DNA of 64,000 nt, taken from positions 6,293,857-6,357,856 of the forward strand of contig JAJEKV010000052.1 of the NCBI GenBank assembly GCA_021234155.1. The letters run 5' to 3'. A program made the position numbers and the translations under genes. The stretch comes from Isoetes taiwanensis (taxonomy: Eukaryota; Streptophyta; Lycopodiopsida; Isoetales; Isoetaceae). Positions 1 through 64,000 of this stretch are shown one piece after another. The notes below the pieces were generated by a model that worked only from the letters and a program-made list of their open reading frames with translations, was not told the origin of the DNA and did no database searches. Each line of letters begins with the position of its first letter. Position 1 is the first letter of the stretch.

Positions 1-3000
1 GCTTGCCATATAAAAAAACAGCTTGCTTTGCCGCCAATCGTATTCTTTGACCACCTAAATTTCCTCAAATATGTTTTGAAGCTTGCTCTTTGTGTTGTAA
101 ACAACCCGCAAAGCTTCCGCTTCTAACCTGGTTTGTTGCGCATCGCCATTTGCGTAAGACCATTTGCCACTTGAAGAGCTTGAATCCACTGGCGTTGTGC
201 ATTTGATTAGGAGAATCATGGTGTGCATTTGATCAGAGAGAAGCATAGGCGTACCGCGGCAAAGACTGATGATGATAGCGAGAAAGATTTTAAGTCAAGT
301 CCCAAGATTACTTAAACAAACAAACTTTTCTCAAGCGCTCCCAAGAATTGAAGATAAGCTCCCAAGAATTGAAGACAAATGTTTGCAATAACAAAAGGTG
401 GATTAGGCACCATTGCGCCAAGTCCAATGAAGCCTACTTTAGAATGGGCCATGTTGATTCACCTATGCGCAGTCAAAGAATGTCATTCACACAATAAATT
501 CACACTTGGGCACTTTGGATTCACACAATAAGATGTACTTGTTCCTTAGTCGCCAAACCGTATTCCATTGACATGTAACCTCTGAAGATAGTTAACAATC
601 CAGATGGGTCATTACGACGGCAGCCATGACATACCGTGATTTGCAAAGGACGGAGGGAACTAAGGGGAGCAACAACAGAGAACAATGCCGGATTCGATAC
701 CTAAAAGATTTGAACAAAGCCATTTGGAGGGGATCCCATGGATTTAAGGGGTGTTGGCCTTCCAAGCCTATAACATGCCCTCCATTGGAAGAGGGATGCA
801 CCAATTTCGGATAAAAAAAAGCTCAAGAAACATTCCAAGAGGGAAATCGAAGGCCATGCATTAATTACCTTTTACTTTTGGAACCTAAGCTGCTCCATTC
901 GCGACCCTCTCAAAGCACAAAGAACAAACAAGCAGATTTGGTCTTGTAATACAAGGATCTAAGGACCATCGTTTGAATGGGTTAACCAAGGTCGCACTTT
1001 TTCTTCCATCTTCCAAACAGTCAAATCCTCAAGATTGCTTGTGTAAACCCGCTTTTTACAAGAAGCTGAAAATCGGGTTGGTTGTAGACTCGTCATAAGA
1101 AGTAAGAACCCTAAAACATTATTGCAAGAAGGCTGCATGCCCGCCTAAAGGAAAAATAGGGTGTTCGGGCACTGCGGCCGGTGTGCGGTTCTTTTCCTCG
1201 AGACGTCGGGATCTTCGAAAAGAATCCAATAATTTCCCAACACATAACCCTAAAATGGGTTGTCTCGAGGCTTGCATGTCGAAAGCGTAATATGATATAC
1301 TACAAGAAAATATATAATATATTAAGAAATATATGACATATCGCCTAAAAACCATTGGAATTAGGCATCAAAATTAGTTTAAGCGTATGCGCACTCTAGA
1401 TATACTAATCAGTATGCCTCATCAATTACATCCATGAAATCATATAAAAACCTTAGGAAAAAACGTACAAAAATACAAAAGAAACCCCCTGTTATAATGC
1501 TACATATTCACCTTGTGTGTCACTATTCCACTCAGATTGCCACTGCGCACTAACGGCAGATTTTTCACCACGCCATCACGGGGACGGTTATGCCAAGTAA
1601 GCAAGGCCAACCAAGTTTGAAGTACAACCTTGGTCTTTTATGGGGTGGCGTGGCAATGTTTGGGCGAGTGGCAAAATATAGATTATGTAGACATGATGAC
1701 TAAGCATTTTTAAGAAATAGGACAATGTTTAACATTTTATAAAGGAAGTTGCAGGGGAATTTAGGGGCACTAAGAAAAACCTACTTATCTCACTAAAAAA
1801 AAATCGTTTTCAAAAAATTAGCCTAGTTATTTTCTATTTAAAGTGCATAAAATGCTTGGTAATCATGTGATATGCCACACCATCCAAAGAAACGCCATGT
1901 CACCATGGAGAAATATGTTTTTTATTAAGATGCCAAATTGTCTATGCACATTTTTCATTTTCCCACCCCTTTACATTTTGCCACCTCACCACTCATTTTT
2001 GCCACCTCATCATAATTGCCATGTCATCTCCCATAATTTTTGCGTATAGTCAGTTTCTCAAACAAGAAAAAAAAGTTTGTTTGGTCTTCTTTTATGCCAA
2101 ATCATCATTTTTAGTGTCGTATCATTGCCATATCACCTTGTGTGCCACATTTCCATCCTGCATTGCGACTTGGCCTAACAAAGCATGGTTTGATCACAAT
2201 CTGCGAAAACCTAAGGCAGCGCAAATTTGACCAGGATTTGGCATCATGTCATCACGTGGGGCCCAGGGTGGAGGAGGCATTAGCATATGACCTTGTGCGT
2301 AGCCGGGAAAGGCTGCCTTGAGAACTTCTTTGTGGTCCGTCTTCAGTATAACCTCTCCTTTCTTGTGAGTCTATTGCAGCGCAAAGTCCTAATCTTGTTC
2401 GCCATAGAGAACATTGCCAACTCACCTATGTAATCATTTATCTTCATTCTAGAAGTCCTAATGCTTCTATTCTCAATTCAATCTAAGTCCAAAGTCTAAT
2501 GTCTAGTCAAGATCAACTCTAAGTAGAATGATCCCAAACAATATCTTGCTACTGCAAAAGTTTTACAGAACATTTTTGGATGATTTTTGATATTACTATC
2601 AGAGAAAAGTCGTAGGAACATGTGGGAAAACATTATTGTTTGGGATTATTCTGAATGGCCGATAGATTCGAACTCCATTTTTTCAGTTGCCATGGCTCGG
2701 CATGTTTAGAGTCGGTGCTCAAAGCAACTATTTATTTGAAACATCTTTATTTCATGTTAAAATTGCACAAGCTTCTCTTGCATATATCCGACATAAAATG
2801 GTGGTTTGTGCATTTAGCTTATGATCCTTCAATTTATTTCTAACCTATTATGGCTGGTGAAAAAACTTGTTGTCATGTAGGCATTCGAGTGATGGGACCT
2901 ATTTTGCCCTCAAATATATTTGTTTTATATATAGACCAGTTCTTCATCTACAGAAGCACCAATGGATGTAGAACCGGTGCCGATTATGGTCATCAACCTA

Positions 3001-3203
3001 TCCACCTCCTTTATCTGATCAAACATAAGCCTATTGCACTTGTGCACAAGATTGCTAAAGTGCACATATAAGGTCCACAATAGTATGACGTAATAAGTCT
3101 AGACCATAGAGGTGAAACAAATCCAAAAATATGCTAGTACATTGGACACTTGCATCTCGTGCAACATTAGGCACCCCATCATGTAATTGTTGAATCCTTC
3201 GAT
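1..3203. other. anonymous AT-rich DNA, no gene recognised
   Basis: All frames in this interval are shorter than about 80 codons and none shows a recognisable domain. Between about 1,500 and 2,290 short phrases resembling 'gccacctcatca' and 'ttgtgtgccac' recur several times, so this part is probably an old, diverged repeat. I see no promoter, RNA gene or TE protein. Confidence 0.5.
337..378. repeat. 21-bp direct tandem duplication
   Basis: The 21-bp unit gctcccaagaattgaaga(t/c)aa occurs twice back to back (337-357 and 358-378) with a single T/C difference. It is a small local duplication with no coding context. Confidence 0.85.
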
Positions 3204-3348
3204 CCAAACTTGCCCCATTACAGTGGCTCGTAACAAGCTGGACATCGTGCGATCGGGCATGCTAGAAGCCACAGAATGATAATTCGACTGCGTGGTTGCA
3301 TCCAAATCGCCAAGGCTATTCTATAACACATGTTTGAAAAGTAGAGGA
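3204..3348 (+). repeat. diverged 145-bp direct repeat, copy 1
   Basis: Shares an ordered series of blocks with 3,867-4,009: aaacttgcccc, ggctc..aacaag.tggacatcgtg, cgatcg.gcatgc, gcatccaaa, cacatgtttga.aagtaga. Substitutions and small indels separate the copies, so this is an old duplication or two copies of one TE family. Confidence 0.75.
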
Positions 3349-3866
3349 TTGTTTAACTTTCCGGATTGCCAAGTACATGCTATCTTTACACTATAGTACT
3401 AGGCTAGGAGCACGTCGAGCAAAAGGTTGACTAGTTGCCTATAGCAAATCGAGTTTGGCTCTGTTGATAGCTGGTTCCCAGTGTAAATTGAATGTTTGAA
3501 CTCACGCACAAAGGTAAAACCCCATTTTGAGCTCAGTGAAGTGGTTGAATTAGGGGAATATGCCATCTTCCTGTACGTAATGAAAGGGGAAAATTTGGGC
3601 GCTATAACATCCGCAGGTGGTGGATGCCCATTTTTTTTTTTTTGGGACGTTTCATGGAACATGAACTACCATTTCAATGGTAGCATAACAGATGGATCTG
3701 CTTTTAATGCCTCGATACTTAAATCCTACTAAGTCTACGTATGGTTTAGGTTTTGGTAGCCTTCCCTACATCCGGGTGGTGGAGAGCTTATGTGCGGTGT
3801 TCCCTCGCCGGGTTTTGAAGAGAGACTTGAAGAGGGAGAACAAAACCCTTTCCTAGACACTAGGCT

Positions 3867-4009
3867 CCAAACTTGCCCCCTGTTCGCGATGGCTCAGAAC
3901 AAGTTGGACATCGTGTGATCGTGCATGCGGATGGCGTAAAATGACTGTTTATGGAATCGCATCCAAAATTCCAAAGTTATCCTAGACCACATGTTTGAGA
4001 AGTAGACGA
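3867..4009 (+). repeat. diverged 145-bp direct repeat, copy 2
   Basis: Second copy of the block at 3,204-3,348 and in the same orientation. It directly abuts the AT-rich tandem array that begins at 4,011. The copy-1 counterpart lacks that array downstream. Confidence 0.75.
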
Positions 4010-4010
4010 T

Positions 4011-4880
4011 AAAACACATTTTCTAAACTATTGATGAATTAAAAAACATTATACGACAGAATTCATGTAATTAAACATGATATAAATGAGCAATAATTTT
4101 GCTAAATCAATGTACACTTAAAACAATCTTACAAGCTAATGATGATATCTAAAAACCGTGTGAAATTTTGAATTAGTACAAAAACATGATATGAGCCACT
4201 ACCGTTTTGCAAAATTATTATATGCACAAAACACATATTCAAACTATTGTATGGTTGTAGAATTTATGTAATTGAACATAATATGAACTAGCAATGATCT
4301 TGTTAAATCAATATACACTTTAAAACAAATTTTACAAACTAATGATGGATTCGAGAAACTAGTGAAAATTTCAATTAGTACAAAATATGATATGAACCAC
4401 TATTGGATTTGTAAAATCAATATATGCATAAAATACATCTTTTAAACTATTGATGATTCTAAAAAACTATTGTATGATCAAAGAATTCATGTAATTAAAC
4501 ATGATATGAACTAGCAATGATTTTGCTAAATCAATGTACACTTAAAAACAATCTTACAAATCAATGATGATTTCTAGAAACTAGGTGTGAAATTTTTGAA
4601 TTAGTACAAAAAATATGATATGAACCATCGTTGGTTTTGTAAAAATCAATATATCCATAAAACACATCTTTTTAAACTATTGACGATTCCAAAAACTATT
4701 GCACGATTAAAGAATTCATGTAATTAAACACGATATGAACTAGCAATGATTTTGCTAATCAAATCAATGTACACTTAAAACCACCTTACAAACTAATGAT
4801 GATTTTCAAAAAAACTAGTGCAAAATTTTAAATTAGTACACAAAAACATTATATGAAACTATTATTGATCGGTATAACCG
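4011..4880 (+). repeat. AT-rich tandem array, ~215-bp unit, about four copies
   Basis: Four consecutive units start at about 4,011, 4,228, 4,430 and 4,659 (217, 202, 229 and ~220 bp). Each has the same order of landmarks: aaaacacat...aaactattg, gaattcatgtaattaaaca, gatatgaactagcaatgat, aatcaatgtacactt, aattagtacaaaa and tatgaacca. Units differ by substitutions and short indels, so the array is old. It lies about 110 bp left of the outer LTR. Confidence 0.9.
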
Positions 4881-4990
4881 TGAAGGGCACATGGTTTTTT
4901 TACATTATAAATTGTTGTATAAAAACCACATATACCGGTTTTCATGCTAATTTTTACAAGTTCATTTTGGGGGGCCTTGTGTCCCCAGAT

Positions 4991-5967
4991 TGACTCTAAC
5001 CAAAGAACCTTAACTCTATGAATTAGATTAGTTCTTATTACTTATGCTGATATGATGGATCTGGATGTATTCAGACTCCATTGTATTGGGAAGGGGGGTA
5101 GAGACTTAAAGCTTAGTAGATGATGCCCTAGGCTGGGGTCCCTCTTAGTGCATTATTAGAATTCGCTGCGGTATTGTGAGCCCACCTGGTTGTGGGTGAA
5201 GGGGCGACCGGGCTTAGAACGCAGGTTCGTGTTCTACCTTTGACCGATCCTCCGTGTGTAATGGGCTCCACCTGTGGATCGTGAGGACTAGGTCTAATGG
5301 CTTGCCACCGAAAGTGTGGGTAAGGCATTGGCCTTCGACCCGTGGGTGGAGTTCACCTTCCGCTGGGTTAAGTCGAATAATGGCAAAGGGCCCTCTAGTC
5401 ACCTTGGGTCGCAAGATGTAGATCTCCTCGAGGGAGTGATCCCCACCGCCCCATCTGACCGTGGAGATGTAACTCCAGAATAGCCCCTTTGGCTGGTGCA
5501 ACTGGCTGGCTACAGTCCCAACACTTTTCAACCTACCTCGCAGAAGTGTAAAAAAGGAGGGGCTGGATGGAGTGGGACAACCCTAAGCCATGTTCTTATG
5601 CCCTCAATCCATTGTCATGATTCCGTCCCCCGCGAATGAATCCTCCGAGACCCAAGCTTGTCACCATCCCCTGAGTCCGAGCCTTGGGTAGAACTTCCTT
5701 TCAGATTTTGCTGATCTTTGTCTATGTAGATGCTGATGCCATCCTTCCTCGTGGATATATGATGTTATGTTACCATGTGTATGTTTACGCCAGCCTAGGT
5801 AGGCTCCAGGAGATTCCGGTAAAATGACTCTCTACTCTTCCCACCGCGGGACCCGTGACGGTCACGTGCTGATATGTGGGAGGGCCTCAGATCAAAGATG
5901 GAGCTGGTAATGGGGATGAATCCTATTTGTATAATGCGGGCATCGTATATGAGTAGGGGACGTCACA
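4991..5967 (+). repeat. left (5') LTR of outer element
   Basis: About 977 bp, aligning throughout with 17,171-18,144. Shared landmarks include gaattagattagttcttat, ttgtattgggaagggggg, gtctaatggcttgccaccga, gttaagtcgaata, ccctctagtcaccttgggtc and tgatgttatgtt. Differences are concentrated in short G/C-rich indels rather than evenly spread substitutions. The overlapping short frames on both strands are not genes: they are not conserved between the two copies. Confidence 0.8.
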
Positions 5968-5968
5968 G

Positions 5969-5980
5969 CGGTATGAAAGC
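5969..5980 (+). other. decayed primer-binding site (initiator-Met tRNA type)
   Basis: The sequence reads cggtatgaaagc, one base after the LTR end. The plant retrotransposon site complementary to initiator tRNA-Met is TGGTATCAGAGC, and 9 of 12 positions match. The following aatgttc also resembles the usual continuation. The equivalent position after the right LTR has nothing like it. Confidence 0.6.
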
Positions 5981-8900
5981 AATGTTCTTGGGGACCGAGC
6001 AAAGCACCGGGCTATGCTCCCAGAGTACTAACTTGATAGGATCCCAAACCAAAAAAGTGGGGAAATTTTTCTCATTTTTTTTAGTATGTGCTAAGCTAGT
6101 AAATGCTTATGAACTGAATATAATAAGACTAAAATAGTGAGAGCCAAAACCTCCTCGTGCAAGCGTGGTCTCACACGCCACGGGTCAAAAGAACTGAACT
6201 TTAGTTTTTGGGCGTATGCTTACTGGGTGAGACATCGAGCCAAAACTTTTTAAAACTTAATGAATTTCACAAAAGTAATATGATAAGGCGAAGTTCTAAG
6301 GTAAGAATTAGTTAGAATAGTATGTTTAAATCACTTAAATTAGAAGTTAATGTCCTCAACGGGCACACGCTACCGGGTTAAAACAACCGAACTTCAATTT
6401 TTGAGCAGGCGCCAATTGCGGAGACATTGATCCTAAAACATCTTCAAAAGTGATAACTTTCAAAAAAGTAATGAAATATGGTAACCGAATTTTAAGCTAG
6501 GAATTAGCTAGATTAGTCTAGCTTTTCAATCTATTTGAACCTCATCTTAAAAGGATTCCTACAAAGAGTGTGAATTGAACCTCCCACCTGGTGGTAGGTT
6601 AAACCCCCCAAACCCCCGTACAACCACTAAGGGCGGCATCGCTTATGTTTAAAATATGATTCTTAATTAGATTTAAGCTTTAATAATGTTAGATAATATT
6701 AATGGCCAAGCCTAGACTTAGAACCATGAGGTTAGAAAGGTCTACATTAAGCCATGTAATAGGATAATAAGTGTTTTAGCCCATCCAAAGTGGGGTAGCT
6801 TGTAATTTGACCCGGCACTGGCCATCTATAACAGACCTAGGACCCCCCAAATTTATAGACTGCTTAGAAATTTGCCCAGATTTCGCGATTTAGGACGTTT
6901 ATTTTCCGGGACGACATGGCGCACTAAACAGGCCGCCGACTTCAACGACATAAGGCGTAAACAGCCTGAGGCCAAGGAGGTCGGCGAAACAAGGAGTGAA
7001 GGGCAAAGGCATGGAGGATCGCCGGAGACGAAAAAGACCCCGAACATCAAGGTAGTTATTAAGGAACGCCAGCCAACCAGCTAAGTATGAGTAGGAATCC
7101 TGTGGATCAACTTTAAAGCACTAGAAAGAAGAGGACATTGATCTCGGATTCAAGGGATGAAGAGAGCCAAGAAGCATACGCAGCAGATGGGATGAGATAC
7201 AAGAAGAGTGAGAGGGCAGAACCAGAGCCGGAGGCCAAGGCTCAAGAAGCCAGAGCGTAAGCGGGTCCAACATTTTGAAGACTCAATGTACCGCATACCT
7301 GGCGTAAGAGGGTGACACTCACGAAGGAAGGACATGCAGCTTTGCCACCGTGCATCAAGGGGAGATATCCACAGAAAAATTTTGTAAATGATGGAAAATT
7401 TTGTTAGTATAAAGAGTTTTGACTAAGTAACGGTGTAATCTTACTTAATTAGGGGTGAGTTAGCAGCATCAGCTTTTTGTTTTAGTAAAATAAGGACATC
7501 TCTAGAGCAATTAGTGTCTTCGACACGTCACCGGGTCTAAAAACAAACCCGCTTTTGAACGAGGCTAACGGTGAGACCTTCATACCTGTGACCATGTCCA
7601 AACTAGACCAAACATTCCAAATTGACCACGCAAGGGGTCCATTCTCCCCGTTTAACTCGATGAGCCTAGCATGATTAGATCCTTAGATCACCCAAATTGG
7701 ACAAGTTTTGACCAAAATGGGGAAGTTATTTCACACACGCTACCATGAGCAAAAACAAAACTTCAGCTTTTGATCCGACGCAATGTGTGAGACCTCCAAA
7801 CTTTGAACCTCCATAACTTGAGCTTACAGAGCTCCAAATCACCAAATTTGTTGTAATAGGACCAAGTAGGACACCCTAGGAATCCATTTATGACCTCAAA
7901 TTAGGCTAGAGATGTCAAAACCTAGCTCAAAATGACCAAAATTGCTCAAACCCTTGAATTGTTTTTCCAAACTGTGGGTTTGTTTGTAAATAGAAGCATA
8001 CCCCATTAGTAGCTCGCAAGTATTGATCTCGCAAAGTTGATGCTTTACTCCTAGATAGAAGTGCCCAAGAACACCCCTTTGTTATAGTCATCTAGACCTC
8101 GAGATAGCAACCCAAGTCCAACTCCGGCCGTACATCACATCTCAAGCCATGCCAAAGGCATAAACCTTGACCTAACTGGTGTCCTTCTAATAGAGTTTGA
8201 CTTATATAGCCTACACCTTGACACTCCATATTGCCTGTGGTACCTAGAAAGGAGCTAGAGTCTAGAGCCAAGTCACCCCATGTAGAGATTGGACTCCCCA
8301 AACCAACTTTGCTGGGACCTTAGAGTATGCCTCAAACATCATGGAGGTCTTTAAAACAACCCTCATGTCATGCTATACCACACGTCCTAATGTCCATAGA
8401 CTTGGAGATTATAGATATGTCTCCAAGAATGTCGCCTTGAGCCATCTTGCTTGCTTATAGAGCCCAAAATGTTGTAGGAGAGCCCTTCAAGTAGACCCTT
8501 AGACTCTAGAATATATGAGCTGCTTTTAAGAAGACTCAGGGCCAGAGCTAGAAGAGCTTAGAGGCGCAACTCCTTGAAGACATCAAGGTCCCAAACCATG
8601 TACGCACAGATAAGGAGAGGAGACCAAAAGGCGTAACCCAAGAGAGGAAAGATCACCACGACCTTGCAGCCCAGCTCAAGCTTAAATGTCATGAAACGCC
8701 GCCAAGGGGTGAGAGACTCGAATGGATGGGACCCAAGGGACGGAGGAGACGACCTAGCCAAAGGGTGTACAAATCACTTGCAAAGGCTTACCCGCAATGA
8801 GCAAACTCTGAGTGGCGCAATGGAGATGACCACACTTCCAAGCAATGTGAGAAGCACCTCGGAATGAAGCAAAGCCCAAGCAATGTGAGTCGACTCGGGA

Positions 8901-10812
8901 ATTCAACCCCGCTGAGGAATGATAATGCCACGCCTCCCACAAGATCTGTGATTTGAAGACATTCAAGAATGCCCGACTACAACAAATAGGGTGATCCTAC
9001 TCGTTTATCAACAAGACCGCACATCTAAGAACCCCAAGACCCACAACGCATGTAGGGACGCTGAGCTGCCACCGTGATTCTCTAATTCGACATACATTAT
9101 TATGAGCAAAGATTCAAGGAATCCTGAGTCAAACCGTAACGAATGGAGATGCAGCCAAAACCAAGAATCAAATGCGATAGGAGGAGGGGAACCCTAAAGG
9201 AGTAGAAAACATTTAAGTAGATCTTCTTAGTTGTTTTGGAAAAGTGGATGAATTAAATCCCAATGTAAATGCGATATGTCTATTGTATATCTAAAGGGTG
9301 TTTACATATATAGTGGAGAAATATGAGTTTAGAGTCATGTTTCTGGATTTAGCTTTAGATCAGGAAGCTCCTTCACTCGGATTCACTACCAAATGAGGAA
9401 GCAAGGAAGCACAACCATAGCCCAAGGTCAAAATGGAAGAGCAAGTACGAGGGAGAAACCACCAGAGGCCAAGCAACCTTCGACTCCAAACACTTCCTGG
9501 TGCCCCTCAGTAGAAGACCGTCAGTTCATCCAATGTCGAATAAGAGACAACACCGCCATGTCAAGATCATCAGCTTGCACTGTGACATCGCTGTGGTGCA
9601 ACACTACCTTCTTGTGGCAGCGGCAACACTTGATGAACTTATGACACGAGTGGCCCCAACAATAGAAGGAGGAACCAATTCACATCAACGAGCCAACTAA
9701 GAAGGCAATATTCGACGCAACCATAATTCCACCTTGTGGTAATAAAAGGTGATGCGCTTATGACATGTATTAGATGGAGAGGCACTTACGAAAGGCAATC
9801 GCTGACGAGGAGATATGCCTTCAACAACTCAGGGTGATGGCTTCGCCGATACTCCTACCAAGAATTAGAAGAAAAGAAGCCGCATCGATCTCCGACATGT
9901 GGGACATCAAACGCCAAGGTAGAATCAAGCACCTTAACAACAAGGATAGTAAAGCGGCACCTTCGCAAAAGAGAGTTCAAGATAATAGCGGACTATTCAA
10001 CGACAAGAGTATATATTCTCCAAGGTGTACTTTTTCAACTCATGGGTCAAGCCGCGCAAGATATAAGGATCCATCATCTCGACAATATAGCCAGAGGGGA
10101 GGAGAGCTATGATGCCTTACTTACCAGAGAGACCGACATGCATAGAGGGACAAAGGTCAGGAACGAAAAAGTCGGAAAAGTGCTAGCAACCGACTTCTTC
10201 CACGAGCCCCCTAGAGGCAATCGTGAGGATCAAAACCGACGAAAGCAATAGCCTCCAGGAAGGTACCTCAAGACAAGAAGACGATAGCACTGGAACATGA
10301 CAACGCCCAAGCCATGTGATCGAGGGGATCAAACAAGGAAGTTTGAAGCTCTGGATGGAAAAGCAACTAGGCGAGGCGAGCCGAGGACTTGCACCTGGGA
10401 CTTCAGATGGGGACTTGCATGCAACTTGGTGAATCCAAGGATGGACGATTCAAAGAACAATCATAGAAGAGAACAACCCGTGAGGAGTATAGCCAAAGGA
10501 ATCAAGACAACCTCAAGAGACGCTTCAAATAGCCTCTTCAAGTATCATGAAGGGGGAACAATTCCGAGAACGTAATCGAAGTGACCGGAATGTTGAAGCA
10601 TCAATGACCAGCACACCTTTAGTTAGAATGATGCAAAGCATGTTGTGCCATAGCCGACAAACACGGAGGGCCCAGGTATATCAACAATTACCCTTGAGTA
10701 CGAGCCAACGCATAAATAGGAGGATATAGATCACAACACCATTGCACCCGGGAGGAACACCGATGACATTGCCAAGGAAGGGCGGTAACTCAAGGGAGGC
10801 AACAAGGGGGAC
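5981..10812 (+). other. interior of outer LTR element, left part, no gag-pol recognised
   Basis: This 4.8-kb stretch contains the ~190-bp degenerate repeat described separately. From about 8,540 it becomes purine-rich and rich in Arg, Lys and Glu codons on the plus strand. The longest plus-strand frame (9,774-10,112, 112 codons) has a basic composition that could be a gag relic, but I see no CCHC knuckle, DxG protease site or reverse transcriptase motif. I treat the coding potential as unproven. Confidence 0.5.
6171..7900 (+). repeat. degenerate ~190-bp tandem repeat inside the outer element
   Basis: Recurrent anchor resembling cacacgctaccgggt followed by aaaacaaa.cgaacttcagtttttgag and then gtgagac.t..agcc, at about 6,171, 6,361, 7,521 and 7,731. 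Spacings are 190, 1,160 (close to six units) and 210 bp. The middle units are too decayed to delimit by eye. Tandem repeats in untranslated interiors are known from several plant Ty3/Gypsy lineages. Confidence 0.65.
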
Positions 10813-10817
10813 CTAAT
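10813..10817 (+). repeat. target-site duplication, left copy
   Basis: CTAAT directly precedes the TGTTAACC start of the left 344-bp LTR. The same five bases follow the end of the right LTR at 13,504-13,508, as expected for a single LTR-retrotransposon integration. Confidence 0.9.
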
Positions 10818-11161
10818 TGTTAACCACCTAGTGGTTAACATTGTGCATGCACATGTTAGGGCATGCACACGTTAGGTGTCAAGCAGGTGCATCGACACTT
10901 GCATGATTAGGTTAACATAAGTGTAGGGCTTAGATTAGTTAGATGTACGGCTTAGATTTGCGGTCTACACTATATTAGACCGGAGCCTCTTCAGATCAGG
11001 TTTGATCTCATATTTGGAGAGCCTCATTTGGCCACGTTCCTCTTCATTCTTTGTGCATATTTCCTTGTCTTGTTCTTATTTTGTGATCAAGGAGCATGGC
11101 AGCCTTGTAGCATCCGTAGTCATGGATCAGCCGGGCCAGGTGTATGCCAAGAATCCAAACA
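10818..11161 (+). repeat. left LTR of the 2.7-kb element
   Basis: 344 bp, TG...CA. It opens with a 10-bp inverted repeat (TGTTAACCAC, three-base spacer CTA, GTGGTTAACA), followed by repeated catgcaca(t/c)gttagg. The run gcatatttccttgtcttgtt is identical in both LTRs. A possible TATA-like ctacactatatta lies near 10,965-10,977. Confidence 0.92.
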
Positions 11162-11171
11162 TTATACCAAG

Positions 11172-11185
11172 TGGCGCCGGGTTCG
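11172..11185 (+). other. primer-binding site of the 2.7-kb element (TGGCGCC type)
   Basis: tggcgccgggttcg begins ten bases after the left LTR. The TGG start pairs with a tRNA CCA end, and the reverse complement ends ...GGCGCCA after a CGAACCC segment like a tRNA T-arm. The exact tRNA cannot be assigned by eye. Confidence 0.75.
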
Positions 11186-13146
11186 CTCGTGGATCACCTT
11201 CTTAAGCCTTCGCTTTTCTTTGTTCTTCAGCTTCTTATCCCAATCCAGTTCTTGAATACTCCTTGTATACTACTCTCAACCCTTCAATCCCTTTATTTGG
11301 CCCAACCAGCTTGTTGAAATGGTCCCCTGGAGGCCTTTTTGTCAATCAATTCCTTAGCACTTTGGTTATGAACATCGTTTTCAAAACTCGCTTTTCATGC
11401 CGCAGCACAGTTTTACAGTCAAGGGTTTCGGAGTGGTGACGCGACTTTTTTTAGCAAAAATATCGTGAAAATCCAGTGTTTGTTTTTCTTATCTTCTATC
11501 CGCCGCACAAAAATTATCCTTCTTGTTATTTCTCTTTATCAAACAGCTTTGTGCCTTTTGCACACCGGTTCCCAAAAAAAAAAAAAAAGATCATCGGATC
11601 ATGGGTTTGAAAGCATATCAACATATCAATCCGTGGTTGCCAATTTTCAGCTTTCCCAATTTAAATTCTTTTCGATATTTGGCGTAGAGGGCCAGCAAAG
11701 ACTTTGGCTAGCCCCCTTTATCCGACCCACAATCTGTGATTCGTGATCATAGTTCCTGGCCGGTTCATCCGGAAGCATACAAAGGGATTATTTCAGGATC
11801 ACCCAACTCCCAGATCTCGCGTGATCGAAAAGATAGGTAAAACTTGAGTCCAATCTCACCATTGCATTAATCGATCGAGATTCTTTGGCTTCATGGATTC
11901 GACCACCTTGGCATACATTTATTATCTCTGCTTGTCCTGCAAGTATCTCGCGACCATGTAAACCGAAAGCAGCTCATATCTATTACGGCTGGCATCATCT
12001 GCCTATTCAATGCTCTATCTAGTCATGAAAACACGATTCGTGAGCATCAAGAAACATCTTTGCCACCGTGGCTTCATTTTATTACTTATTTCAAAGAGGG
12101 CCAGCTGCATGGCTAGCCCCCATCCATACACACCGCAGAGAATCGACCGTTTGATACCTTGACTACCTCGCATCACATACACCAAGTAGCATATTATATC
12201 CATCTGCCACGCATCGCCGCCATAAAACTCATTTTTCATGCCAAGATGCCCCGTGTCGAATTCCTTCAATGCTCATCTATCTATTCATAGCTGAAGCAGT
12301 AATTTTCCCTCTGCATCATTCTATTCTAAGAACACCAATTCCCCAAAAAAATGGCTTACAACATATCCCGCCAGTTATTATCCGAGAGAAGCTTCCATTT
12401 CAGCACACATATCGATTCCCTTATACGCAATCTATCTTTAGTATTTCTAAATTACGGCAGATATTTATTTGCCAAGTATTATCCCGCGACTAGCCGCGAA
12501 GAAGACATCTCGCTAGAAATGCCGCATCACCGCCATGAAACGGCCATTTAGGGTTTACACATTTTAGGTCTTGAAACCTATTTGGGTTGATAACGGATCA
12601 CGGTGGCCCCACGCTCCACGCCTGCCTGACCCGCCACCCGCCACGCCTTCTTTTATTCAGGCTTCACGCCTCTTTTCTATCACGCCGCCCTTTAACTGGT
12701 CGATAACGGTCACGGGCCTCATTACCTGCCGGGCCAGGCTCCTGCCTGCGGGGCCAACCCACGCCAAAGCCACGCTTTTGTTCAACGCCCACGCTTGAGT
12801 ACACGCTTTCCATGGCTGATAATGGGTTCGCTTTTATGGTGTTTACACTTTTAAAGACCCCTCTAATTGTTTTTTAGCAACATTTTGGGCTCTATTTGTT
12901 AAATGGCCTTACCCATAATATAAGGGATGGTCTTTATGTTTTTGGCCAAAAAGTTCTTATGATCCATGTTCCGTGATCGACCTTCCTTCGGATCCTCTTC
13001 GCCCTCAACGCTAATCAAGGCGGATCTTTTCTGACGATTGTAACCCAACCGTTACCATCATTTTACTAATAATTTTGGCACCATGTTGTAATTATTCGGA
13101 CTTGTCTTATAAAAGTCTCATACATGTTTTCGCATAAAAAACTTTT
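11186..13146 (+). other. non-coding interior of the 2.7-kb element
   Basis: No TE protein is recognisable. A 14-base A tract lies near 11,575. Between about 12,600 and 12,810 the base composition becomes GC-rich and the pentamer CACGC occurs about nine times, with recurrent 'gataacggatcacgg'-like phrases, suggesting a small degenerate tandem repeat just upstream of the polypurine tract. Confidence 0.6.
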
Positions 13147-13158
13147 AGGGGGGAGGCG
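13147..13158 (+). other. polypurine tract of the 2.7-kb element
   Basis: aggggggaggcg immediately precedes the right LTR (one intervening t). This is the expected position and composition for the plus-strand primer of LTR-element reverse transcription. Confidence 0.85.
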
Positions 13159-13159
13159 T

Positions 13160-13503
13160 TGTTAACCACCTAGTGGTTAACATTGTGCATGCATGTTAGG
13201 TGCATGCACATGTTAGGTCGATGGTGGCGGTGACACTTGGCATGACTAGGGTTAACATAAGTGTAGGGCAGATTAGTTAGATGTAATGGCTCTCGACGGC
13301 GGTCTACACTATATTTGAACCGAGCCTCTTCAGATGTACCAGGTTTGATCTCATATTTGAGAGCCTCATTTGTACGTTCCTCTTCATTCTTTGTGCATAT
13401 TTCCTTGTCTTGTTCTTATTTTGTGATCATGAGCATGGCAGCCTTGTAGCATCCCTAAGAAGTCATGGATCTGCTGCTGGGTGTATGCCAAGAATCCAAA
13501 ACA
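13160..13503 (+). repeat. right LTR of the 2.7-kb element
   Basis: 344 bp, the same length as the left LTR, but with compensating short insertions and deletions (for example around 13,220-13,240 and 13,335-13,345). The initial 10-bp inverted repeat is perfectly conserved. It is followed by CTAAT. Confidence 0.92.
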
Positions 13504-13508
13504 CTAAT
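13504..13508 (+). repeat. target-site duplication, right copy
   Basis: CTAAT, matching 10,813-10,817. Confidence 0.9.
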
Positions 13509-16500
13509 AGTTAGTAGTAATTGTAATTATGTAAGCTATATGTTTTGCATGTATAGTTCCCCCGTTATTCTTCCTCCCATAGCATAACGGATCAAAAGAA
13601 GAGATGCTGTGCAATTGCAGGGTGAAGCAATCCACATCCTCAACACTCTTCGCAACACGATAACGACAAGAGGACTCGACGATGAGACATCGATGGAGTC
13701 GAAGAAACAATATCGGAGCACAGAGTCGCTTAGTTGCCAAGACAAAGAGTTCAAGATGAAAGACCTTTTTTTTTTTTTTTTTTTTTTTCAGGCCACCCTT
13801 GGGCTTTGAAAAGCGGCATGGAAGATTTCAAGTGATCAACTACATCAGCAAGCCACCAGCAATGAGAGAGGCTTTAACGAACAAAGTCAACCTCTACATC
13901 AAAGAGGATCCACCGCCAAGGAGACTCAAGTATCGAAGCGACTCGGGAAGAACGTTACCTTGCTAATTCAAGCGAACGTAACGAGTGGATGAGCTTCTAG
14001 CAAGCTCAAGCATCTAAGGCCATGGGACCTAGTAGGTTAAATGTATGGACGTTAACATCCATATTGGGATTAGAAGGCATTTCCGTGATATTCTCGCCGA
14101 AAGGATTGCCCCAATATTAAGCTTGCCGTCAAGTATTGGGAAGGAAACGATAGGAGTAACTAAAATTATACACGATTGTTAACAGACATCCAACATATTG
14201 AAACCACTTGGTGAGATTGATCACCCCGCTAAGAAGGAATCATTACTAGGATAATTGTTGACCATGTATAAATCTAGTACCTCAAAAAGAATAATCCAAC
14301 CGAAAAGAAAAAAGTAATCTAACAAGTCCGCCAACTTGTTACGATGACATCAATTGATTAGTAGGAATATTCCAAGAATTTAAATAACTAAGAAAGGGGA
14401 ATCTCTAGAATATAAAAGAATAATACATGTAAGGCCAATCTAAAATAAGAATTATAGTAATCAAATAGTCTTTTGAGTCAAAAGGAATTGTCATGATGAC
14501 AAAACCTTGTGGTTTGGAATCGTTCTAACTAAGTAGGTAACCCATAACTATATTAAAATAAATGATAACATAATATGTGCATCCGATTATATATGTTAGC
14601 TAAGGCTAGTAAATTAATGTGCTAAGTAAGAAGCATATAACCTCTTAAGGGGAGAGAATAGATATGACGTTGTGTACAATGTCATTGAAGGGGAGCAGAC
14701 CATTTTTTTTTCAAGAAAGTGGAGGGCTCAATCTTATGATTGAACGTACTTGCATCGGTGGGCGTAACCCGTAGAATAGAGTTCACTCCGCAATGGCGTA
14801 AGCAAATAGAGCGTAAGCTGTGATAGACACCTTAGTGTTCGGGGAGGCCTTCAACGCATGGTGACCGACGTAGTAGCTAACTACACCAATGAATGGAGCA
14901 AAACTATGGGAGCAACGCAATGACCAAGTCATCTCCAAATTACTCGACGCCGGGGCAATGGATGGATGCATTCTAGCCTTAGGTAAGGCATGCGCATGCA
15001 TTATAAGCTTTAATGTGTCTTATAGATAAGTTAAATATATCCTAATAATTGCATAGAATCTCACGTGACATATATGTATCATACGGAAATAAGTTAAATA
15101 ACAACGATAATGTGTGGTAGCATGTTAATTAATCCTTCGCAAGGATGCAATTCCTTCAAGGATAGCCATATGACCTGGGTCCTTATAAATATAGATAGAA
15201 AATAGAATTCGGGGATATACTTAAGTGCATCTTAGGGATATACTTCCAAGGGTAAGGCGGGACCCAAGGAAGAGAATAAGAAGCACATCTAATTTTGTGT
15301 ATGATAAATAAAACCTTCTCTATGTAACAATAGGTCTAAATCGGGGTTATTGTTTAAATAATCTTGTGATCTAAAAGTCGTTAAATATTGCAAAGCTTAG
15401 AGTAAATATAATTGTACTATCTAAGTAAGGTATCCCGGTACTATGATAATGTTAATTCATAAATATTACCTTAGGGTAATTATGTTAATCACAAGCATTA
15501 AAAAGCCAGCAAAAATCGCAAGGCATGTCGATTTGTGTTTAGATTGTCCTCATGTATAGTTAAGATTAATCCACGCATGCGACTTATGCTAGGTATGTGT
15601 TGCGTAAGTGTTTACCGATGATGGACCACTACGGTGATCCTAGGACGTGCGGTGTAATGTCAATGCTGACTGGCGGTTAAACTTTGGATGACTGGAAGGT
15701 AGATTAAAAAGTCTACTTCCGCCCTATTTCGGCAGATGACCTCGAGAGATAAGAGGTCATTCAGGAATGCATTAAGGGAAAAGCACTCTGGCCCCATATA
15801 TGCATTGATAGGAGGAATCTGTCCTTCACGCCCCATATACGGGAAGGACCTATTCTCCACGTTGGGCAACTAAAGGTGTAGGCATGAGTGGCATATAGGC
15901 ATTGTAGGCATTTTGTCTCCGCGCCACGATGGAAGAAGCATCCTCTTCAGGGGCCCCAAGCTTATTTTTGCTTCATTGTCGGGAACAAGCTTGTAGCTAT
16001 TGCATCAATTCGCACGGGTCCCAAGGTGCTACTGGATTGAGGCAGTAGATGGGGCGGCGCAATTGCCATGAGCGAGACTATGTACCATTGCGATTCTGAG
16101 TTATTGAAGATGAAAGCCTCTTAAAACGGGTTGCCCTTTTTTTGAGATAGTCGGAATCATTTTTCGACCTTAGCATTCCATTCCGCCTCTACAACTTCTC
16201 AAAGACACCATCCATGCATGACTTGGCATTATATATACTTGAGGTTCTAGATAAGCGTGCCCAATTCACGAGCCCTCGGTAGTCATTATCTAAGCTTGTC
16301 TAGTATCATCATTCTTTGCAAAGGGTTTTCCCTTGAAAACCTTTCGGTGAGGGGTTTTTAATCCTAGTAGTAATGATTGTACTAGCCCATTATATGGGTC
16401 CCATGACCTATTGGTCTCCGTGGGCGTTAAAAAACTATTCTATTCTATTCTATTCCTAAGGGAGATTAGCCATGTATTCATGTAGATAGGTGGGGTGGTC

Positions 16501-17170
16501 ACCATATAACCAAAATTTTATTAATAATTAAAATGGCACGTGATATGTGTAAGTATTATAGTAGTATATCGTATGCATCGAGGTTGATTGCGAGGTTAGG
16601 AAGACTCAAGGTGGGGAGACCCACGATCTTTGCGGACAACATCAATTCAAGGTGGGGAGAATGTAGCGTTCGGTCGATACTACGGTTTCAAGACGATATC
16701 TGCGTCTTGCACGCCGCGATACCGCCGTCCAATCGGCGTGTCTGCGACGGCGTGTAACCAAGCAAGGATGCCCTAGGGGGGGCAACTTGCAGGTGCGCAC
16801 CATAACAATGTCGCACTTAAGACCTTTTAACCCATTAAAGGCGGAACCGGGGTCATGAAACCCTAAACCTAACTAATAGCCTACATAAGGCACCAAACCC
16901 TAACTTTCCTTTACCGCCCCACAGGACCTTCGAGCTCCGGTTAGCGGCGCTGAGGAGGCAATTCCAACTCCCGATCTGCCCGTGCGCTGACTTGTCGGAT
17001 CATCCTTCAAACCATCCCGAAGCGAGCGGAGACATGGGCGCTTTTTGGATCGAGAGAGTGAACCCGAGGATCGGTATTTGGTTGATCGAATAGCTAAACC
17101 TTATTCCGGCCTTGAACCAGTAGGTTTAGCCCATTAAATCACCTTTAGTAGCCAAAGCAGATCACGAGAT
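13509..17170 (+). other. interior of outer LTR element, right part
   Basis: Contains a pure T tract of about 22 bases at 13,767-13,788, then a plus-strand Lys/Glu/Pro-rich open stretch near 13,810-13,960 that could be a gag or pol relic but has no diagnostic motif. From 14,000 on it is AT-rich. A TATTC pentanucleotide run occurs at 16,437-16,456. Short aaccctaa-like phrases occur at 16,860-16,910, too few to be telomeric. The bases before the right LTR (aaagcagatcacgaga) are only a weak polypurine candidate. The 74-codon frame at 16,533-16,757 has no recognised match. Confidence 0.45.
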
Positions 17171-18144
17171 TGACTCTAACTAAAGAACCTAACTCTATGA
17201 ATTAGATTAGTTCTTATTACTTATGTTGATATGATGGACGGATGTATTACGTGGACTCATTGTATTGGGAAGGGGGGTAGAGACTTAAAGCTTAGTAGAT
17301 GATGCTCCTAGCTAGTTCCTCTTAGTGCATTACTAGAATTCGGCACGGTAATGCGAGGAGCCCACTCGGGTTGTGGGTGAAGGGGCCGGCTTAGAAACGA
17401 GGTTAGGTGTTCTGACCCTTGACCGACCCGGTGTGTGTAAGGTCTCTGGGGGATCGAGTGACTAGGTCTAATGGCTTGCCACCGAGTGTGGGTAAGGCAT
17501 GGGCGACACCGTGGGGTGGAGTTCACCTTCGATGGGTTAAGTCGAATAAGGGCGGTGGCCCTCTAGTCACCTTGGGTCAGCATGTAGATCTCCGGAGGGA
17601 GGATCCCTATCCGCCCCATCGGTTTGGGGAGATGTAACCGAGGAATAGCCCCTTTGGCTATGCACCCGGGCCGGTCAGGTCCCAACACTTTTCAACCTAC
17701 TGCGCAAAGTGTACATGTGGGGGGACGGATGGAGTGGACAACCCTAAGCCATGTTCTTATGCCATCCCAATCCATTGTCATGATTGCATGTCAGACCGAA
17801 CTCGAGACCCAAGCTTGTCGGTCATCCCACGGAGTCCGAGCCTTGGGTAGGAACTTCCCCTTTGTATTGTGCCGATCTTTGTATATGCAGGAGATGTTGA
17901 TGTGCCACCCCGCCGAGGTGGATATATGATGTTATGTTCTTGGCGTGTATGTTTACGCCCGCGACTAAGGTAGGCCCCGAGGGGCGGGGGTAAAATGGCC
18001 CCTTCACTCTTCCCCGCGTGGACTCAGGGCGGTCCGCGATTGATATGTGGAGGGGGCCCCGTATCGTGTATGGAGCTGGTGCGGGGGGATGAACTCCTGT
18101 TTGTATCACGGTGCGGGCATCGATATGAGTAGGGGGCGTCCACA
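17171..18144 (+). repeat. right (3') LTR of outer element
   Basis: About 974 bp, collinear with 4,991-5,967. It carries several G/C-rich segments missing or altered in the left copy, such as gcgaggagcccactcgggttg near 17,354. It is followed by non-PBS sequence (aaagccatagcc), consistent with a 3' LTR. Confidence 0.8.
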
Positions 18145-19387
18145 AAAGCCATAGCCAAACATGCGAGAATAAAGGACCTAAAGCAAGCTATCTATCTTTG
18201 CTTCTGCCTTCCTATTCTATTGCTGAGAATAAAGATTAGAAGGGAAAACTACCTGGTAGTACTCGAAGTATATTTCTTTGTTTTAAAAAATAAATTTTAA
18301 AAATACATGCGTGAAATTCGCCTTCGATCATTTGAGGCTATAGCATACCTTTTGGCGTAGACATTCATCTTTGAGGTGACTAACCTAGCCACAACTCCTT
18401 TGCATTCGACATATTACATGTTTAGCTATTTATAAGAAATTTATCGTGGCGGTCAAGGCTGCCGCGAACATTTCTCTTTCCCAACTTACTCCTGCAAAGG
18501 GGGATTTGTATATCTGTGGACTCTGTTTTGGGGCTTGCGAATTAGGGCCTTGGGCCTTACAAATCATAGCAGATATGCTTCACGTCCAAGCCTTCTTTAT
18601 ATACTTCCTGTTGTTGACGAAACAGGGGATTATATCTTAAATTGGAGTTTTCATTGGAATTCCTCAGTTTATGACCAAAATTTCAAGCCTCAAAATCTGG
18701 TTAATCTGGAAAGGAGCGGGCCTCAAAATCTTCAGCAACTTATTTTTTGCCATAGCCATTTTGCTAGAGAATCCCTACGGAGTTTTACCCATCAAAAAGC
18801 TCGTCCATGTAACCCTAAACCATCTGCATATTGTACAGGTTACTTACCCATTATGCATTTTATCTATCCGCCTCTGAAACTACCGACAAAGAACATGCAT
18901 GTAGATGTGCAATGAGATCCCTGCCTTAACATCAAACCAAGAATTTACGTTTGAACCTATGAGTGCTCCATGTATCTAAGGCTCCAGGGCGCCTTGTCAC
19001 ACGACTCCGCAGCCTGAAATTATAAGGCGAACTTAGAAGGCAGGCTATGGCTTAAAAAAACTGCGTCTGATGTGGCGTTTCCTTTCTGCAGTAGGTGTGG
19101 CCAAATTCGGCCTGAACAAAACTCCAAGACCACAAATACCATGATCTACATCGAAATTTTGAGGTAGTCTGCCGGAGTTGCTTGCAGAGCAAGAAATCGT
19201 AGCTTTTACTCCCTTTTTTTTAAGTTTTAGTTATTTTTTTGACACACGTGTTGCGCTCAGTCTTTTTCCTGAGACGAAAATATTTCATCAAACAAAAAAG
19301 GAAGGTGGCTTATATATATGTTGTGATAATACACTTACTTGAAACAATTTGGCAGAGATAACGTTATGCACAAAGCAAAAAGCCATT
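18145..19387. other. unassigned DNA with one coding-like plus-strand frame
   Basis: The plus-strand frame 18,535-18,915 (126 codons, TTG as first codon, no ATG near the start) has a natural-looking composition but matches no family I know. Overlapping frames at 18,446 and 18,671 are also open, so the open stretch may reflect low stop density rather than a gene. Around 19,205-19,250 there are T-rich runs. No splice sites decide the strand. Confidence 0.3.
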
Positions 19388-19534
19388 CTAGATTGTTTCT
19401 ACAATGGTATAAGTGCCAAGCTTAACCACACCATCCGTTGTTTTACATCCAGCATACAGATCGCATAACCGCTCAAGCTGTCCCCTTGTCGTGTTCCACT
19501 CTTCAAGGATGCCTTGTATCATTTTTGAGCAAAT
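19388..19534 (-). pseudogene. coding-like minus-strand fragment, possible downstream exon
   Basis: Reading the minus strand from 19,534 to a TAG at 19,388-19,390 gives a hydrophilic, protein-like segment including GILEEWNTTRGQLERLCDLY. A second frame entering from ~19,558 after an AG is also open for 16 codons and ends at a TGA two codons past ...NDTRHP. The coding frame therefore seems to shift by one base near 19,510. That would fit a decayed exon, or a sequencing indel. It lies about 70 bp downstream of the donor-like site of the larger frame at 19,599-20,147. I do not recognise the protein family. Confidence 0.35.
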
Positions 19535-19598
19535 TCATAGAAATAATTTTCAATATCTCCAACAAAATGAACTCTACATATAGACATGCATTATATAC

Positions 19599-20147
19599 CT
19601 CAAAAATTTCTTCACGCTCCGAAGGAAGAAAATCCTGCAAGTTGTGACCTAGAATAGATTTCCAGACAACCTAGTATGGAGCAAAAACCTTGACTGTAGA
19701 GTTCAATCTGGCCATCAAGAGCCTTAATGGTAGCTAAACCTATTCCGACAGAGGCAAGAAGCAACTGTAAACACTCGTGCACGCTAGTGTAATCATTGTA
19801 CAATGAGCTCTTCAATCGTAGCATGGTTTTATTTCTGAAGTCATCGCTAAACTCGTTCGGATATTCTTCTTTACAACTTATTTCATCTCTCTGCATCCAG
19901 GGTAAGCAATTTTTCTCTTCTTTTGTTATGAACTGTGCTAATATTTCTCCTTCATTGCCTTCTGATCTGTGTTTTGTCGAAAACCCAGATACCCTCCTTA
20001 AATAGAAGAAAAAGCTATCAAGGAAATCACTTTCCTCATATACGCTCTTAGAAACCAGAGTTGCCACTGCAGCTCTAGAGTTGTGCTGCCTCTGTAGTTG
20101 TAGAGCTCCTCTTGAGCTTGCATCACAACTTTGGCAGAATAGCAAGC
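19599..20147 (-). CDS. candidate exon of an unidentified plant protein
   Basis: This is the longest open stretch of the window. The frame runs from 20,145 (TTG, no ATG) to a TGA at 19,612-19,614 (177 codons). Immediately upstream is ...cgcagtag, usable as a splice acceptor, with an in-frame TAG there, so the frame looks like an internal exon rather than a start. The product is Ser/Leu-rich and mixed charge, with segments such as EEKNCLPWMQRDEISCKEEY and NDYTSVHECLQLLLASVGIG, and no signal peptide or membrane segment. Near its end a second frame also reads protein-like (LQDFLPSEREEIFE) and meets ag|GTATATAAT at 19,598, a plausible donor. Either the exon has a one-base frameshift or the overlap is chance. 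The family is not recognised. Confidence 0.4.
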
Positions 20148-20159
20148 CCTACTGCGAGA

Positions 20160-22571
20160 TTAAAAGCGCGACGATCAGAAACCTTGAGTGATGCCGGAAT
20201 GGTTCAATAGCCTCATGCTGGCATAGCCTGATGCCGTTTTTGCGATGGATGCCAAAAAAAACCTAAGCACCTTATGTTTCGTTCATTTTTGGACCATCAG
20301 ATCTGCTCATCTAATCCTAGCCGTCAAAGTTAGGGCGTGATCCACGATACACCCTATAACATTATAATATAAGAAAGATGTGGGGTGCTCTTACTAGCTC
20401 TTAGGCTCGACCTATTCCTAGTCTTTAGAAGGTAGGTGCTATCCCGTTCGGTCATGTGCAAGATGTGGTACACATCGTTTATATGGCATTGAAGGAGTAG
20501 GAGGTGATGATGGGGATTATAGGAAGGGTAAGTAGGCATTTGTAGGTGAAATCATGTTCGGAGGCCTTACCCAATATTCCAAAAGAACAAAATCACAAAA
20601 ATGGCCTGAGGTGAACTACAACAAAGACGACCCTATGCTCTTAAACTGAACTTTAATTTTCATAGCTGTACAAAATCTGAGTATGATGAGGAATTGAATT
20701 ATCAACTCTTGTATAATTCAGTTTGGCAAGATGCTAATGGAATATCCTTGATCTGCTTTCCAAATTTGGGACTTTGGCGATGCGTGCCCAAGGATTGCAG
20801 CTTTCTTCTGAAACTAATTGTGGTCAATCGCAGAAGAACAACCGTGGAACAACCGAATCACTATCTGCGAGGTTCATCGAGTATGGTGGTGCTTTCGAGC
20901 AAAGTCCTCGATCTCAATTCTATGTCTTCGAGATAAGAAAGAAACCCCAATCCCAACAAAAAATTTGAGCTCCATATATTCAATGGTGGGGCTAACCCCA
21001 GGTGCACGCTAGATGTTCCTCTGCATTCTTTAGACTATCAAATGGGCATCATCGCCAAATAATCTTCTTTGCTTTCGCGGGATTTGCCCTCACAAGTAGC
21101 ATTTATTTTACGGATTTGGTTCCAAATGGACTCCATTTTAGGGGCAACGCCGAGATCAAGGTTCAACTTTTAGCTTATCATTAAGATAATCCATTAGCAT
21201 CATAGATGCTCGAGGCATGTGCATGTGATCGCATTCAAAGAAGTAATGTGGAATGGGAAGAGGAGTGGATTCGGTGTAGCAGAGGCGGGGCGCTTCGCTA
21301 GCAGGCGTCGTTCGGTGTAGGCGAGGGCAGCTCTGCCGGCCCGGTAGGAAGCGTTTAGAAAGCAGCGGCGGCTGGCGATAACCGATACCGGGAATCGATG
21401 CCCTCACCATTCCACAACGATGAATAAGAAAAGAAACGATTCTTCGGTTTTAGCATATGGCTTGAAGTTTAGATTCAGAGAAGCTCGACTATGGCTTGAA
21501 GTTCAGGTAGTTCAGGTAAGCTATGGTTTGGCGATTCTATGGATTCAAATTTCAACAGAGTTCAGGTAAGCTCAGCGGCTATGGCGATGGATCAGAGTTC
21601 TGCCGCTATGGGGCTTGGAGTTCCGTCGTTTCCCCCTTCCTCGACTGCACACAGGTGAATGAAACATAGTTGTAATAGGTCAAGCAAGAATGCTACATCG
21701 ATTTTCCATTCTTGATTAGAATGGTTGCAACGTGGCAAGCTATTATTGGATGAAAAACAAGAATTCACACCAACTTACCTTGACGTCTAGTTTCGGAGTT
21801 CTGCCGACTGTAAAGAGTTATTGCAATTTTGGGTGTTTGCTTTTGGGTATTACTGAGATTTTGAGAGTTCTCTTTGATCAAAATAATTTTTGAATTATTA
21901 GCCAAAGGTTTGAGTTCCGTTTCCATTCTCGGGCTTTTTTATAGTTATTCCGTCAGATCTGAGTGTCCTACTAATACATCAAAGTGCGTTTTTTATTTCC
22001 TCTAGGTTTTACACAAATTTTTCATTTGGATTCATCCATGACGATGTTTGAAGGTTCGAAACAATAGGCACATTCTGAGACTCTGGATTAATTTTTAGAC
22101 AATGCTTCGAGCTTGGGTGAGATCTTAGAGTGCAAAATTTGAATCGAAGGCATCGCCTTCAAAATAAAAAAATGAAGGGTACCATCAAAGAAATCAAAGA
22201 AAAGGTAAAAAAAAGGGGGGTAACTAAAGTTATCATCTGAATGGTAGCCCAATGTTTAGGTTGTTGGGTACACCCAGCCCTAACCTAAAACCCATTGTAT
22301 GAATGGAAAAAAGTTTAAAGGTTCGAAGTTTTTTTTCTTTATTGAAGGACGTCAATCTATTCACCATCACCTTAAACATGCCATATGTACTAGATAATCA
22401 CATGTAAAGCAACTCCTAGCATAAGATACCGTGGATTAGCTGCCATGTGATATGTAGAATGTGATGTAGTTAAAGGTTCAAAGTTGCATTGAATAAATGA
22501 AAAATGTTATAGATTTGAAGTTCCAAAGGACAAAACGGGCTTAGTAAGTACATTATGAACAATAACCTTCT
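20160..22571. other. unassigned DNA with short imperfect repeats
   Basis: No convincing gene. Around 21,430-21,620 short phrases (ctatggcttgaagtt, gagttcaggtaagct, ctatggcgatgg) recur irregularly, a small degenerate repeat. The minus-strand frame 21,156-21,410 overlaps GC-rich sequence but has no known motif. The rest is AT-rich with A and T runs near 22,160-22,340. Confidence 0.4.
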
Positions 22572-22610
22572 ATTCTCGAATAGGGCTCGCATGAAACAGA
22601 CAAAAACTCC
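22572..22610 (-). repeat. inverted partial copy of the palindrome repeat family
   Basis: Reads attctcgaatagggctcgca... and is the near-perfect inverse of 22,988-23,028 (about 39 bp with a few mismatches). The two arms therefore bracket a 457-bp segment like terminal inverted repeats. However, homology in other copies continues past 23,028, so this is better read as an inverted fragment of the same family than as a clean MITE end. Confidence 0.75.
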
Positions 22611-22636
22611 GTGAGCTTCCATCTTCCATGCCCACT

Positions 22637-22830
22637 ATTTGAGAATGCCATCGATCAGGAGCCATCTAATCGGGTATTCTCGAATGTGAGCATGCATCTC
22701 TCCCATGCATGCATGCATTGCATGCATTTTTCCGAGGCTCTCGTTCATTTGGGGGCGCTCTTCTTGCAGATTCTTTTTATCGACTTCTCATTTGGCATTT
22801 CTCCTCTCTCGTGATTCCCTTGGCCTCTTT
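22637..22830 (+). repeat. palindrome repeat family, copy 1
   Basis: Starts with the nested palindrome (atttgagaat at 22,637 ... attctcgaat ending 22,685). It continues with gcatgcat runs, then ctcgttcatttgggg.cgct..ttcttgcag and tctcctctctcg.gattccctt. About 190 bp are shared with the copies at 23,019 and 23,742 in the same orientation. Confidence 0.85.
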
Positions 22831-22987
22831 CTTTTCAATCACAGGAGGGAGGGGCTTCTCCTGCTTGGTTTGACAGTTTGACGTCCTTTTCCATGTTCTA
22901 ACATATTCTTCCTCGATTTTGTCCCTATTTTGGCCATGCTTCAACCTTCGACCCCGCTTTTTTGATAAGGAAGTTCTCTTTTTTGTG

Positions 22988-23205
22988 GGAGATTTTGTCC
23001 GGTTTCATGCGAGCCCTTATTCGAGAATGCCATTGATATGAGCCGCCGGATCCGGCTGATTCTCGAATGGCGAGCATACATCATTCCATTCATGCATTGC
23101 ATGCATTTTCTAAGGTTCTAGTTCATTTAGGGACGCTATTTCTTGCAGGCTCTTCTTGACTTCTCCATGTTTCTCCTCTCAGGCCCGGTTCCCTTGACTC
23201 CACCC
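22988..23205 (+). repeat. palindrome repeat family, copy 2
   Basis: Preceded by gtttcatgcgagccc, then perfect 10-bp arms attcgagaat (23,019-23,028) and attctcgaat (23,059-23,068) enclosing a smaller hairpin agccg...cggct. Then come tgcattgcatgcat and the same downstream blocks as copy 1. Confidence 0.88.
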
Positions 23206-23229
23206 ACCCTCCTTAATGTGTATATTATA

Positions 23230-23345
23230 GTAAATGTTGTTTTTTTGTCGCGTGGCACGCATGACCAGCCCCTCGCTTTTTCGAGGTGTAAATGTTATTT
23301 TTTTGTCGCATGGTACGCGTGACCAGCCCCTCGCTTTTTCGAGGT
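23230..23345 (+). repeat. 58-bp tandem duplication
   Basis: Two adjacent 58-bp units (23,230-23,287 and 23,288-23,345), each gtaaatgtt.ttttttgtcgc.tgg.acgc.tgaccagcccctcgctttttcgaggt, differing at only a few positions. The second is followed by a T-run. High identity makes it one of the younger duplications in the window. Confidence 0.92.
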
Positions 23346-23714
23346 TTTTTCTCTATGGTTTTCTGTTGATGATGTGTAGGTCCCGGGGTGATCTGGCGAC
23401 CCGGTGTGCTCGATGGAGCGTGGGTCTTTTGTGGAACGCGAAGTGGCCTTGCATTGTCCAAGCCCTTTGCTGAGATTTTATCGCTAGGGTTATTCCTCGA
23501 AAACTTGAAAGGGCGGGGTTTTTTAATCCCGACAATAAGCCCTCGGCAGGTACACTAGCCAACATCTGTAGCACTCAATTTATTTGGGGTCCAGGTGTTA
23601 TAACTGGATATTCCCTATGTTCTTCATTTTTTTTAGTAGCCTGCGATGTGCAGCTACCCACTTTATACCATTGTAGCAAAACTACTGAGATGAATAAAAA
23701 GCCTAGCTAGCGGG

Positions 23715-23915
23715 AGCTCTTGTCTGTTTTCATGCAAGCCCTTCGAGAATCCCATCGATCCGAGCCATCGAATCGGCATTCTCGAATGGGCAAGCATGCA
23801 TCTCTTGCATGCATACATGCATTTTCTGTGGCCCTGGTTCATCTGGGATCGCTATTTCTTGCAGCTTCTTCATCGATTTCTCATTGGCGTTTTCTCCTCT
23901 CTCAGCAGTTCCCTT
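23715..23915 (+). repeat. palindrome repeat family, copy 3
   Basis: Begins gtctgttttcatgcaagccc. Arms ttcgagaat (23,742-23,750) and attctcgaa (23,778-23,786) enclose ccatcgatccgagcc. It then has catgcatctcttgcatgcat, ctggttcatctggga.cgct and ttctcctctctcagcagttc, collinear with copies 1 and 2. Confidence 0.88.
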
Positions 23916-23924
23916 GACTCTGCC

Positions 23925-24605
23925 ATCTCTAACTTTACCTCATCCCTCGTTTCTATAAATGCTGCTTATTTAATTTGTTTAGTGTGCCTATATTTGGTCA
24001 TATCTGGGCAGACATTTCGCATAACATGAGTCTAACTCAACCTTGTCCATTGTTTTCGTCATACTCCTCATCTTCGGGCTTATATTCAGGGGTTCTTAAC
24101 CTTTCTCTTCACTTTGTGCTCCCGTATCTGCGACCTCTGCTTCAACCTCGTCCCTCGTTCTAGTATTATATGTGTTCTCCTTTTGATCGACCTCCACTTT
24201 GATGAACCATTCACGTTCCTTGCCATATCTGTTTAGCTTTGTTGTCCAAGCTTGATCTGTTTTTTGATGTCTTCGATTTGTTTCATCACCACCCATTTCT
24301 ACTACGCTAGTCTGAACCAGCCTTAGCTATCTTAATATTCACCTTCACTCTCCTATTCTTCTTCCAAATCATTTCACAGACCTTACGAATCTCGTTGCTT
24401 GGAACTTCTTTTTTATGTCCATCTCATTTTTCTTCTTGACCTTTCTCTTGACTTTACGATGATCTGTCTGCAACCTCTAACTTTAACTCATCCCTCATTT
24501 TTTGTAAATACTCTTATACAATTTGTTTAGTTTTTGCCTATATTTGGTCAATATCTGGTCGGGCCGTTCACATGACATGAGTATAACTTAGCCGTGTCTT
24601 GAAGT
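23925..24605 (+). repeat. diverged direct repeat, two main copies ~548 bp apart
   Basis: 23,925-24,060 and 24,473-24,605 share ctctaacttta.ctcatccctc, aatttgtttagt, gcctatatttggtca, atatctgg.c.g and acatgagt.taact. A partial third copy lies at about 24,095-24,175. The block directly follows palindrome-family copy 3, so it may be the family's downstream part. Confidence 0.75.
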
Positions 24606-25143
24606 TTCGCTACCTGGCTTTATCTTTGTATGGTCCCTCTCTCTGATTTTTCATTCCACCTCGATTTAATATCTAGCATTATAACAGGGGTTTTTTTTTA
24701 CATTTTTATCTTTATTTTTCTCTAAAGGTTTTCATATGATTTGGCGGCCGTATTCGTCCGGGTGTACTAAATAGTATTTCTAGAGTGCACATTTGTTGGC
24801 CCGATTGATTTTTAGAAAGGGGCCAAATCTTGTAGTGGAGCTTTTTTTTTTTTTTTTTTGAAGTTTGGATGTGGATGTAGGCGAAGCATGCAAATATCCT
24901 CCCAATTTATTTTAGGGTTATCAAGGATTTTTAGGATATCAAGGAATCCAGCAAACACTTCTATCACAGGATTGTTGCCATGGGCTTGTCTTCCCGCCAT
25001 ATTTGGATTAGCTATACATACTTTGTTCCCCATCCTGCATTCACTTTTCTCAAGCTTTTGGTTGCAAAATGGCCTTAGAATCCGTTTTTCATAGCTCTAA
25101 TCTATGCCTGGTGTTTTGAGCCGGCCTACGACTCTCTATATAA
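24606..25143. other. unassigned intergenic or intronic DNA
   Basis: Contains a T tract of about 19 bases at 24,841-24,859. The phrase ccatgggcttgt.ttcccgccatatttgga at ~24,977-25,010 recurs at ~25,818-25,868. The plus-strand frame 24,858-25,094 has no recognised domain. Confidence 0.4.
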
Positions 25144-25558
25144 ATACGGTATGGATCCTTCACCCTGCACAAAGAGGCCGTAGTCAAGGATTTCCTTCGT
25201 CTTTCAACTCACTTGGATGAGAAAGCCCTCTCGCTAGCTCATGGTGGAAAAGATTTGCCGGTTACAGAACACCGGGCCGAGAATGCTGTTTTAGGACACG
25301 CCGCCATAGTCGGGTTTCTTTCCGCCATAGCCGGGTCTCGACAAAAGCCGGCTTCCTTCATCTCCACAGGAAAATTCGCGGATGACTATTGTTTTGGAAT
25401 GAGCCCCTTCTCGCATTTTAATGGGGACATATCTTTCTTCAAGCCGAGGGGGCGGAATCTTCACATCCATATATGGAGATCTTGATAGTATCTCGCTATG
25501 TTTCAAAGGACATAGAATCAAAAGTTTGCGACCTTCCCAAGATGCCCACCAATGTGAG
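25144..25558 (+). CDS. candidate exon of an unidentified protein, frame-shifted
   Basis: From 25,144 (a TAA precedes) the plus strand is open for 113 codons to a TAA at 25,483-25,485, with a natural-looking segment FTLHKEAVVKDFLRLSTHLD. There is no in-frame ATG at the front, so this looks like an internal exon. From 25,473 another frame reads VSRYVSKDIESKVCDLPKMP and runs into AATGTGAG|GTATGT, a strong plant splice donor (GT at 25,559-25,560). The frame must change once between about 25,300 and 25,473. That interval holds two copies of ccgccatag.cgggt, so an insertion there may be the cause. The family is not recognised; it could be a pseudogene exon. Confidence 0.4.
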
Positions 25559-25627
25559 GTATGTCTTTTGTTTTCATTCAAAAATAATTTGTATATTATT
25601 TGAATGCACTGCCTATATTTTTCTCGC

Positions 25628-25752
25628 ACATCTTTACACTTGAATCTTTGTAGCTCTAAGGACTATTGGCGAGACCCTATGTGCAAGATACATTTGAAAA
25701 AACATGCCTCAAGTCAATTCTAAAGTTTTATGATTACAATGGTGAAAGACTG
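25628..25752 (+). repeat. ~120-bp direct repeat, copy 1
   Basis: Shares catctttacacttgaat, gtgcaagat.catttgaaaaa, atgcctcaagtcaattc and aaagtt.tatgattacaa with 26,177-26,297, at roughly 80% identity by eye with small indels. It lies downstream of the donor-like site at 25,559. Confidence 0.85.
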
Positions 25753-25885
25753 GCTTGGGGAAATCCATACATGATTCTTTCGATATCACAGCGTTTTGGT
25801 GGTTGCATTTATTTTACCATGGGCTTGTGTTCCCGCCATAGCCGGATTTTCTTCCGCCATATTTGGATAATGAATCATACCGTAA

Positions 25886-25984
25886 AATACAAGCGGAGTT
25901 CTAAGAGTTGAAGATTTCTCGTTACGCCATGAGTCCATGCAAAGAGATGTTCGATTGTTCTTCACGCAGCAAAAATGCTCGAAG
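25886..25984 (+). CDS. candidate exon ending at a perfect GTAAGT donor
   Basis: A 33-codon open stretch including VEDFSLRHESMQRDVRLFFT ends exactly in phase at AAG|GTAAGT (GT at 25,985-25,986), the consensus 5' splice site. It lies ~330 bp downstream of the candidate exon ending at 25,558 on the same strand, so the two could belong to one gene. The acceptor side is not clear (aatacaag just before the frame). The family is not recognised. Confidence 0.4.
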
Positions 25985-26176
25985 GTAAGTACACCTATCT
26001 CTTGAACCCGTTTCTTGTGCGAACCCATTTCCAAATGAGTCACGCAGATGTACCCCTCTATATTGAATATTTGATCCAGACTTGCGTGGGTTTCTCCAAT
26101 TGTCTCGCGATCTCCATGTCAAAAATGATTCTCAAGTTGTTTTGAAAGCAGTAAACGTTAGATTTGGATCTCATGA

Positions 26177-26297
26177 GCACATCTTTACACTTGAATGCCG
26201 CGGCTAAAGGAATATTGGCTGATCCTTATGTGCAAGATGCATCTAAAAAATATGCCTCAAGTCAATTACAAAGTTCTATCATTACAAAGGTAGGGAT
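26177..26297 (+). repeat. ~120-bp direct repeat, copy 2
   Basis: Second copy of 25,628-25,752. In this copy one frame reads LADPYVQDASKKYASSQLQS. The equivalent frame in copy 1 reads LARPYVQDTFEKTCLKSIL, so the pair could be a duplicated exon fragment. Neither is bounded by obvious splice sites. Confidence 0.8.
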
Positions 26298-26299
26298 TA

Positions 26300-29260
26300 G
26301 CGGATTCACGTTAGTTTTCAACCATGGATGTATTGCTTTATTATAGTTCCATTTACGCAGGCATGTGTGACAAATTTGTTGACCAGCTACTTGATTAGAT
26401 CACGGAAGATGAATTAGATGTTTCAAGCGAGATCTTGTTGAAGACTTGGGGCATTAAACTTTCTAGCTGGAGTTGCCACCAAGGCAATCATAGGAGCCGG
26501 ATCCTAGTTCGTTGGAGCTAGATCCCGGTTGCCCACGGGCCATCCGGATTACAAAAGGACTTCAATTGTTGTCTAAGGATTCACATGGTAGTTGTCTTTG
26601 TCGATCTGCGATGTCGATTCAGCAAATATCGTAGAAGGCTTTCCCTTTCATCGGGAACCTCTTCCAAAGGCCACAACTATAATTAAAATTTCCTTTCACT
26701 TGGCTTAGAAATACAAGCGGTTATTATCATCAAAAGTTAAGCCAAACGGATTATCATTTCATATAGGTGGCTTGTTCTGCATGTGAAATACTTGTACCCT
26801 TGTTTTTTTTTTTTTTTTTTGTGTGGACACGTTTCAAAGTGCACTTGCAATGCATGCAAAGTCCATCACTTGGACATGAGAAAGTTCTCAATATTTGGAT
26901 CAAACCATTATTGTTTGTGTTATCCTAGACAATATTGTTCTCCAAAACACTTGTGCTTGAATGGAGGTCTCTCATATATCTTCGACAAATTGTGTTTCTT
27001 TTGAAAAAAGTTAGAGCCAGATGAATAGGCCCCATGCCTAAATTTTTTTTCTTCAAAAGATAACAACCAACATTGGCCAACTACTGGCTGGAATATTGGT
27101 TTAAATTAAACCACACAACCAACATTTAAATTAAAACTCTCTAAACCCCCTCTTCGAAGCCTAAAGCGTATTTGGCAATTTCGCATTTAGAGCCCCATAA
27201 TCATGCTCAAAAACGATAAATCAACACCATGGCGGTATGGCCATCCTAAATCTATAGTATTCTTCAAACTGCTCGGCAAGATAACAAATTAAACATCCAC
27301 ACCTACAAACGCAGGAACTCTTGCGTAATGTTAGATTGCTGAATAGGTGCGGGAATACGCAGCTTCATCCCGTACGGTCCTCCCATTTTCCATCCTCAAC
27401 CCCAACCTGGCGTATTATCTATTTATCCTGAGTTTCGCCACCTAGCTTCTTTATCCTGCGGGAGCATAATCAGGTTTGTAGGGCTTTCACCATTTGCCAG
27501 TGCCTGCTTAGGTTTCGGGAAGTCTTATTAAAGAATACCGTCGTCCTTCCTGCTCGGTTATAGGCCTTCGAACTCCTTATTGTATGGATCTGCCACCTTT
27601 GTTCAATCACAGTCGACTCCTTGCCCACCCCAGCGCCGGTATGGTTGTGCCAGGAATTGCAACGCTCGTTTCAGGTTAATTTTATTATGTTCAATATCTT
27701 TGATGTTCTGCTACCGCTTCCTACGTCCCCGCTCAAGGCTCATTAGCTTTGCGGTGGATAAGGCTCGCCGATTGTAGAAAATAAAGCCCATATATCATCC
27801 AACCGCATATGCCATATCACGAAACGCGTGATTTTTTCTTTTATGGTAAAATCATACCGCACTTAGGGTCTTCCTTCGCGGTTTTATTTTGAGGCCGCTT
27901 GCGTTTCAGCCTGTGCCTGGCGGCGCTGAATGGGGAGCTGGCGTGATATGGGCATTGATAGCGAATACGGAGTCGAGGGTCGTGGACGGAGGTGAAGATG
28001 TTGTAGCGTAGTTTTCGTAGTGATAGCTTCTGGTGCCCAACCTGGTGCGCAATTTCAGCAAGTATGCGGGCGTCTCCCCTGGCTCTTCGGCGCTGTACTT
28101 TATCTTTTTCGCCGTTTCCCTGGCTTTTGCACCATGGCTAACCTTGAGATGCCGAATTGGTGGCTCGTCGCCTTCGCAAACAAGTTACCAATTGGCACCC
28201 GGCATGAAGAAGCGTGGATCAGATTTTGCCAGACAGTCTTCAAAGAAGGGGACCCAGAGGGTCTACCGCTGGCAAGCGGCGCACTATTCCTCCGGTGCAA
28301 TTTATCGCAGATAACCTGAAATTTAGCCGAATATTACTACCGCCATAATATTTCAGCCTTTCGTTGGTCTTTGTTGTTAGAATTCAAGATTCTAAAATAT
28401 CCCCGCCTTGAAAACATGGCACTCAAAACACAGCCGGATCGGGCCTGCATGGAACCTTTTCTTGCTGTACAATAAATAGTGAAGTGAAGTTTCTTTCAGG
28501 GTCTGGTGAAGCTTGTGTATCTCCTAAAACGTATTGCTCATCTCACAAATCTTATAGCGGGGACCGCACATTGAAAAGCATTTCATGATGATAACATGCT
28601 ATATAGGCCCCTGAACGCGCTTCTGTCTTTAATTGGCCTTTGCCATTCTCGCTTTTTGGTCATGATGTTATGTTAGGAATCCAGATAATTTGTAATATCT
28701 TGCGATTTCATACGTTCCTGACATCATGTGATATGGAGAACTTGAACAACAAGCATTTCTACCTAAAACAACCATTTAAAGGTCAGTCTTAAAAGACAAG
28801 GGCTAGAACTTGGTGGAGAGAAACCCCTAAAAGTGCTTGCTTTTTAGGTCTCGATCACAAATGAGAGCTGTTACTTGATGATAATGTCGTCACGGTTGGT
28901 CTCAACAATAATATGGACCTCAAAAGAGACAACCGAATTGTCTATTATGGACCCATCTACCACTGTTGAATTACCAAGAATAATTAAACAAAATAAACCT
29001 GGATTCTCATGAGGATAGTAGACCACTATGAAATCATACAAATATCATCTTGATACATATATTTTTGTTATGCAAGCCTCTGTTATGAATTCCATTAATT
29101 TCTTGCTCGGGACGCCATCACAATTATTTGGTTTCTGTGAAGGATGCCCTGAACACAAAGAGATGAGGAAGCAAAGGATGCTTGAATATCTCTGGAAGTG
29201 CCAACCTGCCACTGTCTCACACGGCTCAAATAAAGTTCCACCATCTATCCTGCGAAATGG
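26300..29260. other. unassigned DNA
   Basis: A T tract of about 18 bases occurs at 26,803-26,820. From 27,380 to 28,320 the sequence is less AT-rich, with overlapping frames in several registers on both strands (longest 99 codons at 28,020-28,319). None shows a known motif. No RNA gene or TE end is recognised. Confidence 0.35.
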
Positions 29261-29635
29261 ATGCAAAATTGTTTCCATCCATTTTGGTCATTCCCTGAAG
29301 GGGCAAACCCCTCAAGTCTCATGGTAGCTATACATGACCTAAAAGTATATGCCGAATATATGTCTCGGAATATGCCAATGACCCATGAAACCCATTATCA
29401 CTGGAACCCATACCATTTCACAAGAATCCGACTCCTGAAACCCAACCCAAGAGTTCCTGCAAATGGTGGGTCAGCCAGTAGGGCCCCACAACCTGAGGGC
29501 CCTGCGATTTTGAAGAATCGCCAGTTGTCCGCCTCCCAAAAGAAAGAGGCCCCTGGGAAAGAGCCTGAGATTTGGTACATTGCTATTGGATTTAGCAAGG
29601 CCCAGGCTTTGCCTGCCTTTAGTGCTTTCTTTTAA
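29261..29635 (+). CDS. hypothetical 124-codon frame
   Basis: ATG-initiated and TAA-terminated. The N-terminal half is rich in His, Tyr and Pro. The C-terminal half has SASRAPQPEGPAILKNRQLS followed by a hydrophobic tail. No domain, signal peptide or knuckle motif is recognised. The opposite strand is also open here (29,398-29,598), so chance openness is likely. It could equally be a relic of a retroelement ORF1. Confidence 0.2.
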   Translation: MQNCFHPFWSFPEGANPSSLMVAIHDLKVYAEYMSRNMPMTHETHYHWNPYHFTRIRLLKPNPRVPANGGSASRAPQPEGPAILKNRQLSASQKKEAPGKEPEIWYIAIGFSKAQALPAFSAFF

Positions 29636-31561
29636 GTTTAGGGTTTTGGCCGCATTGGGTATTGAGATATGAATTAAGAAGTTCCCTGGAATCTCAGATT
29701 CTCATGGACCTGATAATTCCACACAATGATGGAGAGTCTAACAAGGAGAAATATCTCCGCCATGTTCTCTCAACGCATAATTTTTTTAGATTTTATCAAA
29801 CAAACAGGGCCCCACCGCCATTCCATAGCCATCAACTACACCTTATGAACCTTCCCAATACAGAGCTTTTACATTCACCATCTCTCAAGCCCTGGCCTCT
29901 AATGGTTCAGTGAGGTGTAATGCAGTGGTGTTATGCCTTATTTTCGAGGGAATATTTGACGGCTGGCTGACACGCAGGGCCACCCTCCCCACGGTGGCCT
30001 GACCCTGTAACACCTGGTCTAACATTAACCATCATGGCGGAGGCCAAACTCCAAATGGCCGGTGTGGTCTCAATCTCTGACGGGCCAAATGCAAATGGAA
30101 CATTAATTCCCCATCAAGAGGCCAAACCCACTATGTAGGCGATCATTCGACAAATTTTATGATGGATCTAGAATAGGGCTGAATCAAATTTATAGGGTAA
30201 TTTCAATTTGTCTCGAATTGCCTGGGTATTGTGAGGTGGCCTCGCACGGTGGAAACCTGACTGGGCATTGTATTGTATTAAAATTTGTGAGATTTGGCAT
30301 GCTCGAGGTGCTTCTTTGTTTTGAGGGGCAACTCCATTCTTGGAGTGGTCATTTTGATGGTTGAATTTGCGTTTTTGCAAAGGCAATGCTTTTGGAAAAC
30401 ACAGGACCTTGCCTTTGAAACGGTGGACTAACTGCCCTTTCCTCGAATCCCTATTCTAATGATTTGAGTCCTAATATAAAGATGATAGAGTTCAAAGCTT
30501 TGGCTACATGCAAGAATCGTCCTAGAGACTACTGAATCCACGGACGGCTCCTGAAATTCGCGTGGTTATGATAGCTTTTCAACAGAACCCGACTGCAAGT
30601 TTCGCGAGAAGTGGTGTCTATCCCTTCACAAGCTGCCACGGGATGGGGCCTTTCAGCATCGCAAGATGGAGGAATCTTTGATTTTCAGGGCCATGGATTT
30701 GCGTGATACTTTTAGCCCACCATGGCTGAGGGTATTGTCGCCTTGTTCAGACATGTGTTCTTCCCAGCCAAAAGGAAATGGCTAGAAGATATTAGCCCTG
30801 CATCGTTAGCTTCCCAGCCCAGTTAACGCTCAATTGGTTTTGGATTTTTCGATAGGGGACCATTTTGGGAAATTTCACAAGAAAAATTATGTCTCTGATC
30901 TGCTGAATATTCTTCTGCATCTAAATGGTCCAGAAACAAGATATAAACATCCCATTGCGATTGTAGTCAAGAAATTGAGTAAATATCTGAAAATGAAGAG
31001 ATGCATTTGACATGATAAAAAAATAGGGACCGTCACAACTTCAGAGATTCATTGTCCCAACTTCTTACCGGCCCACATGTGCTGCCCTCGCCGTTTTAAT
31101 TTTGACAAGACTGATGATTCGGCTACGTATCCAGATCCAATCCCCGCCGTCCATATTCTGTTCTTTCATTTCAATCCCCTTTTGGCTATTACTTCTTCTT
31201 CTGGCAGCATCGCTGCACCCAAGCAGCCTTGATCTCCGCACTGGCCTCTGAACTGGCCTCCATTTTCGAAGGCGCAAAGAGTTCTGATTTCTTTTAATTT
31301 GTAACCTCACGGACGGATGGGTCTCACTTTTACGAAGCTTTTCGCTCGTCTCTTTTCTAAAAGAAGGATGCAAACTCTTAAGCGGTTATCCGGATGCTTG
31401 CAAAACCTCATCAATACCTTTACGTGCTCTGCCTGGCGAGACTACAACAATTAACCCCTACTACCGGTAGCCAGCTTCCTAAATGAAGTTTAACTGCACT
31501 CTCAGTCTGGTCTGCATTAGTATGTTTGGACGTATCCTAGCGTCTTTTTGGATGGGTACGT
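29636..31561. other. unassigned DNA
   Basis: No recognised gene. The minus-strand 102-codon frame 31,065-31,373 is Arg/Ser-rich and overlaps a pyrimidine-rich plus strand. Nothing distinguishes it from a shadow. Confidence 0.35.
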
Positions 31562-31915
31562 ATGGTTTTAACTTCAAACGATGTCCATCGTGCGTCGTAT
31601 TGGAACTTCATCACGATCCTTAATTCCTTAGCTTTTACGCAACTTCAAACCGGTAGCCTGAACTGCTTTGATGGATCTGAACCTTAGCAATGCAACCGAT
31701 TCTTCCAACGAAACCCATATAGCTTTCCATACGAGGATGGTTACTTCTGGGTGAGTGAGTACCACCGGCCGTGGACAGGGCCTAATTCAGTATCGAACAG
31801 GGACGGGTACAGTTCTCAGCTTTATATAACTTCTAGCGAAAGTGCTCAACCTGGTGCCTACCAGTTTTGCTTCAGACCGCGCGGTTACCGTCAGCAACCA
31901 GAAGCATATATGTAA
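31562..31915 (+). pseudogene. coding-like stretch broken by one in-frame TAG
   Basis: Starting at ATG 31,562, the frame has 117 codons to TAA at 31,913-31,915, with a single in-frame TAG at 31,685-31,687. The part after the TAG is unusually protein-like: aromatic, Gly- and Arg-rich segments such as DGYFWVSEYHRPWTGPNSVS and QPGAYQFCFRPRGYRQQPEA. The same frame is also open upstream of the ATG to a TAG at 31,538. Base composition is closer to 50% GC than the surroundings. I recognise no family. It could be an old pseudogene, a transferred or contaminating fragment, or chance. Confidence 0.35.
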
Positions 31916-33807
31916 TTACCAAATGGTTATTACTTCTTTGCAGGGTTGCCGCCATAATGGTAGGAATGGCCAAAATATTAGCTTCACGCGGGATGCCGGG
32001 AGGTCAGACGTAGCGTACTGACCGTCCTATTGCCTATTTCGGTGGCGCTGCGGGGCCATCCCTATTTAATGCCAGCGCCAGATTCGCCGAATTTCTGGCG
32101 TACCACTTCTAACCACCGGTGAATCTATCTTCAGTCGATAGTAATGAACAGAGATCGTGGCGGTTTGCGGAGGCCAGGGATTGTCGCACAGGGATGCCAA
32201 TGAGGCATAAACTTTTCTCTTATTTCGTCCTTTCCTTCATTCAGCTCGGTTATGGTAGCGAACCACAGGCCCTCATGTTTCGCATTCGTTCTCGCGCACC
32301 GCTGGGCTGACGCCAACGTCGTCGCCCAATTCTCTTCCGAGACGAACCAGCATTTGCCGTTCTCAGCTCGCCCTTAAAACGCCGATCCTGTTCAATGCCA
32401 TAACGCCTGAATAACCGACAAACTGGCCACCATCCTTTTCGCCACAACCAAAGACGGGTCAGTGCAAAGCTGCCTAATACGTCAGCGTCATTCGTCTCGC
32501 CATTAGTCATTTGACGGTTTGAGGTGAAGTTCCTGTAGTTGATCGTTCTAATCTTCAATATTTGGACAAGTGCCCGCAAAATCATGCGAAACGTACTGGT
32601 AGTTTTCATTCAAAGATGCCCCAAAGGAAACAGCTCTAAGTAGTTTGGTCTCTTTCAACTTCCATCTTAGCAGCGGTAACGTGACGTTAGAAAAATGTGA
32701 GGGATGTTAGGGGCAACGCTTTAACTTGGATGGTAGAAAAAATCTGATGTGGATGTAAGGGACAATTTCTGTAAGGGACAATGCTTTTTCCTCAATGTGT
32801 GGTGGAACAATTTGAATAAGCATTGTCATTATTCTCAGGTATATTCAAAGTACTTGTGCAACTTCTGGTGAGGGTTTATATGAAGGCTTGGATTGGCTGT
32901 CAAGCAACATTGCAAATAAGGTTGGTATCTTGCTGTGATACTCCATTTGCCACGGTTTGTTTTGCAATATATCTGATAGTATATTCTTGTACTGTCTAGT
33001 GAGCTGGATATGGAAGCAAGCTGGTATTATGTTAATCGTGTATGAAATATACCTGGGTGTGCAAGGATTTTGAGCAAGGATGTTACCATGGCAAATGCTT
33101 GTTTGGGAATATCCCTTACCAATTTTTGTCTGAATACAGCCGTCTACGCCCAGTTTTATGTCTTTTGGAACCAAGCAGTTCTGGAAACTATATAAAGCAC
33201 CGCAAAGGGTTTCCTAGCAGTGGCCAGCGCCCAGGGGTTTAAATTCGTCTTTATTGTTCTTGATGGCATGATTCTAATAAATTTGCATTTGTAACAGTCC
33301 ATTTAGTTACTTGATTCTAGAGCTCATGGTCCACATTCACATTCAATTATTAGATACCGGGCGGATTGAAATTTCATTCAAATTACCGTGGATTTGTGGT
33401 CCCTAAAGAAGCTCGCAAACGCCTGTAAAACTTAACCGCAATACTTGTTAAAGAGATGCAAATGGTCACGCAAATGGTTTACTGATAGAATATGGCAAAC
33501 AGCACTGGTAGAATCTAGCAAACAGGTTGTCAGGCTTAGCTGAAAATTCCTTTTATCAGGTAACCTGTCCAAAACCGTTGCGTAAATCATTCAATTCTGA
33601 CTCTGTGGAGAATTTAGTAAACAAGTTGCATTTAGGTGAAGTCCTTTTCGCTGTAATTTCCTTTTTCCCTTTTTTATTATTTTCGTATAAGCGCCCTTTT
33701 ATTACTGTAAAGAGTAGAATGGTTGTGAAGTCATCACTCTGTGCGGCACCGCCTGACAACCAATAGAAATTTAAAGCAAAAATAGATAAAATCGAGAGAA
33801 ATTTTGA
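31916..33807. other. GC-richer then AT-rich unassigned DNA
   Basis: 31,920-32,610 continues the higher GC content, with a 119-codon minus-strand frame (32,250-32,609) rich in Arg and Trp and a 61-codon minus-strand frame (32,131-32,316). Neither is recognised. 32,650-33,800 returns to AT-rich sequence. The 109-codon minus-strand frame 32,845-33,174 has no known motif. Confidence 0.3.
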
Positions 33808-33879
33808 AAGCAAAAACAGAATGCTTTTAGGAAAGGAACTTGCAAGCAAAAACAGAATGCTTTTAGGAAAGGAACTTGC
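33808..33879 (+). repeat. perfect 36-bp tandem duplication
   Basis: Units 33,808-33,843 and 33,844-33,879 are identical, aagcaaaaacagaatgc(t)4aggaaaggaacttgc. Because 36 is a multiple of three, the duplication keeps the downstream plus-strand frame and encodes the same 12 residues (KQKQNAFRKGTC) twice. Confidence 0.95.
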
Positions 33880-34077
33880 AACTCTGCAACCCACAACCTT
33901 CCTGATCCGTCTGGGAAGAAGGTGTATAGCTTGGTGCCAAAGGTGGAGCTGCGCCCTGCGGCCTTGGGCAATGGCGAGCTGCCAAGCGGTTCTTCAATTT
34001 TGCCTGGTTGGGTGATGGGACAGCCAGCTAACGGCTGTGCCATCAAAAGAGCAGAGTCCTACCTCGCAGTAAAATGA
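33808..34077 (+). CDS. candidate C-terminal exon with a duplicated 12-residue unit
   Basis: After a TGA at 33,805-33,807 the plus strand is open for 89 codons to TGA at 34,075-34,077. It reads through two identical 12-residue units, then a segment including PDPSGKKVYSLVPKVELRPA and ILPGWVMGQPANGCAIKRAE. There is no ATG at the front; the gaaag at 33,806-33,810 could serve as an acceptor, which would make this a terminal exon. GC rises sharply from 33,900, as in plant coding DNA. The family is not recognised. Confidence 0.4.
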   Translation, partial: KQKQNAFRKGTCKQKQNAFRKGTCNSATHNLPDPSGKKVYSLVPKVELRPAALGNGELPSGSSILPGWVMGQPANGCAIKRAESYLAVK

Positions 34078-37000
34078 TGAAGCCGCAAGGCCCCTTCTAA
34101 TTTCGCTTGCTGCGTATGTCGATGGCTATGAAGTGAAGCCGCTACGCACAGCGCTGGCTTCAAATTTATTGTGGCTTTATGGTCCTTCAAAACAGTGGAG
34201 CCCTCTTCCTTCGCCTTTGTTTTGTGCTTGCTTTTTATTATGTCTTGAGGAAGGCAACAAGAAAGGGAGGGGTGCAGGAGGCCGCGAAGCTATCCATGTC
34301 GCGTTCGATACTCCGCCATATCCGCTATTGCAGATGCATCCCATCCGGCTATTTTCATGCATGGCACTGTAGGGCTCTGGATGCATCGAAGAGTTCTCCT
34401 ACCATCCCCTAATTCTATGAGTTAAAGAATGGCATGTTCGTCGCATTGAAGCTCGGCATGACGCGGCTCTCAGCTTTATTAGGGCCCTATCATTTTTACG
34501 TAAGATGCATATCGCTGGGTTTCGAGAGGGTTCCTCCGCATCACCGGCGTCCGGGTAATGTCCTAAGAGCACGCTGAAAGGCAATCAATGAAGCTATCAA
34601 GAGAAACTCCAACGCTATGCTCAGGTGTGGTTTTGTCCGAAGGTGCCAGGAACACGAAATTCCACCGCTTTGAAGGGACGATGTGGGCTACCGTGATGTA
34701 GCGGATATCGAAGGTGCATTATTCCCGCCATCTCAAAGATAATGTGAATGATTCCATCGATAGAAAAGGGTGCGAATCGCATCGGCATAAAAGCATACTA
34801 AGGGCTCCCCGGTGGTTCTGGAGCAACTATAACATCCTCAATAAGGTCATGACGTACCAGCAGATGTCGTGGCCAATAATCGAAGCTCCACTTTCAATTT
34901 TAGCCAGAAATGGACAGGTTTTGTAAATTACACCATCCAGCAGAAATTTCGACAACCTCTGCCAAAGCCCACAACACAGTGGTCCGGTGGGTGTTCTAGA
35001 GGATCCTCTTGAACCATGCCCTTCATCGGCGCCTTCGTGAAGGTCCCAACAACCAGAAGCCCGCCAAATTGCTATGTGCCGCTTGAGAGAAATGGACTTG
35101 GCGTATGGTAACGATGACTTCATCTTTGTTGATGAGGCCGATGAGAATTTCCATGACCTTGTGACCCCCATGTTCAGCCCCGAAGCTTGTGATAATTCGG
35201 GATCATGATGGCGAATTATATTCTAGTCTACATAGAGACTACAACATGGCTGGCATAGTCCTGCTTAGATATCGCATCGTACGCTTCCTTTTACGTGGTT
35301 GCTTTTCAAGGTAGTTTGAAATGGAGATAGATGCTTAATGCCCAGCATTTTTAAAAAATTAACAAGTGTCCCCACATAGATCCTTCTGCTGGATCGGGCT
35401 TCTAGCATTGAGCCCTCTCTCATCCACATGCTCGATTTATCCACCGAGCTGGAGGAGACATTCGGCCGAGGAATCTGCTAGATAGCTAGTCTTCGATTTG
35501 GCAAATCTTTGAACAGCGACATGTCAATGCATATTCTCAAAGGCCAAGTAGTTTTTACTTAGCAATTGATACGCTTACAGCTCTAGGCCATGGGATAAGA
35601 CGAGTTGCCAAGCATCCGAAAGCTTCATACCTTAGGTTTACATGAGCCTGGCGCACTGGCTATAGGAGATCCGCAACGGATAGCGCCATAAGGCAAAGCT
35701 CGCCTGAGACGGTAACTAAGTTCATGCTTATGTCCTCTTTCCTCCGTGACTTTATCATCCCACATGAATGGTATATATACCGCAAGTTCTTGTAAAGAAA
35801 TAGCCGCTTCGCTTACTTTGCTTGCTTTCTTTGTGGTAATCGTGATATACATTCTTTGTATAATCATGAAGCTTACGGTACCCCGTGAGAGCCTCCTTAC
35901 GCAACACCCCACCCCATACCGACTCGATACCAAAGGGTTCAAATCTTCCTGCAACAGTATATATTTTAAGAGCAGGTGTCAGCTATCCGATGGTCCCAAT
36001 AATGATAATATACACAATAAATGATAATAATAATGCCTCAGCAGAAGAAGGCAAGGAGCATTACTTGTAAAGATTTTGAAGTGGCAACAAATGACCCTGC
36101 ATGTCTAAAATTTTAATATGTACACCGTAACGAAGTCGACCGCATCATATGCAGGAGGTATCTTCACCGAACCAAATGTAAACAAAATAGGAAACTACGT
36201 CCAAACGCATTAGGAATATCGCTTTAGCTATGGAATGTTATGGTTTCACGTAGTTTCAAAAATTGAAGTTGCATTAGTCCCCTATGCCATAATTAGATAA
36301 GCATGATCAGGACACATGAAGGTACTAAACGAGAACTACAAAATGTCTAAAACCCATGCTTGGTAGCCATCTAGTAGGATATCTTTGAATCTCGCTACCA
36401 TAGGACCTATATTAAGTGGAGGGGTTATATTGCCCAAGAATAGCCAACTAGACCCAAGCTTCATTATCAAAGACATCATCAAATTGGGGTGGCCATTAAG
36501 CAAGCCTATCAAGAGATTCAATAAATCTAAAACCAATAAAGTCAGTTGACGATAGCTCAATATGTTTGCACTTGAAGAAATTCAGATGACCAACAAATTG
36601 ATCAAAAACCAGCCATTTCTGATCATAATCATTTTCTTTTTTAGACCTATGAGACATAACACATGTAGCCAATACCATGAACAGAAATTTTAAATTTGAA
36701 GCACTCATATTCCTTTTTCCGATAGTAATTGCATTTATATACTTCCAAATAATTCATGCCACGGCAATATATTTTCCCGTTAATAAAAGACGTTCCCCCT
36801 TTAAGAAAGTCACTATATCCCGTGTTCAATTTATAACGAGCTTAATACATAATGTCTTTCAACCATAACCAAAAGGGAGTTTATTCCTCGACACTGTCAT
36901 ACCGGGATGAAGGCCTCTCTTAATAGTGTTACTTCACATTTGCATCAAAATTTTAAGTTCTTCACCGCGGAAGCATTTAGAAGGAATGGTTAAATGAAGA

Positions 37001-38670
37001 GTTAACCAAGTTAACAATTGAATTTTAGGTTGACAATTAGACTTCCAGTAGTTTTTTGGAATTCTAATGAACTCATTAGAGGCAACCATCCATTTAGAAG
37101 GCAATTTATCATTTAGTAAAGCGAATCGGCAGCTTAACCACCGGCCATCGCTTCCCTTTGTATCTAGTTGGCAGAATCATTAACATTGCATATGCCAACA
37201 CTTCCACTTCTGGCCCCTGCAAAGATATAATGTATATGCTGAAATTTATCGCAGCTGGCCAAGGTCACTGTGACCATTTCTTGCACCTGTTTAAGGGAAG
37301 TGAATATCGCCTTTACTTTGTGAGAGAAAATCAACAAGATAACCGTAATAAAAAATGCACCCTCAAATCACACTAAATACTTCTGCAATAGTGCACCGGC
37401 ACCAAACACGGTGCCCTTTGTTTCCAGGAAATTTAATGCAAAGAATAACGTCTTAAGAGTGAAAGAATGGGAGTACAAACCATAGCGCCTGTGGCACGCA
37501 GATCCTCTCTCAAGCTATATATGAAATCAAAGGGTTTTTCAAGAACCCATAAATTCTATACCAAGAGCTATGAGTGTTCTCCCCGAGCAAATTCTTAGTT
37601 CTAATCCACAATGCAACTACACCAATATGAGTTTTTTACCGGATTTTCAAGAATTTAAAAAACGTGTATAAAATTTTGCTATATTTATTTGATTTCCAGC
37701 GAATTCGCATCGCTAATTCCGGCTAGAAGCATAGCCAAAATCGTGGGCTCACTGGTGTAAATTTAAGTCTAAGTGGTTTGATAGCGCATCCCATTCCTTT
37801 AAAGCAAAAAAAAGAAAAAAACAAAAACAACAACACAATAAACCGACTTCAAATTGGGCGCATTAGTAGTTTGGGTCCTTGCCTGGCGAATGCACAACTG
37901 CAGCCCTTTGCAAGCTAGAGCTTGTTGCCTAACAGCTTAAGACGTGGGTTTCTTCCTTAACAACCGTAACCTGTACCACCAGGCTCAAATTACTCTATTT
38001 GTGGCACCGCTTTGGCGAGCTGGCGCTGGGCTTTCCCCTTCTTTCTTCACACACAGATGTCGCTTTCATTCAACTCTGACCCTACTTTGTGCTCTTAGAC
38101 GAAAGCGGACATCCTGCAGTCAACCCAATCACATCCGCCATTTCAGATCCAGCCAGCGCCTTTCTTCCTCCAGATCCCGGCGGGTAATCCCGATCTAGCC
38201 CTTGCGCTAAAAGTGCTTTAGGGCTTACGTGAAGCAGCAGCGCTACCGGAATGATGATTGGTTTTGCAAATCCATTTGCGGTGATCGATTTCTTTCTAGA
38301 AGTAGATGTCATTCACAAGAACATGCTTATTTTGCCGAGTTTTCTGTTTGGCCATGCTCCGGCATTTTGCAAAGAGATTTGCTTGCTTGTTTTAGAGATT
38401 TTAAATCCGCCTTAAATCTTGTATAAGAACAGATTTAGAGCCCATTCATCACTCGCAGCATTTTCACCGGAAATTTGAGCTCAGTGTTGATAATATCTCG
38501 ACCATTGAAGGTTCTACTTTAGAATTCTCGATGAGCGACAACTTCTACAAGACTTCCTCGTGGCTTTGCCGCTGCAAGTAATCACTTCTGGGCCGGTGGC
38601 TACTGACCCTATCAGTTGAATATTCCCTCCCGACATGGATAATAATATGCAAATGGTAATTTTACATAGG
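34078..38670. other. unassigned DNA with scattered coding-like fragments
   Basis: At 35,074-35,208 a short plus-strand frame (ATG to TGA, 44 codons) contains an acidic stretch, DLAYGNDDFIFVDEADENFH, that looks like real coding sequence. Minus-strand frames between 36,336 and 36,829 and near 37,000-37,100 also look like relics of a retroelement or gene, but all are broken and no motif is recognised. Microsatellite-like gataataataat lies near 36,021. The 84-codon frame at 37,944 is not recognised. Confidence 0.3.
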
Positions 38671-38694
38671 ATGTGATAATAATAATAATAATAT
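38671..38694. repeat. (TAA)n microsatellite
   Basis: Uninterrupted ataataataataataata-type run. On the minus strand it would read TTATTATTA, near the putative 3' side of the LINE remnant. Confidence 0.85.
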
Positions 38695-38729
38695 GTCAAC
38701 ATAAGAAGAAATGTCAGTAATTTCATTCC

Positions 38730-40130
38730 AAGTTGTCCATAATCTTCTCATAATTCCTGGCAAGACTTAAGAATACAACTCCCCTCGTGATTTTCCCTAT
38801 CATCTTCGGCATTTTGAAAGTGTTCCTTCTTCAACAAAACAACAGTAGCCATTTTTGCTAGAGATTATGGACTAGAAAATAGAGAAGGAATCGTTGTCTT
38901 CTTGAAGTGACCTCCGTAGGTAATAAAAAGTTGGTGCCATAAATATCCATGCTTTTAAATGGCACGGTTCATCAAACTGAGGTGCATTTGGAGCAACATT
39001 AAAAGACTGGAAGGCGTAATCAAGTAAAAAATGATGGCAATTCCTTCCGCTAGTTGATCAAGGCTTTTTTGTAAACTGGTTTCTATGAAGCCACGATGAA
39101 TGATAGCCATTGAGGCGCTTCCTGTGAGCAACTTAGCACCTAGAGCTTGAGATTGATGAAACAAAGATTTGCAACCTAAGCCACTCTGGTCTTTATCATG
39201 AGCCAGTTCCTTCCAATCAGGACAATGCATGCCAGATCATATAAAATTTCTTACACATCTCCAAATAAGGGTATAAGATTTCTTGTCAGCAATTAAAATA
39301 GATGACAAGTAAATATGGATGCTAGCCAAGATAGAGTTTGCCACAACAATTTTCCTAAATCTACATAAAATTTTGCCTCATCGATCAAGTTTTTTGATTC
39401 TACTTCATGACACTACCTGCCTCAGAATGGGTATATTAAGTAATGGGAGCTGCGCGGCTTATTCTCTACCAGTCACAATGAAATTCTTTATCGAGGTGAT
39501 CAAGATTATCCCTTTAATAGAACTCTTATCCACATTAAGGGAAATCCCAGAAGCAATGCTAAATAAGTTAATGCAATCAAAGAAATTATTTATGATCTCT
39601 TTATCTGCCTTAAGCATGATGAAAGTATCATCTCGCGATAATCGGAAACAACCAACTGCTCACCTAAATTTGCACATACACTCCAAGGATCCGGGATTGA
39701 AGATTAAAGGCAGAATTAGCCTAGCAAAATCTTGAATAGTTAAGAAAAGATAGGGTGCAAGAGGCATCCTTATCTAACCCCCCTTTTGATGGGAAAAATT
39801 AGTAGGTGTGCCATTGTTGGGCATTATTGTTCAAGCACATAGTTCTTTTAACTACCTATTTATTAATACCAATACAATCTATTGCATGTTCCTGAAATCT
39901 CAAATCATATGCCTCTTTAAAATTTAACTTAAGAAGCAAGCAAATTTGATTGGATATTTTGTTCCAATGTAAGGCTTCATTGACTACAACATAGTTATTC
40001 AAAATGAATCTTTTAGACACGAAAACAGATCTGCAATTATCTTTGCCACAATCTTATAAGTAGTATTAGTTAAAAGTATCACTTCCATTTACAAGATTGA
40101 CTTTTGGAGATAAAGAGGAAATCTACCGAG
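38730..40130 (-). mobile_element. decayed LINE (non-LTR retrotransposon) reverse transcriptase remnant
   Basis: Reading the minus strand from ~40,110 downward gives the ordered landmarks of a plant LINE reverse transcriptase across several frames: LLTNTTYKIVAKIIADLF; RFILNNYVVVNEALHWNK; LLLKLNFKEAYD (39,930-39,901, family core FxKAYD); CPLAPYLF (~39,767-39,741, family core RQGCPLSP); DDTFIMLKADKEI with the catalytic Asp pair at 39,632-39,627, where an Arg replaces the usual Ala before it; an IASGISLNVDKSS block; a thumb-like KIVVANSILASI; and GLGCKSLFHQSQALGAKLL (family core GGLGxxxL). Stops and shifts break it in at least four places. Endonuclease and ORF1 are missing, so it is 5'-truncated. 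The frame 39,319-39,735 on the plus strand is its shadow. Confidence 0.85.
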
Positions 40131-43100
40131 GGCCGGAGGCAGTTCCATGTATCACTAATATCCTCTAACAACTAAGGCAAGGTCATGCTTAACCTTACCT
40201 TTGCACCGGTCCTTAGGTTTTTACAATTGTCAGGCTTAGTTGAAGCTACTGGTTTTAGTTGAAGGTTAGATTACCTTGCACCAACCTTTAAGTTCTACAA
40301 AGTTTATAGCTCACGTACAGTTAAGTTAGTAATATCAGAGCTCGCCATGTGTCAAGCATTTTAGTTAAATGTAAGTTAATTTTATTTAAATGAAAATACC
40401 AAATGACAAACATAGCGAAATTATTAGTAAATATAAAATAAAATTAACTCCACCAGCACCTTAGTAAAGGTCATTTTGACGTGTAGTCTACTATATCAAG
40501 ATTTTAATGTGCCATCTTATTTATTGAGGCATGTTGCAGTTAGGTTAGTTTAAAAACAACTTTAGTCTACATGTGGAACTCACAGGTGGCTGCATGAGCA
40601 TTAAAATCGCTGTATGAGACGGTTGTAAGGCTAATTTTAAGGAAGCTTTAACTAAGTTTATTCTAATAAATTTGTTCTGAAGGCATCAACCAGTTAAATG
40701 CTAAATTAATTGAAATGTCAAAATTCACATCCTTAACCTAACGATGTGTGTGAATGCGCCCATAAGCCATCAAAATGTTTGTACACCCAATGACCATATG
40801 GTGTTGAGGTAGAATAACATGCTTATCCCTAATATATAATTGTAATATGCAAGTTAAGGGGCCAGCTTATCCAAGAATTTCTAAAAAAAATTGGCTTCCT
40901 TAGAATTGTACATGTGTATCATACGGAGGGCTCTTGCAGTTTTGGAGGTGCCACATAGGATAGAAAGTTCACTTTAAAGCAGTACGAAGCTTCTAAAATT
41001 GACACGATGCCTAGGATTTTTGGGGGAAGTTCTAGATGACTCTTCTGAGTTAATAAAAGGATAAGGCAGCAGTTGGCACACCAAGATATCGCTAATTCAA
41101 GCTCCATCATCTTCCGTACCAACATCGCTCAAGAGAGAGTGGTCTCCGGCTCTAAGAATCCCCCTACATCACGTAAGATACGGAGATGATGGAGGTTTGA
41201 TTAGGCCTAATGAGACTATAAAGGAAAAAAAATGGCTTAACTCACGAATCAAGATGTTTTATACATTGTGATTGTGCAGCACCAAACATCATTTATTTCT
41301 AATATGCATACGAGATATCCAAAGATTCACAAAGTTACTTTATCTAGCTTTTACTTTTACTCCCTCCATCCACCTATTCATTAATCTTGTGAAGGCGTAC
41401 TCAATCAAACTTAACTATAATTTCTTAGCCAATCTCACTTTTATCAAAAATCATTTAAGAAGTGCCAATAAAACTAAGGATACAAAATTAAACCGGGCTC
41501 CATGTCCTGTGAGGAATCAATCGCGGGCTAAATGTGTTTTAGTAATATCACGGCCCTACATGCCTCAGCTTCGCCAGCTCCCAAGCGGTAATGATGGAGG
41601 AGATTGTGCTGTGATCGCCGAAATTTTATTTGGGGTGGAAATGAGTTAGGAGCAGTTGGTCAAGGTAGCTTGGGCTACGAAAATGCATTGTAGACCCGCA
41701 ACCGACATCTTGGTATGTTGATTTTCACCCCTCCAAAGCGCATATCAAAGTTCATTTTGAGGATTTTCATTGGTAAGGATGTGATTCTCCGGCCTCGAGG
41801 TTGTTGGTGCAAATACCCGCGACATTCTCCCATTTCATTAAGGCCACCATTAAGCTCCTCCTTCCTTGGGCTTTGCTTTATCACATAATCCCATCTTATG
41901 CTCTCCCTTTCTGTGCGCCTGCCGCTGGGACACCGCCGTCTCTCTTTTCCATATTAACTCGAAAGGCATACGTCTTCGCAATTTGTCCACTCCATGCGGT
42001 GGATTCCTTTGTAGTGACAATCTTACAGAATAAAATTTAAGTGTGGAAGAACAACCAAAGACACAACGACGATGGGTAGCGCGCGTTCCGCACCATTCTA
42101 TTGCAGCCTTTGGTATGAGTCCGGGCCCAACCATGTCATAGCTTACTGAACAAAGTTCTTGTTGTACGTGATGGGACAGTAACTGAATCATATTGCTGCA
42201 TTGTTGCCACTGCGGATTCCTCGGGTCCACGCATTTCGAGAAACATGGGGTTGCCACCGATAACTGTTCGCATGGCTTGTGTCTTCTCAGGTATAAATTG
42301 CTTCCATCAAACTCTTCCATCTAATAGGTACCAAACCTCATCCATGTCGGAAAAGTGTTTGATGGGTATGGATAAGTCGCCTTCATCCCAGTAGTTTTGT
42401 GGTGCAAGTGTGATCCAGATGCCCCCGGTGAGTCAATAACAAAGTTGGGGTCCATAAAATGGATAACGGGATTCTCGTGAGCTCCTCATTCCCCATATGC
42501 CAAAGAAAGTGCCGAGTATAATGGTTACCGTTTTCTCGCATTTTGCCAAACATGGTTCTGTTGTTGACCCTATTTGGCGACGCGTTCTCATCTAGCCAAA
42601 GAAATTTTGCTTCATATCTATCATATGATGCTTGGTCTAAACTACTTTAAACGAGTTTTCATCCTTCGCGTACGCTTTTAAGGTCAATCCGAAGAGAAGG
42701 AGGTTGTTTATCTTATGGGCGATACCGGCAGAGATGAGATTGTTCTTCGGGTGCAAAACAAACTTGCTGCGGTTACAATTCTGCCTCTTCGATCAAGAGA
42801 AGGCACCGATCCGCATACTTACCTTCAGATTCATTCTTTGCATAGGCAGTCGGTGGCTCGCTTGGATCGGGTTTGTCCAATCGGGGTTATAATCCTTGCC
42901 TTTTGTATTTTATGTTGCTTTGGTTTTAGTTGGTGAATAAAGCTTATTCCATCCTCTTCAAAAAAGATAAAAAAATAAATAAATATTATGCGTAGAGGCC
43001 CCGCAAGTCTTTATGGTTCATTATTGATGAATTTCTGCAACGAAGGTAAACCATAAAAGCATTTTACAATATATAAAACGAGAAGCAACGTAGAGTGGTT

Positions 43101-43294
43101 ACAATACATTATTCTCGACTTTTATTCTATGTAAAATTGAAATATCCTATGTAAAATTGAAAGATATAAGTCAAGCTTTTATACCGTATATGCCATTTCA
43201 TATTACCTTCTATTGGCTTTTCTACCGCCAATACTCATATCCTATGTAACTTCTCAAGATAAAATCATAGCCGGGCCATGTTCTTCTTCAAGGG
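40131..43294. other. AT-rich DNA with possible retroelement relics
   Basis: 40,131-41,270 has no recognised feature. The 156-codon minus-strand frame 41,850-42,320 begins FDGSNLYL, recalling the F-DG-N-Y opening of Copia-type gag, but nothing further confirms it. 42,704-42,985 on the plus strand, ending ...tggtgaataaagcttattcc followed by an A-rich tail (caaaaaagataaaaaaataaataaat), resembles the 3' end of a plant LINE. Both calls are tentative. 43,095-43,165 contains a tandem of ctatgtaaaattgaaa.at and is related to 49,065-49,095. Confidence 0.3.
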
Positions 43295-43456
43295 TATGTC
43301 TTTATGTTTTTTGTTTTTAGGTCCATATTAAGAAGTTTTTCATCACGCCTATAAACACCTATGGCAGTTCCTACCCATTCTAAGCCGTTAAATGGACTAT
43401 AGTGTAAACATGTACCAACAGAAAGTTCTATTAATACGCTCTGGGTTCAATTCATT

Positions 43457-44455
43457 TAGAATGGGCTCACATGAAATGAAAAAACTCGGCTTCTTTCCAT
43501 CTCAACAGCATTTTCTATAATATGATAGTGGCAGCCTACACATGCAAACTACCCAGCACAAAGAAAGATAAAGGGATATGCTACAACTTGGACCCCCCAA
43601 AATACAATGCTATTAGATATTTAGTTTGTGTAATTCCTCATTGAAAACTTATCATCGATTGCCAAAAACCCCGTTTGGTTTCTTTTGCGAAAACCCCAGC
43701 GGACAAGCCTCACCAAAAGGACTTGACAAACGTGAAGGTCGGTGAAATAATTCCTGTTCACTTAATGAAGAAGTCAAAGCTTCTGCCAACCCGTAATTTA
43801 ATTCCCTTACATCAACACTAGAACAAATGTGAAAAACAAACCTACCAAAGTGGAGGGATCGGATGATGCCGCGCCACGCCGACAACAAAAGAAAACTCCT
43901 GGGTTGGTCACGCCGCTGCAACAAACAAGCTAAAACAATTAAGGGGAGGGCGTTTCAAAGAATAGAATAAAGTACCGTTGAGAAAGAAGAGGAAGTTCCG
44001 ATGATGTTGATGAAGAACCTCGCCACTTAATACAACGATCTTCCAACCAAAGAAAGTATTCAATGCCGACAAGTGAGATGTATAAGCCAGCTTCTCCTTT
44101 CTAGAATCTCGATCCGAGGGCTCGGATCGATGGAATTCTAGAATGGGGCTCCACAGCAACAAAACTTCCTAATAGAACTTACCGGATCAAGGGCTAAGGT
44201 CAAAGGATTATGACTCAAAGAAAAGGCAAGGTCAAGAAAGAACATGCTACAATATGCGCGAAACAAATTAATAACCGCCATGGAAGAAGTTCCCTCCCCT
44301 CGTGATATTTTAAAGAAGAGAATACCAAGGCACCAAAAGAGGTTAAAAATACCCATGTAATTTTCGACGAAGAACCCGGTCAATACAAACTAATTCAAAA
44401 TCCAGAGGAAAGCATGGCGTTTCGCCCCCGTGAATCGGCACCGAGGGCTCGATCG
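43457..44455 (-). mobile_element. ~1-kb insertion in the satellite carrying the palindrome family
   Basis: Satellite sequence breaks off after ...cgctctgggttcaattcattt and resumes at ctaatataattcctagcaactcccatcaag, so ~1 kb is inserted. Its left edge (agaatgggctcacatgaaatg) and an internal segment at 44,143-44,175 (gaatggggctcc...aaaactt) both match, in minus orientation, the gggctcgcatgaaac block next to the palindrome repeats at 22.6-23.9 kb, and the 45-bp nested palindrome lies at 44,099-44,143. I could not define terminal repeats or a target duplication. The minus-strand frames inside have no known domain. Confidence 0.55.
44099..44143. repeat. 45-bp nested palindrome
   Basis: Perfect outer arms ttctagaat (44,099-44,107) and attctagaa (44,135-44,143) enclose perfect inner arms cgatccgag (44,110-44,118) and ctcggatcg (44,121-44,129) with a two-base spacer. 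On the minus strand it aligns with the palindrome of the 22.6-23.9 kb repeats (ccatcgatccgagcc core). Confidence 0.95.
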
Positions 44456-46430
44456 TGATACTAATATAATTCCTAGCAACTCCCATCAAGAAAATTACAT
44501 CTGCGTCTGAACCCCAACAAACAAAATCTTGCCATCACTAGGTCTATATCAACTCACCATACACTCACGACAAACTTTGCGGGATCGTGATACACTTCAG
44601 AGTGCATATCTCTTGCCCGGCGGTACAAAGATGCTTTATATTTTTGTTTTAGGTCCATACGGGCGAAGTCACGAGATACCTGAGTGGCATACCCATACTA
44701 ATAAAAAAAGTTTACTTACGCTTCATTCTGTCATTATATAACCCTCTAGCATCTCCTTATCAAAATGATATCTAAGGTGGTTTGAACCCCTAACCTAAGT
44801 GCACAAATCTTAAGTACTTACAGGGCCATAACAACTTGCCATTGTCCTGAGCAAAACCTTTGTGGTAATACATGCATACTTTGTAAGCGTAGATACCTCT
44901 CGCCTTTATAGGGGAAGTCATTTAGTATTTTATTTTTGTTTAAGGTCCATATTAGGAAGTCACCGACAACTAAGCCTAGTAGTAGACACTCTCCATATCT
45001 TATTCACATCAGTTATGCTTCTAATGGACCATAGTGCGGAACATGCACGTCGCGGAAGTTCTACTAATGGCCGGTTCCATCAGTCATTAAATATGTCCCC
45101 TAGCAACTCCCCATCAAGAAATGACATCTAAGGCAGGTTTAAACAATTGGACTAAACCGCATAAATCTTGTATTACCAAGTTTATATTAATTCGCTACAC
45201 ATCCGCTAGGGGAAAACTTCTGAAGTGTTTACGCGCACACTAAGGAAAGAGGTATCTCCCACCCAAAAAGTCATGGTACGGTTTATGTTTTGTTGTTTTA
45301 GGTCCATATTAGAAGTCACCGTGACAAATACCTTAGTAGTAATCTACATATCCTATCCATATCTATTATACCGAATGGACCATAGTGAACATGTATCAAC
45401 GTAGTTCTTGCGTTCATCATTAATATGAACCTTTAAGAAAGTCCCATCAAGAAAACATCTAAGGCAGGTTTGAACGTCAGGTTCATCATTAATATAACCC
45501 TTAGCAAGTCCCATCAAGAAATGACATCTAAGACAAGGTTCGAACCCCTCGACCAAAGTGCGCACAAATCAACTCGCCAGACATCCGCTGAGCCGGGTTC
45601 ATCATTATCATAACTTTAGCAACTCCCATCATCAAGAAATGACATCTATTAAGTAAGGCTGAACCCCGACCGCGCACAAATCCAGTATCACTACCAACTC
45701 GCCATTACCATCCGGTGGAGCAAAAATACATGTACACTTTGTAGGCAGAGATATCTTCAAAATTCTTAGGGAATATGAGTTTTTCTTTTAAGGTCTATAT
45801 ATTAAGAAGCCATCGTATTGTTTCACAAGGGTATAAATTCTGCCATGATTTTGTCCACTTGGTCGGTTATGAAAATACGTATCAAATGCCTACTATATCT
45901 GGGTTCATCAGCCACTATAACCCCCAGCAACTCCTCTATCAGTTGAAATGGCTATAAGACATGGTTTGAACCCTCGAATTAAAAGTGCACAAATCTTACA
46001 TCACTAGGCCCTGGCAACAAACTCACCACAATGTACCGTTGAGCAAGAATTTGTATAAGGCGTACCGTAGGCGAGAGGGACATTCCTACCCAGGTGCCGT
46101 ACTTTATGTTTTTGTTTTAGGTCCATATTAGGAAGTCACCGATAGCCAAGCCTAGTAGAGACTCCTCCTATCCAACGCCGTTCTATCGACCATAGTAATT
46201 ACGTAACAAATTTAAAGTTCCACTATACGCTTGAGGTTCATCATCAATGTAACCTCTAAACAAATCACCGCTAAATGATGATCTACAAGAGGGTCCGAAC
46301 CACCGACCAAAGTGCACAAATCTTAGGCATCACTAGGTAGATCTATACCAACTCACCATATAACCCGCTTAAGCAAAACTCTTGTGGTACACGACACTTT
46401 GTAGGTGAGACCAGGTGCCTACGTTATAAA

Positions 46431-49400
46431 GAGAGAAGATATTAAGTAAATAAGGCGAAACGTATATTAAGTAATCGAGTAGTTACATGTGGAGAGCTGT
46501 TATTGACCCCCTCCGCAACTCGATTCAACTTAAGGCGGTAGATCTAAATGGATATAAAAACTTTCATCAAACTACAGGCTGGCAGAATTCGCTAATCTTC
46601 CATTTTGCAACTATTAGGAATGATACATTTCCTCCTTATAACTTCCATTATCCATCAAAGAATATAAAAAATCCAAACATACCAACTACAATATCAATGG
46701 TTATAGGTATAAACAACTACTTGCGTAAGCTTAAAATAAAAAGCTTCAACCCCACCGTCCTACACCTACACTACCATCAACCCCATCACTACCCTTGCAT
46801 TAACCCACATGCACTCAATGGGATTAGTCCTCTGACTAAGTGGGGATCCTCGGTCGCCATAATCGCGATGCATGGAAAATACTTAGAATCTATACTAAGA
46901 TAAACACACGCGAAAACAAAAGATTATATGTGAGGCCAAATGCTGACAATACAACTTTAATCATGAATACCAACATGAGCATCAAGCAAAGAAACATAAG
47001 TAGCCAAAGTGCCAAAACATCATAACACATGTACCGGATGTACGGAAATCTCAAAATTTACATGCAGCCCCTATTAGCGCGAAACAAACAAGACATTCCG
47101 AAATTCCCATGGGACTTGGTAGGTGAACCTTGTATGATACCTTTTCCCAAATTCCCCATCGCCTCAAGGCTGAGGACTCCTTACTTGAGTCAGCCAGAGG
47201 ATGTGGGAAAGCATCCGCCAGAGAGAGCTTGCTATGCCTGTCACATAGTGCACAAGAATATCACAGAGAAGTTCACGATGAAGAGATATACGCCTTGCTA
47301 AACTTAGGCCACCGGAACCTAGAAGAAGTCCTAACTCTAGGATCCAAGGGACATCAAATTCCACACATATGTGATACAATACTAAAGACCAACACGTGAT
47401 GTTCATTATATTATGTAATATACATGTGCCTAAAAGATTAATTCTCGAGATGCCCAACTCAGCCACAACTGGCAAAAGGGCTTACAAAAGCTTACCCTTC
47501 ATAAGGAATACGAGTAACTAACCATTCCCCATAAGGATTTCGTACCATATTAGCTTCCATAAATCCATTAACCATGATTGCCAAGGCCACTACAGATCCA
47601 ATACGGCCAAAGTAGCAACCTTGATGATACATGATCACAATCCCACATGTCGAGGAAGTCACAAGCTCTAGCTTTAATATTGATGTAAATCCAACACCTA
47701 TGTACTTCATCCGCTATGCCAACATTGCTCCACATTGATGTACCAAAAGTCCCCATAAGCTTTCTATATAAATTCCCTTTGGCTAAACTATCAACTCCGC
47801 ATATCATGCCTACCTCGCACCCATCCTAATTATAATTCAACTATTAGCTATGGTTTTATTCCTACTTTCCATAAAGTGCAGGATTTTAAACATACAACTA
47901 ATGAAAAATCTCAAACCCCAAATACCAAATTTAAAATCAATATAACCTGGAAGGACTGCGAACTGCATGTAATCCTTGCTGCCATTATTCAACTATATAG
48001 CCCATCTTTTGTCAAAATCCATACGATGGAACAATCCCCCAAGTCATGCCCAACTTAATTGATTAGCTACTCAGATGCTCATATTCCTCTTCTTTACTTG
48101 TAAAGTCAAGGAGTACTACCAAGGCCCACAAATCATGTTCTCTACTCATTTCAAAATGCTAGTAATCCTTATGCTATTTCATACCACCTAGCTAATTACA
48201 ATCGCTCAAAGCAATGCATTTCCTTACTAGCTGCACCATGTGGACTATTCGGTTAACTGTAGTCTTCTACTGATGATCCACCTATAAGACAATTGAGCCC
48301 CAAATTCCAATGGTTTATTCCTTAATTAACTCCATTAGATTTCAGCGGCAACAAATACTAAATCAAGCTATAGAGACAACTCAAACGTTCAACGTATGTT
48401 CAAATGCGCATCAATTAGTTCCAAAACTTAGATGTCCAAAGGTTAGTTCGCGCTAATTTCGTGGATCCAAGCTTATATCCAGACTTCCCCAAGTATTTTA
48501 GACCTTCTTGACTTAGAATTAAATTCTTCCGTGACATATGTTTCCGTTTCGATCAAGCTACCTTCCATAGCCTTGCAGCCCACCTCATATCATGATGCAA
48601 AAATCATGTACTTAATCATGGCGTTTCATAGCACCTCTTCAATCAATGCGCAAAACCCCACCTCGTAATTTCTTCATGAATAGACATCTAGACTTCTCAC
48701 AGAATTGTTTACTTTAAGAATCAAACTCCAGAAGAACATACATAGTGTACCGACCAACTCCAAAGATCATCAAGCTATACTTTTGCATACGATGAATTTT
48801 TGGGTTGATCACCCATTCTCAAAAAATTTACCCGCCAACTTTTCTAGCAAAAAGGATCTCGAATCGCTGGAAGTTGCGGTGTCGTAATTCGCTCTAAAAA
48901 CCAGCCTCAGAATTGATCCGCTTTCATATAATTCTCGTAAATAACTTTTCCAGAGATTAAACCCCGAACTCATGTCGATAGGTATGCAATATGTACATAA
49001 GTACGAGTGCATGGGTCCAATTATAAGTGGCTGTGACCGCTACATTACATAACATCGCTATTCCGACTTTTATTCTATGTAAAATTGAAATATTCCACGA
49101 AATTGAGCGATAAGAGTCATTTTATATTGTATACAGACTAGTACTACAGCCGGAAAATCTCGTTTAAACACAATTGTCAATGTAGTATGTTTCATTATAG
49201 GGATGAATAATATGCTTTTATCTTTGCAATATATGTGTGCTTAATGTTATCGCTTAGTTAGGCCACTTCCATATATTATGCCGATTTGTGGTATCTAAAC
49301 CTAGTAGGAATATGAGTATCTTATTATAAAGTGCGAAATGTAAACCTCGCGTTAAAGGCTATATTAATTGCCGTATGAAGGAAAAATTCAAGTTCAAAGT

Positions 49401-49750
49401 TATAAGGCCCAAACCAGCTTTTAGCACTTTGGCACAGTAAGTTAAGGATCATGGCTGAAATTTGTCTAAGAGTGTTAAGGGTCATGGTTGAAATTTGTCT
49501 AAGGGCATCGCCCCATGTCACGCTTGACTCCAAATTCATTGGCGAAGTTAATGCTATAGCTTCCACTTTGAGTTTTAAGAAATGGCGTAGGATTTTCGGA
49601 AAGCTGCAGTTGACAACCTTTGAATTTTGAAGTCCCGCGAACCCAGCCCGGCATGTGCGAGCCCCAATTCCCCAACACGCATCCAACATGGCATTTATCA
49701 ATATGGCCAAATCTGATGATCACACCAGAGGGGCCATGCCGGGATGATGA
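46431..49750. other. AT-rich unassigned DNA
   Basis: The 138-codon plus-strand frame 46,487-46,903 is ATG-initiated but of low complexity (Asn, His, Ile, Pro) and unrecognised. 47,000-49,000 has overlapping short frames in both directions and reads like the non-coding part or LTR of an old retrotransposon. 49,065-49,095 (gacttttattctatgtaaaattgaaatat) matches ~43,120-43,146. No structural ends were found. Confidence 0.35.
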
Positions 49751-52700
49751 TCAAGACACGAAAACAACATATTTCATGGGCTAAGTGGGCCAAAAGCATG
49801 GCACACAAACACCATGGCATAAATGTGATGGGTAGCGAGCACCCGTAACGGCCCCACGCCACGCAATAGGGCAACAAGAGACGACCGTTGTACCTCCCAT
49901 CAGTCACAGAGTGAACCATTTTGGGCGAGAAATGGGTAACCAAACTTACATCTCCTATTTTTCGTGCCTGCTCAAAAAGAAAAGTCCCCAGCTTATGGAT
50001 CGAAATAAAGAGCATCTTTTTCTACCTCTGCCTTCTGGATCAAGGGTCGCTCCTTCACGGAGTCCCGTATAATTGAAATTTCTGCCCAGTGGAATTCCTA
50101 AACTGAGTGAACAAATTCTAGTGTGCCCAAAACGCTGAACTGAATTTGGGATACCTTGATCCAACATGTCTCAAGACCCATCGCTGGCAGAAAACACCAA
50201 CCTAAGTCTATAACCTTGCCTCCACACAGCAATCAGATGGATCAAGTTTAAGAAAATTATGCCACATCTCGGGATTTGGATCCAATTGTTTCCTTTTGTT
50301 TCTAATCCAAAGGCCCTTCCAAACTCTGATTTGCCCCCAAAAACCTGACAGCTAATGGACCCTCCTCTACTCAGAGCAAACAAGGAAATTCTGCCATGGA
50401 GCGTACATAAATCAAAGGAGAGCTCTAACCCCTGTGGTGATGCATGACCAGCTTCGGGTGCACGCAAGATCGCTTACAAGCTGCCTCTGATGATTCAAAC
50501 CCCACTTTATGACAAGCCCACGGTGCCACTCCAAACTCAGTGTCGCTTGTCTCCTTAAACTCAGTTTAAAATTGAGGAGACGCCAAATAATACATCCCGA
50601 ACACAAAAAGCTCGGTAAACCCATCATTGGCCAGAATTTGATGAAATATATGTTTGAGGAAGTTTGCACAGATGATCCCTAGGAACTCCATCTCATCTCC
50701 TGGGGAAGTAATTTAAAGGAAAAATCTGTTTTGACTTTGCAACTCTGGCTTCCAAATAGACAGATTCTACTGCTTGAAAAGTTAGCACCTGCCCAAAGAG
50801 AGAAGGAGATACCCTTTTTTTCTGGATAGTTTGGATAAACAATCCATGAGTAGCAGAACCACCACATGAATTGAACTCTAGAGCCCTGTATACGCTTCGT
50901 TTTCGCCTTGGTGCTTAAACCTCCTGAATGCATATTCTAGTAGACATTTTGGGCCAATGGATAGATTTGGCCATTTCAAGTAAACACGGGCCAGCTGAAG
51001 TCCTTTGGAGCATTGCTTTTTGTCCATTTGAAACCCAGTGGCACAAGTTTTAGCTGAATAAATGGAGGGACTGGGGAGTTTCCGCCTCCTAGGCGGGACA
51101 CCCAGAGAACCTGAATCCAACTCTGGCTTACTTTCGCTTCCCAGCTGGTCTCGCCCTGTTCTTCTGTTCAAACCATATATACATCTTTTGCTGCTAGCTT
51201 TGAAGATTCGGGAGATGAGCACTGCCTGAGATGTGTACCATCGAGTTGCCTATCTAATTTTGGGTCAGTATGATTTACATTTTAGCTGAACTCATTCTGT
51301 CAACTTCAAATGAAAGTGCACTCTTCGATCCCTTTGCTCTTACTCTCCTTTCTTCTTCTACTCTATCTCTACCTGGAACTGTCTTTCTTTGAACCTAAAC
51401 CCTAATTTATTAATTGAATCAAAATCAGTTCGTTAGAAACATTGATTTCGAGATCTCATTCTCTATAAGCCATATTTTGGTCAGCCAAGGAAGGAAATGC
51501 AGTATCTCAAAGTACCGTTGATACGGTAGGGTTTTCATTTCTACCCAAACAGCCCCATTTTAACTCAAAACCCATGGTTTATTTCTAATACTGATTCATC
51601 CTTCACTCAAATGACTAATTTTTACTGCTACGAATTCCACTTATTTCCTTTGCTCGGCTTAAGGGGAAAATAAACGTCTTCCGCTGAAATGATGACAATT
51701 CAAAATAACAAATTAAATTCACTTATGATTTTAGTCAGATATTAATATATTACCTTCATTGGAGTACTAGGAGATATCTTCTTTCTATCATTAACATCTA
51801 TATTCCTTCAAGATACAGTAAATAGAAAAGCAATACCGCAGCCCACATTACAAATTTAAAAGTTATCAATTATGATTTGTATAAAGAGGAATGATCTGTG
51901 GAATCCCCCACCTATTTGGGTCCATTTCACCCATGGGACCGCCAGCGCACCATTTCCTGAAGGGATAGAAATCTAAATTGCATGCATGCTTAGGAAGGCT
52001 GCCAGGCTGGGGATTCCTCACCCTGACCAGCATCCACCATGTGCATGGTCCAGAGGGAGGGATCTTCACCCCTCGGCACCTGACATAAATTGGTGGAACT
52101 CTGCCTTCATGCAAGTAGATCCCATCTCGCTTGCTGGAAATAACTTCAGTTACGTGGTTATCTCAAGGATGGAACCAGTAGAGATAGATTAAATAGTTGT
52201 TTCCTACGCGTACGAGGAAAGATTCCGAACCTGGTACTTTTAATTTTAATTTCATTTACGATACGTAATGCTGGTCCACGAATCCTCATATCTGGAGCCC
52301 ATGCAGATTCTCGACTTCCAACTGGGCAAGCCCAATTAAACTACTCTTACATTGTATCCGTAGATTGACTAACAAATTTTTAGAGGGATCTCTATTCTAC
52401 CAATTGAGACTCTGGGAGTCAGTTGAACCAGTATGTGCACTCCATGGCATGGTGATTTCCATTATGCCCAACCCAAAACCCATGGCTGGTTTGGGAACCA
52501 CGAAACGTTGCTGAAGATGCTGAGACATGCCTGAATCAATTTTGAAGCACCTGACTCAATGATGCCTGTGCCACCGGCGTGCCTCGAGGGTGGTCTTCGT
52601 TCCCAGCTGGTAGCAGGCAGAGGAAGGCCCTGTGGCAAGCCCTGCTTGATGATTTTCATCTTTCAGACGCAGTTATGGAATACGTAATGGACAGAAGACT

Positions 52701-54709
52701 TGGTTCTTAACTGTGGATGGATCTTGTTGCCAGCCGCTGCTGCACTCGAAGGCGCCGAAGCAACACTGCCCCTTCTTCCTTTAGGTTTGTTCATGTCCAA
52801 AACGGCGGTCCAAACAGCAGGCTCTTCTTCTTATTTTGTTTCAGTTCTTTCTTTCTTTCATGGTTACAACATCGTCATGATCCTGCTGGTTGGATTAGAT
52901 TCTAATGGAGCAAACTGGTAAATTTTACAGATTCTTATTTGTAGTCGGTGGCTAAACCCCTAACACACTCATTGGTGAATTGGAAAGATGTTGACATGGT
53001 TCGTGAAGCTGTTTAACAGGGAGAATACTGCAATTTTGATTAAATAACTTTGGCAGAATAAGTGACTCTCTGCAGGAGTTTAAATTGTGGGCCGAAGGTC
53101 CTGGTCTCAATGGGAACTAGGGATATTTTGATAACACTCCACAGGATCCCATGGTGAGTCCTGACATTCTTTATGACCTGACTTCAGTCGATTCAGCATC
53201 CAAGCCAGGGAAGGACTCTGCAGGACCCAAGCAAAATCAAGGATCAACTCATCCTGATTTTACATTCACAGCAACCTGCCAATTAGCAAAATTTGTAGTT
53301 TTCAGGAGGCTGGCCAAACTCTTGCCCGGTGTTGCAAACATTTCAGTTTCTATTCTCTTAATCTGGCAGAAATGATGGCTGTGTACTTTATAGTGATTAA
53401 CACATTTGCTACCCCCTTTGAGAGGTAAACCCACCTCAGTGTTGTTTTGGGCATTTTAAATTTCAATATGCCGGAAACCCCAGCTACTGTCAAGGAAGGA
53501 ACTGAAAGTCTTTAAACTCCTAATTAAATGTTTCTTTTCACATCTATGTTTGAACCTCTGGCCTTGAGGGGCAGACATGGTCTTCCATTCCAGCCACAAA
53601 ATTCTTGGGTAGTCATAGGTGACAGCGTCCTAGGCTCTGCTGGTCCTCTTACTCTACATTGAATGGGCACTGGCAGCCATGGTAAGCACGATGGAAGGAA
53701 TTTGAACCATTTAAAGAATTGACACCCTCCTGTACAATTCTAGGCAAGTTTCCATTCATCTCCATCTGAGGATCTGGCTTGAGCTTGTTCTTGGTATGTA
53801 TTGAGACTTTGACAGTCTGCACTGCGCCACTTGAGCTGCTGAGATGAATCCCGTAAGAAACCTGCACGATGGTCAGCTCTTGTGTTGGCAATCTCCGTTA
53901 GAACCCAAACCATGTCCTACCTGCTGACAACGGCTTGATGTCCCTTTCGACGGGCAGACAGGCACGCGTTCATTCCATGCGAAACCCGCACACACCTTCA
54001 TCGATTCTGCAAAACACCTCAGTCCCACCTAAACTAAATTTTTGTTTTTTCTCATCGTCCCTAGTCGTTGAACCCCACCAGTAAGTCCCACGTGAACTCT
54101 TTGAATACTGGCAAAATCTTTCCCCAGGGAATCAGCCAGATGAAACGGGAATGGTTGTTTTTAGATATACCTTTAGCATGTTAAATGGATATATATGTTG
54201 AGCCTCAGCGCTTATATCTGAATCCTGTTCTGGCTACATTGAGAAGCTGAACATAGGATTTTTGTTGGAAACATATTTTAATGCAAACTCAAACACTTCA
54301 TTCTGAACCCCACAGCTAGTAAGAACAGGCGTGAGAATCAAAGTATACTCTGCCATGTATATCCTTCCTTTGAACGGGGAAGCCGGAACTCACCTCAGCT
54401 CTGGATGAATGATTTGAAATCCATCCCAATTTTACGCCTCCTGAATATGGAAGCAGAGATAGTCACCAGCCACGCTGAGCTTCTGTATTCACAGACTGAG
54501 CTCTTGCAGTCCCTGAGCGGTTAATTTCGTTTAAGGGTTTTAATTTCTTCTGGTTCGAACGGAGCAACGCCGGGCAATTCGCGGCAATGGATCGCAATGA
54601 AATAAGCTTGGATTCCTCTCGTGTGATGTCAATGAGAACGGTCGGCCATTGTTGAGCCCTTGAGCCCCCTACTGGGCTTGATGGTGATGAGAGGGAGCCT
54701 CGGAGCATT
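49751..54709. other. unassigned, possibly low-copy DNA
   Basis: Less visibly repetitive than the left half. Several minus-strand frames of 70-114 codons between 49,955 and 51,222 follow one another in different frames and could be a decayed ORF, but no motif is recognised. Pyrimidine-rich stretches near 51,320-51,400 and at 52,785-52,862 resemble plant untranslated or intronic sequence. The GC-rich minus-strand frame 54,463-54,795 is also unrecognised. No gene can be supported. Confidence 0.3.
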
Positions 54710-55051
54710 TTGAAGATGACCTGCTGGCCCAAGCCTGGGAGGGACGGGCGGCCAGCTGTGTCACACTTCCAACCTTTAACCCGGCTGGGAAGCACTTCAA
54801 ATTGGAGAAACGATCATCTCAGGGATCAGAAGATGGTCTTCTTTCTCGCTTCATCTGGCCGGACTGAACGGGATGATGTGTGGTCCGATCTCAACTGCCT
54901 CACCTCTGTAGAAGCGTCTAGGCTTCTGAGGGAATTCCAATTGCCCCCTGGCTCCATTCTGCACAATTCTGTGGTAATGCCTCTTTCAGTGGCTCTGCTC
55001 AGGCTTCGGGGCTTTAATATCTCTGGAGCCAAAAGGTATACGGGCACCTAG
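54710..55051 (+). CDS. hypothetical 113-codon frame
   Basis: Begins at TTG (no nearby ATG at the front) and ends at a TAG. Contains ERDDVWSDLNCLTSVEASRL, mixed-charge and Leu-rich, plausible as coding. The opposite strand carries two overlapping frames, so coding strand is uncertain. No domain or splice site supports it. Confidence 0.2.
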   Translation: MKMTCWPKPGRDGRPAVSHFQPLTRLGSTSNWRNDHLRDQKMVFFLASSGRTERDDVWSDLNCLTSVEASRLLREFQLPPGSILHNSVVMPLSVALLRLRGFNISGAKRYTGT

Positions 55052-57291
55052 ACGTCCTTGATCCTTGATGGATGATCCCTCTCTGACAACTAACTCAATG
55101 GGATTTAATGAGGAACCTGAATCATGGGGAAAGAACCATGTCAGTGGCATTTGTCATCCTGATAAAGGATATGGTGATCATGGAAATGACAGTCACAAGT
55201 GAAAGTACCAGGATGCATGAAGAAGATCTCTGAAAGGTCTTTTTTCTTAGGGTATCGGGACATTTGTTACTGAAAGTTACTCACTCTACTCCTAATTTTT
55301 GTGGTGGCGCTTTTAATCTCTATCTCGCTCTGATGGAGAGGCTTGGAGCTAAAATTCCGCGATTTTATTACAATAAAAAAATATAAACATCTTGTATTCA
55401 AAAAGAAAAAAAAGAAAAAGAAAGGCAAAAAAATGGATTTTGAAGTGATATGTAAAAATGCCATCAATTTAATTTGACTGGCCAGAGGATGGGAGGATTG
55501 AACTGTCTCATGCCTCTTATGTTTTCTGCAGCTATGAAAAAAAAAATTGGGGAATGACGGTATCGATGCGCAAGTGAAACGAATGCGTCAAGTATATGTT
55601 TGAAGGAGTTTTAACTGCAAGCCTGAAGCTTCTTTTGGTTTTAAGCTTTTACGCTTTTGGATCCGGCCAGGAAGGGTACAGGTGCTGCAACCACCATGGC
55701 GAAAGTGGTTGATCCGCAAGGCCACAGCAACCTCCTGATGGCATGTTGTTTTCAATGGAGAGAACCGCCATGTGACCGGGAGTGCACCGTGTGAGGCTTT
55801 TTCTTCATGTCTGGATTTCGCTGGCCTCATGGAGTGCCCTCGGTTTTAGAGGTCACCTGAAAGATGGCATCCCGCCACTCTGACTCACCCTGAAGGTCCT
55901 TATGCACGGATGGCCTACAAAGAGTTCTTCCTTGAAAATCCCTTTGTATATTTAATCGGGAGAGACGGCAATCACTTTAATGCTTGATACAGCCTTTAAG
56001 AGTGCTGCAGCGAGGAAAGGAGAGTAGGAAAGGAGGTGATCATGGGGGCCATAAATGCAATTAGTGGCCACGGGAGGAGAGGCGCACCTAGCTAATCCGC
56101 AATGCTGGGAGGAGGCCTTGGGGCTGCCCTACATTCCTGCCTTTTGCCCCAGCTGAGATAGGCTTGGAATGTTCTTCCGCTTCATAAGCCCGGAACCATA
56201 CCCAGGCTGCGGAACGGGTTTCTATGAAATGGAACTAAAATGGAAAAGTAACTTTTGGATGGGAAGGTGACGGAACCGGATGGTCGTGGATAGGCTCGAA
56301 TTTTAGCGTCATTAACTCCCCGTGTATGCGTGGGGATAACTATTTCTCTGACATTTTTGTTTCTTTCTTAATGGGGATTCCACTTTAAGTCTCTAACCGG
56401 AGGTTTTTTCTTCGTGTTTTGATCTTAAAATTAGTTTCCCTTTTTGGTCGTAAAAACCCTGGCGCACTTATTATGGGCACCCCTACTTAACCAGATGGAG
56501 GATAACGAATTTATCCCACAACTCAAAAAGAGAAAACACGGTGCTTGGAGATCCCAAGCTCGAACGGAGGGTGGTGCTGCATCCTACTCAGCATAAAATT
56601 ACCCCAGAGCAGTTTGAAATAACTATGTAATTTTCTTTTTTGTTTTCAGCACCCTGGGCGATTCCTACTGAATGACTCTGCTGCCATGACCTTGCAAGGA
56701 TGGCATGATGGTAATCCAAGAATAGAGGGTACAAAGGCGAAGTGCCCTACAAATTCTCAGGAGGAAGGACCTGAGGCAACACTGGCGAGTAAATCATCGG
56801 CCATGCAAGGAGGCTGCAATTCATGTCCCGAGTGCCAGAGGTCAGCCAACAATAGTATTTGGAGCTTCGACGCGCCGCTCTTGGTTTCGACAGGGATCAT
56901 ATAGAATTTCTTGAGGTCGATAACCCACAGGCCGGTAATGCAGCATTGGGAGGAGGAGGTTCCCCCATCACCCGCGACAGTGCTGCGCTTGATGCAAGGA
57001 GGCTTAAGTAATGGGCACCTTTGGGTGATGGCACCAGCCATGGGCACGATCTTTCGCGCTGCATGATGGGGAGTAGGGATGCAACGCTTGTCCATCGCTG
57101 GAGTTATTATCCCCAAATATATGGGAAAGTTGTGTCTCCTTTGCAAGTATTTAAACAATGTATCGGCGAACCCAAGTTAGAGCCGGAAGAGCGAGTGGAT
57201 GGCGCCAGGGCGGAGATGAGGAGGCCTGGCTAATCTTTGGCTGGCGCTCTAGCTAATCAAATGAGGTCAAGCAGGGCCTTCCATTATTTAT
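55052..57291. other. unassigned DNA with A-rich tract
   Basis: 55,370-55,435 is strongly A-rich (aataaaaaaatataaa..., aaaaagaaaaaaaagaaaaag). If minus-strand sequence is considered it is a T-rich tract, and it could mark an old retroposon tail. Frames at 56,686-56,904 (+), 56,757-57,158 (-, 133 codons) and 57,021-57,233 (+) overlap one another and none is recognised. Confidence 0.3.
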
Positions 57292-57621
57292 TTAATAGCG
57301 CGAAATGATTTCACCCTTCAATTCCCAACATGCCGCACCGTCAGACTGGCTTTTCGGGGCGCTCGCTCCATCTGGCATTTCTAGGAGGCTGCGCAAGCCA
57401 GCATGGCTGGATGCTTGCAACTTGGCGTCAGAGCTGCGGATGATCCTGAAATGGTGACCGTTGCGCTTAGCGGAGGCGCCCATTAAAATGAATTGGCAAA
57501 AGAAGAATGTGTTTCTGGATAGTGTTGACGCCAGCTTTGAGAATGAAGCGAGGTGAATTTGTGTGGCAGCGATAGTGGGCACCTCCTCCTGTGAGGATTC
57601 CATGACATTTAGATGCTCCAT
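57292..57621 (-). CDS. hypothetical 109-codon frame, ATG start
   Basis: Opens MEHLNVMESSQEEVPTIAAT and continues as a Ser/Ala-rich hydrophilic protein with one moderately hydrophobic segment (NTFFFCQFILMGA). It ends at a TAA (57,292-57,294). Nothing in it matches a family I know, and no promoter or splice signal is evident. It is listed because it is a complete ATG-to-stop frame with balanced composition. Confidence 0.22.
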   Translation of the reverse strand: MEHLNVMESSQEEVPTIAATQIHLASFSKLASTLSRNTFFFCQFILMGASAKRNGHHFRIIRSSDAKLQASSHAGLRSLLEMPDGASAPKSQSDGAACWELKGEIISRY

Positions 57622-59983
57622 ATGTATCGCAACATCTCACATGACTATGAATTTGATATTATTTGATGCGAATCTCTGCAAGACGCTTTATAGGTTGCTT
57701 GTGCTCGTGGAGGTAAACGTATGCGTAGAATAGCCTCTTCTCTCCTTAGTGGCTTCCACTAAACTCTATTATTATTAAGGTCCCTAATTAAGGTTCATTG
57801 GTTCTTCTTTCCGAAACCCCCTATAAACTTTTGGCGATTTAGAAAAGCGGGAGTATGAACATCCAAATAAAGAGGATGTGGAGTTTCACTATGCAAAACG
57901 CCGCGATGCTTCAAGATAAAAGAAGGTCATTGTTGAGCCGTATTTGTTATCAGCAAATAGTATTCACACAATAAAAATAATTTTAGAGTCACTATATTGC
58001 GAAGTTGTCTCAAAATATCATTGGGTTTCTCAAAATAGACATGTTCATCCTAAAATAAGTGCATGAATCATAAACAAGCTCAGGACTCACCATTATACAT
58101 CCGTCAAAGGCTACGTCAAATACCCCTTTCTGCTCGATCGATCGCGGCTTTGGTAACCGGCTGGTTCCTACCGTGGTAGGTAAAGCCATTTTGTTTCCAA
58201 TTCGCTGATAGCCGGTCAAGTATTGAATTTGTCCGCGAAAATATTGACGCTGAAATGTTTCTCCAGATCAGCTTAATTCTCCATCAGACTCCATCATGTG
58301 GAGGATGAAACCTTACATCTGGGAACGCCAGCGCAAAACCGGATAGTCATTCTCTTACCGCCTCGAAATTCTGGCGTCATGGTGGTTCCTTGGAATAAAC
58401 CCACCAAATTATCTCGCTTTACTATAAATCAAATACGTATTCATATTTTTCCACCTAAGACATTTAGGGTCCTTGCTCAAAGTCACAGCCATATAGTATG
58501 CCGACATCTCAGTCCGATGTAAGAGATGTATGCTTTAGCAAATTTCGCGAATACTCGGAAAAGAAGACCTACCATCGCCGCATGAAAGCCTTCCACAACC
58601 ATGTTGGATATAATTTGCAGATCCAGACATGAGAATGCACCCCATGGCGTTCCCGGTCAAACTTACATGTAATATTTTCTTTGCATCGCAGGTTGTTTTC
58701 CTCGCATGTCGTGCACATTTGAAATAGGGGCGTAAACTTCTCCAAATTTTCCTCCTCGTGCTGGCCTCTTTTTAGGTTTTCCCAATAGCTGCCATATGAT
58801 TCTCCTGATTCAATGTAAATGCCATAAGGGTACGCAATTCTTCCAACAGCGCCCGCATATTAAAAGGTACACCTGTCAACCTTATCTTTTCTAAACAGAT
58901 TCTCCCCTTATCAATACCTTCAGGTATGGAAGCCTTCTATTTCGGTACCACCGTAAGAATGTAGAGTAAATCTCCATGAAGTAACCGGAGCATGGGGAGC
59001 AGCAGCTCCAGTTGCCACTCTCTTTGTCGAATCATACAAGATGGAGAACGAAAAGTTGTCATCATCAGCAATACTTTGAAGGATTCAGAATCCGAGGCCC
59101 GCTACAAATTAGCGCAGCGGCGGATTTATTGACAAGTTTGGCGTGATGCCAAATCCGCCGTGATATCGGTTTTAGTTGTCACAGGCCGTACATAATTTGC
59201 AAAAACATCGGGTTCATATCGAGGGCCTCTATGGAATTGTTAGAAAGCTTTACAAACAAACTCCTGAATTCAGAGGAGGGCACTGGCCATCATAGTAGGT
59301 GATCGACAGAATATATGGTGAAAGATAAAGCAAAGAAAGATGGCAGTAACTTCTTTTCAGATCCTCTCGTCTTCTTTTGCTTCGGTATTTCGGTGGCAGC
59401 TGACATGCTTATCTTTTATTATGATCCATGAGTCTGGAACCATGGTTATGTAAAAAATACTATATTTATTATAGCAATGCAGTTCTAAGACCATATGTTC
59501 GATCCACACCAAAGGAAGTGGCTTCTTATTTTTTTTGTGAAAATATTAATGGCCATCAACCGTACAATACCGCGCCGAACAGGTCCTAATCAACATGTGG
59601 ATTTTTTTTGTTATGTTGATTCATAGCCATCAATCGATGGCATATTCCCCAGATGAAACGGATCGATGGCCATTAACTTTTGGCGGTACCGGCAGCTCCT
59701 GCACTCCAACGAAGTGGTATTTTTAGGCTAACGCTGCAGACTCATGAGCCTACATGACGACTAAGATAAGTGCTCTAATTTGGCATACTAAAGATTTCAA
59801 AACGTAATGTGAGGATATGAAAGACGAGCATATTCTACATCTTTCTTTAAGCACCTAACAACACTGATCATGTCAGCCACCCCATCGGCCAGCTTCCACT
59901 TCGGCTCCTTCAACAAGAGAGTCTTTGCAAAGGTTAAGATTAATGCCTATAGTGCCCCTCTCTAGGATTACGTGAGCTATCTG
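57622..59983. other. unassigned AT-rich DNA
   Basis: No gene recognised. Frames at 58,010-58,219 (-) and 58,298-58,522 (+) are short and featureless. The main structure seen is the overlapping hairpin pair at 59,118-59,160. Confidence 0.35.
59118..59160. repeat. overlapping (mutually exclusive) inverted repeats
   Basis: Outer arms cggcggattt (59,118-59,127) and aaatccgccg (59,151-59,160) are perfect. A second perfect pair, tttggc (59,137-59,142) and gccaaa (59,148-59,153), shares bases with the right outer arm, so only one can be fully formed at a time. No gene is adjacent, so a regulatory role is speculative. Confidence 0.85.
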
Positions 59984-60238
59984 CTAACTTTCATTAGTTC
60001 TATAGAGACTCCTTGATATGATCCATTGTTTTTGGTAAGTGTCATAATTTAAACTCTTTGAACAGCCTAAACAAACATCCTCGATCAATCTTTGACATAT
60101 CCCAAACCACCAATAAGCTCGCCTTTTCCCCACCCCAGCCAGTTCAACAGAGCTGGCCACCTTTAGAAATCCCCTGCAAAATATGACAACTTCGTCATCT
60201 TGCATGACTCTCACATTATTTTCACCATAATGCCGCAA
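59984..60238 (-). CDS. coding-like 84-codon frame, unidentified
   Basis: The frame reads RHYGENNVRVMQDDEVVIFC and later GVGKRRAYWWFGICQRLIED, a natural-looking mixed-charge composition, and ends at TAG. Within it lies ttttgcag|GGG, a possible acceptor. No family is recognised. It is ~500 bp downstream (minus strand) of the exon candidate at 60,751-61,004, so both could belong to one broken gene. Confidence 0.28.
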   Translation of the reverse strand: MRHYGENNVRVMQDDEVVIFCRGFLKVASSVELAGVGKRRAYWWFGICQRLIEDVCLGCSKSLNYDTYQKQWIISRSLYRTNES

Positions 60239-60750
60239 ATTTGACTTAGACCGCCGAGTTGAGATCTTGTCTCAACTTAAGGCTAGATTAAAAATGCGAA
60301 TTCGTGAAGATTTCACCCAAAGCTGCACCTGAAATCCAAAAACAAACTTCAATAGGCAACCCCGCCATGCATTCCATCATATTCATGCTTTATTTCAAGC
60401 CCGAACTGGATAAACCATTAGCTCCATTTACAACGCTATAAATATACATGTACAAATAAACATTTGGTTAAACCAACGAACTCATGCAGCTCTGGAACCC
60501 GCCCATTTCACATTGCCACTTGTTATGTTCACTCCATTACGTAACTCTCAATCAAGGTTCTTTGACTAGCGGGTATCCCTGATATGAAACATCGCTACCT
60601 GGATAACAAGAACATAAACAATTCAAACACAAGATTCTATGGTGCAGTGCTGACAATGACAAACCGTTAAACATCAAACATCGGGCTAAAAATGCAAAGT
60701 CGAGTAATTCAAAATAATAAGGTTCGACAATGGGAAGCTCAGCCACTTAC

Positions 60751-61004
60751 AAGCGCATCTTTGTTAGCAGAGAAATGCCCGCCACCACATTTTGAGCCCC
60801 ACATGAGTTGGGTGAACCGTGATGCGATACCTTCCCAAACACCTCCGCGCCGCGAGACCCCTACCATGGAGTCAGCCAGAGTTGATTTGATAACCTCAAT
60901 TTCACGCCCTTTAGGCCATAGATACAAAGAACACAGATGATACGAGAATGCGGAACTACCCAAAGCAATCGGTAACCCGGTGAAGTCCCGACCGAGGCCC
61001 GCGG
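60751..61004 (-). CDS. candidate internal exon of an unidentified gene
   Basis: On the minus strand, ...ttgttatgtAG (acceptor, AG at 61,006-61,005) is followed by 254 open bases ending CTT|GTAAGTGG (donor GT at 60,750-60,749). After two bases the frame gives exactly 84 codons: FTGLPIALGSSAFSYHLCSL, YLWPKGREIEVIKSTLADSM and GGVWEGIASRFTQLMWGSKC. Composition is protein-like and rich in Gly, Ser and Trp. The overlapping plus-strand frame 60,692-60,940 is then a shadow. No domain is recognised, but the acceptor-frame-donor geometry makes this one of the better exon candidates. Confidence 0.42.
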
Positions 61005-61057
61005 CTACATAACAAAATATCGTGAAATAACAAAGGGGACAATGCAAAGACCATAAC

Positions 61058-62510
61058 ATGTGTGTTCATTGTATTTACAAGCGCCTTAGATCATACCTTT
61101 GGCCCTTGGTCGAGGTTGCCCATACAATCAACCCTCACGTAGCGAGATCACCGATGAAGCTCGCACCACAGCAGCTTGTTGATGTTAAGGCTCAAACCCT
61201 CTATAAGGTCGATGCGGACTCACTTCACCACCACATTATTTACTGTTTAAGCCCCTTTAGATATGGTGGTTTCATGACTTTTAATATTAAAGTTCCAATT
61301 TCCTTAGCTAAATTAAATGCACTGTGCGGCACCCAAACTAGAGACTCGACTAGCTTCCTCCTGCTTAAAATCCATATAGGGTCTACTCTAACGAATCATC
61401 GAACTCCTATCAAGCAAATTCCCGCTAGCCCCCAAATTTAGGGAGCCAAGAATCGCCCACTTTAGAGTGCTCAAATTATTACACTTAACGGCGGTGCGCG
61501 GCGGCGGGTAGACAAAAGCATGCGCCCACGATGCTGGCGCAGTTGTGGTTTTATTCGCTTTAAAAGCACCCCTCGCTTTTGCTTAATTTGGTGTCAGGGC
61601 GTGAACGCCATTTTTGTGGATAATCTCTTCTGCGTAATTTCCGCACGCCCACCTCACCAACGTAACCATAGGGAAAATGATTGTGGATTTTCGAAGTGGT
61701 AGTATCGCCAGTAAATAACGACGAGTCTTAACCACTTCATCTCATACCCCAAATCAAATTCACTTATTCCTCCCTCTCTTGAATTCGCGAAGCCCCCAGC
61801 TACCGCCTCGAGCCAATCAATACACGCTTAGCATTGATGTTCGATGAATCTTTAATATTAAAGTTGTTCCGTGATTTGTTACCACGCAAATACAGCCATT
61901 CGCGAAAGATCCAGCTCTCCCACTTCGCGAAACTGATGCAGAGAAGAGAGAAATACGTGATCACTTCGGATTAAGACGAAAGCTATTGAACGGAAGATCC
62001 GAAAGCATGAGACGCAGTAAGAAATAGCCAAGCTTGTAGCTGATTACTTCCAGCAAGCCTCACTAAAAGCATTCCACCTCGAACCTGAAGGCCTTATGAG
62101 GCAGGTTCATCACCACTTAAATAGAAATTTAAACCCCGAATTCCGCCGCTAAATCCAAAGATGCAAAAGCAAATAAAAGCGCCACCTGAAATAGACAAAT
62201 GGCAGCCAAGCAAAGAGGCAAAGGAATCATGGTATTTGAGAGCCGTAACCTCGACATCGCGATGGCTTTTCCACAAAATCCGATGCAATTCTACTTCATG
62301 CGCAAGGCTGGTAGGTATATCTAATTCTTGCTTTCTATACCAGTACTTTGGCGCTTTGTATCCGTCGGCATCGGCTGGATATGTTCATATTGATTAATGT
62401 GCATATTTCTGCGATACTGTGAGGTCAAACAAATCGGCCGATTAAGAAAACCTGCCGCCCTGAAATGGTCCGCGGTCTTGCTTCCAAAGGAGGTCAGAGG
62501 TAACGACTTT
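61058..62510. other. unassigned DNA
   Basis: The 127-codon plus-strand frame 61,058-61,441 is ATG-initiated but unrecognised and of mixed composition. A short GC-rich run lies at ~61,485-61,510. No TE protein, RNA gene or splice-bounded frame was found. Confidence 0.35.
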
Positions 62511-63035
62511 TCACCTCGCCATAGCTAAAGCATAACGCACTCGAAACAAAATAAATGAGTCTCTCCGCAAGATGTTGTGAACACCGCTAGTGGAGTCAAA
62601 GCCTGACTCTTTATCCCTAACCTTATGGAGGTCACACAGCTTCATACAAAAGGCCCTCGCTATTACATAAGTATTTCTGTCCAAAGGCCACCATCCAACT
62701 GGGCAGTTTATTTCGCAAATGTAATAATAAAAAGGCACATCCCTCGGCTTGCTTAAAGGCTTCTGGCAGTTGCAGCCTGCTTCATACCTAAAGGAAACCC
62801 TACGCATATACCATATGTATTGAGTATGCCATGGTAGCCCCGAATGCATTAAGGTCGTAAAAACCCGGATTTCATGGTGAAGAGCAAGTGTCGCTATGAA
62901 AACTGCGGGACCCGGCCACCAACATAGTACATGACTCCACCAGCCGAAATTGAGGGTCATCGTGGGTTTGCAACAAGAGCGAGGGGTGAAGAATGGTATA
63001 AAGATGACCGCTTGATGCAATGCCGGGCGTGGCAT
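62511..63035 (-). CDS. hypothetical 174-codon frame (longest ATG frame)
   Basis: ATG at 63,035, stop at 62,511-62,513. The N-terminal ~60 residues are hydrophobic and Trp-rich (LNFGWWSHVLCWWPGPAVF), possibly one membrane segment. The middle and C-terminus are Cys-containing and basic (NCQKPLSKPRDVPFYYYICE; LHKVRDKESGFDSTSG). I recognise no family. The plus strand has no competing long frame here, which argues slightly for coding. There is no splice or promoter support. Confidence 0.28.
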   Translation of the reverse strand: MPRPALHQAVIFIPFFTPRSCCKPTMTLNFGWWSHVLCWWPGPAVFIATLALHHEIRVFTTLMHSGLPWHTQYIWYMRRVSFRYEAGCNCQKPLSKPRDVPFYYYICEINCPVGWWPLDRNTYVIARAFCMKLCDLHKVRDKESGFDSTSGVHNILRRDSFILFRVRYALAMAR

Positions 63036-64000
63036 AAAAATCTTCCCATAAGGTCCAAGAGAAAGAGAGCAGAATCATGAGTTCTTGCTTGAATGGAAAA
63101 CGCTTGAAAAGGTAATACTCTTTTCATTGCATTACGTCAAACATGCCGCTACAGTCACATCCGTCATCGCTTTTGTGCTTCAACTTTGCACTAATCTTCC
63201 GCTTTATGCACCCGCCCGTGATCTGGAGAATGGCAGTCGGAGCGTGATCGTGATACTGCTGAAGTGCCGTGGCGCCAGAAGAAAAAGATCCAATGCCACC
63301 AAGAAGGGTAGAAACAAAAGTAAGAAATCCGCCGTAGCCGGGTGGGACACATCCCCGGCTTCCACAATACGCTCTTTGCAAAGGCGGGAAACAAAAGTAA
63401 GTAGAAATCCAAGGGTAGCCGCAGGTGGACAGCCCTGCCGCAGCATGACAATTCCCCAAACAGAAAAAAGAAAGGACCAAAGCCACCTTTAGATCAAGGC
63501 CTTTTGCCAGGAACTGTAGCGAAGGTTGATCATTTCATATCTCAGGTGGTTCCATATCAAGATATTCGCGGCTAATACAAACACAGTGTTTAGATGAAGT
63601 GCCGTATGCACTGTGAGCCGTCTGATAATATCCAATCCATTGTTTCAGAATTGATTTTGCAAAGAATTACAAAGATAAAATACAAAGGAGGGTTCAAAGC
63701 CGCGACGCAATAATGACTGCATACCCCTCATCTACATCACGATAGGATGGACATCAGCCTGGATCAAAGCTATTGAAGGAAAACCCATTTTTACTGAGTG
63801 ATGACAAATTCATGACACCTTTTGTGTAGCACCGCTCTTTAGGGAAAGCAACTTGCATTTGTATCAAATGGTGTAGGATTTCTCCGCATATATAGTTTGG
63901 TCGATGGTTGTTCTAGCCAATTCAAACTCGCCCGCCCCCATTTCCTACCAAGATATCACCATGAGCTAGGAGCAATACGTAACCGGAACGAAGTGCCGAA
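63036..64000. other. unassigned DNA, open in several frames
   Basis: From 63,124 to 63,490 one plus-strand and three minus-strand frames are open at once (80-135 codons), which indicates low stop density rather than a gene. The plus frame is Lys/Arg-rich. 63,500-64,000 has no frame of note. Confidence 0.35.

Follow-up and report, generated by a model that had tools for sequence, protein, structure and literature searches.

The window, the whole 64,000-nucleotide stretch of Isoetes taiwanensis DNA that was analyzed, harbors a family of short repeats on its plus strand at 22-24 kb and a diverged relative on its minus strand. The left and right ends of a repeat unit, as read on the plus strand of the window at 22-24 kb, are called A and B, respectively, and the left arm gives each arm type its name: CTC (ATTCTCGAA), CTA (ATTCTAGAA), and CTG (ATTCTGGGA and similar). 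The cluster begins with an inverted B (right-end) fragment on the minus strand (22571..22607, ...CATGCGAGCCCTATTCGAGAAT), recognized by sequence and pairwise alignment, which is 92% alike over 36 nt at 22,572-22,605 and 90% alike over 41 nt if the fragment is extended to 22,610. The plus strand then carries a first B|A junction (22638..22685, TTTGAGAAT ... ATTCTCGAAT), which is decayed and was recognized by sequence; unit 1 (22647..23028), consisting of an A module, a short x spacer, and a B end (TTTTGTCCGGTTTCATGCGAGCCCTTATTCGAGAAT); a second B|A junction palindrome with a rearranged inner part (23020..23068, TTCGAGAAT / ATTCTCGAAT); and unit 2 (23029..23750), consisting of an A module, a y region, and a B end. 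A third B|A junction palindrome, recognized by sequence and folding (23742..23787, plus strand), comprises in order TTCGAGAAT, CCCAT, the hairpin CGATCCGA-GCCA-TCGAATCG, GC, and ATTCTCGAAT. It leads into a third A module (23751..23919, plus strand), and many family alignments stop near the 3′ end of this module, at query position 200-202. On the minus strand, an A-y-B unit of the ATTCTAGAA (CTA) type (43454..44134) ends at an AAT triplet, seen on the plus strand as ATT at 43,454-43,456; its B|A junction (44099..44144) consists of TTCTAGAAT, TCCAT, a hairpin, and ATTCTAGAA. None of the 10 window ORFs has a Pfam match.

Pairwise alignments bear out the three direct copies, the inverted fragment, and the minus-strand relative 20 kb away that an earlier note on this DNA had described from the letters. 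The three direct modules, with starts at ~22,647, ~23,029, and ~23,751, are 73-76% identical to one another over 203-220 nt (E 6e-26 to 7e-34), and each carries the ATTCTCGAAT arm ~30 nt into the module. The diverged relative (43,454-44,144) aligns at 43,982-44,146 with 65% identity over 176 nt (E 8e-10). The arm change quoted in the note, cgagaat/attctcg in one locus and ctagaat/attctag in another, is present as TTCGAGAAT/ATTCTCGAA at 23.74k versus TTCTAGAAT/ATTCTAGAA at 44.1k. The palindrome is backed by single-stranded DNA folding in three of four window copies, with z-scores of -3.84 (23.75k copy), -2.32 (23.03k copy), and -4.70 (44.1k copy). The 22.65k copy has a z-score of -0.97, with 31 of 200 shuffles folding equally well, and is decayed, while the inner part of the fold differs in the 23.03k copy; the claim that two nested arm pairs persist in every copy does not hold for these two.

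Further repetition accompanies the modules. A 58-bp tandem duplication (93% alike, TTTTTGTCGCGTGGCACGC...CCTCGCTTTTTCGAGG) lies inside the y region at window positions 23,230-23,345, and repeats resembling it stand beside the A module in many of 30 aligned loci. Two more direct repeat pairs (65 nt at 77% and 67 nt at 72%) directly follow the third A module at window positions 23,919-24,531 and are possibly another decayed repeat.

The 1.66-Gb assembly contains many copies of the family. A search with window positions 23,720-23,930 yielded 1,612 first-look candidates. All of the 40 that were scored, including the query copy from the window, are matches, which places the existence of a repeat family beyond chance. 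The anatomy of the copies was read from 20 stretches of ~9.5 kb and from the 3.2-kb loci of the genome search. The element ends are sharp, with copies beginning and stopping at identical points: the left end is (AAT)CCCATCGATCCGAGCCATCGGATCGGC-ATTCTCGAATGGGC and the right end is ...GGGAGCTTTTGTCTGTTTTCATGCGAGCCCTTCGAG(AAT). Flanking DNA precedes an outer A and follows an outer B, and an A directly follows an internal B. The nested palindrome of the window is the junction at which the right end of one mobile element unit (B, ...TTCGAG-AAT) meets the left end of the next (A, CCCAT-hairpin-ATTCTCGAA); its outer arms are B against A, and its inner arms are the hairpin of A. The family is therefore not built around the palindrome as the core of one element, as had been proposed. 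The composite layout is [A-x-B][A-y-B], with a size of 1.1-1.3 kb in six uninterrupted CTC-type copies that retain both outer ends (L004, L015, L017, L021, L026, L029).

Outer insertions have the same ends at an AAT-like triplet. The flanks of nine elements with both outer ends, namely the six CTC-type copies, L008, L049, and a 7.9-kb copy described below, were compared by eye and have nothing in common past the triplet, and L026 lacks even the triplet. No target duplication longer than the triplet, a point raised by the earlier note, is seen in these nine elements. Long terminal repeat elements, LINEs, and most cut-and-paste elements were rejected on this absence, by eye, of a duplication beyond the triplet. 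Comparison of flank pieces with the fetched loci gave one-sided matches only and no empty site.

The same ends and junctions recur throughout the genome. A CTA-type junction pattern has 277 matches with at most three mismatches, the window junction at 44099..44144 among them, and its reversed control has none. Left ends whose arm continues with G or T give 1,244 exact matches (control 0), nearly all reading ATTCTGG among the matches listed. A CTG-type sample of 60 places, picked from ~100 listed of the 1,244 to cover subfamilies and near pairs, consists of 44 outer ends and 16 junctions. The triplet at the outer ends is AAT in 31, TAT in seven, GAT in two, and another in four, and it is AAT at all 16 junctions; AAT makes up 2.4% of window triplets. 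Among 11 sampled near pairs, eight (C3, C124, C167, C199, C351, C510, C362, C30) begin with an outer A1 that is followed 1.8-10.7 kb downstream by a B|A junction, a layout not seen in the other three (C63, C72, C47).

The neighborhood of copies in other loci is rich in repeats and retroelement remains. In L034 (5215-7948), duplicated blocks of 528 bp and 593 bp, 97-99% alike, lie at and past the right end; as they extend past it, the flank was copied along with the end. Tandem arrays with spacings of ~430 bp and ~390 bp occur near copies in L050 (1-2408 and 6328-6771) and L032 (7000-9430). Retroelement pieces near copies comprise two PF00078 reverse transcriptase (RT) stretches, an SH3_retrovirus domain, and a retrotransposon gag (L034:8018-8863 on the minus strand, L031:4807-5358, L037:8639-9307 on the minus strand, and L034:1-789). 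One ORF in the fetched loci matches DUF4283, a domain not known outside plants, and so points tentatively to a plant host.

Large copies provide insights into the class of the element. A copy of ~7.9 kb on C1027, found by following outward from a CTG-arm left end (ATTCTGGGGAGGGAC), has the layout A1-x-B1|A2-y-B2, in which A1 equals A2 over 119 of 119 nt, B1 and B2 agree at 97% over 30 nt, ~0.9 kb of y separates A2 from B2, and AAT stands at both flanks. With ends related to those of the window family, it is a complete large copy in which the DIRS-type layout A1 ... B1 A2 ... B2 is present. A TATA-like box (TATATAAG) follows shortly after the A1 arm. The y and B2 region matches the window family at 78% over 72 nt (E 7e-10), a match that falls in part of the y region of unit 2, and at 68% over 96 nt (E 1e-4). 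Eight stop-free stretches of this copy, some in alternative frames, were scanned against Pfam. One matches PF00078 at 2.8e-8, above the cut-off, and also matches RT chains of the Ty3/retroviral type; the other seven have no Pfam match. The reading frames are broken, and the RT is known from this one copy. Neither a methyltransferase domain nor a Rep/helicase was found among the eight stretches. A WGPHHVDRFAS stretch is, by motif, what we take to be RNase H; its ORF has no Pfam match. Short tandem repeats (CCACCTTGAGGGTGATGCTA) lie in y just past A2, ~7,070-7,250 from the left end (L052/L051).

The C3 copy contains two recombinase-like motif blocks, in order and in different frames, just before B1. 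The first block (LRISEALALNWRDL...HHSKRDQ) matches PF00589 with an E of 0.024 at 14.8 bits, below the 27.1-bit cut-off, and PHROG 216 integrase with an E of 0.031; it has no PDB match. The second, catalytic-end block is read as YSARRGGAS...GRWRSSSSHSRYV or as YSARRGGAS...AHGRWRSSSSHSRYVLRD, with a spacing that presumably corresponds to the Cre-type R-W-Y spacing. This block has no Pfam or PHROG match, and the 118-aa piece that holds it has no Pfam match and only unrelated PDB matches with E 0.25 or worse. No intact recombinase ORF was seen in the copies examined, and the recombinase call in the C3 copy is a putative one at the level of motifs.

In view of the split-direct-repeat anatomy and RT of the 7.9-kb copy and the recombinase-like motifs of the C3 copy, the most fitting reading of the window copies is as non-autonomous derivatives. 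That they are short forms with complementary ends, derived from a split-direct-repeat recombinase retrotransposon, is fairly secure. The full explanation, which traces these non-autonomous copies to a tyrosine-recombinase retrotransposon of the DIRS order, PAT/Ngaro-like, and has them move by the mechanism outlined here, is in our judgment probable. The transcript would start inside A1 and hence be without the true left end, and in reverse transcription the internal B1|A2 copy would give the missing end back. A circle in which B abuts A would form, and a recombinase supplied in trans would exchange this B|A junction with a host AAT. With the A end folded into a hairpin of its own, the B arm could reach over the AAT and pair with the A arm, an arrangement that would hold the 3′ end of B beside the 5′ end of A and might permit either a self-splinted closure or a folded recombinase substrate. 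A paired arm change would then keep both ends matched. We favor the view that end-to-end pairing shapes the circle junction; the complementary ends may help circle closure or recognition for integration.

Covariation of the arms was assessed on junctions from several sources. Thirty-five were taken from the fetched loci by B-end filters, with the 7.9-kb copy, the window 23.03k copy, and one truncated copy left out of them; one window junction missed by the filter was added, and of the 16 CTG-sample junctions L088 was lost to an arm deletion. The CTA type contributes 39 strings, every distinct one among ~100 listed of the 277; the search pattern behind them constrained both arms, allowing three mismatches, so that pairing is favored among them. 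The resulting set had 87 rows, 69 of them distinct, and 67 distinct junctions remained after two more, in which a one-base deletion shifts the arm, were taken out. The 500 shuffles used as the control leave the relatedness of the junctions in place. In the 67 junctions, 97.6% of cells are paired versus 94.0±0.3 in shuffles, and 36 cells are changed on both sides versus 8.5±2.2 (0/500). The score for covariation reaches 0.130 versus 0.062±0.005 (0/500) and drops to 0.006-0.049 when the partners are slid by 1-3 columns. Neither pairs with a double change of any kind (three versus 2.2 expected, 158/500) nor further pair types (14 versus 13.3 expected, 206/500) are more numerous than chance would give.

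The source of the signal is two outer column pairs. Columns 4/42 read TA in CTA, GC in CTC, and CG in CTG, columns 2/44 read TA or CG, and other departures in the junction table are one-sided or unpaired. Covariation is almost absent from the inner hairpin, which has one double-changed cell. The excess of compensatory changes that the earlier note had proposed to look for is present in double-changed cells, with strong signal confined to two column pairs; its claim of selection on complementarity is supported between families and for the outer arm only. Past the first eight pairs, the 16 sampled CTG junctions are mixed: the matched change of GGGAAAGG with CCTTTCCC occurs in L075, L080, L083, and L085, GGGAAGGG stands with CCCTTCCC in L096, L102, and L103, G-T pairs occur in L066 and L070, and unmatched changes occur in L054, L056, L057, L062, and L093. 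L088 has its deletion, and L092 is CTC-like. The CTG subfamilies GGGATGGG, GGGACGGG, and GGGCAGGG display no compensation past the first eight pairs. In one element, L049 (4517-5523), the two outer ends are of CTG type and match (ATTCTGGGAAGGGAC / GTCCCTTCCCAGAAT), and the inner junction between them is of CTC type. This mosaic suggests exchange between families, and the match of the outer ends despite an inner junction of another type is read, for this one element, as the ends being kept as a pair. Compensatory change is thus supported as real but narrow, lying between families and in the outer arm.

The same covariation is accounted for equally well if the arms, in an element of the same class, are inverted copies of a binding site for the recombinase or another protein, present at both ends and acting without a fold; the arms would then change together because the specificity of the protein changes. 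We hold this to be possible, on the doubtful side of even. It is consistent with arms that are near-palindromic themselves (TTCTAGAA, TTCTCGAA) and stand at both ends in inverted orientation, and with the few letters that differ between families. It fits less well with the conserved hairpin between the arms and with complementarity of up to 15 nt in some CTG-type ends, such as the L049 pair given above. By eye, moreover, no inverted arm pair directly flanks the AAT, unlike the classical recombinase core sites. For the choice between a fold and a dyad binding site as such, which the earlier note had offered side by side, the same evidence fits both and they cannot be told apart.

Read on the minus strand, the units resemble a non-autonomous Helitron2/Helentron (HINE), with a 5′ terminal inverted repeat, a 3′ inverted repeat ~27 nt from the end, a terminal hairpin, and A|T insertion without duplication. 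The asymmetric inverted repeats and 3′ hairpin agree with the definition of Bao and Jurka (PMC3627910) and with the HINE descriptions in PMC4067079, and compensatory changes are noted in PMC3627910 for one pair of related elements. A 5′-terminal hairpin of Helitron2 type that uses the inverted repeat amounts by eye to at most ~3 bp. This candidate was abandoned because a large copy with such CTG-type ends carries split direct repeats and an RT, its eight scanned stretches giving one RT match and no Rep/helicase match; the C3 copy with its recombinase motifs also speaks against it, and we consider it improbable. Less probable still is the idea that these transposons carry a heat-shock element (nTTCnnGAAn), as Helitrons of Caenorhabditis do (PMC6927752). 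TTCnnGAA does lie within CTC and CTA arms; the idea was dropped as CTG arms (ATTCTGGGAA / TTCCCAGAAT) are without it and keep their complementarity, and the 32 occurrences in the window versus 24.7 expected, a number reached by 10 of 100 shuffles, are no clear excess. Tandem units joined within a hairpin also suggested Penelope-like elements or retrozymes, in which the junction would hold a self-cleaving ribozyme. This reading has next to no probability and was dropped: the window gives no Rfam match at the gathering score, a hammerhead core is not visible by eye, and the large copy has split direct repeats and an RT matching PF00078 and Ty3-type chains. A tRNA-derived SINE was rejected, as ARAGORN finds no tRNA in the window.

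Across several families, this one genome provides over 1,500 matched ends and junctions (277 + 1,244), and with them at least one element (L049) whose outer ends match around an inner junction of another type, so that the end-pairing idea is directly testable. A more far-reaching form of the preferred reading is unlikely as a whole: a DIRS-order lineage in a land plant would have self-complementary ends that fold the circle junction into a hairpin, the ends would splint closure or the recombinase would act on folded single-stranded DNA as integron integrases do, and the ends would co-evolve as a lock and key separating families. At integron attC sites, a tyrosine recombinase acts on a folded imperfect palindrome whose arms vary and stay complementary. 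The likeness is an analogy of possible working only, as no integron features are present here. A land-plant host, if true, would extend the DIRS order to a group omitted by a 2022 review, which gives the order, in plants, as known only from green algae (PMC9033089). PMC3537659 states that its own DIRS1-type class has no known complete versions in streptophytes.

Several known systems share parts of this anatomy. Helitron2, Helentron, and HINE elements are alike in short asymmetric inverted repeats, a one-sided hairpin, A|T insertion, and tandem copies (PMC4067079, PMC5148889, PMC3627910), and differ from the large copies here, which have RT or recombinase motifs and split direct repeats. For DIRS1-like elements, PMC3266345 gives ATT as the commonest terminal triplet, junctions that read AAT among the examples in its Table 3, and a junction copy carried inside the element; these are the points of likeness. 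For DIRS1, a circle with a 3-bp circular junction and recombinase exchange with the target is given there as a proposed model, as are circle closure and end recognition in such retrotransposons (PMC3266345). DIRS1-like elements have inverted terminal repeats and an internal complementary region, whereas the repeats here are direct and complementarity is limited to short arms. The closest likeness is to the PAT/Toc/Ngaro/VIPER group of the DIRS order (A1-B1-A2-B2), with which the elements share the A1-x-B1|A2-y-B2 layout, the equality of A1 and A2, the RT, the recombinase-like motifs, and the lack of a longer target duplication. Split direct repeats and triplet junctions are already known (PMC4157794, PMC8547959, PMC6681497); no report of self-complementary ends in split-direct-repeat elements was found in the literature consulted, which consisted mostly of papers outside subscription. 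Unlike the PAT/Ngaro group, the elements described here have ~0.9 kb from A2 to B2 in the large copy, a window family of short composites of 1.1-1.3 kb, B and A ends that are mutually complementary, and a conserved hairpin at the A end.
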